A DNA stretch of 64,000 nt from an uncultured Pelagibacteraceae bacterium (GTDB lineage: Bacteria; Pseudomonadota; Alphaproteobacteria; Pelagibacterales; Pelagibacteraceae): contig CACHBR010000003.1 in NCBI GenBank assembly GCA_902578115.1, positions 1 through 64,000 of the forward strand. The letters are read 5' to 3'. The notes beneath the pieces are model-generated. The model did not search any database and was not told the DNA's origin. It saw nothing but the letters and a program-made list of their open reading frames with translations. Below, in pieces: positions 1 to 64,000 of the stretch. How positions within the stretch are numbered: position 1 is the stretch's first letter; each line of letters opens with the position of its first letter. The translations under genes were made by a program, and so were the position numbers.

Positions 1-1579
1 TCTGTGAAAGAATTTGAACCAGAGGTTTTTCAAAAGATTCGTAAATTCTATTCAGTTTTTCTTTATCCAATCGACTTTTTAATATTTCAAATAATCTAAA
101 AGTTACGTCTGCATCTTCTCCCGCATATTCAGTTGCTTTTTTTAAATCTACTTCTTCAAAGATCATTTTGTTTTTTCCAGAACCAACTAAATCTTTGTAA
201 GAAATAGTTTTATGATCTAAATGAATTTCAGATAATGTATCTAAATTATGCCTATTTAGTCCTGCATCTAGTGTGTAGGATAACAACATGGTATCCTCAA
301 TTGGATTTATATTAATACCCTCTTTTTTTAAAATTAAATTATCAAATTTAATATTTTGACCAATTTTTTTAATACTTTTATCTTCAAAAATTTTTTTAAT
401 TTTTTCTATAACTACTTTTTTATTTAAACAATTTTCTTTTTTGTGTTTTACAGGAATATAATAGGCCTCATTTGGTGAATAACAAACAGATATACCTAAG
501 AGATCTGCTTCTAGAGGATTTAATGATGATGTCTCAGTATCTACAGCTATTAATGATTGATCCTCAAGTTTTTTTAACAATTTATTGAAATCGGCAATTT
601 TATTTATGGTTTTGTACTTAGTGACGTCAATTTTTTTTGATACCGATTTGACACTTTGTTCAATTACTTTTCCATCAGGTTCTCCGTAAAAGTTAATTGC
701 CTGACTTAAGAGTCTGTTAAATTCCATTTCCCTTAAAAATTCATAAAGTTTATTCTTATCAATTTTTTTTATATCAAAAGTTTCAATTTTATTTTTAATT
801 GGAACATCATCTTTGAGGGTTACTAATTTTTTACTTACTATAGCTAAATCTTTATTATTTATTAAAGTTTCTTTTCTTTTTTTTTGAGGTATCTCTCCCG
901 CTTTCTTAAGAAGATTTTCCAATGTTTTAAATTTATTTATTAATTCAGATGCTGTTTTAATACCAATTCCTGGAACACCAGGAATATTATCTGAGGAGTC
1001 CCCTGCTAATGATTGGACATCAATTACCTGGTTAGGTTTTACACCAAATTTTTCTATTACTTCTTTTTCTCCAATAACTTTACTTTTCATTGGATCAAAC
1101 AATCTGATTTTATTTGATACAAGCTGCATTAAATCTTTATCAGAGGAAATAATTGTAACCTTTGCTCCAAGACTAATTATTTGTTTAGCATATGTTGCTA
1201 TCAAATCATCAGCCTCATAATTAATTTGTTCAATTGAAGGTAGATTAAAAGCTTTAACTGCTTTTCTTATATATTCAAATTGTGGTGCTAAATCATCGGG
1301 TGCTTCTGACCTATTTGCTTTATAATCTTTGTATATTTCATTTCTAAAATTTTTTCTTGCAGAGTCAAATATTACTGCAAAATGTGTAGGCTTATTTTTT
1401 GAGTCGTCTGACCTAACCTCTTCTAAAAGTTTGAAGAGCATACTGCTAAAACCGCTAACAGCTCCTGTAGGTAAACCGTCACTTTTCCTAGATAAAGGAG
1501 GAAGAGCATAATAAGCTCTAAAAATATAACCAGATCCATCTACTAAATAAAAATGATCTGTTTTTTTTATTGCGCTCAT
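1..1579 (-). CDS. polA: DNA polymerase I, N-terminal part (runs off left edge)
   Basis: About 526 codons of DNA polymerase I are present; the polymerase domain lies beyond the window. The protein starts MSAIKKTDHFYLVDGSG at 1579. The first ~290 residues are the 5'-nuclease (flap) domain, with acidic motifs SSDKDLMQL and SLAGDSSDNIPG (about residues 187-198) followed by the helix-hairpin-helix GVPGIGIKTA. The proofreading domain follows; its Exo I motif is intact (VDTETSSLNP, Asp and Glu near residues 347 and 349), so 3'-5' exonuclease activity is expected. Family role: Okazaki-fragment maturation and repair synthesis. It is divergent from the ABC gene across a 48-bp gap that carries a palindrome. 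The identity is secure; the 3' end is not seen. Confidence 0.95.
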   Translation of the reverse strand, partial: MSAIKKTDHFYLVDGSGYIFRAYYALPPLSRKSDGLPTGAVSGFSSMLFKLLEEVRSDDSKNKPTHFAVIFDSARKNFRNEIYKDYKANRSEAPDDLAPQFEYIRKAVKAFNLPSIEQINYEADDLIATYAKQIISLGAKVTIISSDKDLMQLVSNKIRLFDPMKSKVIGEKEVIEKFGVKPNQVIDVQSLAGDSSDNIPGVPGIGIKTASELINKFKTLENLLKKAGEIPQKKRKETLINNKDLAIVSKKLVTLKDDVPIKNKIETFDIKKIDKNKLYEFLREMEFNRLLSQAINFYGEPDGKVIEQSVKSVSKKIDVTKYKTINKIADFNKLLKKLEDQSLIAVDTETSSLNPLEADLLGISVCYSPNEAYYIPVKHKKENCLNKKVVIEKIKKIFEDKSIKKIGQNIKFDNLILKKEGININPIEDTMLLSYTLDAGLNRHNLDTLSEIHLDHKTISYKDLVGSGKNKMIFEEVDLKKATEYAGEDADVTFRLFEILKSRLDKEKLNRIYESFEKPLVQILSQ

Positions 1580-1605
1580 CTTTGTAATGATATCTTAATT
1601 TTTTT

Positions 1606-1622
1606 AATGTTATAATAACATT
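1606..1622. promoter_or_regulatory. 17-bp dyad overlapping a TATAAT -10 element
   Basis: AATGTTAT-A-ATAACATT is a perfect 8-bp inverted repeat around one central base in the polA/ABC divergent gap. It contains TATAAT (1611-1616), a consensus -10 element for the rightward ABC gene. Transcription would then begin about 5 nt before its ATG at 1628. The dyad could be an operator or just symmetric promoter sequence; no convincing -35 is visible. Confidence 0.4.
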
Positions 1623-1627
1623 ATATT

Positions 1628-2554
1628 ATGAACAAAATCGCATTATCTTCTGAAAATTTAACTAAAGTTTATTCAAAAAGTAATAAACTAAAAGAAGAAG
1701 TTTTGGCACTAAAAAATTTAAGTTTAGAAGTAAAGCGGGGAGAGATTTTTGGGCTTTTAGGTCCAAACGGAGCTGGAAAGACTACATTTATAAATATTTT
1801 AGCTGGAACAGTAATGAAATCATCAGGCAAAGTAACTGTATGGGGATATGATCTTGATAAAAATCCTAGACAAGTAAGAGCTTGCATAGGAGTTGTGCCA
1901 CAAGAAGTTAATTTTGATCCTTTTTTTAGTCCAAAAAAACTACTTGAACTTCAGGCTGGATTCTATGGTGTCAAGAAAGATGATAGAATAACAGATTCAA
2001 TTTTAGAAACCGTATCACTGGATAAACAAGCCAATGCATACACAAGAAGTTTGTCTGGAGGTATGAAAAGAAGATTGCTAATAGCAAAAGCAATGGTACA
2101 CCAACCTCCCATTTTATTTTTAGATGAACCAACCGCGGGTGTTGATGTTGAGCTTAGACAAAACTTATGGGGAAATGTAAAAGAACTTAATAAACTTGGT
2201 ATTACAATTGTATTAACAACACATAATTTGAACGAAGCCCAAGAAATGTGCGATAGAATTGCAATAATAAATAAAGGTGATTTGGTAGCATTAGATACTA
2301 CACAAAAAATGCTTGAAAGAATTGAAAGTAAAATTATTAAATTTAAAGTTAAAGATTCAAAAAACTTTGAAAAAATTAAATTAGTTGGTGTTAAATTCGC
2401 AAAAAGCAATGGGCAAATTACTGCAAGTTATGACAAAAATAAAATTAAATTTGATCAAATTATTGAGGAAGTAAAAAATAATGTTGAAATACTTGATATT
2501 TCTACCGATGAGGGTAATTTGGAAGATATATTTTTACAGGTAACAAATAAGTAG
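1628..2554 (+). CDS. ABC-2-type transporter ATP-binding protein
   Basis: Cytoplasmic ATPase subunit of an ABC exporter of the CcmA/NatA/DrrA group (308 aa). Walker A is GPNGAGKTT (Lys51), the signature motif is LSGGMKRRL, Walker B is ILFLDEPTAGVD, and the switch histidine follows in TTHNL. The last ~80 residues form the extra C-terminal domain typical of ABC-2 ATPases rather than of the ECF ATPases that energise vitamin uptake. No permease gene is adjacent; bioY follows 31 bp downstream on the same strand. The substrate is unknown. Whether its membrane partner is encoded elsewhere cannot be seen here. Confidence 0.88.
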   Translation: MNKIALSSENLTKVYSKSNKLKEEVLALKNLSLEVKRGEIFGLLGPNGAGKTTFINILAGTVMKSSGKVTVWGYDLDKNPRQVRACIGVVPQEVNFDPFFSPKKLLELQAGFYGVKKDDRITDSILETVSLDKQANAYTRSLSGGMKRRLLIAKAMVHQPPILFLDEPTAGVDVELRQNLWGNVKELNKLGITIVLTTHNLNEAQEMCDRIAIINKGDLVALDTTQKMLERIESKIIKFKVKDSKNFEKIKLVGVKFAKSNGQITASYDKNKIKFDQIIEEVKNNVEILDISTDEGNLEDIFLQVTNK

Positions 2555-2585
2555 ATTTTTTCGAAAATAAAAGTAATAATATATA

Positions 2586-3134
2586 ATGGAGTTAATTAAA
2601 AATCTAAAAGAAACTTCAATAATAAAAAATTTATTTATTGCAATATGTGGGACTATAATTCTAGCAGTATCTGCAAAAGTAAAAATTCCTTTTTATCCGG
2701 TGCCTATGACAATGCAAACTTTCGTTGTTTTACTTTTGGGAATATCTCTTGGTTGGAAATTAGGTCTTTTTACGGTTTCACTTTATTTAATTCAAGGTAT
2801 AGCTGGATTACCTGTTTTTGCTGGAACGCCTGAAAAAGGGGTAGGTATAATTTACTTTACTGGACCAACGATGGGTTATTTAATTGGTTTCCTAGTGGCA
2901 GTATATTTAGCTGGTATCTTTAAATATACGGATAATTTTTTTAAAAATCTTATTAAGCTTATTTTTTCTGTAAGTTTTATTTATTTATTAGGAATGATTT
3001 GGTTAGGTTCATTAATTGGATGGGATAAACCAATATTTAAGCTTGGTGCCCAACCATTCCTATTAGCTGAGCTATTTAAAGTTGCTCTTTTAGCTTTAAT
3101 AATTCCTGCTCTATTCAAATTTAAAAAATCTTAA
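2586..3134 (+). CDS. bioY: Biotin transporter BioY
   Basis: Integral membrane substrate-binding component of biotin uptake (182 aa, normal length). The family landmarks are visible: the early AKVKIPFYPVPMTMQTF segment, the Gly-rich GIAGLPVFAG stretch and the TGPTMGYLIGF motif, set among about six hydrophobic helices. BioY can act alone or with the ECF module BioM/BioN. Neither is adjacent; the ATPase just upstream is of another ABC subfamily. Biotin scavenging fits a streamlined marine heterotroph. It ends 4 bp before regA, which converges on it, with no terminator between. Confidence 0.93.
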   Translation: MELIKNLKETSIIKNLFIAICGTIILAVSAKVKIPFYPVPMTMQTFVVLLLGISLGWKLGLFTVSLYLIQGIAGLPVFAGTPEKGVGIIYFTGPTMGYLIGFLVAVYLAGIFKYTDNFFKNLIKLIFSVSFIYLLGMIWLGSLIGWDKPIFKLGAQPFLLAELFKVALLALIIPALFKFKKS

Positions 3135-3138
3135 TATT

Positions 3139-3753
3139 TTAGTTTGGTGATCTTTTAGAAAGTATTCTCTGAAGAGTTCTTCTATGCATTTTTAGTCTTC
3201 TTGCAGTCTCTGAGACATTTCTGTTGCATAATTCGAATACCCTGTGGATATGCTCCCACTTGACCCTGTCAGCTGACATAGGATTTTCAGGGGGTTTTGC
3301 TTTCGAATCTGGAGCCGCTAATAGAGCCGCCTCCACGTCATCAGCATCAACTGGTTTAGCCATGTAATCTATAGCCCCTGCCTTCACTGCAGCTACTGCT
3401 GTGGGTAGATTTCCATAGCCTGTAAGCATGACTATACGACTGTCTTTTTTTGCCTTATTTATCTCTTGAACGACGTCTAAACCGTTTCCATCCTCTAATC
3501 TTAAATCAACCAAAGCAAATTTTGGAGCCTGAGCCTGGACCATTTTTATAGCATTTTCAACAGTTTTTGAGTTTCTGACAACAAATCCCTTCTTCTCCAT
3601 GGCTCTGGAAAGCCTGTCTCTTAGCGGATCATCATCATCAACTATGAGAAGAGATTTATCCTCGAAGTCGGTTATTTTAAAACCTGGAGGTGTTTCAATT
3701 GATCGTTTCATAACTGACATATAGTCACTAGGACCAAGATTACAATGCGACAA
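3139..3753 (-). CDS. regA: RegA/ActR/PrrA-type redox response regulator
   Basis: Response regulator partner of RegB, controlling redox-dependent energy metabolism genes in alphaproteobacteria. The receiver domain has the acidic pocket LIVDDDD, phospho-acceptor Asp83 in LVDLRLEDGNG, and the MLTGYGN and KPVDADD switch/lysine motifs. A proline-rich linker leads to a C-terminal Fis-type helix-turn-helix (VSETARRLKMHRRTLQRIL). The ATG at 3753 is the longest start; a shorter one at MKRSIETP is also plausible and nearer the usual length. GC content is strikingly higher than in its neighbours: about 50 % in the 60-bp blocks I counted against about 28 % in the adjacent decarboxylase. Its kinase regB lies 4.3 kb away on the same strand. 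Confidence 0.93.
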   Translation of the reverse strand: MSHCNLGPSDYMSVMKRSIETPPGFKITDFEDKSLLIVDDDDPLRDRLSRAMEKKGFVVRNSKTVENAIKMVQAQAPKFALVDLRLEDGNGLDVVQEINKAKKDSRIVMLTGYGNLPTAVAAVKAGAIDYMAKPVDADDVEAALLAAPDSKAKPPENPMSADRVKWEHIHRVFELCNRNVSETARRLKMHRRTLQRILSKRSPN

Positions 3754-3807
3754 TATTGAATTATTTTCTTTACATAGATTGAAAAAACGTTAAATACCAA
3801 ATTTAGA

Positions 3808-3836
3808 AAGCTTTTTTATTAATTTTTTAAAAGCTT
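3808..3836. promoter_or_regulatory. Inverted repeat upstream of the polyamine cassette
   Basis: AAGCTTTT (3808-3815) and AAAAGCTT (3829-3836) form an 8-bp stem with a 13-nt T-rich loop, 33 bp before the decarboxylase start codon and within the 116-bp regA/decarboxylase gap. It could be an operator or a leader hairpin. It is not followed by a strong T-run on the plus strand, so I do not call it a terminator. Function unknown. Confidence 0.3.
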
Positions 3837-3869
3837 ATTGTGTAATAAAACGAGGGAACACATTTAATA

Positions 3870-5048
3870 ATGCAAAAATTTAGTGACGTTAGCGAACTAG
3901 TTAACACATTAAAACCTGAAGACCCGGTCTATTGTATAAGACCTAGCTCAATAAAAAAATCAGTTGAATTTTTTAAAAATAAATTCCCTGGAAAAGTTCT
4001 TTACGCTGTAAAAACTAATCCTGACGAAAAAGTAATCAAAATTATAAGTGATAGTGGAATTGAAAATTTTGATGTTGCATCACTCAATGAAGTAAAATTA
4101 GTTCGAAAAATTAATAATAACGCAAAAGTATACTTCATGCATACTGTAAAAAACAGGGAAAGTATAAAAGAAGCTTATACGAAGTATAATGTAAAAGATT
4201 TTGCTTTAGATACAAAAGATGAGTTACTTAAAATTCTTGAAGCAACAAACAATGCTAAAGATTTAAATTTATATGTCAGAGTGAGTATTTCAAACGAACA
4301 TGCTGAAATTGATCTTTCTAGAAAATTTGGTGCAACTCCAAGTGAGGCCTTAGGTTTATTAAGGCTTTGTAAAGCACATGCAAAAAAAGTTGGATTAAGT
4401 TTCCATGTAGGATCTCAGTGTATGCATAAAATTTCTTTTGCAAAAGGCATAAATGAAATCGGTAAAATTATTAAAAAAACAAAAATTATTCCTGATGTGA
4501 TTAATGTAGGTGGTGGTTTTCCAGCTATGTATCCTGACTTAATTCCTGAACCCCTAGATAATTATTTAGATGTAATTAAAGAATCCCTAAAAAACTTAAA
4601 ACTAGAGAAAACACCAAAAATATTTTGTGAACCAGGACGAGCAATAGTAGCAGAAGCAGGCTCAACTATAGTAAAAGTTCTTTTAAAGAAAAAAAATAAA
4701 CTTTATATAAATGATGGAACCTACGGATCTTTATTTGATGCAGGTGTGCCAAATTTTGTGTTACCGGCAAAAATGATTACAAATGGCAGAGTAGTTTCAA
4801 AGAAAAAAACAGCATTTAATTTTTATGGACCAACATGTGATAGTCTTGACTATATGAAGGGACCATTCTTATTACCAAATAATATTAAAGAAGGTGATTA
4901 TATTGAGCTTGGACAATTAGGAGCTTATGGTACTACTTTTAGAACAAAATTTAACGGTTTTTTCTCTGACGCAAATTACCAATTAAATGATAAGCCAATT
5001 CTTTCGATGTATGATCGAGAAGAAAACATTGACTTCTTAGTTGCGTAA
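3870..5048 (+). CDS. Fold-type III PLP ornithine/lysine-family decarboxylase
   Basis: Alanine-racemase-fold basic amino-acid decarboxylase (392 aa), likely making putrescine from ornithine or cadaverine from lysine. The PLP lysine is K48 in YAVKTN. HVGSQC, the glycine loop GGGFPA and CEPGRAIVAEAG form the phosphate site, and Cys323 in GPTCDSLD matches the catalytic cysteine of eukaryotic-type ornithine decarboxylase. It lacks the large extra domains of biosynthetic arginine decarboxylase. Substrate choice (Orn, Lys or carboxynorspermidine) cannot be settled from motifs alone. It is the first gene of a tight polyamine operon; its TAA overlaps the next ATG (TAATG at 5046-5050). Confidence 0.88.
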   Translation: MQKFSDVSELVNTLKPEDPVYCIRPSSIKKSVEFFKNKFPGKVLYAVKTNPDEKVIKIISDSGIENFDVASLNEVKLVRKINNNAKVYFMHTVKNRESIKEAYTKYNVKDFALDTKDELLKILEATNNAKDLNLYVRVSISNEHAEIDLSRKFGATPSEALGLLRLCKAHAKKVGLSFHVGSQCMHKISFAKGINEIGKIIKKTKIIPDVINVGGGFPAMYPDLIPEPLDNYLDVIKESLKNLKLEKTPKIFCEPGRAIVAEAGSTIVKVLLKKKNKLYINDGTYGSLFDAGVPNFVLPAKMITNGRVVSKKKTAFNFYGPTCDSLDYMKGPFLLPNNIKEGDYIELGQLGAYGTTFRTKFNGFFSDANYQLNDKPILSMYDREENIDFLVA

Positions 5049-6091
5049 TGAATAAAAAAAATGGTCCCTCTCTTGGACATAACAAAAAATCACTATTAAA
5101 ATCTGAAGTCGAACATATAGATATAACTTCATTTGACTCTAGAAAAATTATTGAGTCTATGAAAAAGATGTCCTTTACCTCAAGGGACACTGCTAAAGCT
5201 GCAGAAATTTATAATGAGATGATAAATGATAAAGATTGTGCAATATTTTTAACAATTGCAGGATCAACTTCTGCAGCAGGTTGTATGAACCTTTACTCAG
5301 ATTTAATTAAATACAATATGGTTGACGCAATAGTAGCAACTGGAGCTTCAATAATAGACATGGATTTCTTTGAGTCATTAGGGTTTAAACACTATCAAGG
5401 TAACCAATTCCAAGATGACAAGGTTTTAAGAGAAAATTACATAGATAGAATTTACGACACATATATTGATGAAGAACAACTACAGGCGTGTGACAAAACA
5501 ATATGTGATATAGCAAATAGTTTACCTACAAAATCATATACTTCTAGAGAATTTATTAAAGAAATTGGAAAATATTTAAAGAAAAATGCTAAAAAGAAAA
5601 ATTCTTTAATAGAATTAGCTTACGATCATAATGTTCCCATTTTTTGTCCAGCTTTTACCGATAGTTCAGCAGGATTTGGCCTTGTCATGCACCAGGAGCA
5701 AAACCCAAAAAAACATATTACAATTGACTCTGTAAGAGAATTTAGAGAACTTACCGAAATTAAATTGAAATCTAAAACATCAGGATTATTCATGATTGGT
5801 GGGGGTGTTCCAAAAAACTTTGTTCAAGATACTGTTGTTTGTGCTGAACTTTTAGGAAAGAAAGTTGATATGCACAAATATGCAATACAGATTACAGTAG
5901 CAGACACAAGAGACGGAGCGTGCAGTAGTTCTACATTAAAGGAAGCAAGTTCTTGGGGTAAAGTAGATACCATGAAAGAACAAATGGTATTTGCTGAAGC
6001 AACAAGTGTGCTTCCATTAATTGCAAGTGATGCTTATCATCGTGAGAATTGGAAAAATAGAGAAAGAAGAAATTTCCAAAAATTATTTTAA
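5048..6091 (+). CDS. speY: Deoxyhypusine-synthase-like protein (probable homospermidine synthase)
   Basis: Member of the deoxyhypusine synthase family (347 aa). Bacteria lack the eIF5A substrate, and bacterial homologues (SpeY) are instead linked to NAD-dependent aminobutyl transfer making homospermidine from putrescine. The active-site lysine is conserved as K305 in SSWGK, inside a C-terminal motif rich in Ser and acidic residues. AGSTSAAG (near residue 76) and FTDSSAGFG correspond to NAD and substrate-binding segments. It is translationally coupled to the decarboxylase and 4 bp before aguB, placing it in a polyamine pathway. The exact product (homospermidine or another triamine) is inference. 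Confidence 0.85.
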   Translation: MNKKNGPSLGHNKKSLLKSEVEHIDITSFDSRKIIESMKKMSFTSRDTAKAAEIYNEMINDKDCAIFLTIAGSTSAAGCMNLYSDLIKYNMVDAIVATGASIIDMDFFESLGFKHYQGNQFQDDKVLRENYIDRIYDTYIDEEQLQACDKTICDIANSLPTKSYTSREFIKEIGKYLKKNAKKKNSLIELAYDHNVPIFCPAFTDSSAGFGLVMHQEQNPKKHITIDSVREFRELTEIKLKSKTSGLFMIGGGVPKNFVQDTVVCAELLGKKVDMHKYAIQITVADTRDGACSSSTLKEASSWGKVDTMKEQMVFAEATSVLPLIASDAYHRENWKNRERRNFQKLF

Positions 6092-6095
6092 TATA

Positions 6096-6971
6096 ATGGC
6101 AAAAACAAGAATAGCTCTAATACAGATGAAAATGTCATCTGACCAAAAAAAGAACATTGGTTCTGCCATAAAAAAAATCAAAGAAGCATGTAAAAAAAAG
6201 GCAAAGATAATATGTTTGCCAGAATTATTTTTATCAAACTATTTTTGTCAGCAAGAAAAACATTCAAATTTTAACCTGGCTGAAAAAATTCCTGGAAAAA
6301 CAACTAATACTTTCTGTTCATTAGCTAAAGAACTTAAAATAATAATAATTGTGCCTATTTTTGAAAAAAAAACATCAGGTATTTATCATAATAGTCTTGT
6401 ACTAATAAATGAAAAAGGGAAGCTGGTTGGTAAATATAGAAAAATGCATATTCCAGATGATCCACAATATTATGAAAAATTTTATTTTACACCTGGTGAT
6501 CTTGGATTTAAATCTTTCAAAACTAATCAAGGTAATCTTGGCACTTTAATTTGTTGGGATCAATGGTTTCCTGAAGCAGCTAGACTTACATCCTTACAAG
6601 GTGCAGAAATACTTTTTTATCCTACAGCTATAGGTTGGCATCCCAAAGAAAAAAAGAGGTATGGGAAATCTCAACTCAATTCATGGATATCAGTACAAAG
6701 ATCTCATGCTATTGCAAATGGTGTTTATGTTGCTGCAGTCAACAGAGTTGGTGTTGAAAAACAAGGTTCTAAAAAATTAGAATTCTGGGGAAACACAATT
6801 GTTTTTGATCCGAGTGGAAATATAATTGCTGAAGCTAAACTTGGGGAAAAAACTGTTATTTGTGATATAGATTTTAAACAAGTTGAGAATGTACGACGAC
6901 ATTGGCCTTTTTTTAGAGATAGAAGAATCGACTATTACAAAGGTATATTAAATAACCCCAAGGATGCCTAA
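6096..6971 (+). CDS. aguB: N-carbamoylputrescine amidase
   Basis: Nitrilase-superfamily hydrolase that converts N-carbamoylputrescine to putrescine, CO2 and ammonia (291 aa). The Glu-Lys-Cys triad is visible: Glu in CLPELFLS, Lys in KYRKMHIPD, Cys in LICWDQWFPEAAR. PQYYEKFYFTPGD and the C-terminal HWPFFRDRRID are characteristic of the AguB branch rather than of generic amidases. I chose the ATG at 6096 (MAKTRIALIQMKM) because the longer in-frame start would overlap the upstream gene by 70 bp without adding conserved sequence. It overlaps aguA by 8 bp, so the two consecutive pathway steps are co-translated. Confidence 0.93.
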   Translation: MAKTRIALIQMKMSSDQKKNIGSAIKKIKEACKKKAKIICLPELFLSNYFCQQEKHSNFNLAEKIPGKTTNTFCSLAKELKIIIIVPIFEKKTSGIYHNSLVLINEKGKLVGKYRKMHIPDDPQYYEKFYFTPGDLGFKSFKTNQGNLGTLICWDQWFPEAARLTSLQGAEILFYPTAIGWHPKEKKRYGKSQLNSWISVQRSHAIANGVYVAAVNRVGVEKQGSKKLEFWGNTIVFDPSGNIIAEAKLGEKTVICDIDFKQVENVRRHWPFFRDRRIDYYKGILNNPKDA

Positions 6972-8016
6972 GATCGCATATAAAGGCATGCTAAGGATGC
7001 CAGCTGAGTGGGAACCTCAAAAATCTACATGGATAGCCTGGCCACATAATAAGGACGATTGGCCGGGTAAATTTGACCACATACCATTTGTATTTGGGAA
7101 AATAATAAGTGAATTATCAAGAGTACAGTTTGTTAATATTTTAGTTAAAGATAAATCTGAAAGAAATAAAGCAACTTTTTTTTTAAGAATTTTTGAAACG
7201 AAATTAACTAATATTAATTTTATTATTTGTAAAACTGATAGGGCTTGGACTAGAGACTTTTTACCAATATTTATTAAAGATAGTAAAGGTAGGAAATTTC
7301 TCACAAACTGGAAATTTAATGCTTGGGCAAAATACAAGAATTTCAAAAAGGATAATAAAGCATATGCTAAAGTCAAAAAATTCACTAAAACACGTTTGAT
7401 AAATCCAAAATATAAAAATAAAAAAATTGTTTTAGAAGGTGGGTCAATTGATGTTAATGGTAGTGGGTATCTTTTAACTACAAAACAATGTTTACTCAGT
7501 AAAGTTCAACAAAGAAATAAAGGTCTTACTGAGTCAGACTATTATCATATATTTAATAAATATTTTGGGATTAAAAAAATAATTTGGTTAAATAAAGGAA
7601 TTTATGGTGATGATACGCATGGGCATATTGATGATATTGCCAGATTTGTTGGAAAAAATAAAATATTCATTGCTAAGGAAAATAATAAAAAAGACAAAAA
7701 CTTCAAGGATTTAGACGAAAATATTAAAATAATAAAAAAATTTAAAAATGAGGAAAATAAAAAAATTAAAATTATTTATTTGCCTATGCCAAAACCAAAA
7801 TTTATTAAAGGTATAAGGGTACCTGCTAGTTATCTAAATTTTTATATTGCAAATAAAATCGTTTTAGTTCCAGTTTTTAATGATTTAAATGATAAAGCAG
7901 TTTTAAAGATATTCAAAAAACATTTCAAAAATAGAAAGATTATTCCAATTGATTGTTCAGTACTCGTTTGGGGATTTGGAACAATTCATTGTTTAACACA
8001 ACAGCAACCTAGATAG
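6964..8016 (+). CDS. aguA: Agmatine deiminase
   Basis: Hydrolyses agmatine to N-carbamoylputrescine and ammonia (350 aa); its product is the substrate of the gene just upstream. It has the guanidino-modifying (pentein) fold. Landmarks: MPAEWEPQKSTWIAWPHN at the N-terminus, RAWTRDFLPIF, LEGGSIDVNG, GDDTHGHIDDIARF with the catalytic His and Asp, and the nucleophilic Cys near the end in GTIHCLTQQQP. An alternative start at MLRMPAEW would remove eight residues and the overlap. No arginine decarboxylase is in the window, so the agmatine source is unknown. Its stop abuts the regB stop exactly (8016/8017). Confidence 0.93.
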   Translation: MPKIAYKGMLRMPAEWEPQKSTWIAWPHNKDDWPGKFDHIPFVFGKIISELSRVQFVNILVKDKSERNKATFFLRIFETKLTNINFIICKTDRAWTRDFLPIFIKDSKGRKFLTNWKFNAWAKYKNFKKDNKAYAKVKKFTKTRLINPKYKNKKIVLEGGSIDVNGSGYLLTTKQCLLSKVQQRNKGLTESDYYHIFNKYFGIKKIIWLNKGIYGDDTHGHIDDIARFVGKNKIFIAKENNKKDKNFKDLDENIKIIKKFKNEENKKIKIIYLPMPKPKFIKGIRVPASYLNFYIANKIVLVPVFNDLNDKAVLKIFKKHFKNRKIIPIDCSVLVWGFGTIHCLTQQQPR

Positions 8017-9300
8017 TTAACTTCGAATAAAATCTTTGTTATTCCATGAAATTTCAACTAATGCGCCACCATCACTAGATTTCAAGAATTCTATGTTAGC
8101 TTTTTTTCTTTCCAATAAAGTTTTTCCAATAAATGTTCCTAATCCTAAGCCTGCTTTTGATTTAAGTTTTTTAGATTTAGTGGTAATGTAAGGTTCCCCT
8201 ATAATTTTATAAATATCATCTGGAAATCCTGGGCCATCATCAGAAATCTGTAAAGTTGTTGTTTGATTATTACCCACCAAATTAATGTTTACATTTTTTT
8301 TTGAAAATTTTACAGCGTTTCCAACAAAATTACGTATTCCGTATGTTATTTCTGCAGATCTTTTTATTAAAATTCTTTTTTTTGCATTTTCTAAATTTAA
8401 ATTTAAATTCTTTTCAGTAATACTCTCAAAAGATTTGGTTATTTCAAAAAGTAAATCCTGAAGCGTAATATTTTTAACGTATTCATCATCTACTATTTGA
8501 TTTTGAGATATTTTTTTAAGTATATCGCCACATTTTTTAGCTTGTTCTAATATAGTGTTCACATCTTCTTCAAATTCCTTATTATTACCTATTTCTTTTT
8601 TAAGTTCCTTAGCAATTACAGTTATAGTTGATAATGGTGTTCCCAAAGAGTGTGCTGCTGCGGCTGCTTGGTGACCAATGGACTCTAATTCTTGTTCCTT
8701 TGCAAGTACAAGTTCTAATCTATTTAAAGCATTACCTCTTCTTCTTGCTTCATAGCCAAAACGGAAACCAAAATAATTAAGAAAAATTAAAGCTATGACT
8801 AAGGCAGAAGGAATTGAATAAATATAATATTCTGGAACGTGAAAATGTAAATTTCCTTCACTTGGTAAAGGAAAATAGTTAAAAGTTAAAAGCACTAAGG
8901 ACATGACAGTTATAATTGACAAGAAAAGAGTGCTTGCTAGATTTAATAAAGTAGAGCTTATTAGCGCTGGTACAATAAGAAAAATTATAAATGGATTAGT
9001 TACACCTCCAGTTAAATATATTAAAACTGCCAATTGAATAACATCGTAAAATAAAAGAATTGTGGACTCAATGTTGCTTAATTGATTCTTTTTAAAATTG
9101 AATTGTATAAATATATTTGTAAGGCCTCCAAAAAAAATAGTTAAACTGCAAAAAATTAATGGTAGGTCAAAATCTATATAAAAGTGAACAAAATAAATTG
9201 TAATAAGTTGACCAATTAGTGCTATCCATCTTAGAATAACTACGGTATTTTTTTCTAAACTTAAATCCTCCTCAAATTTTAGAAGATCAGATAGTTTCAT
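8017..9300 (-). CDS. regB: RegB/PrrB-type redox sensor histidine kinase
   Basis: Membrane sensor kinase that phosphorylates RegA (427 aa). Six hydrophobic segments occupy residues ~20-180 and include GGVTNPF (98-104), matching the quinone-sensing GGxxNPF heptapeptide of RegB. The H-box AAAAAHSLGTPLSTI places the phospho-acceptor at His217. Cys257 in AKKCGDIL corresponds to the redox-active cysteine of RegB. The ATPase domain carries RNFVGNAVKFS (N), ISDDGPGFP (G1) and GLGLGTFIGK (G2). It lies 5 bp downstream of gyrB on the same strand and is separated from regA by the polyamine cassette, not by senC as in many relatives. Confidence 0.95.
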   Translation of the reverse strand: MKLSDLLKFEEDLSLEKNTVVILRWIALIGQLITIYFVHFYIDFDLPLIFCSLTIFFGGLTNIFIQFNFKKNQLSNIESTILLFYDVIQLAVLIYLTGGVTNPFIIFLIVPALISSTLLNLASTLFLSIITVMSLVLLTFNYFPLPSEGNLHFHVPEYYIYSIPSALVIALIFLNYFGFRFGYEARRRGNALNRLELVLAKEQELESIGHQAAAAAHSLGTPLSTITVIAKELKKEIGNNKEFEEDVNTILEQAKKCGDILKKISQNQIVDDEYVKNITLQDLLFEITKSFESITEKNLNLNLENAKKRILIKRSAEITYGIRNFVGNAVKFSKKNVNINLVGNNQTTTLQISDDGPGFPDDIYKIIGEPYITTKSKKLKSKAGLGLGTFIGKTLLERKKANIEFLKSSDGGALVEISWNNKDFIRS

Positions 9301-9305
9301 ATTAA

Positions 9306-11508
<2,203 letters not shown>

Positions 11509-12624
11509 TCATATTTTCATTGGCATAATTACAAAATAGCTATTTTTATCTGAATTATCTTGTATTAAAACCGGTGAGACAGAGTCATTTAAATTTATAA
11601 TAAGTTTTTTGTCCTGAATTTCAGATGCTATATCTAATAAATACCTAGAATTAAAACCAACAATTAAATCTTCTGAATTATAATCTGCTTTTAAATTTTC
11701 TCTACCCTCTCCAGATGATGAGCTATTTACAAAAAGTTCGATTTCACCCTTTTTTAATGCAATTTTTACACCTTCTTTTCTATCTATTGATACTGTTATT
11801 ACCCGCTCTACTGAGTGAATAAAATCCTTTGTATCTACTTCTAAGGTTTTATTGTTGTTTTGAGGGACAACTTTTTTGTAATCTGGAAACTTTCCATCAA
11901 TTACTTTTGAAATTATCTTTGATTTGCCAATCTTAAATTGAATTTTTGTTTCACTTGAGTTTAATAAAATATTCTCTTTATTCTCTTGAAGTAAGTTGCA
12001 GAGTTGAAAAACTGCCTTTTTAGGTAAAATGAATGGTTTAAAATTATCAATCTTATCCAATGTAATACTACTAGATGAAAGTCTATGACTATCTGTTGCT
12101 ACTCCTGTTAAGTAGGAAGTTTTTTCTGACTCTGTAATATGTACATAAATTCCATTTAAATAGTGTCTGGTTTCGTCATTTGACATTGATATTTTAGTTT
12201 TATTTAATAAAGATAAAAACTTTTCCCCATTAATATTTATTCCGTCTGTTTGAAAATTTTCGCTAAGACTTGGAAAATTATCTACAGGTAAACAAAGCAG
12301 GTTGAATTTAGAGTTTTCAGCAGAGATATTAAGCTTATTTTCATTCTGTAAAGAAAAAGATATTTCAGTGTTCTGGGGTAGTTTTTTTAATATATCAAAC
12401 AATACAGTCGCTGATGTGGTAGTACTCCCCTCTTTACTAAATTTAAAATCCGTAATTTCATCAATAAATAATATATCGAGATCAGTTGCAACAATATTTA
12501 ATTTATCTTTTTTAATTTCAAGTAATACATTTGATAAAATTGGCAAAGTATTTTTTCTTTCAATAATATTGTGTGCTATAGAAAGTGACTTAAGTAAAAC
12601 GTCACGATTTATTTGAAATTGCAT
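11509..12624 (-). CDS. dnaN: DNA polymerase III beta subunit (sliding clamp)
   Basis: Ring-shaped processivity factor that tethers replicative polymerase to DNA (371 aa, normal). The triplicated clamp fold is recognisable: the opening MQFQINRDVLLKSLSIAHNIIERKNTLPILSNVLLEIK region, the TDSHRLS loop in domain 2, and the C-terminal YFVIMPMKI, whose Met-Pro-Met segment lines the hydrophobic pocket for clamp-binding peptides. It follows dnaA with 1 bp between them, forming a dnaA-dnaN operon. Confidence 0.97.
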   Translation of the reverse strand: MQFQINRDVLLKSLSIAHNIIERKNTLPILSNVLLEIKKDKLNIVATDLDILFIDEITDFKFSKEGSTTTSATVLFDILKKLPQNTEISFSLQNENKLNISAENSKFNLLCLPVDNFPSLSENFQTDGININGEKFLSLLNKTKISMSNDETRHYLNGIYVHITESEKTSYLTGVATDSHRLSSSSITLDKIDNFKPFILPKKAVFQLCNLLQENKENILLNSSETKIQFKIGKSKIISKVIDGKFPDYKKVVPQNNNKTLEVDTKDFIHSVERVITVSIDRKEGVKIALKKGEIELFVNSSSSGEGRENLKADYNSEDLIVGFNSRYLLDIASEIQDKKLIINLNDSVSPVLIQDNSDKNSYFVIMPMKI

Positions 12625-12625
12625 T

Positions 12626-14011
12626 TTAATCGCTCAAAATTATTGATGTTATCTCTTCAATATTTTTTTTCATTAAACTGTTGTCCTGAGACAATTTTTC
12701 AATAGTTTTTACAGCATGAATTACAGTTGTATGATCTCTATTTGCAAACTTTCTTCCAATTTCTGGTAATGATCTTGTAGTTAATTTTTTAGCTAAATAC
12801 ATAGCAATTTGTCTAGGTCTTGCTAAAGGCCTGGATCTTCTTTGAGACAGCATTTCTTGCAAATTAATACTAAAAAAATTGGATGTTACGTTTTGTATTT
12901 TATCAATGCTTATTACTTTATTGTTATTATGAACATCTTTTAAAATTATTTTACAATCGTTAACATTCAATGGTTTTTTGTTCATTTTACTAAAAGCAAC
13001 CACTCTATTAAATATACCAATTAGTTCCCTTATATTTAAATTTGGCTCCCTTGCCATATAATCAATTATATCCTCGCTCAAGTTAGGGTACTCATGAAAA
13101 GAGTTTTGAAATTCGTTAATTTTCTTTTTCAAAATATTTAATTTCAAGTCATAATCGGGAGCTCCTATATCAACTACCAATCCACCAGATAATCGTGATT
13201 TTATTCTATCTTGTACTCTATCTAATCTATTTGGCGGGCGATCAGACGAAATTATTATTTGTGCACTTTTATCAAATAAACTATTAAATGTATGGAAAAA
13301 CTCTTCTTGCAAACCTTCTTTACCTCTGATGAATTGGATATCGTCGATTATAAAAACATTTGCTTTCCTAAAAAAGTCTTTGAACTTTACCATTTCATTT
13401 TTTTTGATTGATTTTATAAATTGATACATAAATCTTTCTGCTGATATAAACATAACATTTGATGTATCTTTTAATGCAAGTCCTATTGCATTAATTAAGT
13501 GTGTTTTCCCTAAACCAACTCCACCATATATAAACAAAGGATTATATCTAGAAAGTTCGGAAGCTATCTTTTTTGCAGAAAGAAAAGCAACATTATTACT
13601 TTTGCCTGTTATAAAATTTTCAAAACTTAAATTTGGATTCAAACGATTATAATTTAAAATTCCATCTTTTATATCTGATATTTTATTAATATCTGGTTTG
13701 GATAATAATGATTTAGTGTTTAATTTTTCACCCTCAATCTTAAACTCTATTCTATTTATACTTAGTTTATGCTTTTGTAATTCACTTAAAATTTTATCAG
13801 CGTATCTTGATGTAATCCAATCTCTAAAAAATCTGGTTTGAACACCTAAAATTACATAATGGTTATATTCCTTAATCAAAGAAATATTTTTTAGCCAACT
13901 AGAATAGATTTCACTACCAAAAGCTTTTTCAAAACTCTCCTGAACTATTACCCAGTTAAGGACATTCTCTTCTGAGACTAAATTTTTTTCAACTTTAAAT
14001 GATTTTTCCAT
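12626..14011 (-). CDS. dnaA: Chromosomal replication initiator DnaA
   Basis: Initiator ATPase that binds DnaA boxes and melts the origin (461 aa). Domain I is at residues ~1-90, followed by a short linker. The AAA+ core has Walker A GGVGLGKTH, Walker B VFIIDDIQF and the arginine-rich SDRPPNRLDRVQDRIKSRLS segment. C-terminal domain IV contains the DnaA-box helix-turn-helix with the signature FANRDHTTVIHAVKTIE. A 251-bp AT-rich spacer with repeats lies directly upstream. Confidence 0.97.
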   Translation of the reverse strand: MEKSFKVEKNLVSEENVLNWVIVQESFEKAFGSEIYSSWLKNISLIKEYNHYVILGVQTRFFRDWITSRYADKILSELQKHKLSINRIEFKIEGEKLNTKSLLSKPDINKISDIKDGILNYNRLNPNLSFENFITGKSNNVAFLSAKKIASELSRYNPLFIYGGVGLGKTHLINAIGLALKDTSNVMFISAERFMYQFIKSIKKNEMVKFKDFFRKANVFIIDDIQFIRGKEGLQEEFFHTFNSLFDKSAQIIISSDRPPNRLDRVQDRIKSRLSGGLVVDIGAPDYDLKLNILKKKINEFQNSFHEYPNLSEDIIDYMAREPNLNIRELIGIFNRVVAFSKMNKKPLNVNDCKIILKDVHNNNKVISIDKIQNVTSNFFSINLQEMLSQRRSRPLARPRQIAMYLAKKLTTRSLPEIGRKFANRDHTTVIHAVKTIEKLSQDNSLMKKNIEEITSIILSD

Positions 14012-14262
14012 ACTAAAAGAAATTTATTTTTAATTAAAAAAATTTTTCAATTCAACTTATTTTTCTTTAAATAAAAAAATAATTGAGTTCGAGTTGTAAA
14101 ATAATCGTTGAAGATGAAATTAAAAAAAAATTAAAAAAATAATCGTTCAAGTCGAAAATTAAAAATAATAATTCAACCTCTAATAATAATTGTCTATATA
14201 TAGTTTCTCGAATTTTTTTTAATCAAATGATTAAAAAAAAAACAACTGTTAATTGTTTACAA
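14012..14262. other. AT-rich dnaA upstream spacer with repeats (candidate origin or dnaA control region)
   Basis: The largest gene-free stretch of the window, roughly 80 % A+T. It holds: (a) an inverted repeat, AATTCAACTTATTTTT (14049-14064) against AAAAATAATTGAGTT (14074-14088), able to form a long AT-rich hairpin with one bulge and one G-U pair; (b) a direct repeat ATAATCGTT at 14101-14109 and 14139-14147, each copy followed by a similar AAG-rich segment, 38 bp apart; (c) between the copies TTAA-N7-TTAA (14120-14134), the CtrA half-site arrangement. No good TTATNCACA DnaA box is present, only TTGTTTACA (14253-14261, two mismatches). Origin function is therefore unproven; a dnaA promoter/control role is equally possible. 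Confidence 0.4.
14233..14257 (-). terminator. Possible weak intrinsic terminator after rpsT
   Basis: On the minus strand, immediately downstream of the rpsT stop, AACAA and TTGTT (14253-14257 with 14241-14245) can pair around a 7-nt loop, followed by ten U residues (14233-14242). The stem is only 5 bp with one G-C pair, so efficiency is doubtful, but the U-run and position after a ribosomal gene support it. Confidence 0.4.
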
Positions 14263-14529
14263 CTATTTATTGATTTTTTTTATTTTTTTAGAAATTCTTG
14301 CAATTTTTCTTGAGGCGTTTTCCCTTTTTACAACCCCAGTTTTAGCAATTCGCATTAATTCTGATTGAAATTTTGGGTAAAATTTCTTTATAGCTTGTAA
14401 ATCCTTTTTTTCGATTAATTTGTTAATTTTTTTGATAGCTAGTCTATATCTACTTCTTCGTAATTTGTTTACCAAAGACTGTTTTTTTACTCTTTTAACT
14501 CTTCGAATTGCAGATTTTGTATTAGGCAT
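14263..14529 (-). CDS. rpsT: Small-subunit ribosomal protein bS20
   Basis: Basic helical protein that binds 16S rRNA early in 30S assembly (88 aa, typical). It opens MPNTKSAIRRVKRVKKQ, the family signature, has the conserved FYPKFQSELMRIAKTGVVKRENASRK-type central region, and ends in a Lys-rich tail. It is a stand-alone gene between mutM and dnaA, as in many alphaproteobacteria. Confidence 0.97.
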   Translation of the reverse strand: MPNTKSAIRRVKRVKKQSLVNKLRRSRYRLAIKKINKLIEKKDLQAIKKFYPKFQSELMRIAKTGVVKRENASRKIARISKKIKKINK

Positions 14530-14573
14530 TTAAGCCACGTATATATGTTAAGAATAATGAGGTCAACATTTAA

Positions 14574-15440
14574 CTATTTTTGACATTTTAGGCAGTAGAA
14601 TGTCGAACGATTGGATACATAAATTTTTTTAATTTTTCCACGACATCCTATTTTTTTGCATACCTGACCATTCCTATCATATACCATGAATTTTTGTTGA
14701 AAATTACCTTTCTTACCTGAAGTTCCCTTAAAATCTCTTATACTTGATCCACCTGACTTAATTGCCTTTAATAAAATTAATTTAATATTTTTTATAATTT
14801 TTTTAGCTTGATGAGTTTTTAAGTTTTTTGAGACTTTCAGAGGATTAACTGAACTAAGATGCAAAATCTCATTAACATAAATATTTCCAAGTCCAGAAAC
14901 TAATTTCTGATCCATTAGAAGATTTTTTATATTTTTTTTTATATTCTTTACTTTTTTACTAAAATATTCGATATTAAAATCTTTATTTAATGGCTCCGGT
15001 CCTAGTAATCTTAGATGATTGTTTTCTTTTATACTGTCAGATGGAATTATTTTAACAAAACCAAATTTTCTTACATCATTATAAATTAACTTTATGAATT
15101 TATTAAATTTAATTATAATATGATTATGCTTTTTCTTGATTTCATTTTCATAATAAAAACTTGTTTTAAAAACTTTTTTAGAAGAATTGTTAATTATAAA
15201 AATTTTTCCGGTCATTCCCATGTGAATTAAAATGACACTATGATTCTCGAGTCCTAATAAAAGAAATTTAGATCTTCTTCTTATAAAGATTATCTTTTGA
15301 TTTATGATCTTTTTGTTAAAATCTCTTCTAATTTTATACCTTAAATTTCTATCTAAAACTGATACTTTTTTAATTTCTAGGCCTTTTATAAATGATTGTA
15401 GCGATCTTCTAACAACTTCAACTTCGGGTAATTCTGGCAT
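14574..15440 (-). CDS. mutM: Formamidopyrimidine-DNA glycosylase (Fpg/MutM)
   Basis: Bifunctional base-excision enzyme that removes 8-oxoguanine and formamidopyrimidines and nicks the abasic site (288 aa). The catalytic N-terminus is PELPEVEVVRRSL (Pro2, Glu3 after Met removal). Conserved Lys in RRSKFLLL, the HMGMTG loop, the H2TH segment VSGLGNIYVNEIL, and the C-terminal zinc finger with Cys pairs CKKIGC and CLKC complete the family set. Divergent from ubiE with only 15 bp between start codons. Confidence 0.95.
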   Translation of the reverse strand: MPELPEVEVVRRSLQSFIKGLEIKKVSVLDRNLRYKIRRDFNKKIINQKIIFIRRRSKFLLLGLENHSVILIHMGMTGKIFIINNSSKKVFKTSFYYENEIKKKHNHIIIKFNKFIKLIYNDVRKFGFVKIIPSDSIKENNHLRLLGPEPLNKDFNIEYFSKKVKNIKKNIKNLLMDQKLVSGLGNIYVNEILHLSSVNPLKVSKNLKTHQAKKIIKNIKLILLKAIKSGGSSIRDFKGTSGKKGNFQQKFMVYDRNGQVCKKIGCRGKIKKIYVSNRSTFYCLKCQK

Positions 15441-15455
15441 ATAACTTTATAAAAA

Positions 15456-16160
15456 ATGAAAAATATAAATCAATCAAAAAAACAATATGTGACAAAAGTT
15501 TTTAACGAAGTCTTTGATAAGTATGACCTTATGAATGACTTAATGTCTTTTGGTGCACACAGGTTTTGGAAAAGTAAATTAATTGACTGGATGAGTCCCA
15601 GACAAAACCAGCACTTAATTGATGTAGCTTCAGGCACAGGTGATGTCGCTAGAGCTTTCTTGAAAGAAACAAATTTTTCTGGAAAAGTTTCTTGCGTAGA
15701 ACCAAATAAAAATATGTTAAAAATAGGGGAAAAAAAATTAAAAAATTTAGTTAATATAAAATGGTATTGTGCTCAAGCAGAAAAACTTCCTTTTAAAGAT
15801 GAGACATTCGATATATATGTGGTGAGTTTTGGAGTCAGAAATTTTTCGAATATTAGGCTTGCACTCAATGAAAGTAGGCGTGTTTTAAAAACAGGAGGTA
15901 GATTTTTGTGTTTAGAATTTTCAAAAGTTAACAATGAAATTTTATCAGAGTTTTATAATAAATATTCAAAAATGATTCCATACATAGGCAAATATATTGT
16001 TGGCAAATCAGAACCCTACGAATACTTAATAAAAAGTATAAAAGATTTTTATAGTCAGGAAGAATTATTAAATCTCATCAAATCAAGCGGGTTTGAAAGT
16101 GTAGAATTTAGGGACCTGTCTGGTGGAATTGCGGCAATTCATTCAGGGTGGAAAATATAA
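15456..16160 (+). CDS. ubiE: Demethylmenaquinone/ubiquinone C-methyltransferase UbiE
   Basis: SAM-dependent C-methyltransferase of ubiquinone biosynthesis (234 aa). SAM motif I is DVASGTGDVAR; the UbiE signatures YDLMNDLMSFGAHRFWK near the N-terminus and FGVRNFSNI in the middle are present, with a typical LSGGIAAIHSGWK ending. Its stop is 1 bp before the ubiB start, so the two ubiquinone genes are coupled. The start codon lies 15 bp from that of mutM on the other strand. Confidence 0.96.
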   Translation: MKNINQSKKQYVTKVFNEVFDKYDLMNDLMSFGAHRFWKSKLIDWMSPRQNQHLIDVASGTGDVARAFLKETNFSGKVSCVEPNKNMLKIGEKKLKNLVNIKWYCAQAEKLPFKDETFDIYVVSFGVRNFSNIRLALNESRRVLKTGGRFLCLEFSKVNNEILSEFYNKYSKMIPYIGKYIVGKSEPYEYLIKSIKDFYSQEELLNLIKSSGFESVEFRDLSGGIAAIHSGWKI

Positions 16161-16161
16161 A

Positions 16162-17727
16162 ATGTTTAAGAAAATTTATAATTTATTTAAAATTTTAAGA
16201 AAATTATCTGTTTCAGGTGCTATTGAAACTTTAGATCAATTAAAACCTATCCCAATGAGCTTAAAGATTCTATTTAATTTATTTTCTATTGGATCCAGTA
16301 AAAAAATTTCAAATTTAGATAAAACACCTGGCGAAAAGTTGTGTCAATCTTTAGAAGATATGGGCACAACATTTATTAAATTAGGCCAATTTTTGGCTAC
16401 AAGGCCAGATATAATAGGTGAAAAAATTGCAAATGATTTAGAAAAACTTCAGGATAGATTGCCTGCTTTTGGCAATGAAAAAGCTAAAACAATAATAGAA
16501 AAAGAAATAGGATCTAAATCTTTTAATAATATTTCATCATTAAGTGAACCCATTGCAGCAGCCTCTATAGCACAGGTCCACTTTGCAAAGATAAAAATTG
16601 ATGGTGACGAGAAAAATGTAGCTATTAAAATTTTAAGACCCAACATTCATGCCCTTGTGAATGAAGAACTCGATGCTCTGATGTTTCTAGCATTTTTAAT
16701 AGAAAGTATTTTTAAAGGCACAAAAAGATTAAAATTAGTAGAAATTATTAATCTTTTAAAAGAAATAACAAATGTTGAAATGGATTTAAGATTTGAGGCA
16801 GCTGCAGCTGGTGAACTAAGGGAAAATACTATTAACGATGATGGCATTAAAGTTCCGAAAATTTATTGGAACTATACTTCTAAAAGAATTTTAACTTTAG
16901 ATAAAATAGACGGGTTTTCAATAAGAGAAGTAGAAAAACTGAAAAGATTTAATGTAGATTTAAAGAAAGTTTCTACAAATTTGATTCAGTTGTTCCTTAA
17001 GCAGGCTGTAAGAGATGGATTTTTTCATGCAGACATGCATCAGGGAAATCTCTTTGTTGACAAAGAAGGAAATATTATTCCAGTGGACTTTGGTATTATG
17101 GGAAGGCTGGATAAAAACAACAAAAAATATTTAGCGGAAATTCTTTTTGGTTTTATTGAGAGAGATTATTTAAAAGTAGCTGAAATGCATTTTTTAGCAG
17201 GGCTAGTTCCACCAAATACATCCAAGGATGATTTTGCTCAGGCTCTGCGCTCGATTGGTGAACCTATTTTTGGTCAATCAATAAAAGATATTTCTGGAGG
17301 AAATCTATTGGGGCAGTTATTCGAGATTACTGAAAAATTCAACATGCAAACACAAACACAATTACTATTGCTTCAAAAAACAATGGTTGTAGTTGAAGGT
17401 GTTGCTAGAAAATTGGATCCAGATACAAATATTTGGAAAGTATCGAGACCAGTTTTAGAAAATTGGATCAAAAGTGTCAAAGGTCCAGAGTCTGCAATAA
17501 ATAAAACAATTGAATTATCAAAGGACATACTTGATAGAATTCCAGATTTACCAAAAGTTATGGATAATGCAAACACAACACTTCAAATGATTGCGGAAGG
17601 AAAGTTAAATTTAAACGCTTTGAACGGAAAAAATTTTGAGGTTGAAGAACTAAAACTTAAAAATTTAAGAAATAATATGATTATAGTTTTTTTAGGTATT
17701 GTAATAGCTGTTTTTATAGTATTTTAA
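16162..17727 (+). CDS. ubiB: UbiB, ABC1-type atypical kinase for ubiquinone biosynthesis
   Basis: Membrane-anchored protein-kinase-like ATPase required for ubiquinone synthesis (521 aa). The ABC1-specific KxGQ motif is FIKLGQFLATRPDI and the Ala-rich nucleotide loop is AAASIAQVH. The catalytic-like region is FHADMHQGNLFVD and the metal-binding triad is VDFGIMG. The C-terminus is a hydrophobic helix (MIIVFLGIVIAVFIVF), the usual membrane anchor. The ATG at 16162 is preferred to an upstream in-frame start inside ubiE. The gene sits between ubiE and coaBC as in other alphaproteobacteria. Confidence 0.95.
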   Translation: MFKKIYNLFKILRKLSVSGAIETLDQLKPIPMSLKILFNLFSIGSSKKISNLDKTPGEKLCQSLEDMGTTFIKLGQFLATRPDIIGEKIANDLEKLQDRLPAFGNEKAKTIIEKEIGSKSFNNISSLSEPIAAASIAQVHFAKIKIDGDEKNVAIKILRPNIHALVNEELDALMFLAFLIESIFKGTKRLKLVEIINLLKEITNVEMDLRFEAAAAGELRENTINDDGIKVPKIYWNYTSKRILTLDKIDGFSIREVEKLKRFNVDLKKVSTNLIQLFLKQAVRDGFFHADMHQGNLFVDKEGNIIPVDFGIMGRLDKNNKKYLAEILFGFIERDYLKVAEMHFLAGLVPPNTSKDDFAQALRSIGEPIFGQSIKDISGGNLLGQLFEITEKFNMQTQTQLLLLQKTMVVVEGVARKLDPDTNIWKVSRPVLENWIKSVKGPESAINKTIELSKDILDRIPDLPKVMDNANTTLQMIAEGKLNLNALNGKNFEVEELKLKNLRNNMIIVFLGIVIAVFIVF

Positions 17728-17733
17728 TTGATT

Positions 17734-18960
17734 ATGAATTTAAAAAATAAAAAAATATTACTAATTGTAGGAGGTGGGATATCTGCCTACAAATCTTTAG
17801 ACTTGATAAGATTATTACAAAGAAAAAGTTGTTCTATAAAAGTAATCTTAACTAAAACTGGAAAGAAATTTGTTACTTCTTTGTCTATTTCTTCTTTATC
17901 AAAAAGTAGAGTTTTTGAGGATACATTTGGAGAAAAGAATAACGGAAAAATGGATCATATTGCTCTTTCACGTTGGGCCGATGCAATTTTAGTACTTCCT
18001 TCAACTGCAAATTTTATTTCAAAACTTTCACGAGGCTCTGCTGATGATTTAGCAACAACAGTCATTCTTGCTTCAGACAAAGAAACCTTTCTAGTTCCTG
18101 CTATGAACGTAAGAATGTGGGAACATAAGGCAACACAAAAAAATTTGAATACCTTATTTAACTATGGTTATAAGTTTATAGGTCCTCAAGATGGAGAAAT
18201 GGCTTGTGGTGAATATGGAAAAGGTAAAATGTCTAGTCCAAGACAGATAATTTCATATTTAGAAAATTTTTTTAAACAAAAAGATTATTTTAAAAAGAAA
18301 AATATACGAGCAACCGTAACAACTGGTCCAACACGTGAATATATTGACCCAGTGAGATACATATCAAATGAGTCTAGTGGAAAACAAGGTTACGAAATTG
18401 CTCTAGAACTATCTAGGCTTGGAGTTAAAACTACTTTAATATCAGGTCCAACAAATATTAATTACTCAAATGAAATCAAAGTTAAAAAAATAGTCTCGGG
18501 AAAACAAATGTTTAATGAAATAAAAAAAACTTTACCAACTGATATTGCTGTGTGTACAGCAGCTGTTTCAGATTTTAAACCACTTATGAAAAATAAACAA
18601 AAATTAAAAAAGAAAGTAAATTTAGACAAGATTCAATTAGAGCAAAATCCCGATATATTAGAATTTTTAGGAAAGAATAATAGAAATAAACCAAAACTTT
18701 TAGTTGGTTTTTCTGCAGAAACTGAAAACATTATTAAAAATTCTATTGAAAAAATGCATGAGAAACATTGCGACATTATTGTAGCGAATGACGTGTCAAG
18801 TAAAGAAACAGGTTTTAACGTAGATTTCAACGAAGTTACGATTATAGAAAATAATGGTGAAATTCAAAAAATAAAGAAAAGCTCAAAAAAATTTATAGCT
18901 GCTATAATAGCCAAAAAAATAATTAATTCTTTTTTAGATATTAAAAAAAGATTAAATTAA
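17734..18960 (+). CDS. coaBC: Bifunctional phosphopantothenoylcysteine decarboxylase / phosphopantothenate-cysteine ligase
   Basis: Catalyses two successive coenzyme A steps: ligation of cysteine to phosphopantothenate (CoaB, C-terminal) and FMN-dependent decarboxylation (CoaC, N-terminal); 408 aa. CoaC has the active-site His in DHIALSRWAD, the PAMN motif in VPAMNVRMWEH, and the lid cysteine in MACGEYG. CoaB begins at the TTGPTREYIDPVRYISN segment, has AAVSDF, and ends with the FNVDFNEVT region. I use ATG 17734 instead of the TTG two codons earlier. The dut gene that often follows in relatives is absent here. Confidence 0.95.
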   Translation: MNLKNKKILLIVGGGISAYKSLDLIRLLQRKSCSIKVILTKTGKKFVTSLSISSLSKSRVFEDTFGEKNNGKMDHIALSRWADAILVLPSTANFISKLSRGSADDLATTVILASDKETFLVPAMNVRMWEHKATQKNLNTLFNYGYKFIGPQDGEMACGEYGKGKMSSPRQIISYLENFFKQKDYFKKKNIRATVTTGPTREYIDPVRYISNESSGKQGYEIALELSRLGVKTTLISGPTNINYSNEIKVKKIVSGKQMFNEIKKTLPTDIAVCTAAVSDFKPLMKNKQKLKKKVNLDKIQLEQNPDILEFLGKNNRNKPKLLVGFSAETENIIKNSIEKMHEKHCDIIVANDVSSKETGFNVDFNEVTIIENNGEIQKIKKSSKKFIAAIIAKKIINSFLDIKKRLN

Positions 18961-18962
18961 TA

Positions 18963-19721
18963 ATGGAATTAAATAGTTCTGAACTTAAAAAGTATTCTCG
19001 CCAATTAATCCTAAAAAATATTGGAATACCAGGTCAAAAAAAACTTTTTAATTCAAAAGTTTTAGTAGTAGGTGCTGGAGGATTAGGGTGTCCATTAATG
19101 CTTTATTTAGCTTACTCAGGTGTAGGTAATTTAGGTATTGTTGATAACGATAGGGTCGAAATCTCGAATTTAAGTAGACAAGTTCTTTTTACAAAAAAAG
19201 ATTTGGGAAAATTTAAAGTAATGGTCTCAAAAAATTTTATCAAGAGAATTAACAAAAAAATACTGGTGAAGACCTTTTTAAAAAAGATTAATAAAGAAAA
19301 TATTCACAATATTGCAAAAAATTATGATTTCATTTGCGATGGTACAGATAATTTCAAATCTAGACTATTAATAAATGATTATTGTATTAAATATAAAAAA
19401 GTTTTAATTTCATCAGCTATTAGCAAGTATGATGGTCATGTTTTTAATTTTGATTTTAGGAAAGATGGACCATGTTTAAGGTGTTTTATGCCAAGTTTAC
19501 CATCGATCAATCAAAATTGTGAAAGCGAGGGGATAATGTCAACTTTAGCAGGTATTGCAGGTTCATTGCAAGCCAATGAGGTTATTAAATCTATTTTGAA
19601 TATTGGAAAACCTTTAAAAAATGAAATTATGATATTTAATGCTCTTGATTTAAACTTTAGAAAAGTAAAATTAAAAAAAAATTCAGGTTGTAGAAATCAT
19701 TTACATGTCTTGGCTAAATAA
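18963..19721 (+). CDS. MoeB/ThiF/HesA-family adenylyltransferase
   Basis: E1-like enzyme that adenylates the C-terminal glycine of a small sulfur-carrier protein (MoaD or ThiS type) for molybdopterin or thiazole synthesis (252 aa). The nucleotide loop is VGAGGLGCPLMLYLA, followed by the acidic residue in IVDNDRVEISNLSRQ. The conserved Cys in NQNCESEGIM and the LQANEVIK helix are present. The zinc site is atypical: the first pair is CLRC, but the expected second C-x2-C is C-x2-H (GCRNH). MoeB versus ThiF cannot be decided from sequence alone. It overlaps the next gene by 17 bp. Confidence 0.85.
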   Translation: MELNSSELKKYSRQLILKNIGIPGQKKLFNSKVLVVGAGGLGCPLMLYLAYSGVGNLGIVDNDRVEISNLSRQVLFTKKDLGKFKVMVSKNFIKRINKKILVKTFLKKINKENIHNIAKNYDFICDGTDNFKSRLLINDYCIKYKKVLISSAISKYDGHVFNFDFRKDGPCLRCFMPSLPSINQNCESEGIMSTLAGIAGSLQANEVIKSILNIGKPLKNEIMIFNALDLNFRKVKLKKNSGCRNHLHVLAK

Positions 19722-20157
19722 AATAGTCTTAGCTTATATAATTGTATTCTTAAATTCTCTTTGTTTTGCTGAAGAGAGTTATTATCTCACGTTAAGAAAT
19801 GATAAGGTTAACCTAAGACAAGGTCCTTCTTTTGATTATCCAGTAAAGATAGTTTATGAAAAAAAATTTTTACCAATATTAGTTTTAGATAAATCAGATA
19901 ATTGGAGAAAAATTTTAGATCATGAAAATAACTCTGGATGGATACATTGGTCACAATTATCAAAAAAAAAGGCAGCATTTAATATTTTAGATAATTCAAT
20001 AATATTTCAACGCCCATCCATTTATTCAAAACCCCTTGCAATGCTTGAGATTGGAAGATTGTGTTTGGTAAAAAAATGTAAAAATAATTGGTGTAAAATT
20101 AGGACTGGTAATTTTTCTGGTTGGATTGAAAAACAAAATTTAAAAGGTAGACTTTAG
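19705..20157 (+). CDS. Exported bacterial SH3-domain protein
   Basis: 150 aa with an N-terminal signal peptide (hydrophobic core IVLAYIIVFLNSLCF, predicted cleavage after CFA). Two SH3b-like repeats follow. The first has the classic KVNLRQGPSFDYPVK with a Gly-Trp-Ile-His motif (SGWIHWSQL); the second has NWCKIRTGNFSGWIEKQNL. Such proteins act in the periplasm, probably binding peptidoglycan or protein ligands; the specific role is unknown. The start overlaps the end of the E1-like gene by 17 bp. Its stop interlocks with that of the DUF2061 gene on the other strand. Confidence 0.85.
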   Translation: MSWLNKIVLAYIIVFLNSLCFAEESYYLTLRNDKVNLRQGPSFDYPVKIVYEKKFLPILVLDKSDNWRKILDHENNSGWIHWSQLSKKKAAFNILDNSIIFQRPSIYSKPLAMLEIGRLCLVKKCKNNWCKIRTGNFSGWIEKQNLKGRL

Positions 20158-20408
20158 TTTCTCTTGTTTTTCACTACTTTTGAGGCCCAAAACTTATCTA
20201 AAAGAAAATACCATACTGAATTTGCAAGTGGCTCAACAATCGCATCTGTTAGTGCTATGTAGAAAGTTACATCTGCAACTAACATTAACACAGTGATTGC
20301 AATTGCAAAATGACCAATTGTGTAAACAATTGTTCTTAATATAGATCCTCTATTTGAAGAGTATACTTTTTTTGTGGCGTTAAATATTCCTGATGTTAAC
20401 TCGGTCAT
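20154..20408 (-). CDS. DUF2061-family small membrane protein
   Basis: 84 aa with the DUF2061 pattern: a basic RGSILRTIVYTIGHF lead-in, a first helix (AIAITVLMLVADV), then TFYIALTDAIVEPLANSVWYFL and the DKFWAS motif that corresponds to the HERVWN-type ending of the family. Function unknown. It begins 1 bp after the katG stop, so it is almost certainly co-transcribed with katG, which suggests a link to oxidative or iron stress. No signal peptide; both helices are likely in the inner membrane. Confidence 0.75.
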   Translation of the reverse strand: MTELTSGIFNATKKVYSSNRGSILRTIVYTIGHFAIAITVLMLVADVTFYIALTDAIVEPLANSVWYFLLDKFWASKVVKNKRN

Positions 20409-20409
20409 A

Positions 20410-22642
<2,233 letters not shown>

Positions 22643-22664
22643 TACAACAAGATTTTTTTTTTGA

Positions 22665-23087
22665 TTAATTATTGTTTTCTAATCTTATTACAACTTCAAC
22701 GTTTTTGATTTTCTTACCTTTTGGAGCATCTGGAAGTTTTTGAAAGGTAATTTTGTCGCTCTTAATATCAATTACTTTCCCATTGTCAAAAAAGTGATGA
22801 TGAGATTTAATATTAGTGTCATAATACGAAGTATTATTTTCCAAAGAGAATTCCTTTAGATACCCTGCACTTTTTAGTGCATGCACAGTGTTATAAAAAG
22901 TAGCAGTAGAAATTTTTTTTGACCTTTTTAAATTCATAGAATTTTTTAATTCTTCAACTGTGAAATGAAATGTTTTTTTTCTATTGAAGAGAAATTTGCT
23001 TATTTCTACTCTTTGATTTGTAGGTCTGAGACCTGAAGATCTGAGTTTGTCTATAAAAGTCTTGTTTTTGCTATTCATTTTATGCAT
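22665..23087 (-). CDS. irr: Irr-type Fur-family iron/haem response regulator
   Basis: 140-aa Fur-superfamily repressor. It matches Irr rather than Fur: GLRPTNQRVEISKFLF at the start of the winged helix, ISTATFYNTVHALKSAGYLKE recognition region, YDTN followed by SHHHFF (the His-rich haem/metal motif of Irr), and a VVIRLE ending. It lacks the C-x2-C zinc pairs of many Fur proteins. Irr senses haem-linked iron status and is degraded or inactivated when iron is sufficient. A second in-frame ATG at 23078 is an alternative start. Synteny supports the call: irr divergent from fabA-fabB-fabI is conserved in rhizobia. Confidence 0.9.
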   Translation of the reverse strand: MHKMNSKNKTFIDKLRSSGLRPTNQRVEISKFLFNRKKTFHFTVEELKNSMNLKRSKKISTATFYNTVHALKSAGYLKEFSLENNTSYYDTNIKSHHHFFDNGKVIDIKSDKITFQKLPDAPKGKKIKNVEVVIRLENNN

Positions 23088-23158
23088 TAACTTACTGTAT
23101 AATTTTTCAATTTTATATATGATATTGATAAAAACTCAAGCAATTGTTAACTTTCAAA

Positions 23159-23665
23159 ATGAAACAAAAAAACAATTACAACTACAACGAATTAATTGAT
23201 TGCGCAAATGGCGTTCTTTTTGGTGAAGGGAACGCACGTTTACCATCACCTCCAATGTTGATGTTTGACAGAATTACTCAAATTCAATCGGGTGAGGGAA
23301 AATTTAAAAAGGGTATTATAAAAGCTGAATTAGATATTAAAGATAATATGTGGTTCTTTGATTGTCATTTTAAGAGCGATCCTGTGATGCCTGGATGTCT
23401 TGGATTAGACGCAATGTGGCAATTAGTTGGATTTTACTTAGGATGGATAGGTGAACCAGGTAAAGGGCGTGCTTTAGGTGTAAATTCTGTTAGATTTACA
23501 GGAGAAGTTATAAAAAAAGTTAAAATGGCAACTTATGAAGTTAATATGAAAAAAGTTTTAAAAACAGAAGGTGGAACTGTTGGTTTTGCAGATGGTATTT
23601 TGAAAGCTGACGATACGCAGATATATACTGCAGAAAATTTAAAAGTTGGAGTTTATAAGCAATGA
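23159..23665 (+). CDS. fabA: 3-hydroxydecanoyl-ACP dehydratase/isomerase FabA
   Basis: Dehydrates beta-hydroxyacyl-ACP and isomerises trans-2- to cis-3-decenoyl-ACP, the branch point to unsaturated fatty acids (168 aa). The catalytic His is in FFDCHFKSDPVMPGCLGLDAMWQ, which also carries the conserved Asp; the N-terminal LPSPPMLMFDRI is the family signature. I chose the ATG at 23159 over an upstream TTG because it matches the family N-terminus. It overlaps fabB by 4 bp (ATGA). Confidence 0.97.
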   Translation: MKQKNNYNYNELIDCANGVLFGEGNARLPSPPMLMFDRITQIQSGEGKFKKGIIKAELDIKDNMWFFDCHFKSDPVMPGCLGLDAMWQLVGFYLGWIGEPGKGRALGVNSVRFTGEVIKKVKMATYEVNMKKVLKTEGGTVGFADGILKADDTQIYTAENLKVGVYKQ

Positions 23666-24873
23666 AAAGAGTCGTTGTAACAGGTATTGGAATTGTTTCT
23701 TGTTTAGGTAACAATCAAAAAGAGGTTTACGAATCTCTTATAAACAACAAATCAGGGATTTCTTTTGCTGAAGAATATAAGGAACATAATTTAAAAAGCC
23801 ATGTCCATGGAAAACCAAATATTAAACTTGCTGATTATGTTGATAGAAAAGCTTTGAGGTTTATGGGAAATGGATCGGCATATAACTATGTAGCGATGAA
23901 AGAGGCTATTAGTGACTCAGGTTTAGAGGACAAAGATGTAAGTAATGTTAATTCTGGTATGGTAATGGGATCAGGGGGTCCCTCTATAGAAAATGTAATT
24001 TTAGCTGCGGACAAAACAAGAGAAAAAAACCCAAAAAAAATGGGTCCATTTATTGTACCAAGAACAATGGCGAGCACTGCGTCTGCAACCCTGGCTGTTC
24101 CTTTTAAAATAAAAGGTGTTAACTATACAATTAGCTCTGCTTGCGCGACTAGTGGGCATTGTATCGGAAATGCAATGGAACTTATTCAGTTTGGAAAACA
24201 AAAAGTTATATTTGCTGGTGGTAGTGACGAAATACATTTTGCGATGACAGCAATGTTCGATGCGATGACTGCATTATCCTCTAAATATAATAACTCTCCG
24301 CAAAAAGCATCTAGACCTTATGACAAAACTAGAGATGGTTTTGTAATAGCTGGAGGAGCAGGAGTTTTAGTTTTAGAAGAACTAGAGCATGCAAAAGCAA
24401 GAGGGGCAAAAATCTATGCAGAACTCACTGGTTATGGAGCTACCTCTGATGGTTATGATATGGTTGCGCCATCAGGTGAAGGAGCAACTAGGTGTATGAA
24501 TTTAGCACTAAAGACAACACGTAATAAAGTTGATTATATAAATGCTCATGGAACCTCAACACCTGTGGGAGATATAACAGAGTTAAAAGCTATAAAAGGT
24601 GCTTTCAAAGATAACGTTCCAAAAATAAGTTCAACCAAATCTCTTTCTGGACACCCGCTGGGTGCAGCCTCAGTTCATGAAGCAATTTACTCATTAATAA
24701 TGATGAAAAATAATTTTATCGCTGCTTCAGCAAATGTAAATGAGATGGATGATGAAGCTAAGAGTTTTCCAATTGTTACAAAGGTTGAGAAAGATGTGAA
24801 ATTGAATTCCGTAATGTCGAATAGCTTTGGTTTTGGTGGTACCAACGCAACTTTGATTTTTGAAAAGGTTTAA
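23662..24873 (+). CDS. fabB: 3-oxoacyl-ACP synthase I (FabB)
   Basis: Condensing enzyme that elongates the cis-unsaturated acyl chain made by FabA (403 aa). The Cys-His-His triad is present: Cys in SSACATSGHC, His in NAHGTSTPVGD, His in SGHPLGAAS, with the C-terminal NSFGFGGTNATL motif. FabB rather than FabF is inferred from the adjacent fabA and typical length. ATGA overlap with fabA and 2 bp to fabI indicate a single operon. Confidence 0.96.
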   Translation: MKRVVVTGIGIVSCLGNNQKEVYESLINNKSGISFAEEYKEHNLKSHVHGKPNIKLADYVDRKALRFMGNGSAYNYVAMKEAISDSGLEDKDVSNVNSGMVMGSGGPSIENVILAADKTREKNPKKMGPFIVPRTMASTASATLAVPFKIKGVNYTISSACATSGHCIGNAMELIQFGKQKVIFAGGSDEIHFAMTAMFDAMTALSSKYNNSPQKASRPYDKTRDGFVIAGGAGVLVLEELEHAKARGAKIYAELTGYGATSDGYDMVAPSGEGATRCMNLALKTTRNKVDYINAHGTSTPVGDITELKAIKGAFKDNVPKISSTKSLSGHPLGAASVHEAIYSLIMMKNNFIAASANVNEMDDEAKSFPIVTKVEKDVKLNSVMSNSFGFGGTNATLIFEKV

Positions 24874-24875
24874 GA

Positions 24876-25661
24876 ATGGATCTAGTTAAAGGTAAAAAAG
24901 GTTTAATAATGGGTGTTGCTAATGAACGATCCATAGCTTGGGGTATAGCAAAAAAACTTTCAGAAAATGGAGCCGAGCTTGCTTTTACATATCTTGGAGA
25001 CGCATTAAAAAAAAGAGTTACGCCTCTAGCTGAGTCCGTTAACTCAAAATTCCTTTTAGATTGTAATGTAGAAAACAAAGATGATATTAAAAAAACATTT
25101 GAGGAAATAAAAAAAAAGTGGGGACAAATTGATTTCGTAGTTCATGCAATTGCATTTTCAGATAGAGCAGAACTATCAGGTCAGTATATTGACACCTCAA
25201 GAGAAAATTTTACAAAAAGTATGTTGGTATCATGTTTTTCATTCACTGAAGTAGCTAAAGAAGCATCTAAAATAATGAAAAATGGATCGAGTATGCTAAC
25301 TTTGACTTACGAATCAACTAAAGTAATACCGAATTACAATGTAATGGGGGTTTGTAAAGCTGCTTTAGAGTCTAGTGTAAAGTATATTTCTAGAGATTTA
25401 GGTACGAAAGGAATTAGAGTAAATGCAATTAGTGCTGGACCAATTAAAACTTTAGCAGCCTCAGCAATTGGTGATGCAAAATTTTTATACAAATGGAGTT
25501 CCGATCATTCATTTTTAAAAAGAAATGTTGATATTGATGATGTAGGAAAATCTGCACTTTATTTATTAAGTGATCTTGCCGCTGGTGTGACTGGCGAAAT
25601 ACATTACGTTGATGCAGGTTATAATAAAGCAGGAATGCCAGATCCCAAAAATATTACTTAA
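24876..25661 (+). CDS. fabI: Enoyl-ACP reductase (NADH) FabI
   Basis: Last reductive step of each fatty-acid elongation cycle (261 aa). It is a short-chain dehydrogenase of the FabI type: the nucleotide loop is GVANERSIAWGIAK, and the catalytic Tyr-x6-Lys is NYNVMGVCKAALE with the FabI-specific Met. SAGPIKTLAASAIGD is the substrate-loop region. Third gene of the irr-linked fab operon. Confidence 0.96.
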   Translation: MDLVKGKKGLIMGVANERSIAWGIAKKLSENGAELAFTYLGDALKKRVTPLAESVNSKFLLDCNVENKDDIKKTFEEIKKKWGQIDFVVHAIAFSDRAELSGQYIDTSRENFTKSMLVSCFSFTEVAKEASKIMKNGSSMLTLTYESTKVIPNYNVMGVCKAALESSVKYISRDLGTKGIRVNAISAGPIKTLAASAIGDAKFLYKWSSDHSFLKRNVDIDDVGKSALYLLSDLAAGVTGEIHYVDAGYNKAGMPDPKNIT

Positions 25662-25678
25662 TAAAATTATTTAGAAAA

Positions 25679-26197
25679 ATGTCTAAATTAAATAAAAAAA
25701 TTAAAGAAAAATTTGAAAACTTTTATGATTGGATTAAAGGAGCCGAGCTTGTTGAGCTTGAAACCTGTAATGCTAAAGAGGATCCAATCAGACCTGAGTT
25801 AGATGTAAAATTTAGAACAAGCTATGGTAGAAAAATATTTGGTGTAAAATATAAAAAAGAAATATGTGCAATAATGTGTTTTGGTTTCACAAACGAAATT
25901 CCAAAAACAATTGAGGAATTTGACTTAATGACTAAAGATGCTCATTTACAGAGTACATCTTGGCGAAACGATAATGTGGGGAAAATAGCAATTGCATACA
26001 CTGTTTGGTCAAAGAAAAAAGGTGGAGGAAAATTAATTGTTAAAGAAGCGTTTAAAAAAATAAAGAAATCAAATCATTTAAATAGATTGATTACTTTGTC
26101 TCCTCTTACAGAAATGGCACGAAATTTTCACCTACGTAATGGAGCACTAGAACTAAGCGTTAATGAAAAAACTCAAAACTTCGAATACAAAATCTAA
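25679..26197 (+). CDS. Putative GNAT-like acetyltransferase, uncharacterised
   Basis: 172 aa, no firm family. The middle ([24 protein letters not shown]) resembles the strand plus pyrophosphate-binding loop of GNAT acetyltransferases, and the following [21 protein letters not shown] fits the later GNAT helix with the typical NFHLRNGA motif. The N-terminal 60 residues are highly charged and without a signal peptide, so it is cytoplasmic. It follows fabI by 17 bp on the same strand and may be co-transcribed. Its stop interlocks with that of pnp. The GNAT assignment is tentative. Confidence 0.55.
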
Positions 26198-28263
26198 GAA
26201 GCTTCTTTTATTGAAAGTTTAACTTTACCTCTGTCAAATCCAATTACTTTTACTGAAACCTCATCACCTTCTTTGACTACATCTGTAACTTTTTGAACTC
26301 TTTTAGCTGCAAGTTGAGAAATATGAACAAGACCGTCTTGTTTTCCCAGAAAATTTACAAAAGCTCCGAATTCCATAATTTTTACCACTTTACCTTTGTA
26401 TGTTTTTCCCATCTCTGGTTTTGCAACAAGATCGTTGATCATTTGTACTGCTATCTTTCTAGTTTCTTCATTGGCAGCAGCTACTGTAACCTCACCTGTA
26501 TCTTTAACGTCTACTTTTGCTCCAGATTTTTCAACAATTTCTCTTATGGTTGCGCCACCTTTACCAATAACAGTTGCGATATCTTTTTTATCAACTTTAA
26601 TAGTTTCCATTTTTGGTGTGTGTTTTCCAACTTCTTTTCTTGAAGACTTAATGGTTTTGTTCATTTCATTTAAAATATGAACTCTTCCATCTTTAGCTTG
26701 AGCAAGTGCTTTTTCCATAATTTCAAATGTAATACCTGTAATCTTTATATCCATCTGCAATGATGTGATTCCATCTTTTGTACCTGCAACTTTAAAATCC
26801 ATATCACCAAGATGATCTTCGTCACCTAAAATGTCTGAAAGAATTGAAAAGTCATCTTTTTCTTTTATTAAACCCATTGCTATTCCAGCAACTGGTTCGG
26901 CTATAGGAACTGCTGCATCCATTAATGCAAGTGAAGATCCACAAACTGTAGCCATTGAGGATGATCCATTAGACTCGGTAATTTCTGAAACAATTCGAAG
27001 TGTGTATGGAAAGTTTTCTTTTTTAGGAAGAGAGGAATTTAAGGCTCTCCATGCTAATTTTCCATGTCCAACTTCCCTTCTTCCTGTTCCAATTCTTCCT
27101 GTTTCACCAACTGAGAAAGGAGGAAAATTGTAATGGAGCATAAATCTTTGTCTCTTTAAACCTTCTAAACTTTCAATTCTTTGTTCGTCATCTGTGGTAC
27201 CTAAAGTTGTAGTCACTAAAGCTTGAGTTTCGCCTCTTGTAAATAATGCTGATCCATGTGTCCTCGGTAAAACTCCAACTTCACATTTAATAGGTCTTAC
27301 ATCAGACAATCCTCTACCATCGATTCTTTTTTTATTTTTTAAAATTCTTGTTCTAACAATATTTTTTTCAAGTTTTTTCAGTTGTAACATTATTTCATGT
27401 TCTAAAAGATCTTCATCTGCTTCGAACAAACTTTTACATTTCTCTCCAGCTTGACTAATTAAATCTGATCTAGTTTTTTTATCTTTTTCTGAAAAAGCTT
27501 TTTCTAAATCCTTGGTAAGCTCTTTTTCAATTTTTTTTGATACTTTGCTAAAATCTTTTTCTTCAATTTTCCACTTTTCTTTTGAACACTTTTTAGATAA
27601 TTTTTCTATACCTTTAATTACAGAGACAAATCCCTCGTGACCAAATTTGACTGCATCCAACATTTCTTTTTCAGTTAGTCCTGATGCTTCTGACTCTACC
27701 ATTAAAACAGCATCTTTAGTTCCTGCAACAACTAAATCTAATTTAGAATTTTCTAATTCTTTCTTTGTTGGATTAAGAACACATTTACCATCAATATATC
27801 CTACTCTTGATGCTCCTACTGGACCTTTAAATGGTAATCCAGATATTGATAGAGCTGCTGATGAGGCAATTATTGATAAAATATCTGCTTCATTTTCATT
27901 ATCATAAGATAGAACAGTTGGTAAAAGTTGAACTTCATTTCTAAAACTTTCCGGAAACAATGGTCTTATTGGTCTATCAATTAATCTTGAAATTAAAGTT
28001 TCAGCTTCTGTTGGCCTTGCTTCCCTTTTAAAATAACCTCCTGGTATTTTACCAGCCGCATAATATTTTTCCTGATAATTTACAGATAGTGGAAAATAAT
28101 CTGTCTCAGGATTAACTTTTTTTGCTCCTACAACTGTAGCAATAACTACTGTTTCCCCCATAGTAGCAATAACTGCGCCATCTGCTTGTCTAGCAACCTT
28201 GCCTGTTTCTAGAGTTATCTTTTTTCCACCGAAATCTATTTCTTCTTTAAATTGTTTAAACAT
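26194..28263 (-). CDS. pnp: Polyribonucleotide nucleotidyltransferase (PNPase)
   Basis: Phosphorolytic 3'-5' exoribonuclease and degradosome component (689 aa). Two RNase-PH domains are visible, with the N-terminal [14 protein letters not shown] motif and the second-domain [20 protein letters not shown] and [10 protein letters not shown] active-site segments. A KH domain ([17 protein letters not shown]) and S1 domain ([23 protein letters not shown]) end the protein. It starts directly after the rpsO stop; relatives usually have a spacer with RNase III processing signals there. Last gene of the 13-kb collinear block. Confidence 0.97.
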
Positions 28264-28521
28264 TTATTTTCTTAACTTCAATTTCTTTAATATATCGTTA
28301 TATTTATCTGGATCATTCTTGCTCAAATAACTTAAAAGTCTTTTTCTTTGATTAACAGATTTTGTAAGACCTCTAGCTGAATGTTTGTCTTTCTTAAAAT
28401 TTTTAAAATGCTCTGAAAGTTTATTAATTTTTTCACTTAAAAGACCTATCTGAACTGCTGTTGAACCAACATCCTTATCGTTTATGGCAAGTGATTTGAT
28501 TATTTCTTTTTTTGATTTCAT
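28264..28521 (-). CDS. rpsO: Small-subunit ribosomal protein uS15
   Basis: Primary 16S rRNA-binding protein of the 30S platform (85 aa, slightly shorter than the usual 88-89). Signatures: DVGSTAVQIGLLSEKINKL, HFKNFKKDKHSARGL, QRKRLLSYLSKNDPDKY. Its ATG directly abuts the rbfA stop and its stop abuts the pnp ATG, so there is no room for the classical separate rpsO promoter or terminator. truB, usual upstream neighbour, is missing from this position. Confidence 0.97.
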   Translation of the reverse strand: MKSKKEIIKSLAINDKDVGSTAVQIGLLSEKINKLSEHFKNFKKDKHSARGLTKSVNQRKRLLSYLSKNDPDKYNDILKKLKLRK

Positions 28522-28893
28522 TTACTCACTATTTTTTTTTATCAACTTTTCAATACGTTCAGCATAATCAAATGACTCATCTCCGACAAAGTGTAATTTT
28601 GGAAGAAATTTTATGTCTAATTTTTTTGACAGTGCTTTTCTAACAAGATGCGAAAACTCAGTCAAGGTATTTACAGTTTTTTTTGTCTCTTTTCCTCCTA
28701 AAGGAATGACGTATGCCCGTGCTGACTTCAAATCTGAACTCATTCTTACTTCTGTTACAGTTACAAGCTTTGTATTTAGTGATGGTATTTTAGCCTCATT
28801 TCTGAGAAAAATTTGGCCTAAATTTTGTTTAACTAATTCTCCGACTCGTAAATGTCTATGGTTCATACTAGAACCATTAAGTTTTCTAATCAT
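28522..28893 (-). CDS. rbfA: Ribosome-binding factor A
   Basis: Late 30S maturation factor acting near helix 1 of 16S rRNA and in cold adaptation (123 aa). KH-like fold; conserved stretches are LRVGELVKQNLGQIF at the start, VTVTEVRMSSDLKSARAYV and FLPKLHFVGDESFDYAERIEKLI. The start ATG shares one base with the infB stop (TAATG), giving translational coupling. Confidence 0.95.
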   Translation of the reverse strand: MIRKLNGSSMNHRHLRVGELVKQNLGQIFLRNEAKIPSLNTKLVTVTEVRMSSDLKSARAYVIPLGGKETKKTVNTLTEFSHLVRKALSKKLDIKFLPKLHFVGDESFDYAERIEKLIKKNSE

Positions 28894-31091
28894 TATTTTA
28901 GTTCTCTTTGTATTATATTAACTTTATATGCTTCAATTTTATCGTTCACTTTAAAATCACCATAATTTTTAAAAGATATTCCACATTCCAAACCATTTTT
29001 TACTTCTTTAACTGCGTTTTTTTCACGAAATATACTAGATATATTTCCATCATGAATCACAGCTCCATCACGTATTATTCTAGCTTTTGATGTGCTTGTA
29101 ATTTCTCCTTCAATTACTTTTGAACCAGCTACTTTGCCAGATTTAGAAAGTTTAAAAATTTGTAATACTTCTGCAGTACCTTGTATAATTTCTTTCTTCT
29201 CAGGTTCCAATAAGCCAGATAGTGATTTTTCGACAAACTCTATTGCCTCGTAGATAATGTTAAAAAACTCAATTCGTATTTTTTGTTGGTCAGCTGAGCG
29301 TTTTGCTTCTCGATTAGGCTTTATATTAAACCCAATTACTATCGCGTTTGAGGCTTTAGCTAAAGATACATCTGTCTCATTAATCATGCCAATATCTGAT
29401 AAAATTATTTTTGGTTTTACCTCTGAATGTTCAATTTTATTAATAGCATTTTTCAAAGCCTCGCTTGATCCTTGAACATCTGATTTTAAAACTATATTAA
29501 GCTCTTTTTTAGTACTTTGGTTTTCAAAAATATTTGTTTTATCTTGCGATGATAATATATTCTTATCTTTGGATCCTGTTTTTCTAAAAGAATTAATTTG
29601 TTTTGCCTCTTCTTCATTGTCAACAACTAAAAATTCATCACCCGCATTTGCTGACTCATTCATTCCCAAAATCTCAACTGGACATGATGGATTAGCTTCA
29701 TCAATTATTTTTCCATTAAAATCTATCATTGCTCTAATTTTTCCCCACGTATTACCACAAACAAAATAATTACCTTTTTTTAATTTACCTCCAGTAATTA
29801 ATATAGTTGATACTGGTCCTTTTCCTTTATCAATTTTTGCTTCTAAAACTATTGCTTTTGCATTTCCGTCCTGAGGAGCTTTTAAATCCAATATTTCTGA
29901 TTGTAAAATTATGGTCTCTTTAAGCTTGTCTAAATTTGTTTTATTTTTTGCAGAAACTTCAACAAATAATGTTTCTCCACCCAAACTTTCTGCCACTAAT
30001 TCATACCTCATTAGTTCATCTTTTATTTTTCCTACTTGAGAATTAGGTAGATCAGATTTATTTATAGCTACTATTATTGGAACATTAGCAGCTTTAGCAT
30101 GTTGAATTGCCTCAACTGTTTGAGGTTTAACTCCATCGTCTGCCGCAATTACTAAAATAACAATATCTGTTACTTTTGAGCCTCTTGCTCTCATTTCTGT
30201 AAATGCTGCGTGCCCAGGTGTATCTATAAAAGTAATTAATTTTTTTTCTTCATTATAAACTTGGTAAGCGCCTATATGCTGTGTGATGCCTCCATGCTCT
30301 CCCGAGACAACATTTGTACTTCTTAAAGCATCTAGCAAAGAGGTTTTTCCATGATCAACATGTCCCATTATTGTTACTATTGGAGGTCTTGGATGTAGAT
30401 TAGATTTATCTAAATTATCTTTTTTTTCAAAATTTTCATTTGGGGCTTGTTCCAAGACAGGAACATGACCGAATTCTTTGACAATATATTCAGCCGTATC
30501 TTTATCAATAGAATGGTTAATCGTAGCTTTTACCCCCATATTTAAAAGAAACTTGATAATATTTGAAGATTGTTCTGCCATTCTATTAGACAATTCTTGA
30601 ATTGTAATTTGTTTTGGTATTTTTACATCTCTTATAACTTTCTTAAATTCTTTTTTTATATCATCACCAGGTTTTAGATTTTTTTTCTCTTTTAATCTAG
30701 CTCTTTTTACAGATGCCAAACTTCGTTGTTTAATTTCAAATTCCTCGACATCCATTGCCCTAGATATAGTTAGTTTATGCTCCCTTCTTGTAGGAAAAGC
30801 TTTATCAAAATTCTTTTCTTTAGTTTTTTCATTTTTTTTCTGATCTGGCTGAATAAATCTTTTTGTAGCTTGTTGCTCAGCAAACTTTCTTGCAAAATTT
30901 TTTTTATTTGGATTTAATTTATGAGTACTTTGATTTATAAAATTACCACTTTTTGTTGTGTTTCTTGGAAACCTTTTCTTTTCAGGTATAAATACTTTTT
31001 TTTCACCCCTTCGAAAATTAGCCTCACCTAATTTTTTTTTATCGAACGACGTCGAAATAGTAAGTGTCTTTTTTTTTTTACTCTCTACCAT
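28893..31091 (-). CDS. infB: Translation initiation factor IF-2
   Basis: GTPase delivering initiator tRNA to the 30S subunit (732 aa). A lysine-rich N-terminal extension (~180 residues) precedes IF2-N, then the G domain with [12 protein letters not shown] (G1), DTPGHAAF (G3), NKSD (G4) and SAKN (G5), followed by the beta-barrel and C-terminal fMet-tRNA-binding domains. I chose ATG 31091 ([10 protein letters not shown]), 1 nt after the nusA stop; the longer start at 31109 lies inside nusA and adds no family-like sequence. The small ylxR gene that usually separates nusA and infB is absent. Confidence 0.95.
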
Positions 31092-31092
31092 A

Positions 31093-32646
31093 TCAATCCT
31101 CGAATACAATCTTTCTAGCAGACATAATCAAATTGTCCGCCTCATCTCTAGTCAACGCAAAGTCCTCTAAATATCCGTTAATTTTGATACGTTTACCCTT
31201 AATTTCGTCCATACCTCCAATAAGCTCGTCAGACGAAAGTTCAGCAAAATCTTTTAATTTTTTTATGTTTTGTTCACCAAGAACCACCAGCATTCCTTGT
31301 GTCATACCTTTTAAATTTATTAATGAATCTTCTACACCAAGTTCTTTAAGTTTGTTTGAAATTTCAATTTTTTCTTTTTCTAGGTACTCTTTTGCCCTAG
31401 TAATTAATTCGTCTGCAGTTGTATCTTCTATACCTTCTATTTTACCTATATCTTCAATTTTTGATTGGGCAATTTCCTCAATAGTTTGAAAATTCTCAGA
31501 AACTAAAAGTTGACCAAGTGTTTCGTCTACCTCTAAATTTTTTATAAAATTTTGACTTCTTTCTTTAAATTCTGCTTGTCTCCTTTCTGAGTCTTCTTTG
31601 TCAGTTAATATATCAATTTCATAGTTAATGAGCTTTGAAGCAAGTCTTACATTTTGTCCTCTTCTTCCGATTGCTTTACTCAAATTTTCCTCGGTCAAAA
31701 TTACATCAATTCTTTTATTTTGTTCATCAATTAAAACTTTTTGAATTTCGGCCGGCGAGAGTGACTCTGCGACTAGGGTAGGTAAATCTTCTGTCCATTT
31801 AATAATATCTATTTTTTCTCCTTGAAGTTCGTTTACTACTGTTTGGACTCTGCTTCCTCTCATACCAACGCATGCACCTACCGGGTCTAAGGAAGAGTCC
31901 TTTGAGTTTACACAGATTTTAGCTCTACTTCCTGGATCTCGTGAAACCGCTTTTATTTCTATAACACCTTCATAAATCTCTGGAACCTCTTGAAAAAATA
32001 ATCTGGCAAGAAACTGGGGGTGTGCACGTGATAAGAAAATTTGATGGCCTTTATTGTCTCTTTTGACTTCATAACAGTAAGCTTTAACCCGATCACCATT
32101 TTTCAATATCTCTCTTTGAATTAATTCCTCTTTTCTTATAATTCCCTCAGCTCTACCTAAATCTACAATTACATTTCCGTATTCTAATCTTTTAATTATC
32201 CCGCTTAAAATTTGTCCCTGTTTTTCAATAAAATCATTAAACTGTCTTGTTTTTTCAGCTTCTTTAACCCTTTGAGAGATTACTTGTTTTGCGCTTTGAG
32301 CAGCTATTCTTCCAAAATCAACCTGGGGTAATTCTTCATAAATTTTATCGCCCACTTTTAAATTCTGATTATTTTTGTCAATTTTGCTTGCATCTTTTAA
32401 ACTAATTTCTTTTGATGCATCCTCAACTTTCTCGACTATTTGAAGTACTTTTTGAATTTTTATACTACCTTTTTCTCTATCTATTGTTGCCTCAATTTCA
32501 TTATCAAAACCAAATTTACTATAAGCAGCTTTTTGAATTGCTGACTCCATTGAGCTTAGTATAAGTTCTTTATCTATTGATTTCTCATTAGCAACTGAGT
32601 CAACAATTCTAAGCAGTTCTTGTTTATCTAATCCTCTGTTAAGCAT
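31093..32646 (-). CDS. nusA: Transcription elongation/termination factor NusA
   Basis: RNA-polymerase-associated factor promoting pausing, hairpin termination and antitermination (517 aa). Order: N-terminal RNAP-binding domain (from ELLRIVDSVANEKSIDKE), S1 domain (GIIKRLEYGNVIVDLGRAEG), KH1 with RDPGSRAKICVNS and CVGMRGSRVQTVVNEL, KH2 with AIGRRGQNVRLASKL, then two C-terminal acidic helix-hairpin-helix repeats. rimP, its usual upstream partner, is absent. A strong intrinsic terminator lies only 16 nt upstream of its ATG, and its AGG Shine-Dalgarno can pair with sequence on the far side of that hairpin. Confidence 0.97.
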   Translation of the reverse strand: MLNRGLDKQELLRIVDSVANEKSIDKELILSSMESAIQKAAYSKFGFDNEIEATIDREKGSIKIQKVLQIVEKVEDASKEISLKDASKIDKNNQNLKVGDKIYEELPQVDFGRIAAQSAKQVISQRVKEAEKTRQFNDFIEKQGQILSGIIKRLEYGNVIVDLGRAEGIIRKEELIQREILKNGDRVKAYCYEVKRDNKGHQIFLSRAHPQFLARLFFQEVPEIYEGVIEIKAVSRDPGSRAKICVNSKDSSLDPVGACVGMRGSRVQTVVNELQGEKIDIIKWTEDLPTLVAESLSPAEIQKVLIDEQNKRIDVILTEENLSKAIGRRGQNVRLASKLINYEIDILTDKEDSERRQAEFKERSQNFIKNLEVDETLGQLLVSENFQTIEEIAQSKIEDIGKIEGIEDTTADELITRAKEYLEKEKIEISNKLKELGVEDSLINLKGMTQGMLVVLGEQNIKKLKDFAELSSDELIGGMDEIKGKRIKINGYLEDFALTRDEADNLIMSARKIVFED

Positions 32647-32662
32647 ATTTAAAATAATACCT

Positions 32663-32690
32663 AAAAAAAAATGGGCAAAAGCCCATTTTG
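32663..32690 (-). terminator. Strong intrinsic terminator in the metK-nusA gap (nusA leader)
   Basis: Read on the minus strand: AAAATGGGC (32689-32681), TTTT loop, GCCCATTTT (32676-32668), then a continuing U-run to 32663 (nine U in all). The 9-bp stem with four G-C pairs plus U9 is the best terminator in the window. It ends 16 nt before the nusA ATG. Flanking 6-nt arms ATACCT (32703-32698) and AGGTAT (32662-32657) are complementary; the second contains the probable nusA Shine-Dalgarno AGG. Confidence 0.85.
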
Positions 32691-32744
32691 ATCTTCCAGG
32701 TATCTTAACAATTATTTAATTGAATTTGATTAAATTATCAATAA

Positions 32745-33908
32745 TTACTTTTTAAAAACATCAACTTTATCTGTTTTTTCCCATGAAAATGAGCCATCAG
32801 ATCCTGGTTTTCTACCAAAATGGCCATATGCTGCTGTACGCTCATATATAGGTCTGTTTAGTGATAACATTTCTCTAATACCTCGGGGGCTTAAATCAAA
32901 ATTCTCTTTAATAAGTTTCTCAACTTTTTTTGATTTTTCTTCATTACCATCGTAAAGGTTTACATAAATTGAAAGAGGCTTTGATACTCCAATTGCATAA
33001 GCAAGTTGAATTAAACATTTATCAGCTATCTTTGATGCTACAATATTTTTTGCAACATATCTTGCAGCATACGCAGCAGATCTATCAACTTTACTTGGGT
33101 CTTTTCCAGAAAATGCTCCACCACCGTGGGGAGCTGCACCACCGTAAGTATCGACTATAATTTTTCTTCCAGTAAGACCGCTATCTCCATCCGGCCCACC
33201 AATTATAAATTGACCTGTTGGGTTTACATAAAATTCCTCTTCTTTTAATTCTTTGAGTAGTTTTTTTGGTATAGATTTCTCTAAATAAGGTCTAACAATT
33301 TCTTTTACTTTTTTTTGATCTACTTCAGGTGAGTGTTGGGTTGATATTACTATTGATTTAACTTTTACTGGTTTTCCGTTTTCATATTCCATGGTCACTT
33401 GACTTTTAGAGTCAGGCTCTAGATCTTTCGAAATTCCTTTTTTCCTATCCTCAGCCATTAACTCTAAGATTTTATGTGAGTAATAAATTGGTGCAGGCAT
33501 TAGAACATCAGTTTCATTACACGCATAACCAAACATAATTCCTTGGTCTCCAGCTCCCTCGTCTTTGTTTCCTTTAGAGTCAACACCCATAGCAATATCA
33601 GAAGATTGAGCATGTAGATGGACGTCTACACTGCAATTCTTCCAATGAAAACCTTTTTGCTCATATCCAATATCTTTTATGCAATCTCTAACCTTAGCTT
33701 CTATATCTTCTTTTCTAATTTCTGGACCTCGAACCTCACCAGCTAAAATGACTTTATTTGTTGTTGTTAATGTTTCACACGCTACTCTTGATAAAGGATC
33801 TTTTGAAATGTAAGTATCAACTACCATATCTGATATACGGTCACAAACTTTATCTGGATGTCCTTCTGAAACTGACTCACTCGTAAATAAATAGTTTTTT
33901 GAATTCAT
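32745..33908 (-). CDS. metK: S-adenosylmethionine synthetase
   Basis: Makes SAM from methionine and ATP (387 aa). ATP and methionine-site motifs: [28 protein letters not shown], the P-loop-like [23 protein letters not shown], and the C-terminal AYGHFGR. It shares a base with the lnt stop (33908), so there is no leader and no SAM riboswitch before it. The nusA-leader terminator follows 55 nt after its stop. Confidence 0.97.
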
Positions 33909-35461
33909 TAGAGTTTAAATTTTTTTAATAGTAAGAAAGTAATAGCATATATAATTAAAAGTAAAGTAAATATTAAACTTTTATTTGTATTGTTGTTTTT
34001 AGATTTTATTACAGGTAAATCCATCTCAATATTTCCAGCCTCGGTAGAATTTAGGATTTTTAAAATTTTACCGGTTGGACTTATAAATGCACTTATACCC
34101 ATATTCGCAGATCGTACAGTATAACTGCCATTTTCAATTGCTCTATAAATCGCTTTTACAAAATGTTGTTGCGGACCAATGCTATTTCCAAACCAAGCGT
34201 CCTCAGAAATATTTACGATAAAATTTAAATTTTTTTGTTTATTTTCTGAAATTTTTGGAAAAATTATTTCATAACAAATTAGAGACATGATATTTATAAT
34301 TTTATTATTAAAGTTTATTGTAATAATTGAATCATTTTTGCCTCTAGAGAATGAATTATAACCTTCTGTAATTTTTTTGAATCCTATTTTTCGTAAAAGG
34401 TTTTCAAATGGTAAGAACTCACCAAATGGAACTAATTTTTGCTTATTATATTGGCTTATTATATTCATATCATTATCGATTATAAGCAAGCTATTAAAAT
34501 AATACTTTTTACTATTTTGAGTTTTTTCTGTATTTGCACCAAAAATAATTAAATGGTTTTTTGAAAAATTTTCTTTAATTTTTTTTTTTAATTGATTATT
34601 TTTTTTAAAATTTTCATCTAAGAAAACACCCTCGGGCCAGACGAAAATTGTTTGTTGTTTTTTATCGGGTTCACTAATTTTAATTAAATTATTTAACACT
34701 AGTGCTTGATCTTTGAACTCAGATAATTTTAGCCCTGATGAAACAATTTTAAAATTTATTCTATTTTCAGTATCTTCTTTATAAGAATTTATTTTATATG
34801 AACCAAAAAAATAATTTGAAAATAATAAAATTACAAAAAAAGTGATTAATATATATTTAAATTTGTTTTTGAAAAAAAAAGTGACTGGTAAAAAAAGAAT
34901 AGTGATTAGAATTAAATTTAATGAAAAAAAACCGATAAAATTTAAAATTTGTAAACTTTCTTGTGACCACGATAAACTGTAGGCCCATAGATTCCAAGGG
35001 AAACCAGTTAGAATAAAACTTCTTAAAAAATCAGATATAGAAAATAAAATACTAATTAAAATTATCGAAGATATTTTAAACTCTACAAATCTACCTATCA
35101 AAATTATTGGGAGAGAAAAAAATAATGATAGAAATAAAGGAATAAATATTAATGCAAACGGGATTAAAAATTTGAAAGATGGGTCAAATGTAAGTGAATA
35201 AGTAATCCAATAAAGACCAAAAAGAAAAAAACCAAATCCATAGGATGTGCCAAGAAAAAATAAATTTTTTAAAAAAGGTTTTTTTCTATATGAGCTTTGT
35301 GTTTTCTTTTTAACATAATAAATTAAATAAAATAACATTGACATTGAAAATGCATTAACGAATAAAAGATTAAATGGATTGAAACCTAATACAGTTATAG
35401 AGCCTAAAAAAAAGGGAAAAATGAAAAGGATAAAAAACCTTCTATTAAAAAACTTTAACAT
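33908..35461 (-). CDS. lnt: Apolipoprotein N-acyltransferase
   Basis: Inner-membrane enzyme adding the third acyl chain to bacterial lipoproteins (517 aa). Six or more N-terminal hydrophobic helices are followed by a periplasmic nitrilase domain with the catalytic Glu (FVWPEGVF), Lys ([11 protein letters not shown]) and Cys ([10 protein letters not shown]), and a final membrane helix ([17 protein letters not shown]). It overlaps ybeY by 7 bp. The corC/hlyC gene usually between ybeY and lnt is absent. Confidence 0.94.
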
Positions 35462-35913
35462 TTTAATTGTTTAATAATTTTATTTTCTATTTTCATCATT
35501 TCAAAAAAATCTTTATTTTTATGATGTGTATATCCTAGTAAATGTACTAAACCATGAACCCATAACTTATTAAACTCACTCTCAAATTTTAATTGTCTTT
35601 TATCAATTTTATATAAATTAATAACTATATCACCAAGATAAATGGTTTTATTTAGTTTTAATTTAATTCTTGTTTCACTAGGATCGTAATAAGGAAAAGA
35701 TAACACGTCAGTAGCTTTATTTTTTTTCCTAAATTTTTTGTTTAAATTTCTTATTTCCTTATTACCTGTTAGTCGAATTGAAAAATTAACTGACTTCGAT
35801 TTAGAAAAAATATTTAAATTTATTTTCTTTGCCAGTTTATTTAAATACTTGTTTGGATTTGATATATATTTTTTCCAGTTTTTATCTTTTATAAAAACAT
35901 CAATTTTGATCAT
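35455..35913 (-). CDS. ybeY: Endoribonuclease YbeY
   Basis: Zinc-dependent single-strand RNase in 16S rRNA 3'-end maturation and ribosome quality control (152 aa). The metal site is HGLVHLLGYTHH (three His of the H-x3-H-x5-H motif); NKKFRKKNKATDVLSFP and LGDIVIN are also conserved. ATG 35913 (MIKIDVFIKD) matches the family start and overlaps phoH by 14 bp; a further upstream start lies wholly inside phoH. Confidence 0.93.
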   Translation of the reverse strand: MIKIDVFIKDKNWKKYISNPNKYLNKLAKKINLNIFSKSKSVNFSIRLTGNKEIRNLNKKFRKKNKATDVLSFPYYDPSETRIKLKLNKTIYLGDIVINLYKIDKRQLKFESEFNKLWVHGLVHLLGYTHHKNKDFFEMMKIENKIIKQLKC

Positions 35914-36916
35914 CAAAATTTTTTTGATAAGCCTGTATAATTTTTGATACAAGGGGATGTCTGACTACATCTTTGTGATCAAACTCAATTACTTTAATTT
36001 CATCAATACCCTTTAAAATTTTTTTAGACTTTGTCAGTCCGGAATGGCTCTTATTAATTAAGTCAATTTGTGATGGATCTCCATTAACAACTAATTTTGA
36101 ATTTTCCCCAATTCTTGTTAAAAACATTTTAATTTGTGTTGAGGTTGCGTTTTGTGCTTCATCGAGTATCGCAAAAGAGTTTTTTAATGTTCTACCTCTC
36201 ATAAAAGCTAACGGTGCTATTTCAATTGATCCATTATCAATTTTTCTTTGAATTTGTTCATAACCGAATAAATCGTATAACGCGTCATATAAAGGTCTAA
36301 GGTATGGGTCTACTTTTTCTTTCATATCTCCTGGAAGAAAACCCAGTCTTTCACCTGCTTCAACTGCAGGTCTAGATAGTATTACTCTATCAATTTTTTT
36401 TTCCATCAATAAAGTTACTGCAACAGATACTGCAAGATAACTTTTGCCAGTTCCGGCAGGACCTAGTGACATAATTATATTTTCACTTTGAAGAGCTTTT
36501 AAATATTCAGATTGTTTTTTCGATCGAGCTATTATTGATCTTCTAGGAGTTTTTATGACTTGATCAATCGATCTCACATTATTTCTTTTTTTTTTGTCGT
36601 CCAATTCATTAACTCCGTGTTTAATTGAATAAACTATATCATTATTTTCTATTGAATTGGTAACTAGATACTTATTTACTAAAAACATTAACGAATTTGA
36701 CACGTTAACAACTGAGGTTTTGCTACCTTTTACAGTTATTGAATTTCCTCTAAAAAAAAGGTTGGTTTTAGTTAGTTTTTCTAATTGAATAAGATTTTTA
36801 TTAAATTCACCAACAATAGCCATTAAAATATTGTTATTAAAAATTTTTATATTTGCGGTCTCATTGTCAATTTTTTTTATTGAAATTTCTTTATCAAGAT
36901 TTTTTGCTTCTAACAT
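35900..36916 (-). CDS. ybeZ: PhoH-like protein (YbeZ)
   Basis: Cytoplasmic ATPase of the PhoH/YbeZ family, functionally linked to YbeY and ribosome or RNA metabolism (338 aa). An N-terminal KH-like region (~90 residues) precedes a P-loop domain with Walker A GPAGTGKSYLA, RPAVEAGERLGFLPGD, and Walker B FAILDEAQNAT. It overlaps ybeY and shares one base with miaB (36916), consistent with tight coupling. Confidence 0.93.
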   Translation of the reverse strand: MLEAKNLDKEISIKKIDNETANIKIFNNNILMAIVGEFNKNLIQLEKLTKTNLFFRGNSITVKGSKTSVVNVSNSLMFLVNKYLVTNSIENNDIVYSIKHGVNELDDKKKRNNVRSIDQVIKTPRRSIIARSKKQSEYLKALQSENIIMSLGPAGTGKSYLAVSVAVTLLMEKKIDRVILSRPAVEAGERLGFLPGDMKEKVDPYLRPLYDALYDLFGYEQIQRKIDNGSIEIAPLAFMRGRTLKNSFAILDEAQNATSTQIKMFLTRIGENSKLVVNGDPSQIDLINKSHSGLTKSKKILKGIDEIKVIEFDHKDVVRHPLVSKIIQAYQKNFDDQN

Positions 36917-38259
36917 TATGCTGCTACCTCTTTATCAATATTTTCTTTAACACCAAATAGGGTGTTTTTGTTACAATCTTTTATTCTTACATTTATAATT
37001 TTACCAATATCTTTGTCATCAATATTTTCAGTCACAACAGGTGTGAAACTATCTGTTCTACCAAAATATTTTTCTTGGTTTTTCATTTTATTTTCAATCA
37101 GAACTTTTTTATTTTTTCCAATCTGATTTTTATTATAATTGTTTTGAATATTGTTTAGTAAATTTTGAAGAATTATTAGTCTATTATGCTGAATTTCCTT
37201 TTTTAATGGATTTAATTTAAATGCTGGGGTTCCTGGTCTTTGATTATAAATAAACGAAAATGAATTTACAAATTTTACATTGTTAATCAAAGATAAAGTA
37301 TCCTCAAAATCTTTTTCGGTCTCACCTGGATAACCTACAATAAAATCACTTGAAAATTTAATTTCTGGCCTTACGGCAACCAAATTTTTAATTATATTTA
37401 AATATTCTTCTCTAGTATGTTTACGATTCATGCTTTTCAAAATTGTGTTTGAACCACTTTGGATTGGTAAATGAATAAATGGCGCTAATTTTTTTGAAAT
37501 TTTATGACATTTAATTAAATCACTTGTCATATCTTTGGGGTGAGATGTTGTATATCTTATTCTTTTTAATTCTTTGATATTTTCTAATTCAAATATTAAA
37601 TCCGAAAGTTTAAAAATTGATCCATTTTTTTTATGACTATAAGCGTTTACATTTTGACCTAATAAGGTAACCTCAACAACTCCATTCGAAATAAGATCTT
37701 TTACTTCTTGTATTATCTCTAAAGGCGATCTCGAATATTCTGGGCCCCTGGTATACGGCACTACACAAAAATTACAAAATTTATCACAACCCTCTTGAAT
37801 AGTAACAAAAGATGATATTTTTGTGTCTGTGTTTTTAATTTGATTTAATTTGTCAAATTTTTTTACAACATCAAAATTTGTAAAATTTAATTTATCTTTT
37901 CTTTTATTTAGCCTTTGTAATATTTTAGGTATACTTTGATACGATTGTGGACCTACTACTGCATCTATGTAAGGTTCCCTATCGAGCATTTCATCGTTTT
38001 CGGCTTGGGCAACACAACCTGTAACAAAAACTGCTGGTTTTTTTTTATTTTTATAAATTTTTTTTAAACGCCCAATATCATGGTATACTTTTTCAGTAGC
38101 TTTTTCTCTGATATGACAAGTATTCAGAATATAACAATCTATGTTTTCTAGATCTTTAGTTCTTTGGTAACCAACCTTTTTTACTAAATCTGATAAACGA
38201 TTACTATCATATTCGTTCATTTGGCATCCGAAAGTTTTAATGAAAATTTTTTTTAGCAA
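36916..38259 (-). CDS. miaB: tRNA-2-methylthio-N6-isopentenyladenosine37 synthase MiaB
   Basis: Radical-SAM methylthiotransferase modifying A37 of tRNAs that read UNN codons (447 aa). The auxiliary 4Fe-4S cysteines are in TFGCQMNEYDS, LNTCHIREKA and VTGCVAQAE; the radical-SAM motif is C-x3-C-x2-C in GCDKFCNFCVVPYTRG. A C-terminal TRAM-like segment (KKVLIENKM onward) completes the family architecture. 4 bp from fur. Confidence 0.95.
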   Translation of the reverse strand: MLKKIFIKTFGCQMNEYDSNRLSDLVKKVGYQRTKDLENIDCYILNTCHIREKATEKVYHDIGRLKKIYKNKKKPAVFVTGCVAQAENDEMLDREPYIDAVVGPQSYQSIPKILQRLNKRKDKLNFTNFDVVKKFDKLNQIKNTDTKISSFVTIQEGCDKFCNFCVVPYTRGPEYSRSPLEIIQEVKDLISNGVVEVTLLGQNVNAYSHKKNGSIFKLSDLIFELENIKELKRIRYTTSHPKDMTSDLIKCHKISKKLAPFIHLPIQSGSNTILKSMNRKHTREEYLNIIKNLVAVRPEIKFSSDFIVGYPGETEKDFEDTLSLINNVKFVNSFSFIYNQRPGTPAFKLNPLKKEIQHNRLIILQNLLNNIQNNYNKNQIGKNKKVLIENKMKNQEKYFGRTDSFTPVVTENIDDKDIGKIINVRIKDCNKNTLFGVKENIDKEVAA

Positions 38260-38263
38260 TTTA

Positions 38264-38692
38264 TTAATTTTTTTTAATTTTTTGTGCGTATAATTCTAAC
38301 TTATGATCAACAAGTTTATAACCTAATTTTTCAGCTACTTTTTTTTGAAGTTCTTCAATATCTTTATCTACGAACTCTATAATTTCACCAGTTTTTATAT
38401 CAATTAAATGATCATGGTGTTCTTCTGTTAGAGGTTCGTATCTTGATTTTCCTTCTTTAAAATCATGTCTTTCAATTATACCTGCTTCCTCAAAAAGTTT
38501 TACTGTTCTATAAACAGTAGCGATACTTATGTTTTTATCTATCTCATTTACTCTTTTGTGAAGTTCATCAACATCAGGATGATCTTTCGATCCATAGGTT
38601 GCTTTTGAATCAGACATAACTTTTGCTATGATACGTCTCTGATCTGTTAACCTTACACCTTTATTTTTACATTTATCTTCTATTTTACTCAT
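38264..38692 (-). CDS. fur: Fur/Mur-family metal-responsive regulator
   Basis: 142-aa Fur-type repressor. Winged helix: GVRLTDQRRIIAKVM, HPDVDELHKRVNEID, ISIATVYRTVKLFEEAGIIERHDF. The metal site is HHDHLIDIKTGEIIEFVD. In alphaproteobacteria this syntenic position (before miaB-phoH-ybeY) is held by the Fur/Mur protein, which in several lineages responds to manganese while Irr handles iron. Since an irr gene is also in this window, a Mur-like role is plausible but unproven. Confidence 0.9.
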   Translation of the reverse strand: MSKIEDKCKNKGVRLTDQRRIIAKVMSDSKATYGSKDHPDVDELHKRVNEIDKNISIATVYRTVKLFEEAGIIERHDFKEGKSRYEPLTEEHHDHLIDIKTGEIIEFVDKDIEELQKKVAEKLGYKLVDHKLELYAQKIKKN

Positions 38693-38703
38693 AAATTTAT
38701 AAT

Positions 38704-39087
38704 TTAACTTATGTAGACAGGTTTAATCAAATTATTTTCTATTAATTTGTTTTTAATTAATATTTCAATATTTTTAGCGTTAAATTCACCTAAATCATAG
38801 CCTTTATAACCATATAATTTTGATCCTTTTGTTATTTTGATCCCTTTAGCCACAGCTAGAGAAATTCTAATGCCAGAAAAACTACCTGGCCCAATATTCA
38901 CAATAACAGAAAAGTTTTTGTCAATATTAGCTTTTTTTTCTCTTACAAAAACAAAAATTTTGTTCACAAGTGACTCGTTGTTTCTTATATTTGTTTGAAG
39001 TTTTTTTAAAAAAAAATTATTATTGACTCTTAAAGCTATAATATTATTTTTACCTGTGCAGTTTATTATTAAAAAATTTTTAATCAT
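38704..39087 (-). CDS. tsaB: Short TsaB-like protein (t6A tRNA modification)
   Basis: 127-aa protein matching the N-terminal half of TsaB, the partner of TsaD in threonylcarbamoyl-adenosine-37 synthesis. It has the family opening (MIKNFLIINCTGKNNIIALRV) and the strong motif IGPGSFSGIRISLAVAKGI, but ends soon after at about residue 127. Other TsaB proteins run to ~200-230 residues with a second ASKHA lobe. No frameshifted continuation is visible because fur follows 11 bp later. Position upstream of fur-miaB matches alphaproteobacterial synteny (rimI absent). The start overlaps the divergent NodB gene. Confidence 0.8.
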   Translation of the reverse strand: MIKNFLIINCTGKNNIIALRVNNNFFLKKLQTNIRNNESLVNKIFVFVREKKANIDKNFSVIVNIGPGSFSGIRISLAVAKGIKITKGSKLYGYKGYDLGEFNAKNIEILIKNKLIENNLIKPVYIS

Positions 39088-40105
39088 TTGTTTATTTATA
39101 ATTTTATTTATTGATTTTAACAATTCATATTCTAATGCAAAGAATATAAAAGATTATGGAATTATTTCAATAATGTACCATCGTTTTGAAGAAAATAAAT
39201 ATCCATCTACTAATGTTAAAATTGAAGATTTTAAAACCCATCTAGATATAATTAAAAATAGTAATTTCAATTTTATTTCACATACAGATTTTTTAACTGC
39301 TATAAATTCTAGCAATAATGAAAAAAAAATTCTTCTTACAATTGATGATGGATTCTCCTCTTTTTATGAAAATGCTTGGCCAATATTAAAAAAAAGGGAG
39401 ATACCATTTATAATATTTATCAATACTGAGACTATTGGATCGAGTGGGTATATGAATTGGTCTGAAATAAAAGAAATTTTAAAATTTGATTTTGTTCACG
39501 TAGGTAACCACAGCCATACACATGACTATTTAGTAGATAAAAGTGATGCTGAGATAGAGGAAGATCTTAAAAAATCAATTAAAATTTTTAAAGACAAACT
39601 TAATTATGAAACAAAATTTTTTGCTTATCCTTTTGGAGAATATAAAAAATCGTATATTGAAATTGTAAAAAAATTGGGATTTGATTATGGTTTTGGCCAA
39701 CATTCTGGAGTAATGGATAAAACTAAAAATAAGTTTGAGTTACCAAGGTTCCCAATAAATGAGAAATATGGTGAAGTAAAAAGATTTAAAACGATTTTAA
39801 ATACGTTACCATTACCTTATTTAAAAATATCTCCAGATGAAAAATATTTAAACCCAAAGAACAATCCGCCAGATGTAAAGGTTACTTTTTTTAAGGATGG
39901 TCCAAATATTAAAAATATTAATTGTTACTCAAATGAGGAAGATAAATGGAGAAAATCAAAAATTAATTTTATTTCTGATAATGAAATAAAAATAATTTTG
40001 GAGGGTAAGTTTATTTCAGAAAGAGGTAGAATAAATTGTTCGTTAAGAGAAAACACAGGTGAATGGAGATGGCTTGGTATACAGTTTGTAATATCTGATT
40101 TATAG
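39056..40105 (+). CDS. Exported polysaccharide deacetylase (NodB domain)
   Basis: About 349 aa. The signal-like segment FIIKKFLIICLFIILFID precedes a NodB homology domain. Motif 1 is LLTIDDGFSSFYENAW (catalytic and metal Asp pair), motif 2 is HVGNHSHTHDYL with the zinc His pair, and a FAYPFGEY motif follows. An Ig-like C-terminal domain of ~90 residues is of unknown function. Such enzymes de-N-acetylate surface polysaccharide or peptidoglycan. No in-frame ATG exists before residue ~40, so the start must be non-ATG; GTG 39056 preserves the signal peptide, TTG 39023 is the longest option. The 5' end overlaps tsaB by 32 bp. Confidence 0.85.
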   Translation: MQFIIKKFLIICLFIILFIDFNNSYSNAKNIKDYGIISIMYHRFEENKYPSTNVKIEDFKTHLDIIKNSNFNFISHTDFLTAINSSNNEKKILLTIDDGFSSFYENAWPILKKREIPFIIFINTETIGSSGYMNWSEIKEILKFDFVHVGNHSHTHDYLVDKSDAEIEEDLKKSIKIFKDKLNYETKFFAYPFGEYKKSYIEIVKKLGFDYGFGQHSGVMDKTKNKFELPRFPINEKYGEVKRFKTILNTLPLPYLKISPDEKYLNPKNNPPDVKVTFFKDGPNIKNINCYSNEEDKWRKSKINFISDNEIKIILEGKFISERGRINCSLRENTGEWRWLGIQFVISDL

Positions 40106-40106
40106 A

Positions 40107-41285
40107 TTAAAGCGTAAGAGTAGAGGCTTGATTTGAATTCATCAGAATTGCACCATCAAAATCGGTAAGTTCATTTTGATCGATTATTTTTTCTAAAATT
40201 TTTGTATATTCTGAACCTGTTGCTGCATAGTTATGTAAATATTTTACAAGTTCTAGGCCTGATATTTTTTTATTAACCTTCCTAAGCTCTGCTCTTTTCT
40301 CTCTAAATTCTCTATATCCATTGTGAGTGTTCAAATTATTTTTATATGCCTGCACAGATGATCTTAAAATTGGAAATTTTAAAATTTTGTGACCTTTGTT
40401 TTTTTCTCTATCCAATGGTGCGATACCCTGTTTGCCCCAAGTCCATTGTCCAAACATTGCATTTCCCTCTAGAGCAAATCTAGAAGTTCCCCAACCACTT
40501 TCCTTGGCTGCTTGAGCAATTGCAATCGAAACAGGCACTATATCCATTCTTATCTTTAGCTCAGTTACGTCTTCATTTTTTATTGAATAATCTTCAAATC
40601 TTCTTTTTAACCAAACTTTCTCACCTCTAGTATTATTTGGTTTGCTTAAGATTTTAAAAAGTTTTTTTCTGTTTTCTAAGATTTTATTATTCTCATCTAT
40701 AATGAGGGGCAAAACAATTTTAATAAATGTATTTTTTTTTGTTTTAGTGCTTTTTATTTTCTTTAGATCTTTTGGTAATTTAGATAAATAAACCGGTTTG
40801 ACCAAAGCACCAGTCCTAATACTTTTTAGATCATATTTTAAATCCTCAAATAAGTTTAAAGTAACTTTGGTATCTAAACTTATATCTTCATCGTACTTTT
40901 TTTTAGTTTTTTCTTTATCATATTTTTTAGAAAGTTGCTTTTCACCAGTGAAATTCGACTTATATTCTTTCGCAACATGTGTAAATTTTATCTCATCAGT
41001 AACAATTTTTATATAAGGTCTAATTGTTATTAGACTTGTTATAAATCCCAGTAAAGCGATAGTTAGAATTAAATTTGTAATTACTTGTTCTTTAAATTTT
41101 ATTTCAGCAACATGTTTTCTACTGTAGCTTTGGGCTGGTAAAGGAATCTTGTTTTTTAATAAAATAAGCTCTAATTGTGATGTAGTTAAATTCTTTTTAG
41201 ATTTAATATATGATTTTACCTCAGGTACTTTATATAGCTTTGAGAGTTCTAAAAGTTGCTCTCTATATGGAATATCTTTTTTCAC
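40107..41285 (-). CDS. Bax-like glucosaminidase-domain membrane protein
   Basis: 392 aa. One membrane helix (VITNLILTIALLGFITSLI, about residues 70-90) follows a charged cytoplasmic N-terminus, which contains an SAP-like sequence. A long charged linker leads to a C-terminal GH73-type domain: PVSIAIAQAAKESGWGTSRFALEGNAMFGQW has the catalytic Glu, then YLHNYAATGSEYTKIL. This matches E. coli Bax. Probably an inner-membrane-anchored periplasmic peptidoglycan hydrolase. End of the murJ-trpS-nfuA-bax run. Confidence 0.82.
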   Translation of the reverse strand: MKKDIPYREQLLELSKLYKVPEVKSYIKSKKNLTTSQLELILLKNKIPLPAQSYSRKHVAEIKFKEQVITNLILTIALLGFITSLITIRPYIKIVTDEIKFTHVAKEYKSNFTGEKQLSKKYDKEKTKKKYDEDISLDTKVTLNLFEDLKYDLKSIRTGALVKPVYLSKLPKDLKKIKSTKTKKNTFIKIVLPLIIDENNKILENRKKLFKILSKPNNTRGEKVWLKRRFEDYSIKNEDVTELKIRMDIVPVSIAIAQAAKESGWGTSRFALEGNAMFGQWTWGKQGIAPLDREKNKGHKILKFPILRSSVQAYKNNLNTHNGYREFREKRAELRKVNKKISGLELVKYLHNYAATGSEYTKILEKIIDQNELTDFDGAILMNSNQASTLTL

Positions 41286-41295
41286 TTAATATATA

Positions 41296-41847
41296 TTAGC
41301 TAGCCTCTACTGACTTAACTTCTTTTACGTAATGACAAAGTAAATTTTGAACACCTTGTTTCAACGTCATTGTAGAGCTTGGACAACCTGAACAACTACC
41401 TTTTAATTTTACGTTAACTATACCTTCGTTAAATGATATAAATTGAATATCCCCGCCATCTTTTGCTACTGCTGGTCTAACTTTAGTTTCTAAAACATCT
41501 TTTATTTTCTGAATTGTCTCGTCTTCATCATTATTTTTTTTGTTGAAAACTACATTTTTTTTTAAGAATATTGGCTCCTTGTTTTTTTCAAAATGATCAT
41601 TAATTGACGAAATAATTGAGGGTTTAAGTGTATCCCAACTAGTTTTCTCATCTTTTTTTACACTCATAAAATTTTTTGAAATTAAAACTAACTCAACTCC
41701 TTCAAAATTAAGAATATTTTTTACAAATTCATTTTTGATTTGATTTAAATCTTTTTTTTGAAATTCCTGAGTATCAACTTCAGACAACTGTTTTTCAGAT
41801 TGAAATTTCAAAGCGTTTGGGTTTGGTGTATTTTCTATTTGTATCAT
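41296..41847 (-). CDS. nfuA: Nfu-type iron-sulfur cluster carrier
   Basis: 183 aa: an Nfu_N domain (starting MIQIENTPNPNALKFQ) and a C-terminal NifU domain whose CSGCPSS provides the C-x2-C that binds a 4Fe-4S cluster at a dimer interface; VRPAVAKDGGDIQF precedes it. It delivers clusters to apo-proteins such as MiaB, Nth or respiratory enzymes. This architecture is the mitochondrial NFU1/alphaproteobacterial form. Lies 10 bp before the Bax-like gene. Confidence 0.93.
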   Translation of the reverse strand: MIQIENTPNPNALKFQSEKQLSEVDTQEFQKKDLNQIKNEFVKNILNFEGVELVLISKNFMSVKKDEKTSWDTLKPSIISSINDHFEKNKEPIFLKKNVVFNKKNNDEDETIQKIKDVLETKVRPAVAKDGGDIQFISFNEGIVNVKLKGSCSGCPSSTMTLKQGVQNLLCHYVKEVKSVEAS

Positions 41848-41877
41848 ATTTATAATTTAACACATTTTTATAAAAAT

Positions 41878-42894
41878 TTAATGTGAAATAAATCCTACAA
41901 TATCTTTTACTTTATTTATATTTATTTTTGCTATTTCCTTTGCTTTATTTGACCCTTTTTTGAGAATGTCTATCAAATACTTCTCATCTTTTTTAAGTTC
42001 TTTGATTTTTTTTCCAATTGGACAAATTGTAGCTACAAGAACATCACAAAGTTCTTTTTTTAATTTAGAAAAATCTTTACCTGCCATACTAGCTAAAGTG
42101 TTTTCTAAAGTTTTATTTGTTATAAAGGAATAAATATTTATTAAATTTAATGCCTCAGGCCTATTTTTTAAATCTTCAATCTTAGATGGAATAGGCTCAG
42201 AGTCAGTTTTTGCTTTTTTTATCTTTTTATATATTTCGTCATCGCTGTCTTGCAAATTAATTCTAGAATATTCAGACTCATCTGATTTACTCATTTTATT
42301 TTTTCCATCCCTTAAGCTCATAACTCTTGAAAGTTTTTTTTGAATTAAAGGCTCCGGAATAGGAAAAAAATTATCTGATTTAAAATCGTTATTAAACTTT
42401 TGAGCTATATCTCTTACAAGTTCTAAATGTTGTTTTTGATCGTCTCCTACAGGTACGTGAGTTGCTTTGTATAACAAAATATCTGCAGCCATTAAATTTG
42501 GATAAACGTAAAGACCAACACTGGCATTTTCTTTATTTTTTCCTGCCTTTTCTTTAAATTGAGTCATTCTATTCATCCAGCCAATTCTAGAAATGCAATT
42601 AAAAATCCACGCAAGTTCAGAGTGTTCGCTCACTGAGGATTGATTAAATATAATACTTTTTTTAAAGTCTAAACCACATGCAATGAATGTTGCAGTTGTT
42701 TCAAGCATATTTTTTTTTAATTCTTTTGGATCCTGAAAAACAGTAATTGCATGAAGATCTACTACACAATATATACATTCCATTTTCTTTTGAAGCTCTA
42801 CAAAGTTTTTTATGGCCCCAAGGTAATTGCCTAAATGCAAATTTCCAGTAGGTTGTACACCTGAAAAAACTGTTTGTTTAAAATTATTACTCAT
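41878..42894 (-). CDS. trpS: Tryptophanyl-tRNA synthetase
   Basis: Class I aminoacyl-tRNA synthetase (338 aa, standard). The HIGH-equivalent is GVQPTGNLHLGNYLGA and the KMSKS loop is KNKMSKSD; VGDDQKQHLELVRDIA is the conserved Trp-site segment. Overlaps murJ by 4 bp, an order (murJ-trpS) common in alphaproteobacteria. Confidence 0.97.
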   Translation of the reverse strand: MSNNFKQTVFSGVQPTGNLHLGNYLGAIKNFVELQKKMECIYCVVDLHAITVFQDPKELKKNMLETTATFIACGLDFKKSIIFNQSSVSEHSELAWIFNCISRIGWMNRMTQFKEKAGKNKENASVGLYVYPNLMAADILLYKATHVPVGDDQKQHLELVRDIAQKFNNDFKSDNFFPIPEPLIQKKLSRVMSLRDGKNKMSKSDESEYSRINLQDSDDEIYKKIKKAKTDSEPIPSKIEDLKNRPEALNLINIYSFITNKTLENTLASMAGKDFSKLKKELCDVLVATICPIGKKIKELKKDEKYLIDILKKGSNKAKEIAKININKVKDIVGFISH

Positions 42895-44417
42895 TTTAAT
42901 TTATAGCTCTTAAATTTTAATATTCCCAAAATGTTTGTAATTAATAGATAAATAGCTGCTGATAAACCTATCATAATTAAAAGGTAAATTAATTTAAATT
43001 TGTAAGTATATTCTAACTTATCCTCAAAATAAACTAAACCAAAATAAAGGAAAAAACACATCAGTGCAGTTGCAAATAAAATTTTATAAATATTGATAAA
43101 AGTTTTATTTTCAAAAATTATGAGTTTACTTCTGTTAAAAAAAATAAAATAAATTAGCACTGACAACCAACTTGACAAAGTTGTAGCAATTGGAATTATT
43201 ATAAAACCATATTCTTTAAAAAAAACTACACTTATAAATACATTTGTGATCATGCTAAAAAAAGATATATAAAAAGGTATTTTTGTATTATCTCTTGCAA
43301 AATAAAAACTAGAAAGAACTTTAATTAATGCAAAAGCAGGTACACCTAAAGCAAAATACATTAATGCTAAAGATGTGTTAGTTACATCATCTTGCGTAAA
43401 AGAACCATATCCAAATAAGCTATTCACAATTTCTTTGGATGCAATAAATAAACCAAATGCTGCGGGAAGTGATAAAGCAAGAGATAATTCTAAAGATTTA
43501 TTTTGTAAAATATTAATAGAATTTTTATTATTCTCTTTAATTTTTTTTGATAGATTTGGTAAAACCACAGTTCCAACTGCTATCCCTGCAATAGCTAAAT
43601 TAATTTGATAAATTCTATCAGCATAATAAAGATAAGATACTGCCCCTGTTTGAAAAGAAGCTATAATAGTTCCTACAAGAATGTTAATTTGTGTAATACC
43701 AGCAGAAAAAATACTTGGTAAAAGTTTTTGAAAAAAATCTTTAATATTTTTTTTTAATTTAAATGATATTTTTAAAGATGGAAAATAAAATCTTTTAGTA
43801 AAAAAAATTAGTATTAAAAACTGAACAATTCCTGAAAAGGTTACACCTATAGATAAACTTTTAGCTATATTCAATTCTAAATTAAATGCTAATAACAATG
43901 AAAAAATGAGTACAATATTTAAAGCAATTGGTGCAGCGGCGGCGGCGGCAAATTTATTATTTGTGTTTAAAATCCCTGCAAGCATAGAGGATAAACTCAC
44001 AAAAAGTAAAAAGGGGAAAGTTATTCTAGTAAATTCAACAGCTAAACTTAATTTTTCACTTTCAGCAAAAAAACCTGGTGCGATAAGATATACAACTACT
44101 GGCGTAAAAATCTCTACTATAATTATAATAAATATTAATATGTAGAGTAGTAAATTAAAAACTTCGTCAGCAAATATTTTTCCTTCTTTTTTATTTTTTA
44201 AATTTGCTTTTGCATAACTTGGTATGAATGCAGCATTAAATGTCCCCTCTGCGAACAGTCTTCTAAATGTATTTGGTAATCTAAAGGCTACAAAAAAAGC
44301 ATCGGCATAGATTGTTGTTCCCAGGAAAATAGCAATCAAAATATCTCTCAGATATCCTAAAACTCTACTTATTAGAGTGTAAAAACCAAATACGGACGTG
44401 GAAGATAATAAATTCAT
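42891..44417 (-). CDS. murJ: Lipid II flippase MurJ
   Basis: MOP-superfamily flippase that moves lipid II across the inner membrane (508 aa, about 14 hydrophobic helices). Recognisable features are the N-terminal SRVLGYLRDILIAIFLG, FFVAFRLPNTFRRLFAEGTFNAAFIPSYA and GAVSYLYYADRIYQI. Oddity: a six-alanine run at 43933-43950 is written with four consecutive GCC codons, a GC-rich triplet run in an AT-rich genome. First gene of the run murJ-trpS-nfuA-bax and divergent from maeB. Confidence 0.95.
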   Translation of the reverse strand: MNLLSSTSVFGFYTLISRVLGYLRDILIAIFLGTTIYADAFFVAFRLPNTFRRLFAEGTFNAAFIPSYAKANLKNKKEGKIFADEVFNLLLYILIFIIIIVEIFTPVVVYLIAPGFFAESEKLSLAVEFTRITFPFLLFVSLSSMLAGILNTNNKFAAAAAAPIALNIVLIFSLLLAFNLELNIAKSLSIGVTFSGIVQFLILIFFTKRFYFPSLKISFKLKKNIKDFFQKLLPSIFSAGITQINILVGTIIASFQTGAVSYLYYADRIYQINLAIAGIAVGTVVLPNLSKKIKENNKNSINILQNKSLELSLALSLPAAFGLFIASKEIVNSLFGYGSFTQDDVTNTSLALMYFALGVPAFALIKVLSSFYFARDNTKIPFYISFFSMITNVFISVVFFKEYGFIIIPIATTLSSWLSVLIYFIFFNRSKLIIFENKTFINIYKILFATALMCFFLYFGLVYFEDKLEYTYKFKLIYLLIMIGLSAAIYLLITNILGILKFKSYKLK

Positions 44418-44474
44418 AATTAAGACAAAATTTTTAGTGATTTAATGTCATTTATATTACATACTCAAATTTTA

Positions 44475-46769
44475 ATGACAAAAAAATCAAAAATTGATCA
44501 CTATACAGATAAAGAAGCATTAGACTTTCATAATAAAGGAAAGTCTGGCAAAATTGAGATTATATCTTCTAAATCTTTAACAACAAAAAGAGACCTGTCT
44601 CTAGCTTATTCACCAGGTGTTGCCGTTCCTGTTATGGAGATTTCAAAAAATCCAGATGCTGCTTATGAATATACAAGCAAAGGAAATTTAGTTGCTGTTA
44701 TAAGTAATGGTTCAGCAATTTTGGGTCTTGGAAATTTAGGTGCTTTAGCATCTAAACCAGTTATGGAAGGTAAGGCCGTTTTATTTAAAAGGTTCGCAGA
44801 TATAGACGCAATTGATATTGAGATTGATAATAAAAATTCTGATGAAATTATAAAATGTATACAAAATATAGGAAATAGTTTTGGTGGAATAAATTTAGAA
44901 GACATTGCAGCACCAGATTGTTTCATCATAGAAAGTAAATTAAGAGAAACTTTAGATATTCCTATATTTCATGATGATCAACATGGTACAGCAATAATCA
45001 CTACTGCAGCTCTGATAAATGCACTTGATATATCAAAAAAAAAAGTTGGTGATGTTAAAATCGTCGTAAATGGAGCGGGAGCCTCTGCAATAGCATGTGC
45101 AAATCTTTTTAAAAAAATCGGAATTAAAAGTGAAAATATTTTAATGCTTGATAGAAAAGGTGTAATTTATAAAGGAAGGGATAATATTGATCAATTTAAG
45201 TCAGTTTATTCTGTTGAGACAAAACTAAGAACACTCTCAGAAGCTATTAAAGGAGCAGATATTTTTTTAGGGTTGTCGGCAAAAAATGTTTTGACGAAAG
45301 ACATGGTGAAATCTATGTCTAAAAATCCGATAATTTTTGCATGTGCAAATCCAGACCCAGAGATAAAACCTGAGTTAGTTGATGAAGTTAGATCCGATGC
45401 AATAGTTGCAACAGGAAGGTCTGATTATCCAAATCAAGTAAATAATCTAATTGGATTTCCATATATTTTTAGAGGTGCTCTAGATGTAAGGGCAAAGGAA
45501 ATAAATGACGAAATGAAAATCGCAGCAGCAAAAGCAATTGCTACACTTGCAAGAGAAGAAGTGCCTGACGAAGTGGTAAACGCATACGGGGGGGAAAGAC
45601 CGCACTACGGTAAAGATTATATTATTCCATCAACTTTTGATCCTAGATTAATTAGTAGAATTCCGTCTGCAGTAGCAGAAGCAGCGATGAAGTCTGGTGT
45701 AGCAAGAAAAAAAATTGAGGATATTGAGATTTACAAGGATCAACTAACAAATAGACTTGATCCATCTATGAGTATTATGCAAGGAATTAATGCTCAAATC
45801 AAAAAACAACCAAAAACTGTTGTCTTTGCTGAAGGTGAAGATCAAAATATGTTAAAAGCTGCTGTAGCTTATAAAAATAGTAGATTAGGAACTCCTATTT
45901 TAATTGGTAATGAAAAAAGGGTTAAGGAGCAGCTGAAAGAAATTGGTTTAGACGAAAATTACAAAATTAAAATTGTAAATTCTACTGACAAAAATAAAAG
46001 AGAGCTCTATTCAAAAAAACTTTATTCTAAATTACAAAGAAAAGGTTTGTTAGAAAGAGATGTGGATAGACTAATTCGAAACGATAGAATTATCTGGGGA
46101 GCCTCTATGGTTGATTGTGGAGATGCAGATGCAATGGTAACAGGAAACATTAGGCATTATGCTGCATCTATTGAAAGCCTCAAAAAAGTGGTAGACCCAA
46201 GACAAGGTGAAATCTTATTTGGTCTTAATATGATAATAACCCCAAAAAAAACCATTTTTATTGCAGACACTCAAGTGAATGATTTTCCATCTGCAGAAGA
46301 TTTAGTTAAAATTTCTATTTCTAGTGTAAGAGTTGCTAAGTTATTTGGTTTTGATCCAAAAGTAGCGTTTTTATCACATTCAACATTTGGAAAACCTTCA
46401 TCTAGAAATACAAGACACGTAAGAGACGCAATAGAACTTCTTAAAAGCAAAAAAGTAGATTTTGATTTCGATGGTGAGATGCAGCCAGACGTTGCTCTTA
46501 ACCCAAAATATAAAGAAACTTATCCTTTTTCAAAGATAGTAGGTAATGCTAATATTTTAATCATGCCAGCTCTTCACAGTGCTGCAATATCAACTAAACT
46601 AATGAAAACAATTGGTGGCGCAAAAATTATAGGTCCTTTACTAATCGGTTTAGGCTTACCAATTGAAATTGCTCCTTTAAGATCGTCTTCGAATGATATA
46701 TTGAACCTTGCTTCAGTCGCTGCCTATTCTGCTGAAATAATCGATTATAAAAGTAAAAAAATAAATTAA
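44475..46769 (+). CDS. maeB: NADP-dependent malic enzyme with phosphotransacetylase-like domain
   Basis: Oxidative decarboxylation of malate to pyruvate with NADPH formation (764 aa). The malic-enzyme half has TTKRDLSLAYSPGVAVP, the substrate Tyr/Lys region, DIAAPDCFIIE, FHDDQHGTAI, and the NADP fold VVNGAGASAIACANLF. From about residue 435 a PTA-like domain follows (PKTVVFAEGEDQNMLKAA to the end), usually regulatory and acetyl-CoA-sensing. ATG 44475 matches family N-termini; an upstream in-frame ATG adds ten non-conserved residues. Confidence 0.96.
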   Translation: MTKKSKIDHYTDKEALDFHNKGKSGKIEIISSKSLTTKRDLSLAYSPGVAVPVMEISKNPDAAYEYTSKGNLVAVISNGSAILGLGNLGALASKPVMEGKAVLFKRFADIDAIDIEIDNKNSDEIIKCIQNIGNSFGGINLEDIAAPDCFIIESKLRETLDIPIFHDDQHGTAIITTAALINALDISKKKVGDVKIVVNGAGASAIACANLFKKIGIKSENILMLDRKGVIYKGRDNIDQFKSVYSVETKLRTLSEAIKGADIFLGLSAKNVLTKDMVKSMSKNPIIFACANPDPEIKPELVDEVRSDAIVATGRSDYPNQVNNLIGFPYIFRGALDVRAKEINDEMKIAAAKAIATLAREEVPDEVVNAYGGERPHYGKDYIIPSTFDPRLISRIPSAVAEAAMKSGVARKKIEDIEIYKDQLTNRLDPSMSIMQGINAQIKKQPKTVVFAEGEDQNMLKAAVAYKNSRLGTPILIGNEKRVKEQLKEIGLDENYKIKIVNSTDKNKRELYSKKLYSKLQRKGLLERDVDRLIRNDRIIWGASMVDCGDADAMVTGNIRHYAASIESLKKVVDPRQGEILFGLNMIITPKKTIFIADTQVNDFPSAEDLVKISISSVRVAKLFGFDPKVAFLSHSTFGKPSSRNTRHVRDAIELLKSKKVDFDFDGEMQPDVALNPKYKETYPFSKIVGNANILIMPALHSAAISTKLMKTIGGAKIIGPLLIGLGLPIEIAPLRSSSNDILNLASVAAYSAEIIDYKSKKIN

Positions 46770-47356
46770 TTTTTATGTCTGCTTAATTCCTCTACCAAAT
46801 AAATACTTGGTACAACATCTTTGACACCATGTATTTGATCAGCTTCTGAAAGAACTTTTTCTTTTTCATCTTTTGTCATAGCTATTCCAAAAATATAAAT
46901 TTTACCTTCTATCGTATCTATTGTGTAGTTTGATGCCTTAGTTAATTTGTTAAATATAAGTGCCGTTTTTAATTGGGAAGTTATTAGAATGTCTTTGGCT
47001 GTACTTTTAAAATTACTTTTTCCTTTTATTGTAATCGTGCTTTGAACTGATCTAGCTCCCTTTGTTTCCCATGCTGCTTTAATAATTTTCAACTTTTCCT
47101 CTGGTTCATCAACTTTTCCAGATAAATAGATGTTCCCGTCTAATACTTTTGGACTGATATTAATTATATATTTTTTATCAGTTAAAGCTAATCTTCCAAC
47201 TAAATTTTTTTGCATAATTGAGTCATCGATTTGCATACCAACTGTTCTTGGATCATAAGCTATACTTACACCTGAACCAAAAATTCCGACTGAGGATGTG
47301 CCAACACAAGAAAATGTTAATGCGGTTAAAAATAATATTAAAAAAAAATTTTTCAT
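46766..47356 (-). CDS. Double-BON-domain outer-membrane lipoprotein (DolP/YraP-like)
   Basis: 196 aa. Signal peptide with lipobox LTFSC, then two BON domains (about residues 55-115 and 125-190). E. coli DolP, of the same layout and encoded near rsmI and lpoA, supports outer-membrane integrity and BAM function. ATG 47356 gives a 4-bp ATGA overlap with rsmI and starts MKNFFLILFL, better than an upstream start at 47377 inside rsmI. The stop codon interlocks with maeB by 4 bp. Confidence 0.87.
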   Translation of the reverse strand: MKNFFLILFLTALTFSCVGTSSVGIFGSGVSIAYDPRTVGMQIDDSIMQKNLVGRLALTDKKYIINISPKVLDGNIYLSGKVDEPEEKLKIIKAAWETKGARSVQSTITIKGKSNFKSTAKDILITSQLKTALIFNKLTKASNYTIDTIEGKIYIFGIAMTKDEKEKVLSEADQIHGVKDVVPSIYLVEELSRHKN

Positions 47357-48192
47357 GTTTTCTTTAGTTTTAAACAAATATCATATATTTTTTTTTTAGA
47401 TAAATTATTTTTTTGTGAAAATAAGTTAACCACATCTTTTACACTATATTTTTTTAAATATTGTTTTATTTCGATGTTTAATTTTTTGGTATCTATAACA
47501 GTATTATTGGTAAAATTTTCACTATTCCCAGATATAACAATTGTAAGTTCACCTTTTAAATTTTCTTTAAAACCTGAAAATTTATCTAAATTAAATCTAT
47601 AAAAAGTTTCATGAATTTTTGTCATTTCCCTTGCAATGAAAACTTCTCTTTTTTTCATGAATTTTTTAAAAAGTTTCATATAAAAGTTTATTTTTATTGC
47701 AGGAATGAAAAATACCAGGTTAAATTTATGTTCTTTTAATTTTTTTAATTCTTTTTCAATAGCTGTCTGTTTTTTTGGTAAAAAACCATAAAAAAAGTAT
47801 TGATCACTTAAACCTGAAACAGATATTGCTGTTGTTGCAGCTGAAACACCAGGTATTGGAAATATTTTTAAATTATTTTTAATACATTCTTTGATTAGAA
47901 CTAATCCAGGGTCTGAAATAGTTGGGGTACCCGCATCTGAGATCATCGAAATCACCTCTCCATTTTTTATATTTTCTAAAATAATTGAAGCTGTTTTTTT
48001 TTCGTTAAACTTGTGATGAGAAATTAATTTATTGTTGATATTGTAATGATTAAGTAATTTAATTGACCTTCTAGTGTCTTCACAAAGAATTTTATCTGAG
48101 TTTTTAAGTACATTTAAAGCTCTTAATGTAATATCATCCAAGTTTCCTATTGGAGTTGAAACAATATATAAACCTGATAAAAAATTATTCAT
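47353..48192 (-). CDS. rsmI: 16S rRNA (cytidine1402-2'-O)-methyltransferase
   Basis: SAM-dependent 2'-O-methylation of C1402 in the ribosomal P site (279 aa). The tetrapyrrole-methylase fold is marked by LYIVSTPIGNLDDITLRAL, ILCEDTRR, ISDAGTPTISDPG and FPIPGVSAATTAIS. Only 5 bp separate its ATG from the divergent LpoA-like gene, and no Shine-Dalgarno is visible in that space. Synteny with lpoA and dolP reproduces the E. coli yraL-yraM-yraP neighbourhood. Confidence 0.95.
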   Translation of the reverse strand: MNNFLSGLYIVSTPIGNLDDITLRALNVLKNSDKILCEDTRRSIKLLNHYNINNKLISHHKFNEKKTASIILENIKNGEVISMISDAGTPTISDPGLVLIKECIKNNLKIFPIPGVSAATTAISVSGLSDQYFFYGFLPKKQTAIEKELKKLKEHKFNLVFFIPAIKINFYMKLFKKFMKKREVFIAREMTKIHETFYRFNLDKFSGFKENLKGELTIVISGNSENFTNNTVIDTKKLNIEIKQYLKKYSVKDVVNLFSQKNNLSKKKIYDICLKLKKT

Positions 48193-48197
48193 AAAAA

Positions 48198-49361
48198 ATG
48201 AAAAAAATCATCACTATATTTTTATCTTATTTGTCACTTACTTTTAATACTTTTGTTTTTGCTGTTGAGAACAATAATGCAAATATTCTAAAAATTGGAA
48301 TTTTAGCACCTTTCTCGGGAGAATTTAAATTTATGGGTGAAACAATTTTATTTTCTGTGAATTTAGCTTTGCACGATATAAATGATGATTCGATTAAGAT
48401 ATATCCAAAAGACTCTGGCTCAAGTAAAGAAAAAATAATAAGTGCGTGTAAGGAATTTCAGGACGAAGGTATTAACATTATTATAGGGCCGATAGACTCA
48501 ACTTTTACAAACGATTTAAAAAGATTTGACGATTTAGTATTTTTGTCTTTATCGAATATGAACTCAAGTATTGAAAAAAATGTCATGATGATGGGTATAA
48601 ACTTAGAATCTCAATTATTAGCAATAAAAAATTTTATTGATAAAAAAAATAAGAAAAAGACAATAATTTTGTACCCAGATGATAATAAGTCTAAGCATAT
48701 TGAAAAAAAAATAAAAGAATTAGCTTTTAGTAATTCTAGAATTTTTAAATATAGTAATGACTCTGAGGTTTTGACAGGTCAGATTGAAAAATTGACAAAT
48801 TACAAACAAAGAAAGATTAATTTGGAGTCTAGAGTAAAAATTCTAGAAAAATCTGAATTACCCAAGGATTTAAGAGAATTAAATCAACTTAAGCAAAAAT
48901 ATACTTTAGGAAAAGTCAACTTTGACTCTGTTGTCATTATTGATTTTGATGATGGATTAAAAAGTGTATTAACTTCTTTAGCTTATACAGATGTGTCTGA
49001 GAAAGATGTGTTGATTATTACAGCAAATCAATGGTTTGATAATAGTATATTGTCTGAAACTTCTATCAAAAGTTTTTATTTTCCATCAATTAATTTAAAA
49101 AATTTCAAATCTTTTAATCAAAAATTTTTTAAAACTTATGAATATTATCCTAATGAAATTTCAATTATATCCTATGATGTAACAGGATTTATATATTATC
49201 TCTGGAAAAATAATAAAAAAATTAAATCTTCAGGTGATTTTAATCTTAAAGAAGAAATTAAGGGTAAAATAGGAAGTTTTTTAATTTCAGAAAATAAAGT
49301 GATTCAAAAACTCGAAATTTATAAACTAGAAGAAAATAAATTTATCAAAAATAAACTTTAA
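48198..49361 (+). CDS. LpoA-like penicillin-binding-protein activator / type 1 periplasmic binding fold
   Basis: 387 aa, exported: signal peptide MKKIITIFLSYLSLTFNTF with probable cleavage after VFA. The rest is a type 1 periplasmic-binding fold: LKIGILAPFSGEFKFMGETI, INIIIGPIDSTFTNDL, KTIILYPDD. Position beside rsmI matches LpoA (YraM), the outer-membrane activator of PBP1A. Unlike E. coli LpoA there is no lipobox cysteine and no N-terminal TPR domain, so it would be soluble in the periplasm. Function by context only. The 3' end overlaps rdgB by 17 bp. Confidence 0.78.
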   Translation: MKKIITIFLSYLSLTFNTFVFAVENNNANILKIGILAPFSGEFKFMGETILFSVNLALHDINDDSIKIYPKDSGSSKEKIISACKEFQDEGINIIIGPIDSTFTNDLKRFDDLVFLSLSNMNSSIEKNVMMMGINLESQLLAIKNFIDKKNKKKTIILYPDDNKSKHIEKKIKELAFSNSRIFKYSNDSEVLTGQIEKLTNYKQRKINLESRVKILEKSELPKDLRELNQLKQKYTLGKVNFDSVVIIDFDDGLKSVLTSLAYTDVSEKDVLIITANQWFDNSILSETSIKSFYFPSINLKNFKSFNQKFFKTYEYYPNEISIISYDVTGFIYYLWKNNKKIKSSGDFNLKEEIKGKIGSFLISENKVIQKLEIYKLEENKFIKNKL

Positions 49362-49935
49362 TTTTTTTGAATAATTTTTGATAAGCTACTTGTCTATGGT
49401 CTATTTTTAACTTTTCTAGATAGTTCATTTCAGCAAATGTTTTTGAGTAACCCTTGGGTATAAAAATTGGATCATAACCAAAACCGTTTGTGCCTTTGAT
49501 ATCTGTTATATTGCCTTTTATTATGCCTGTTTCAGTTATTTTTTTTCCGTCAGGCCACCTGATAGTAAGACTGCTAACAAATTGAGCGTTTGTATTTTTG
49601 TTTAGTTTTTTTACTTTATCTAATATTTTTATCATTGCATTCTGAAACCCACCTAGTTCATCTGCCCATCTTGATGAAAAAATTCCAGGCTCGCCATTTA
49701 AGCAATCAACTTCGAGGCCCGAGTCATCTGATAAAGTTACTAAATTAGATTTTTCACAAAAAAAATTAGCCTTAATTTCAGAATTTTCTTCAAAAGTTTT
49801 GCCATTTTCAACTGGACTTTCTATATCAAGATTAATTGGTGATATTTTTTCTATTTTTTTTGGTAGTAAATCACTAATTTCAATAAATTTGCCTTTATTA
49901 TGAGTTCCTACTAATATTTTATCAATTTTTTGCAT
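49345..49935 (-). CDS. rdgB: dITP/XTP pyrophosphatase (RdgB/HAM1)
   Basis: House-cleaning enzyme that hydrolyses deaminated purine nucleotides (196 aa). Motifs: LVGTHNKGKFIEI at the start, VTLSDDSGLEVDCLNGEPGIFSSRW in the active site, GFGYDPIFIPKGYSKTFAEM. In many alphaproteobacteria it stands near hrcA-grpE; here it is divergent from grpE with a 40-bp gap and hrcA is absent. Confidence 0.95.
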   Translation of the reverse strand: MQKIDKILVGTHNKGKFIEISDLLPKKIEKISPINLDIESPVENGKTFEENSEIKANFFCEKSNLVTLSDDSGLEVDCLNGEPGIFSSRWADELGGFQNAMIKILDKVKKLNKNTNAQFVSSLTIRWPDGKKITETGIIKGNITDIKGTNGFGYDPIFIPKGYSKTFAEMNYLEKLKIDHRQVAYQKLFKKIKVYF

Positions 49936-49975
49936 ATGCTCTAGAAATAAGATATTTCATGACTATATACTTTTT

Positions 49976-50551
49976 ATGAGCAATTTAAATGACGAAGATA
50001 ACCAGGAAAAAAAAGTAGATCCTTTAAAAAAAGAGGATGAAAAAGAATTGAGTACTGAAGAAAAGCTTAAAGAAGTAGAGGAAAAGTTGCTCAGAACTCT
50101 AGCGGAACTTGAGAATCAAAGAAAAAGATTCGATAAAGAAATTAAAGATGCTATAGATTTTGGTGGTTTTAGTTTTGCTAAAGAGAACTTAGTAATACTC
50201 GATAACTTACAAAGAGCATACATTTCGATTAAGGAAGATCCTGTTTTAAAAGTTAATAAAGATATTGATAAATTTTTGAATAATATTGAAATAATTAAAA
50301 AAGATCTAATTTCAATATTTAAAAAGAATAGAATTGAAAAAATCGATACAAAAAATAAAAAATTTGATCCTAATTTTCATCAAGCAATGGCAGAAATGGA
50401 GGACGAAAAAGTTGAGCCAGGAACTATTGTTCAAGAAATGCTTCCTGGTTACATGTTTGGAGACAGATTACTAAGACCTTCTTTGGTGGCTGTTTCTAAA
50501 AAAAAGGCTCAAAATGAGGTTAAAAAACCTGAAAAAAGCGAAAAAAAATAA
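49976..50551 (+). CDS. grpE: DnaK nucleotide-exchange factor GrpE
   Basis: 191 aa. Acidic/lysine-rich N-terminus, a long coiled coil (about residues 25-65: EEKLLRTLAELENQRKR), then the beta domain with NFHQAMAEMEDE and GTIVQEMLPGYMFGDRLLRPSLV. Releases ADP from DnaK. First of the chaperone genes; 48 bp before dnaK, which has its own heat-shock promoter in that gap. The 40-bp gap upstream holds CTAG-N18-CTATAT, only a weak RpoH resemblance. Confidence 0.95.
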   Translation: MSNLNDEDNQEKKVDPLKKEDEKELSTEEKLKEVEEKLLRTLAELENQRKRFDKEIKDAIDFGGFSFAKENLVILDNLQRAYISIKEDPVLKVNKDIDKFLNNIEIIKKDLISIFKKNRIEKIDTKNKKFDPNFHQAMAEMEDEKVEPGTIVQEMLPGYMFGDRLLRPSLVAVSKKKAQNEVKKPEKSEKK

Positions 50552-50561
50552 CAATTTTCGT

Positions 50562-50590
50562 CTTGTAGTCTAAAAAAAAACACCCATATA
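50562..50590 (+). promoter_or_regulatory. RpoH-type (sigma-32) promoter of dnaK
   Basis: CTTG (50562-50565), 17-bp spacer, CCCATATA (50583-50590). This fits the heat-shock consensus CTTG-N17/18-CCCATnT used by alphaproteobacterial RpoH. Initiation would fall near 50596-50598, a few nucleotides before the dnaK ATG (50600), leaving essentially no 5' leader. Confidence 0.65.
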
Positions 50591-50599
50591 AAAGTAATC

Positions 50600-52519
50600 A
50601 TGAGCAGAGTAATAGGTATAGACTTAGGTACAACAAATTCATGCGTTTCAATCATGGAAGGCAAACAGCCTAAAGTAATTGAAAATGCTGAAGGCCAGAG
50701 AACAACTCCTTCTGTAGTTGCCTTTCTTGAAAAAGATGAAAAATTAGTTGGTCAACCCGCAAAAAGACAGGCAGTAACGAATCCAAAAGATACAATTTTT
50801 GCTTCTAAAAGGCTAATTGGTAGAACCTTTGATGATCCATCAGTAAAGAAAGACCTAGAAAAAGTTCCTTTTCAAATAGTGAAATCTGATAAAAATGATG
50901 CATGGATCGAGGCAAAAGGTAAAAAATACTCTCCCTCACAAATTTCAGCATTTATTTTACAGAAGATGAAGGAAACTGCTGAAAAGCATTTGGGGCAACC
51001 AGTTACAAAAGCTGTTATTACTGTGCCGGCTTATTTTAATGACGCACAAAGACAAGCAACTAAAGATGCAGGAAAAATTGCAGGTTTAGAAGTTTTAAGA
51101 ATAATTAATGAACCTACTGCAGCCTCGCTAGCTTACGGACTCGATAAAAAAGGAGGTAAAAAAATTGCTGTTTACGATCTTGGTGGAGGTACATTTGATG
51201 TATCAATTTTAGAAATAGGTGATGGAGTATTTGAGGTTAAATCAACTAACGGTGATACATTTCTAGGTGGAGAAGATTTTGATGATACCATTGTAGATTA
51301 CTTAGTTTCAGAATTTAAAAAAGATAATGGAATTGATTTAAAAGGTGATAAATTAGCTTTACAAAGGCTAAAAGAAGCTGCGGAAAAAGCCAAAATAGAA
51401 CTATCATCTGCAACACAAACTGAAATTAATCTCCCATTTATTACTGCAGATAAAACTGGTCCAAAGCATATAAATTTAAAATTTACCAGAGCCAAACTAG
51501 AAGCATTAGTTGAAAATTTAGTAGAAAGAACATTAGAACCTTGCAAAACTGCTTTGAAAGATTCTGGTTTTTCTGCTGCTGAGATAGATGAAGTAGTATT
51601 AGTTGGTGGTATGACGAGAATGCCAAAAATAGTTGAAACAGTTAAGAATTTTTTCGGCAAAGATCCAAATAAAAGTGTTAATCCAGATGAAGTAGTGGCA
51701 ATGGGAGCTGCTATACAAGCTGGTGTATTACAAGGTGACGTGAAAGATGTTTTATTATTAGATGTTACTCCATTATCTTTGGGTATCGAAACACTTGGTG
51801 GTGTATCAACAAAGTTAATTGATAAAAACACAACTATTCCAACAAAAAAAAGTCAGGTTTTTTCAACTGCTGAAGATAATCAGCCCGCTGTATCTATAAG
51901 AGTTCTTCAAGGAGAAAGAGAAATGGCAGCTGACAATAAAATTCTAGGTAATTTTGAGCTAGTTGGTATAGCCCCAGCTCCAAGAGGAATACCTCAAATA
52001 GAAGTAACTTTTGATATAGATGCAAATGGTATTGTTAATGTATCAGCTAAAGACAAAGGTACTGGAAAAGAGCAAAAAATTCAAATTCAAGCCTCTGGTG
52101 GTTTGTCAGATGAAGAAATTAAAAATATGGTAAAGGATGCAGAGGCTAACAAAGAAACGGATAAGAAAAAAAGAGATTCTGTTGATACAAGAAACCAGGC
52201 TGACACAATAATTCATTCAACTGAGAAAAATCTTAAAGAACATGGTTCAAAAATTTCAGAGTCTGAGAAAAAATCTATAGAAACTGGGATTTCAGATCTA
52301 AGAAATGCTTTGAAAGGAACCGATACGGAAGAGATTAAGAAAAAAACTCAAGCTTTAATACAGGCCTCGATGAAGCTCGGTGAAGCAGTTTATAAAAGTC
52401 AACAAAAACCTGCAGATAAAGATGACAATAATAAGGATAACAAAGAGGGTAAAGATAAAGAGAACGTAGTTGATGCAGAAGTTGTAGACTCAAAAGAAGA
52501 TAAAGAAAAAAGAGCCTAA
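50600..52519 (+). CDS. dnaK: Chaperone DnaK (Hsp70)
   Basis: ATP-dependent chaperone (639 aa). The ATPase domain has [46 protein letters not shown] and LVGGMTRMP. The linker [15 protein letters not shown] leads into the substrate domain, and the disordered acidic/lysine tail ends EDKEKRA instead of the EEVD-like or VDAEYEEV endings of some homologues. Between grpE and dnaJ; probably expressed both from the grpE transcript and from its own RpoH promoter. Confidence 0.98.
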
Positions 52520-52530
52520 GACTAATAAAC

Positions 52531-52546
52531 AGGAGAAAAGTTTCTC
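52531..52546 (+). promoter_or_regulatory. dnaJ Shine-Dalgarno within a small hairpin (possible RNA thermometer)
   Basis: AGGAG (52531-52535) is a good ribosome-binding site 11 nt before the dnaJ ATG. Its GAG lies in the left arm GAGAA (52533-52537) of a 5-bp hairpin closed by TTCTC (52542-52546) around AAGT, ending directly at the start codon. Partial masking of the SD by a weak, melt-prone stem is what a heat-responsive leader would look like. Stability is low, so regulation is speculative. Confidence 0.45.
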
Positions 52547-53677
52547 ATGACAAAAAGAGATTATTATGAGGTCTTGGGAGTATCAAAATCAGCTAGTAAA
52601 GATGAAATAAAAAAAGCGTACAGAAAACTAGCTCTTAAATATCACCCAGATAAAAACAAAGGCGACAAGGCAGCTGAAGAAAAGTTTAAAGAAGGTAGTG
52701 AGGCTTACCATGTACTTTCTGATGACAAAAGAAAAAATAATTACGATCAGTTTGGTCACGCTGCTTTTCAAGGCGGTGGTGGACAGAGTGGTTTTGGTAA
52801 CTTTGATTTTTCTTCATCTTTTTCAGATATTTTTGAAGATGTTTTCGGTGACTTTGGATTTGGTGGATCGAGCCAATCTAGAAGAGGGAGAAGAAATAAT
52901 AGAGGAAATGATTTAAGATATGACATCTCAATAGATTTGGATGATGCGTTTAAAGGTAAAGAAGAGAAAATAAATTATACTACCTATAAGAAATGTAAAA
53001 CTTGTTCTGGTAGTGGAGCAAGACCAGGTTCTACACCTACAGCTTGCAGTTATTGTAGTGGTCAAGGTAGAGTGAGATCTAACCAAGGTTTTTTTACAAT
53101 ACAACAGACTTGTCCTGAATGTAGCGGCGAAGGGGAGCAAATAAGCAATCCTTGCAATAGCTGTAGCGGAGCAGGTAAAACTCAATCAAATGAATCTGTT
53201 TCAGTAAAAATACCAAAAGGTGTTGATGATGGCACTAGAATAAGAATTGCTGGAAAAGGAGAAGCAGGTACTAAAGGGGGTTCAAGTGGGGATTTGTACT
53301 TATTTGTATCTGTTGAACCACATGATATTTTTAAAAGATCTGAGGAGAATTTGTTTTATGAGCTGCCAATTTCAATTGCTGATGCTGCTTTAGGCGCTAA
53401 TGTGGAAGTTCCATCTATAGATGGAGGTAAAACTAAAATTAAAATTCCTTCTGGAACTCAAAGTGGAAAACAGTTAAGACTTAGAGGCAAAGGTATGCCA
53501 GTTCTTAAAAGAAACTTGTTTGGAGACTTATATATTAGGGTTGTTACTGAAGTACCCACATCCCTAACTAAAAAACAAAAAGAACTATTGAGCGAGTTTA
53601 AAGATCTAGAAGACAATAAATCTAATCCTTTAATTAAAAGTTTTTTTGACAAAGCAAAGAAATTTTGGAAACAATAA
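52547..53677 (+). CDS. dnaJ: Co-chaperone DnaJ (Hsp40)
   Basis: 376 aa, class A J-protein. J domain with the HPD tripeptide ([10 protein letters not shown]), Gly/Phe-rich region (about 75-110), and four zinc-binding C-x2-C-x-G-x-G repeats: [33 protein letters not shown]-terminal substrate domains follow, with [17 protein letters not shown]. Stimulates DnaK ATPase. The dapB ATG follows its stop immediately. Confidence 0.97.
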
Positions 53678-54454
53678 ATGAAAAAAATCAATTTATCAAT
53701 TACTGGTTGTCTTGGTAGAATGGGGCAACAACTTATTAAATCATCTAAAGCATCAAAAAATTTTAAAATTGTTTCTGTTACTGAGAATAAAAAAATTAAC
53801 AAAAAGGTATCTGGACTAAGGCCTGTGTTAAACTCAAAACATGCATTCTTAAATACAAATGTTATTATAGACTTCACAATTCCTAAATGCACAATGGAAG
53901 TGCTTAAAATTGCTTCAAAGTTAAAAAAAAGAGTGGTTATTGGAACAACTGGTTTTTCTAAAAAAGAGGAAAAATTAATAAAAAAATACTCAAAAAAAAT
54001 ACCAATCCTTAAAGCTGGGAATATGAGCCTAGGTGTTAATTTACTAGTTCATTTGACTGAAATTGCATCCAAATCTTTAAGTGATAAATTCCTTAGTAAA
54101 GTTTTTGAAATACACCACAAACGTAAAAAAGACCACCCATCTGGAACTGCTTTAATGCTTGGAAAGGGTATTGCAGCTGGAAAAAATAAAGAATTTAATA
54201 AAATGATTGGTAAAAGGTATTTAAATAAAAAATCTTTCCCTTTTGGCAAAAAAATTAATTTTAATTCAATAAGGAAAGGACAGGCTGTTGGAGAACATGA
54301 AGTAAAATTTTCAAGTGGGAAAGAAATTATTTCTTTAAATCACGAGTCCTTTGATAGAGCTCTATATTCAGAGGGTGCTTTAACTGCTGCAAAATGGTTA
54401 ATAAATAAAAAACCAGGTTTATACTCAATGAGAAATGTTTTAAATTTTAATTAA
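53678..54454 (+). CDS. dapB: 4-hydroxy-tetrahydrodipicolinate reductase
   Basis: Second committed step of lysine/diaminopimelate synthesis (258 aa). NAD(P) loop ITGCLGRMGQQLI, VIGTTGFS, and the active-site motif IHHKRKKDHPSGTA with the catalytic His and Lys; VGEHEVKF is the conserved C-terminal segment. It supplies peptidoglycan meso-DAP. Starts directly after the dnaJ stop, a conserved dnaJ-dapB order in alphaproteobacteria. Confidence 0.96.
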   Translation: MKKINLSITGCLGRMGQQLIKSSKASKNFKIVSVTENKKINKKVSGLRPVLNSKHAFLNTNVIIDFTIPKCTMEVLKIASKLKKRVVIGTTGFSKKEEKLIKKYSKKIPILKAGNMSLGVNLLVHLTEIASKSLSDKFLSKVFEIHHKRKKDHPSGTALMLGKGIAAGKNKEFNKMIGKRYLNKKSFPFGKKINFNSIRKGQAVGEHEVKFSSGKEIISLNHESFDRALYSEGALTAAKWLINKKPGLYSMRNVLNFN

Positions 54455-54464
54455 ATTTAAAACA

Positions 54465-55118
54465 ATGAATAAAAAAAATAGAGCAAAAATAGTACTCAAA
54501 ATATTAAATAAAATTTATCCTAAAACACCGATCCCATTAAAACACAAAAACACATTTACTCTTTTAGTTTCAGTTGCACTATCTGCTCAGACAACAGATT
54601 TGAATGTAAATAATGTAACGAAAAATATCTATAAAAAATATTACAAACCTAAACATTTTGTAAAATTAGGAAGAAAAAAAATTGAGAGACTTATTAAAAG
54701 TATAGGACTTTTTAGAAATAAAGCTAAAAGTGTTTATGTATTATCAAAACAATTGATTGAAAAACATAACGGTAAAGTTCCAAAATCTTTTGAAGACCTG
54801 GAAGATTTGCATGGTGTTGGCCATAAAACAGCAAGTGTGATTATGTCGCAAAAATTTAAAATACCTGCTTTCCCAGTCGATACACATATTCATCGCTTAG
54901 CACAAAGATGGGGTTTAACTAATGGTAAAAGTGTTATACAAACTGAAAAAGATCTTAAAAGATTATTCCCGAAAGAATCCTGGAGTAAACTTCATCTTCA
55001 AATTATCTATTATGGAAGAGAATATTGCAAAGCTAGAGAGTGTTATGGTGTTGCTTGTAAAATCTGTACTACTTGCTATCCTAATAGAAAAAAACCTGTA
55101 AAAACAAAAAAGGCTTAA
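54465..55118 (+). CDS. nth: Endonuclease III (DNA glycosylase/AP lyase)
   Basis: Removes oxidised pyrimidines and nicks abasic sites (217 aa). The helix-hairpin-helix is LEDLHGVGHKTASVI with the catalytic Lys, and the catalytic Asp is in FPVDTHIHRLAQRWGL. The Fe-S loop is present but unusual: cysteines fall at relative positions 1, 6, 11, 14 and 17 (from CKAREC to CTTC), instead of the C-x6-C-x2-C-x5-C (1, 8, 11, 17) of the family. Cluster binding is still likely through an alternative cysteine. Confidence 0.94.
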   Translation: MNKKNRAKIVLKILNKIYPKTPIPLKHKNTFTLLVSVALSAQTTDLNVNNVTKNIYKKYYKPKHFVKLGRKKIERLIKSIGLFRNKAKSVYVLSKQLIEKHNGKVPKSFEDLEDLHGVGHKTASVIMSQKFKIPAFPVDTHIHRLAQRWGLTNGKSVIQTEKDLKRLFPKESWSKLHLQIIYYGREYCKARECYGVACKICTTCYPNRKKPVKTKKA

Positions 55119-55119
55119 T

Positions 55120-56049
55120 ATGAAAATTTTGGGAATTGGTAATGCAATTATAGATGTTATTTGTAGAGTAGACGATAATTTCTTAAAAAAAAATGATTTA
55201 ACTAAAGGTACAATGAAGCTTGTAAATCAAAATGAATTTAAAGCTCTTACTTCTGAACTAAAAATCGAGGAAACTATCTCTGGAGGATCAGTTGCTAATT
55301 CCATGGTTGGACTTTCACAATTAAAAAATGAGGTTGGCTTTATAGGAAAAATAAATAACGATAAATTAGGAAATGAATATGAAAAAGGTCTTAAAAAAGA
55401 GAAAGTAAAATTTTTTTATTCTAAAAAGGATGAGGATGCTCCGACTGGAACATGTCTGATTTTAATCACACCTGATTCGGAGAGAACTATGTGCACTTTT
55501 TTAGGAATTGCAGGAAAAATTAATGAAAATGATATTAATATTGAAGCAATTAAAAAAAGCGAAATCACATTTTTTGAGGGATATCTTTGGGACGAAGGAC
55601 ATCCAAAAAAAGCTTTTGAAAAAGCAATAAAAAGTTCCAAAAAAACTGCTATGTCTCTTTCGGATAAATTTTGTGTTGATAGACACAAATCAAATTTTTT
55701 AAATTTAGTTAAAAATTCATTGGATATAACATTTGCAAATGAACAGGAAATTTTGTCCTTAGTTGATACAAATAGTTTTGAGGAAGCAGTTTCTTTCTCA
55801 AAAAATCTTGGAAAATTAGTAGTTATTACAAGAGGCGAAAAAGGAAGTATGGCCATAAAGAATGAAGAGGTTTTTGAATTTGGTGTCCAAGAAAATTTAG
55901 AAATTGTTGATTTAACTGGAGCAGGAGATCTTTTTGCAGCTGGATTTTTGCATGGTTATATAAATAATTTTTCGCTCAACGAATGTTTAGAAAAAGGAAC
56001 TGAAATGTCATCTAAGATTATTCAAAAAATTGGAGCTAGACTTTCTTAA
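55120..56049 (+). CDS. PfkB-family carbohydrate/adenosine kinase
   Basis: Ribokinase-fold sugar or nucleoside kinase (309 aa). The substrate motif GGSVANSMVGLSQL lies near residue 55, LITPDSERTMCTFLG contacts substrate, and the catalytic PfkB signature 2 is DLTGAGDLFAAGFLHG with the general-base Asp. The closest resemblance is to adenosine-kinase-like proteins of alphaproteobacteria; the substrate is not certain. Follows nth by 1 bp; its last 14 bp overlap the convergent ArfA-like ORF. Confidence 0.88.
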   Translation: MKILGIGNAIIDVICRVDDNFLKKNDLTKGTMKLVNQNEFKALTSELKIEETISGGSVANSMVGLSQLKNEVGFIGKINNDKLGNEYEKGLKKEKVKFFYSKKDEDAPTGTCLILITPDSERTMCTFLGIAGKINENDINIEAIKKSEITFFEGYLWDEGHPKKAFEKAIKSSKKTAMSLSDKFCVDRHKSNFLNLVKNSLDITFANEQEILSLVDTNSFEEAVSFSKNLGKLVVITRGEKGSMAIKNEEVFEFGVQENLEIVDLTGAGDLFAAGFLHGYINNFSLNECLEKGTEMSSKIIQKIGARLS

Positions 56050-56137
56050 TTTTTTTTCTGTTATAACTCCCTTTTCCTTTTTTTGGTTTAATAACTCTCT
56101 TTCGGTACTTATTTGTCATTAAATCTTTAGCGAACAT
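56036..56137 (-). CDS. arfA: ArfA-like alternative ribosome-rescue factor (33 aa mini-gene)
   Basis: Small ORF reading MFAKDLMTNKYRKRV then IKPKKGKGSYNRKKIKKV (33 aa). The core RV-x-K-x-KKGKGSY-x-RK matches the diagnostic segment of E. coli ArfA (RVEKNKKGKGSYMRK) at nearly every position. ArfA recruits release factor 2 to ribosomes stalled on non-stop mRNA; its basic tail enters the empty mRNA channel. An in-frame TTG at 56152 would add LKKRN and overlap the stop of the upstream winged-helix gene (TTGA). The 3' end overlaps the kinase gene by 14 bp. Much shorter than E. coli ArfA (72 codons), lacking its hydrophobic C-terminal tail. Confidence 0.75.
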   Translation of the reverse strand: MFAKDLMTNKYRKRVIKPKKGKGSYNRKKIKKV

Positions 56138-56148
56138 ATTTCTTTTCT

Positions 56149-56781
56149 TCAAAGTGAATAACCTTTCTTGGAATTTTTGATAAAACTATTATCTTTAAAT
56201 TGATTTTTAATTTTTTGCCTAAGCCTGTAAATATGAGTTTCCACAGTATGCGTGTCAGTATCAGCAGAATAATTCCAAATATTTTTTAATATAAATTCTC
56301 TACTTAATGGTTTTGAAGATGCATGAAGATTTTCAATAAAATTAATCTCCTTTTCAGTAATTTTTAAATACATATTATTTTTTTTAAGGGTTCTTTCATT
56401 TTTGTCTAAAATATAATCTTTAATACTTATTAAAGAATTATTTTTAAATTCAAATTTTTTACAAACGTTAATTACATCTTGATTAAACTGAATTAGATTT
56501 AATGGTAGTTTTATAATTAGTGAGTACATATCTTTTGATTGTGAAGTTTTTCCATTTTCTTGAATTAGAATTTTTGGTTTATTAAAATGTAAAGATGATA
56601 ATTTTTTACTATTTTCAATATCAGTAATTATTGCATTAAAATTTTCTTGTTTTAAATCAATTAAGTTTTTATGATCCAGATACAAATTAAAACTAAAAAA
56701 AGATTTTAGTTCTTCTAGTGCATTCAAAATATTTTTATTGCAAAAACATATTATGTTAATATTGTAATTTTCTTTATGCAT
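56149..56781 (-). CDS. OmpR-type winged-helix regulator with degenerate receiver domain
   Basis: 210 aa. The C-terminal ~75 residues are a clear OmpR/PhoB winged helix: LKITEKEINFIENL, LSREFILKNIWNY, the DNA-recognition stretch TDTHTVETHIYRLRQKI, and a KKGYSL ending. The N-terminal 110 residues have receiver-like length and alternation, with one Asp in NAIITDIEN at the phospho-acceptor position and Lys-Leu-Pro (IKLPLNL) where Lys-Pro is expected, but the paired acidic residues after strand 1 are missing. Probably phosphorylation-independent. No sensor kinase adjacent. Its start codon is half of a palindrome shared with the YkuD gene. Confidence 0.82.
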   Translation of the reverse strand: MHKENYNINIICFCNKNILNALEELKSFFSFNLYLDHKNLIDLKQENFNAIITDIENSKKLSSLHFNKPKILIQENGKTSQSKDMYSLIIKLPLNLIQFNQDVINVCKKFEFKNNSLISIKDYILDKNERTLKKNNMYLKITEKEINFIENLHASSKPLSREFILKNIWNYSADTDTHTVETHIYRLRQKIKNQFKDNSFIKNSKKGYSL

Positions 56782-57267
56782 TTATATTATAAAAATAAAT
56801 TCCTTTATGTTAAAGATTATAAGATAAAATGCTCGATAGGTAAAAGGGGTTTAACGAAGAAAAAAACTGAGGGGGATCTTAAAACACCAAAGGGTATTTT
56901 TAATTTTAAATTTGTTTTGTATAGGCCTGATAAAATCAAGTATTTTCGTACTGGGATCAGAAAGATAAAAATTAAGGAAGACTTTGGATGGTGTGATGAT
57001 CCAAGATCTAAATTTTATAACAATCTTATTAATTTTCCATTTAAAAAGAGTGCTGAAAAATTATATTTGAGTAAAAATATTTACGACATAATCTTAGTCA
57101 TAAATTATAATTTAAATCCTGTTAAAAAAAATAAGGGAAGTGCAATTTTTTTACATGTAGCTAAAAAAAGTTTGAGTCCCACTAATGGATGTTTAGCAAT
57201 TAAAAAAAAGGATTTATTAAAAATTTTACCTTTGATAAATAAAAAAACAAAACTTTTTATTTCTTAA
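56776..57267 (+). CDS. YkuD-family L,D-transpeptidase-like protein
   Basis: 163 aa. Family signs: CSIGKRGLTKKKTEGDLKTPKGIF (substrate groove, near the N-terminus), FGWCDDPRSKFYN, and the active-site stretch FLHVAKKSLSPTNGCLAI, where His and Cys correspond to the YkuD H-x...-S-x-G-C motif. No signal peptide or membrane helix is visible, as in many short alphaproteobacterial homologues, so its compartment is uncertain. Role: peptidoglycan crosslinking or remodelling. The ATG at 56776 is contained in ATGCAT, whose other strand starts the winged-helix gene. Confidence 0.85.
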   Translation: MHLYYKNKFLYVKDYKIKCSIGKRGLTKKKTEGDLKTPKGIFNFKFVLYRPDKIKYFRTGIRKIKIKEDFGWCDDPRSKFYNNLINFPFKKSAEKLYLSKNIYDIILVINYNLNPVKKNKGSAIFLHVAKKSLSPTNGCLAIKKKDLLKILPLINKKTKLFIS

Positions 57268-57917
57268 GTTCTTGGTCCTAAAATAGCAGAACCTATTCTT
57301 AGATAAGTTGATTTATGTTTTGCCGCAATTTTATAATCTGCTGACATACCCATACTTAAATCTTTAAGTCCAAGTTCAGAATTCAGTTTAGAAATATCCT
57401 CAAAATATTTTTCTGTATTAGTGTCATTTGGCGGAAGAACCATTAAACCTATTATATTTAATTTATTTTCTACTGAGCAATATTTAAAAAAACTTTTTAC
57501 ATCTTTCATTAATATCCCTGATTTTTGAGACTCATTTCCAATGTTAACCTGAATAAAATAAGATATTTTTTTATTTAACTCATCTTCACTTTTCTTACAG
57601 ACATCCGCTAACTTTAAATTATCTAGTGAGTGAATAAAGTTGAAAATATTAATAGCTTTTTTTGCCTTATTTGATTGCAACTTACCGACCATATGTATTT
57701 TTAAATTTTTGTTAGTTTTAACAATTTGAGACCATTTTATTTCGGCTTCTTGAACTTTATTTTCCCCAAAATGACAATGGCCGAAATTAATTAATGGTTC
57801 AAGCTTTGATAATGGGAAAGTTTTAGAAACGCAAATTATATGCGGCCTACTTGAATTGCTTAAGTTTTTTAAATTTTCTTGTATAATTTTCAACTTATTT
57901 ATAGTTTCATTAATCAT
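57264..57917 (-). CDS. yggS: PLP homeostasis protein YggS
   Basis: PLP-binding TIM-barrel protein without known catalysis, buffering pyridoxal phosphate (217 aa). PLP lysine in CVSKTFP, followed by FGENKVQEAEIKW, HMVGKLQSNKAK, VNIGNESQKSG, GLMVLPP, and LSMGMSADYKIA with the phosphate-binding RIGSAILGPRT. ATG 57917 is used; a TTG two codons upstream also exists. The start codon overlaps that of the divergent ThiE-like gene; the stop interlocks with that of the YkuD gene by 4 bp. Confidence 0.93.
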   Translation of the reverse strand: MINETINKLKIIQENLKNLSNSSRPHIICVSKTFPLSKLEPLINFGHCHFGENKVQEAEIKWSQIVKTNKNLKIHMVGKLQSNKAKKAINIFNFIHSLDNLKLADVCKKSEDELNKKISYFIQVNIGNESQKSGILMKDVKSFFKYCSVENKLNIIGLMVLPPNDTNTEKYFEDISKLNSELGLKDLSMGMSADYKIAAKHKSTYLRIGSAILGPRT

Positions 57918-58497
57918 GATCAATAAAAAATTTAATGTTTTTTTTATAACTGAAAAATTAAATGAACTTAACCTAGATTATGTTAAAAAAACAGGTGCAA
58001 TTTTAATATTAAGAAATATAGAAAAATATAAAAATGAAGAGCTAAAAAAATTTAATAAACATTGCTCACGCAGAAATATCGATCTATTTATACCAAATAA
58101 TATTAAAACTCTATTTTTTTTAAATTCAAACAATTTTTATATATCTGCATATAATAAAACACCTTTAAAACACTTAAAAAAAATCAAACCAAAAATTAGA
58201 ATTTTAGGAAGTGCGCATAACTTTCTAGAAATTAAGAAAAAAATTGACCAAGGTTGTGATTATATTGTTTTATCAAGAATCTTTGAGACATCTAATAGAA
58301 ATAAAAAAGGCCATCTCGGTACTTTAAAATTTAACCTATTAACAAGAAAATTTGCAAAGAAGTTTATAGCCTTGGGTGGAATTAATGAAAAAAAGTTTAA
58401 ATTGTTAAAGATGCTTAATATTTTTGGTTGTGTAATGTTGAAAGATAAAAAAAAAGCCGGCAAATATTTACCGGCTTTTTTAAAAAATAATTTTTAA
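57916..58497 (+). CDS. ThiE/TenI-like protein (thiamine-phosphate synthase superfamily), degenerate
   Basis: 193 aa. Half-recognisable ThiE fold: LGSAHNFLEIKKKIDQGCDYIVLSRIFET corresponds to the S-x-H and GADYI...F-T region, KGHLGTLKFN to the pyrophosphate loop, and FIALGGINEKKFKLL to the final ALGGI. The N-terminal substrate side is eroded: the usual ND..D.A...GADGVH motif has become IPNNIKTLFFLNSNNFYIS, losing the metal-binding Asp. Catalysis of thiamine-phosphate synthesis is doubtful; a TenI-like or sensing role is possible. Its last ~15 codons form an intrinsic terminator. Confidence 0.65.
   Translation: MINKKFNVFFITEKLNELNLDYVKKTGAILILRNIEKYKNEELKKFNKHCSRRNIDLFIPNNIKTLFFLNSNNFYISAYNKTPLKHLKKIKPKIRILGSAHNFLEIKKKIDQGCDYIVLSRIFETSNRNKKGHLGTLKFNLLTRKFAKKFIALGGINEKKFKLLKMLNIFGCVMLKDKKKAGKYLPAFLKNNF
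58447..58486. terminator. Bidirectional intrinsic terminator inside the ThiE-like 3' end, serving the porin gene
   Basis: AAAAAGCCGG (58451-58460) pairs perfectly with CCGGCTTTTT (58471-58480) around a 10-nt loop that is itself palindromic (AAATATTT). On the minus strand the stem is followed by a U-run from the A-tract 58447-58455, giving a strong terminator 15-55 nt after the porin stop. On the plus strand six U follow. It encodes the C-terminal KKKAGKYLPAFLK of the ThiE-like protein. Confidence 0.85.
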
Positions 58498-58501
58498 CTA
58501 A

Positions 58502-59512
58502 TTAGAACGCAATAGATAATGAAACAGAAGTTTCATCCATTGTTCTACCTGACGTGTAAGATGCGTTTGAAACTTCTGCATCAGCAACACCTATTGTCAT
58601 ACCACCAACAGTGTAAGAAAGTGATATTGAGTCAAAGTCTTGCTCTACGTCTGATCCACCAACAACTCTTCTAGAATCCATTTCATTGTAAGAAACAGAT
58701 AAAGCGTCGCTTACTTTGTATGAGATACCGTAGTATTGGTTAGTAAACTGAGTTTCTTCAGCTCCACCAGTGTAATCAGTTACTACACCTTTTTGGTAAC
58801 CAAGAGATACTGGACCAGTTGAGTACTTGATGTATGCAGTACCTTCATCTTGACCGTATTCCCCTGCAGAACTTTTTCCTTTACCATCTACTGTGTAGAA
58901 ACCTACACCAACGTCTAGACCCTCAACCATTGGTACAGAACCTGTGATAGTAATTTCTTTACCATCGTCTGTTACATTACCATCTTCTCCAGATGTACCA
59001 TTATCTGCTTGAGCGTCACCAGAACCAACGTCAGTTGTGTACATAGCGTCTAGTTTAAAACCAGTTCCCATTACGTCAGCCATAGTAACTCTGATACCGT
59101 AAGTACCATCCATACCGTTAACGTCATCTATTGAACCAATTAACGCGTTTGCTTCTTCAAAAGCAGTTGGCGTTACATCGTCAATAGCTGAAATTGGAGA
59201 ACCAGTTGAAGTCATAGCAACAGATGCTGTTGTGCCTAGAACGTTTCCAAATACTAATTCAGAATCATTGAATGCCATAGCATCAGTTATTGTTTGCTTA
59301 TAACTTACTGTAGTACCGTCATCTAACTCACCAGAACCAGTTACAGATAATTCTTTATCCATACCTAATGGGTTTCCAGTTGTAAGATAACCACTACCTT
59401 TTGTGTAAGATGCCTCCATGCTACCAGAAATCGACATTTCACCTGCGTTAACAGATGTAATAGCCAATGCTCCAGCTAGTGCAGACAAACCTACTTTAGT
59501 TATGTTTTTCAT
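58502..59512 (-). CDS. Outer-membrane porin
   Basis: 336 aa beta-barrel porin. Signal peptide MKNITKVGLSALAGALAITS with cleavage after VNA, then alternating amphipathic strands with many Gly/Asp/Ser turns, ending in SLSIAF with the terminal Phe recognised by BAM. A Gly/Asp-rich segment (GSGDAQADNGTSGEDGNV) looks like a long surface loop. No specificity residue recognised. Signs of high expression: codon use richer in C-ending codons than neighbours, a textbook AAGGAG Shine-Dalgarno (59519-59524, 6 nt before ATG), a structured leader and a strong terminator. Likely a general nutrient porin. Confidence 0.87.
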   Translation of the reverse strand: MKNITKVGLSALAGALAITSVNAGEMSISGSMEASYTKGSGYLTTGNPLGMDKELSVTGSGELDDGTTVSYKQTITDAMAFNDSELVFGNVLGTTASVAMTSTGSPISAIDDVTPTAFEEANALIGSIDDVNGMDGTYGIRVTMADVMGTGFKLDAMYTTDVGSGDAQADNGTSGEDGNVTDDGKEITITGSVPMVEGLDVGVGFYTVDGKGKSSAGEYGQDEGTAYIKYSTGPVSLGYQKGVVTDYTGGAEETQFTNQYYGISYKVSDALSVSYNEMDSRRVVGGSDVEQDFDSISLSYTVGGMTIGVADAEVSNASYTSGRTMDETSVSLSIAF

Positions 59513-59518
59513 GTTTAT

Positions 59519-59549
59519 CTCCTTGTTGTTTTTGTTTATTTAAATAAAC
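59519..59549 (-). promoter_or_regulatory. Porin leader: strong RBS plus 16-bp perfect palindrome
   Basis: The minus strand carries AAGGAG (59524-59519), the strongest Shine-Dalgarno I noticed in a window where most genes have none. Just upstream is GTTTATTTAAATAAAC (59534-59549), a perfect 16-bp palindrome that can form an AT hairpin in the mRNA or a dimeric protein site. A second short inverted repeat CTGAAAA/TTTTCAG (59551-59557 and 59575-59581) follows. The promoter itself I could not place. Confidence 0.6.
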
Positions 59550-59685
59550 ACTGAAAAATAGCTTATTTTGCAGATTTTCAGCATATTATTTACTAATAGA
59601 GCCAATTTTTTAGATTGATGTTGTATAAATACCACACAATAATTAAGGGTTTTTTGATGTTTATGATAAAACTATGAGATATTAA

Positions 59686-60237
59686 ATGCTGATGTCGAAA
59701 ATTTTTAAACTTTTACCTAAACAATTTATTCCATATTTATTGATTGCATTTTTGTTTTCATGTGGAGATCCTTTAGCAGGTTTACCCGGGGGTAGTCGTG
59801 ACACTCCAGCGGATGGTCGAGAAAGAGCGCGAAAAAATTTAGAAGAAGGTAAAGGTATAAGTTTAGGAAAAGCACTTGGTGGTGGGAAAACAACTTACGA
59901 ATTTAGCTCATCGAATCCTATGTGGAGAGCTACATTTGATGTGATAGATTTTATGCCCTTAGTAACTGTAGATTATTCTGGAGGTATGATTATCACTGAC
60001 TGGTACACCGATGCCAACACCACTGACGAGTCTTTAAAATTCACAATTAGATTTTTGTCTAACGAAATTAGATCTGATAGTTTAAAAATTATAATTCATA
60101 AAAAATCGTGCAATACGAAGGGTGAAAATTGTATTGTTAAAAAGATTTCATCTCCCAAGCTTGAGCAAACGATTAGAGCGGATATTATTAAAAAAGCTAC
60201 TCTTTTAGTTAAGGGTACTAAAAAGAAAAAAAAATAA
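59686..60237 (+). CDS. DUF3576-family lipoprotein
   Basis: 183 aa. A lipobox (FLFSC, after the hydrophobic PYLLIAFLF) indicates an outer-membrane lipoprotein. The mature part has MWRATFDVIDFMPLVTVDYSGGMIITDWY, the hallmark of DUF3576, conserved in alphaproteobacteria directly before leuS-lptE. Function unknown; the link to LptE suggests envelope assembly. Second ATG at 59692 is an alternative start. Basic C-terminal tail KGTKKKKK. Confidence 0.87.
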   Translation: MLMSKIFKLLPKQFIPYLLIAFLFSCGDPLAGLPGGSRDTPADGRERARKNLEEGKGISLGKALGGGKTTYEFSSSNPMWRATFDVIDFMPLVTVDYSGGMIITDWYTDANTTDESLKFTIRFLSNEIRSDSLKIIIHKKSCNTKGENCIVKKISSPKLEQTIRADIIKKATLLVKGTKKKKK

Positions 60238-60252
60238 AAAATCTACTAATTA

Positions 60253-62772
60253 ATGAATAATGTTGACGTAAAAGAAATAGACAAAAAATGGCAAAATTTT
60301 TGGCTTAAAAATAAAGATTCACCTAAAATTAACAATAAGAAAAAAAAGTTTTATTGTCTAGAAATGTTTCCCTATCCCTCTGGAAAAATACACATGGGTC
60401 ATGTGAGAAATTATACAATTGGTGACGTTTTGGCGAGGTATAAATCAATGTGTGGTTTTAATGTTCTTCACCCTATGGGATGGGACTCTTTCGGTATGCC
60501 AGCTGAAAATGCTGCAAGAGAAAATAAATTAGATCCGAAAGATTGGACTAAAGAAAATATTGCAACAATGAAAAAACAGTTGCAGTCACTTGGTCTATCA
60601 ATTGATTGGGATCTAGAAATTTCTACTTGTGATGAAGAATATTACAAACACCAACAAGCTCTTTTCATCGATATGTATAATAAAGGATTGGTTATAAGAA
60701 AAGAAACATATGTAAATTGGGATCCAGTTGATAAAACAGTTTTGGCAAATGAACAAGTAATAAATGGTAGAGGGTGGAGATCTAATGCAATTGTCGAAAG
60801 AAAAAAATTATCACAATGGTTTTTTAATATTTCAAAATTCTCAAACGAACTTTTAGAAGATCTTAAAACACTTAGTGATTGGCCGGACAAGGTAAAGCTT
60901 ATGCAAAAAAACTGGATTGGAAAATCAGTTGGTTGTGAAATAGATTTTGAAATTGAAGGAGGTCAGAAAGTAAAAATTTTTACTACCCGTCCAGATACAA
61001 TATTTGGTGCCACTTTTTTGGCGTTATCAGTCGATCATCCGCTTTGCAAAAGCTTTAATGAAAAAGAAGATTTTCTAAAATTCAAGAAAACTGTGTCTCA
61101 GGTTGGAACTACGGAAGAAGCAATTGCAAATGCAGAAAAGGTTGGTTTTGATACTGGTTTTAAAGCTAAGCACCCTTTTATAAAAAATAAAACTATCCCA
61201 GTATATGTTGCAAACTTTATTCTAATGGACTATGGAACTGGTGCAATATTTGGATGTCCGGCTCACGATCAAAGAGACTATGATTTCGCCAAAAAATATA
61301 AACTAGAAATTATTCAAGTTATTAAACCTAAAGTTGACACAGATAATTTTAAAAATCAAAATATTAAGGGAGCATATGATGGAGAGGGTAATTTAGTTAA
61401 CTCTGAATTCCTTAATGATTTAAATATTTTAGAAGCAAAAGAGAGAATTATCAGCGAAATTGAGAGAAAAAAAATTGGTAAAAAAACAATTTCATTTAGA
61501 CTAAAGGACTGGGGAATATCAAGACAGAGATACTGGGGTTGTCCAATACCAATGATCTACTTAAAAGACGGTTCAGTGGTCCCGGTTGAAAAAAGTGAGC
61601 TTCCAGTAAGATTACCTGAGGATGTTGACTTAAATTCTAAAGGTAATCCACTAGAAAATCACGCAACGTGGAAAAAAACTACTTACAAAAAAACAGGTGA
61701 AAACGCTATAAGAGAAACCGATACTCTTGATACTTTTGTAGACTCATCATGGTATTTTATTAGATTTTGTTCCCCAAAGCTTGATGATAAACCTTTTGAT
61801 GAAAAATCATTAAATTATTGGATGCCAGTTGATCAATATATTGGGGGAGTAGAACATGCTATTTTGCATTTGCTATACTCGAGATTTTTTATGAGAGCTA
61901 TTAATTTGAATGATGAAAAAATAAATATTAAAGAACCTTTTAAAGGACTTTTTACCCAAGGAATGGTTTGCCATGAAACATATAAAAATCAAAAAGGTAC
62001 GTGGCTAAGTCCAGAAGAAGCGAGTAAATTTGATAAGTCAAAAATTATTATTGGGCCGCCCGAGGCAATGTCAAAATCAAAGAAGAATGTTATTGATCCA
62101 GAAAGCATGATTAATATTTACGGTGCTGATGCCATAAGATGGTTTATGCTTTCAGATAGCCCGCCAGATAGAGATATTCAATGGTCAAATGAGGGGGTCG
62201 CAGCTGCACATAAATTCGTTCAAAGAATTTGGTTACTTAATGAAAAAATTTTAAATAGAGGGGATGTAGACTCTTCGGAAGAAGTTGAGAAGGAGTTTTT
62301 TTCAAAAGTTAACAAATATTTAGATAGAATTACTAATTTGATTGAAAAATTTCAGCTAAATGTGGCTATAGCCACGATATACGAAGCTGTAAGGTTTATG
62401 GAGGAAAATCTCGAAAAAACAATAAAAAATAGAGATTTTTTGGAGTGTCAAACAGATTTGATTAAAACAATCATGCCATTCATGCCCCATTTATCTTGTG
62501 AGTGCCTATCCAAGTTAGAAGGAAATGATTTTTACTCAAAGATTAAATGGCCAAAAATTAAAAAAACACTTTTAGTGGACAGTAACGTAATAATTGTGAT
62601 TCAAGTAAATGGAAAGAAAAGGGGACTGATTTCAGTTAAAAAAGATATAGAGGAAAAAGATTTAGTTCAGAAAGCAAAAAAAATAGAAAATATAGATAAA
62701 AATTTAAAAAATAAAAAAGTTGTTAAACAAATTTTTATTAGAAATAAAATTATTAATTTTATCACCACATGA
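60253..62772 (+). CDS. leuS: Leucyl-tRNA synthetase
   Basis: Class Ia synthetase (839 aa). HIGH motif [22 protein letters not shown] motif [13 protein letters not shown]. The CP1 editing domain has the threonine-rich [15 protein letters not shown] and the [18 protein letters not shown] segment with its catalytic Asp, so post-transfer editing is intact. WGCPIPMIY and [17 protein letters not shown] are family landmarks. Overlaps lptE by 4 bp. Confidence 0.98.
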
Positions 62773-63233
62773 GATATTTCAAATTTAGTAAAATTTTAAT
62801 GTTAATTATAACCAGTTATTTTATTTGGGGCTGTGGTTATCAACCAATTTTAAATGAAGAAAATCAAAAATTTTCAATTTCACAGTTCAATCTTGAAGGC
62901 AACAAAAGACTTGGTGGATTATTAAAAAATAATTTAATTGTCGTTAAGAAAAATAAGAATTCTTTAGTTCTAGACGTAAAATCAGAGAAAAAAACTGCAG
63001 TTGCCAACAAGAGTGAAACTGGTAAAGTTCTATCTTACGCTTTAACTTTAAATTTTGAAATTAATGCTAGCAAAAATGAAAATATAATTTACTCAAAGGT
63101 TTTTACAAAAACTCAAAACTATACTGCAGCAGACGTACATTCGGGAACGTTAAACAACGAAAAAAAACTTGTTGAGATCTTGATCGAGTCTATTGCAAAC
63201 GAGTTATTAATTGAATTGAATTCGATCTATTAA
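62769..63233 (+). CDS. lptE: LPS-assembly lipoprotein LptE
   Basis: 154 aa. Signal peptide with lipobox [14 protein letters not shown] after the Cys is the usual LptE start. The remaining ~130 residues are low-similarity mixed alpha/beta typical of LptE, with conserved alternation in [13 protein letters not shown]. It plugs the LptD barrel that inserts lipopolysaccharide in the outer membrane. The leuS-lptE-holA order is conserved, supporting the call. Confidence 0.88.
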
Positions 63234-63235
63234 AA

Positions 63236-64000
63236 ATGATTTTAAAAAGTTATTTAGTAGAAAAAGATATCACTTTATTGGATAAATATTTTATCACGCT
63301 TATTTATGGTGAAAATATTGGTATGAAAGATGATATTAAAAATGAAATAAAGAAATTTTTTAACGATTATGAAAAGATTACTTTCACTCAAGATGAAATT
63401 TTAAAAGATTATAAAATTCTTAATGAACAAGTCGATAATACATCACTGTTTAGTCAAAAAAAAATTATTTTTATAAGTGAAATTTCTGACAAAATAAAAA
63501 ATCTTATTTCAGAAATTTTAGAAAATCAAAAATCGGACATAAAAATATTTTTGTTTGCTCAAAATCTAGATAAAAAGTCGACTGTTAGAAAAATTTTTGA
63601 GAAAGATAAAGATGCAGGAATTATTGCCTGTTACCAAGACAATGAAAGAACTCTCTCAGATTATATAAGAAAAAAACTAGAAGGGTACACGGGTTTAAGT
63701 CAACAGATGATAAATTTTCTTATTAGTAATTCAGGATTAAATCGAAAAACATTGTTTCATGAAATAAACAAAATAAAATCTTTATTTTCAGATAAAAAAA
63801 TTCATATTGAAAAGCTTCCAGAATTGTTGAATAACAACAATAATTTAGAGTTTGATGATGTTAGAGACTACTGTTTGTGTGCTGAAAAGGAGAAACTCAA
63901 TTACAGTCTTGGTAGTGTAACTTTTCAGAATGAAAACGCTTATTTTTATCTTGGTATTTTAGGGGCAAGATTAGAAAAACTTTTAAATTTAAATTATATG
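63236..64000 (+). CDS. holA: DNA polymerase III delta subunit, N-terminal part (runs off right edge)
   Basis: 255 codons are visible from ATG 63236 (MILKSYLVEKDITLL). Clamp-loader delta: LIYGENIGMKDDIKNEI corresponds to the degenerate nucleotide-site start, LFSQKKIIFI to the strand after the clamp-interacting residues, and NSGLNRKTLFHEINKI to the domain 2 signature. Opens the DnaN ring for loading. The gene starts 2 bp after lptE, and the stop lies beyond the window. Confidence 0.9.
   Translation, partial: MILKSYLVEKDITLLDKYFITLIYGENIGMKDDIKNEIKKFFNDYEKITFTQDEILKDYKILNEQVDNTSLFSQKKIIFISEISDKIKNLISEILENQKSDIKIFLFAQNLDKKSTVRKIFEKDKDAGIIACYQDNERTLSDYIRKKLEGYTGLSQQMINFLISNSGLNRKTLFHEINKIKSLFSDKKIHIEKLPELLNNNNNLEFDDVRDYCLCAEKEKLNYSLGSVTFQNENAYFYLGILGARLEKLLNLNYM

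Follow-up and report, generated by a model that had tools for sequence, protein, structure and literature searches.

The ribosome-rescue factor ArfA is thought to acquire its shape on the ribosome. In the passages of Demo et al. (2017; PMC5378476) used here, residues 31-48 of E. coli ArfA occupy the mRNA channel, Leu19, Leu24 and Phe25 bind RF2 at Trp319, Val198 and Phe217, the substitution of Ala18 by Thr is inactivating, and the protein is active when cut at Asn47 but not when cut shorter; the substitution of Ala18 by Cys is described as tolerated. E. coli arfA is controlled via a non-stop mRNA (2021 review, PMC8012679, in the section used here). Such a message, with its hairpin and hydrophobic tail, is usual in the described ArfA members, for which it is regulatory and not defining. 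In the portions of the same review and of a survey (Callan, 2024; PMC11633108) that bear on its range, ArfA is confined to Beta- and Gammaproteobacteria, to which the survey adds the Bacillus subtilis group; among 15,259 genomes searched with DNA profiles, the survey gives arfA in none of 2,376 Alphaproteobacteria. Within the open-licence PMC literature, as far as its searchable text extends, the only ArfA found in a SAR11 context was that of pelagiphage HTVC027P (PMC12753301).

Two other short rescue peptides are close by description. ArfT of Francisella has approximately 40 residues, a KGKGS-like stretch, a normal message and tmRNA in the same organism, as in SAR11; in the part of the article used here (PMC6299226), its authors report low similarity to ArfA and the use of RF1, and it is likened to the SAR11 peptide by description. 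BrfA of Bacillus is an RF2-dependent rescue peptide with a convergent mode of action, set apart here by the unrelated sequence and terminator-truncated message that its authors describe (PMC6881298, in the part used). Here we describe a real, lineage-wide, shortened ArfA in SAR11, which belongs to a class described as being without ArfA.

The open reading frame and its conserved junction

The locus lies in the window, the whole stretch of 64,000 nucleotides that was analyzed, and comprises the following features:

56036-56152, minus strand: arfA-like gene, 38 codons, TTG start, TAG stop; PF03889 above cut-off, under selection
56093-56143, minus strand: codons 4-20 (RNMFAKDLMTNKYRKRV), corresponding to the RF2-facing E. 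coli ArfA residues 13-29 in a gapless profile alignment
56051-56083, minus strand: codons 24-34 (KKGKGSYNRKK), basic tail, predicted to insert into the vacant mRNA channel
56149-56152, minus strand: TTGA, overlap of the arfA start codon and the winged-helix stop codon, read from the sequence
56149-56781, minus strand: winged-helix gene (OmpR-type C-terminal domain), directly upstream; PF00486, 49.5 bits
55120-56049, plus strand: PfkB-family kinase gene, convergent; PF00294, 149.3 bits

The RF2 contact residues used for codons 4-20 and the role of the tail in codons 24-34, a segment assigned by alignments to E. coli ArfA, come from the passages of PMC5378476 cited above. With TTG read as Met, the ORF at 56036-56152 translates as MKKRNMFAKDLMTNKYRKRVIKPKKGKGSYNRKKIKKV. 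A preliminary description of this DNA had placed on the minus strand a 33-codon ORF with the motif RV-x-K-x-KKGKGSY-x-RK, overlapping the 3' end of the kinase gene and directly following the winged-helix gene. We found the ORF at exactly 56036-56152 with this motif in its peptide; the last 14 nt of the convergent kinase gene overlap the arfA 3' end (56036-56049), and four nucleotides are shared with the winged-helix gene, the probable source of the arfA transcript. The length of 33 codons is true from the internal ATG (residue 6). However, 38 codons from the TTG are more likely, because relatives keep the residues ahead of this ATG and an NTG start overlapping the upstream stop; R4 and N5 are invariant in the 13 rows of the SAR11 alignment A1. 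As to the upstream protein itself, its C-terminal domain is an OmpR-type output domain, no receiver domain was detected with Pfam in its first 130 residues, and it diverges faster than the adjoining kinase in most relatives (51% versus 83% at L002).

Since this AT-rich DNA has many short, Lys-rich ORFs, we considered a chance ORF or a conserved non-coding element. From 30 extracted ORFs, four of other lineages or lengths (L003, L004, L016 and L020) and one duplicate were removed. Over codons 2-33 of the 25 distinct sequences left, pN/pS was 0.18 (pS 0.61, pN 0.11), and none of 200 column shuffles gave a value as low (shuffle mean 0.79, minimum 0.36). The forward frames 1 and 2 contained stops in 25/25 sequences. 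The arfA ORF thus evolves under purifying selection: the frame is kept among relatives and the substitutions are typical of coding DNA, the two points on which the preliminary description had let the gene stand or fall.

The position of the gene is also conserved. At all 30 loci L001-L030 (the window's own and 29 relatives), the arfA start overlaps by four bases (NTGA) the stop of an upstream ORF of at least 60 codons, the start being TTG in 18, ATG in 7, GTG in 4 and CTG in 1. The same overlap was observed at 19 of 20 loci of L066-L087 (repeats L068 and L070 omitted) and at 9/20 of L088-L107. Homologues of the winged-helix and kinase genes stand on either side of arfA at 29/30, 21/22 and 18/20 loci of these three sets, respectively; loci having none of the window's neighbours are L016 (the genome of L068) and L048 and L049 of genus g11. 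The substitution pattern, the closed alternative frames, the conserved position and NTGA start and the PF03889 family score presented below make a chance or non-coding origin exceedingly improbable, and it was ruled out.

Comparison with E. coli ArfA and the partner release factor

The Pfam ArfA profile (PF03889) matched the window peptide at 30.9 bits (cut-off 25.5), and this was the single match in a six-frame search of its own genome (958,940 bases, 82% complete; E 5.7e-7), which upholds the ArfA assignment first made from the motif. No match was observed for the peptide in NCBIfam, with PF00472 (the GGQ-bearing RF-1 domain of ArfB) or with DUF7230 (PF23876). As a single sequence, it matched E. 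coli ArfA in the PDB weakly (E 0.016) and was alignable only from residue 22. Profile A6, built from 14 KGKGS-type members (SAR11, viral and other alphaproteobacterial), recovered six distinct ArfA sequences (E 8e-9 to 3e-8) and nothing else from the PDB when E values up to 1 were admitted, and its alignment to E. coli ArfA was gapless over E. coli residues 14-44. Therefore, residue n of the window peptide corresponds to E. coli residue n+9; when the alignment is extended without gaps, the peptide covers E. coli ArfA 10-47.

The SAR11 peptide and E. coli ArfA (PF03889; PDB 5h5u, 5mgp, 5u4i, 5mdv, 5mdw, 7oj0) have the KKGKGSYxRK tail in common, and N14, L20, an aromatic residue at 25 and R26-x-R28-V29 are kept. 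In contrast, the SAR11 peptide has 38 residues instead of 72; it is without E. coli residues 1-9, including the rRNA-contacting Thr7 and Lys8, and with nothing after position 47 it is indeed devoid of the hydrophobic tail, as the first reading of the locus had it. Many relatives in other genera have 34-36 codons and stop near E. coli position 44, short of the reported E. coli minimum. A Lys is aligned with E. coli Ala18, and at the patch 19/24/25 the SAR11 peptide has Asp/Lys/Tyr, so that one of three residues is kept and two are charged.

With Asp and Lys at Leu19 and Leu24 of the patch behind the RF2 dependence of E. coli ArfA, the altered patch might be an altered partner surface, and the peptide an ArfA relative partnered by RF1 or by either factor. 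ArfT offers a precedent, being a 40-residue peptide with a KGKGS-like stretch that uses RF1 or RF2 (PMC6299226, in the part used). We regard this reading as unlikely, since the aromatic residue at position 25 is kept (Tyr16), whereas ArfT as described in that part has no hydrophobic residue there, and since the own genome, which has both RF1 and RF2, carries the three ArfA-contact residues in RF2 and an RF1 without the Trp. The equivalents of Val198, Phe217 and Trp319 lie in the RF2 motifs VHRLVRISPF, HTSF and GWG, with contact positions counted from the SPF motif and the Trp placed by motif only. Another reading starts from the close identity to E. coli ArfA being confined to the tail, with the RF2-facing half altered: a ribosome- or RNA-binding peptide of ArfA descent that has ceased to recruit release factors and might serve, for instance, as a plug of empty mRNA channels or as a decoy drawing in other factors. 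This appears very unlikely, because the first half is as strongly conserved as the tail (A1 shows no variation at N5, A8, D10, L11, K15, Y16 and R19) and is the part common to the KGKGS-less versions described below.

The own genome also encodes tmRNA (RF01849, 227.8 bits) and SmpB (176.3 bits); thus ssrA and prfB, which the preliminary description had proposed to look for, are both present. In 61 genomes, 17 of which reach 90% completeness or more, PF00472 marked no more than two genes in each; the open frames listed for these genes had at least 223 residues, and hence we saw no ArfB in this set. With tmRNA-SmpB present and no ArfB seen, rescue would rest on trans-translation and ArfA. Concerning expression, SAR11 arfA differs from E. 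coli arfA in its coupling to the winged-helix gene, its normal stop codon and its lack of a hairpin: the fold z of the message was -0.02, and 97 of 200 shuffles folded at least as well. Since the stop codon is normal and folding is no better than in shuffles, E. coli-type non-stop control is not evident; we rejected it and propose translational coupling instead.

Overall, we consider it probable that this is a genuine arfA encoding a minimal ArfA, an RF2-dependent backup of tmRNA-SmpB translated by re-initiation. As its normal stop codon implies, the peptide need not come from a truncated non-stop mRNA, and would probably be made by re-initiation after the winged-helix gene. On ribosomes that have stalled where a broken mRNA ends, it would bind with its basic tail KKGKGSYNRKK inserted into the vacant mRNA channel. 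Its first half would bring in RF2 and open it, and the GGQ motif of RF2 would then free the unfinished protein without a stop codon. In cells without detected ArfB, such a peptide would back up tmRNA-SmpB.

Distribution in SAR11, Alphaproteobacteria and viruses

PF03889 matched in 30 of 61 genomes (the own genome and 60 relatives), 26 of them over the cut-off; by group, matches were found in 27/31 genomes of the genus, 3/6 elsewhere in the family and 0/24 in the sister family. Using profile A1, built from 13 SAR11 sequences, we observed matches in 283/397 genomes of the SAR11 order, and in 114 of the 151 that are at least 90% complete. As deduced from genome labels, the 283 split into 283/344 in the own family and 0/53 in the sister family. 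Across the class, A1 matched in 12/385 genomes, nine of them outside the own family. Among GTDB contigs, at least 407 stretches were confirmed, and the best 80 of these were all titled Pelagibacteraceae, Pelagibacter or Pelagibacterales. Such a profile search had been suggested with the preliminary description, which pictured the gene as kept in this streamlined genome; the gene is real, but far from being a peculiarity of one genome it is found in most sampled SAR11-family genomes. A small number of the 283 matches were weak (G635, 3e-6; G753, 2e-5; G673, 8e-4) and may be the other, KGKGS-less version; next to the kinase gene, neither G635 nor G673 showed an arfA.

In total, 61 own-family genomes, some of them complete, are without arfA. 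Four genus members without it (59-80% complete) have no kinase match either, so we attribute these absences to a locus missing from the assemblies and rejected a genuine loss in them. In ten other own-family genomes, some single-contig (G032, G356, G444, G445, G450, G457, G497, G508 and G549 of genus g3, and G034 of g5), the search around the kinase gene detected no arfA; the loss is real here, because the winged-helix gene still stands beside the kinase. In eight genomes of the sister family (f2), the surroundings of the kinase, out to 1.5 kb, showed neither a winged-helix nor a YkuD gene.

Viruses carry relatives as well. In IMG/VR, they are encoded in at least 254 confirmed stretches of marine viral contigs; the best 80 of these (L220-L299) have the GKGS tail in 80/80, the scan patterns themselves favouring KGKGS. 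No homologue of the five SAR11 chromosomal neighbours was found near the viral gene in the available flanks of these best 80. At L229, the viral gene comes after genes of phrog_894 (endolysin) and phrog_2524, an integrase is on the contig of L221, and at L253 the gene lies between ORFs that we take to be T4-type clamp-loader genes. PHROGs 20887 and 37108 (function unknown) recognize not only the window peptide (E 6e-6 and 0.003) but also several phage ArfA-family peptides, and could be re-annotated as ArfA-family. Of 16 phage records listed with a homologue, two name ArfA or a rescue factor; among five records inspected, three label it a 'hypothetical protein' and two assign no separate gene to it. 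Pelagiphage HTVC027P gp30 (PMC12753301) and Citromicrobium phage RXM g10 (PMC8953757), each as given in the part of the article used, belong to the ArfA family and have the KGKGS tail, like the SAR11 gene. The phage ArfA is phage-borne, whereas the SAR11 host gene sits at a conserved chromosomal junction.

ArfA-related peptides without KGKGS

Profile A2, made from KGKG-less alphaproteobacterial peptides, gave matches at E up to 0.01 in 25 genomes among the 372 of the class; three belong to the own family and 22 do not. One of the three is G032, a single-contig SAR11 genome with no arfA at the usual place; its peptide is MSKKRKKVKKKNPMAKLLSSPMLRNKIVKNKKKIYNRKKFKLGNE, and the gene overlaps the end of a neighbouring gene, presumably a glutamine amidotransferase. 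Profile A3, which includes the G032 peptide, matched in 27 of the 61 own-family genomes without the KGKGS type (type 1) and in 23 of 35 sister-family genomes searched. The loci are as follows:

L321, 1477-1614, minus strand: KGKGS-less type-2 locus; also L331-L354, L361 and L362
L355-L360, L366, L367 and L390-L404: third tail type (NKKKIQERKRVKIKV and the like), sister family f2

In 64 type-1 genomes (G635 included), the A3 search found no second peptide gene: 45 had one match, which was the type-1 gene itself (identified 26 times by sequence and 19 by coordinates), and 19 had none. The contrast of 26/61 (the weak G585 omitted) with 0/64 gave a Fisher p of 2e-10, uncorrected for kinship. The type-2 peptide of genus g3 is under selection, with pN/pS 0.11 for 22 distinct sequences and 0/200 shuffles as low. 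In the sister family, the peptide gene comes immediately after an ORF with the C-terminus VDGG, presumably a short-chain dehydrogenase, at 15/15 loci checked.

With the type-2 profile, the six ArfA sequences rank first in the PDB, although weakly (E 0.04-0.11). One of 10 type-2 peptides (A4) matched PF03889, at E 0.052 and below the cut-off, and none of six sister-family peptides (A5) did. Because of this weak PDB match and the failed PF03889 cut-off, we call type 2 ArfA-related, not ArfA. Comparison with profile A6 gave scores of 42.6 for A4 and 45.0 for A5; as Lys-rich peptides could match by composition, column-shuffled controls were run (200 each) and reached at most 18.0 and 14.6, respectively. 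Two of the 10 type-2 peptides also matched DUF7230 (PF23876), whose function is unknown. Its alphaproteobacterial members have R-N-P-x-A-x-x-L...Y-R-x-K-V...Y-S-R-K in common with the ArfA-like peptides but, unlike the window peptide, no KGKGS. Those at L302-L305 resemble ArfA without KGKG. DUF7230 was rejected as the main alphaproteobacterial form, with only 4/372 class genomes.

From these sequence comparisons we tentatively suggest, as a joint reading that is plausible but doubtful as a whole, that SAR11 usually carries one short ArfA-class peptide in interchangeable versions, within a wider family that might include DUF7230. The versions would have in common the first half N-P-x-A-x-x-L...[RK]-x-[RK]-[VI] and would differ in their mRNA-channel tails (KGKGSFKRKK, KKIYNRKK, KKKIQERKRVK); they would swap across genome sites, behind unrelated genes, with relatives carried by many marine viruses. 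Against it, 46 of 96 genomes without type 1 have neither peptide (34/61 own-family and 12/35 sister-family), among them the near-complete G356, G444, G445 and G450; these genomes may hold more diverged ones. If the reading is true, ArfA would represent a single tail type within a broader family of peptides that recruit release factors, and Alphaproteobacteria would not be without ArfA.

As for the SAR11 gene itself, an ArfA carried by most of the family's sampled genomes would extend this ribosome-rescue pathway beyond its known range and would show it surviving strong genome reduction. The peptide would be a natural minimal ArfA, narrowing down the residues that matter, and it makes testable which release factor an ArfA with an altered patch uses, whether one tail can stand in for another and for what reason phages have copies of their own.
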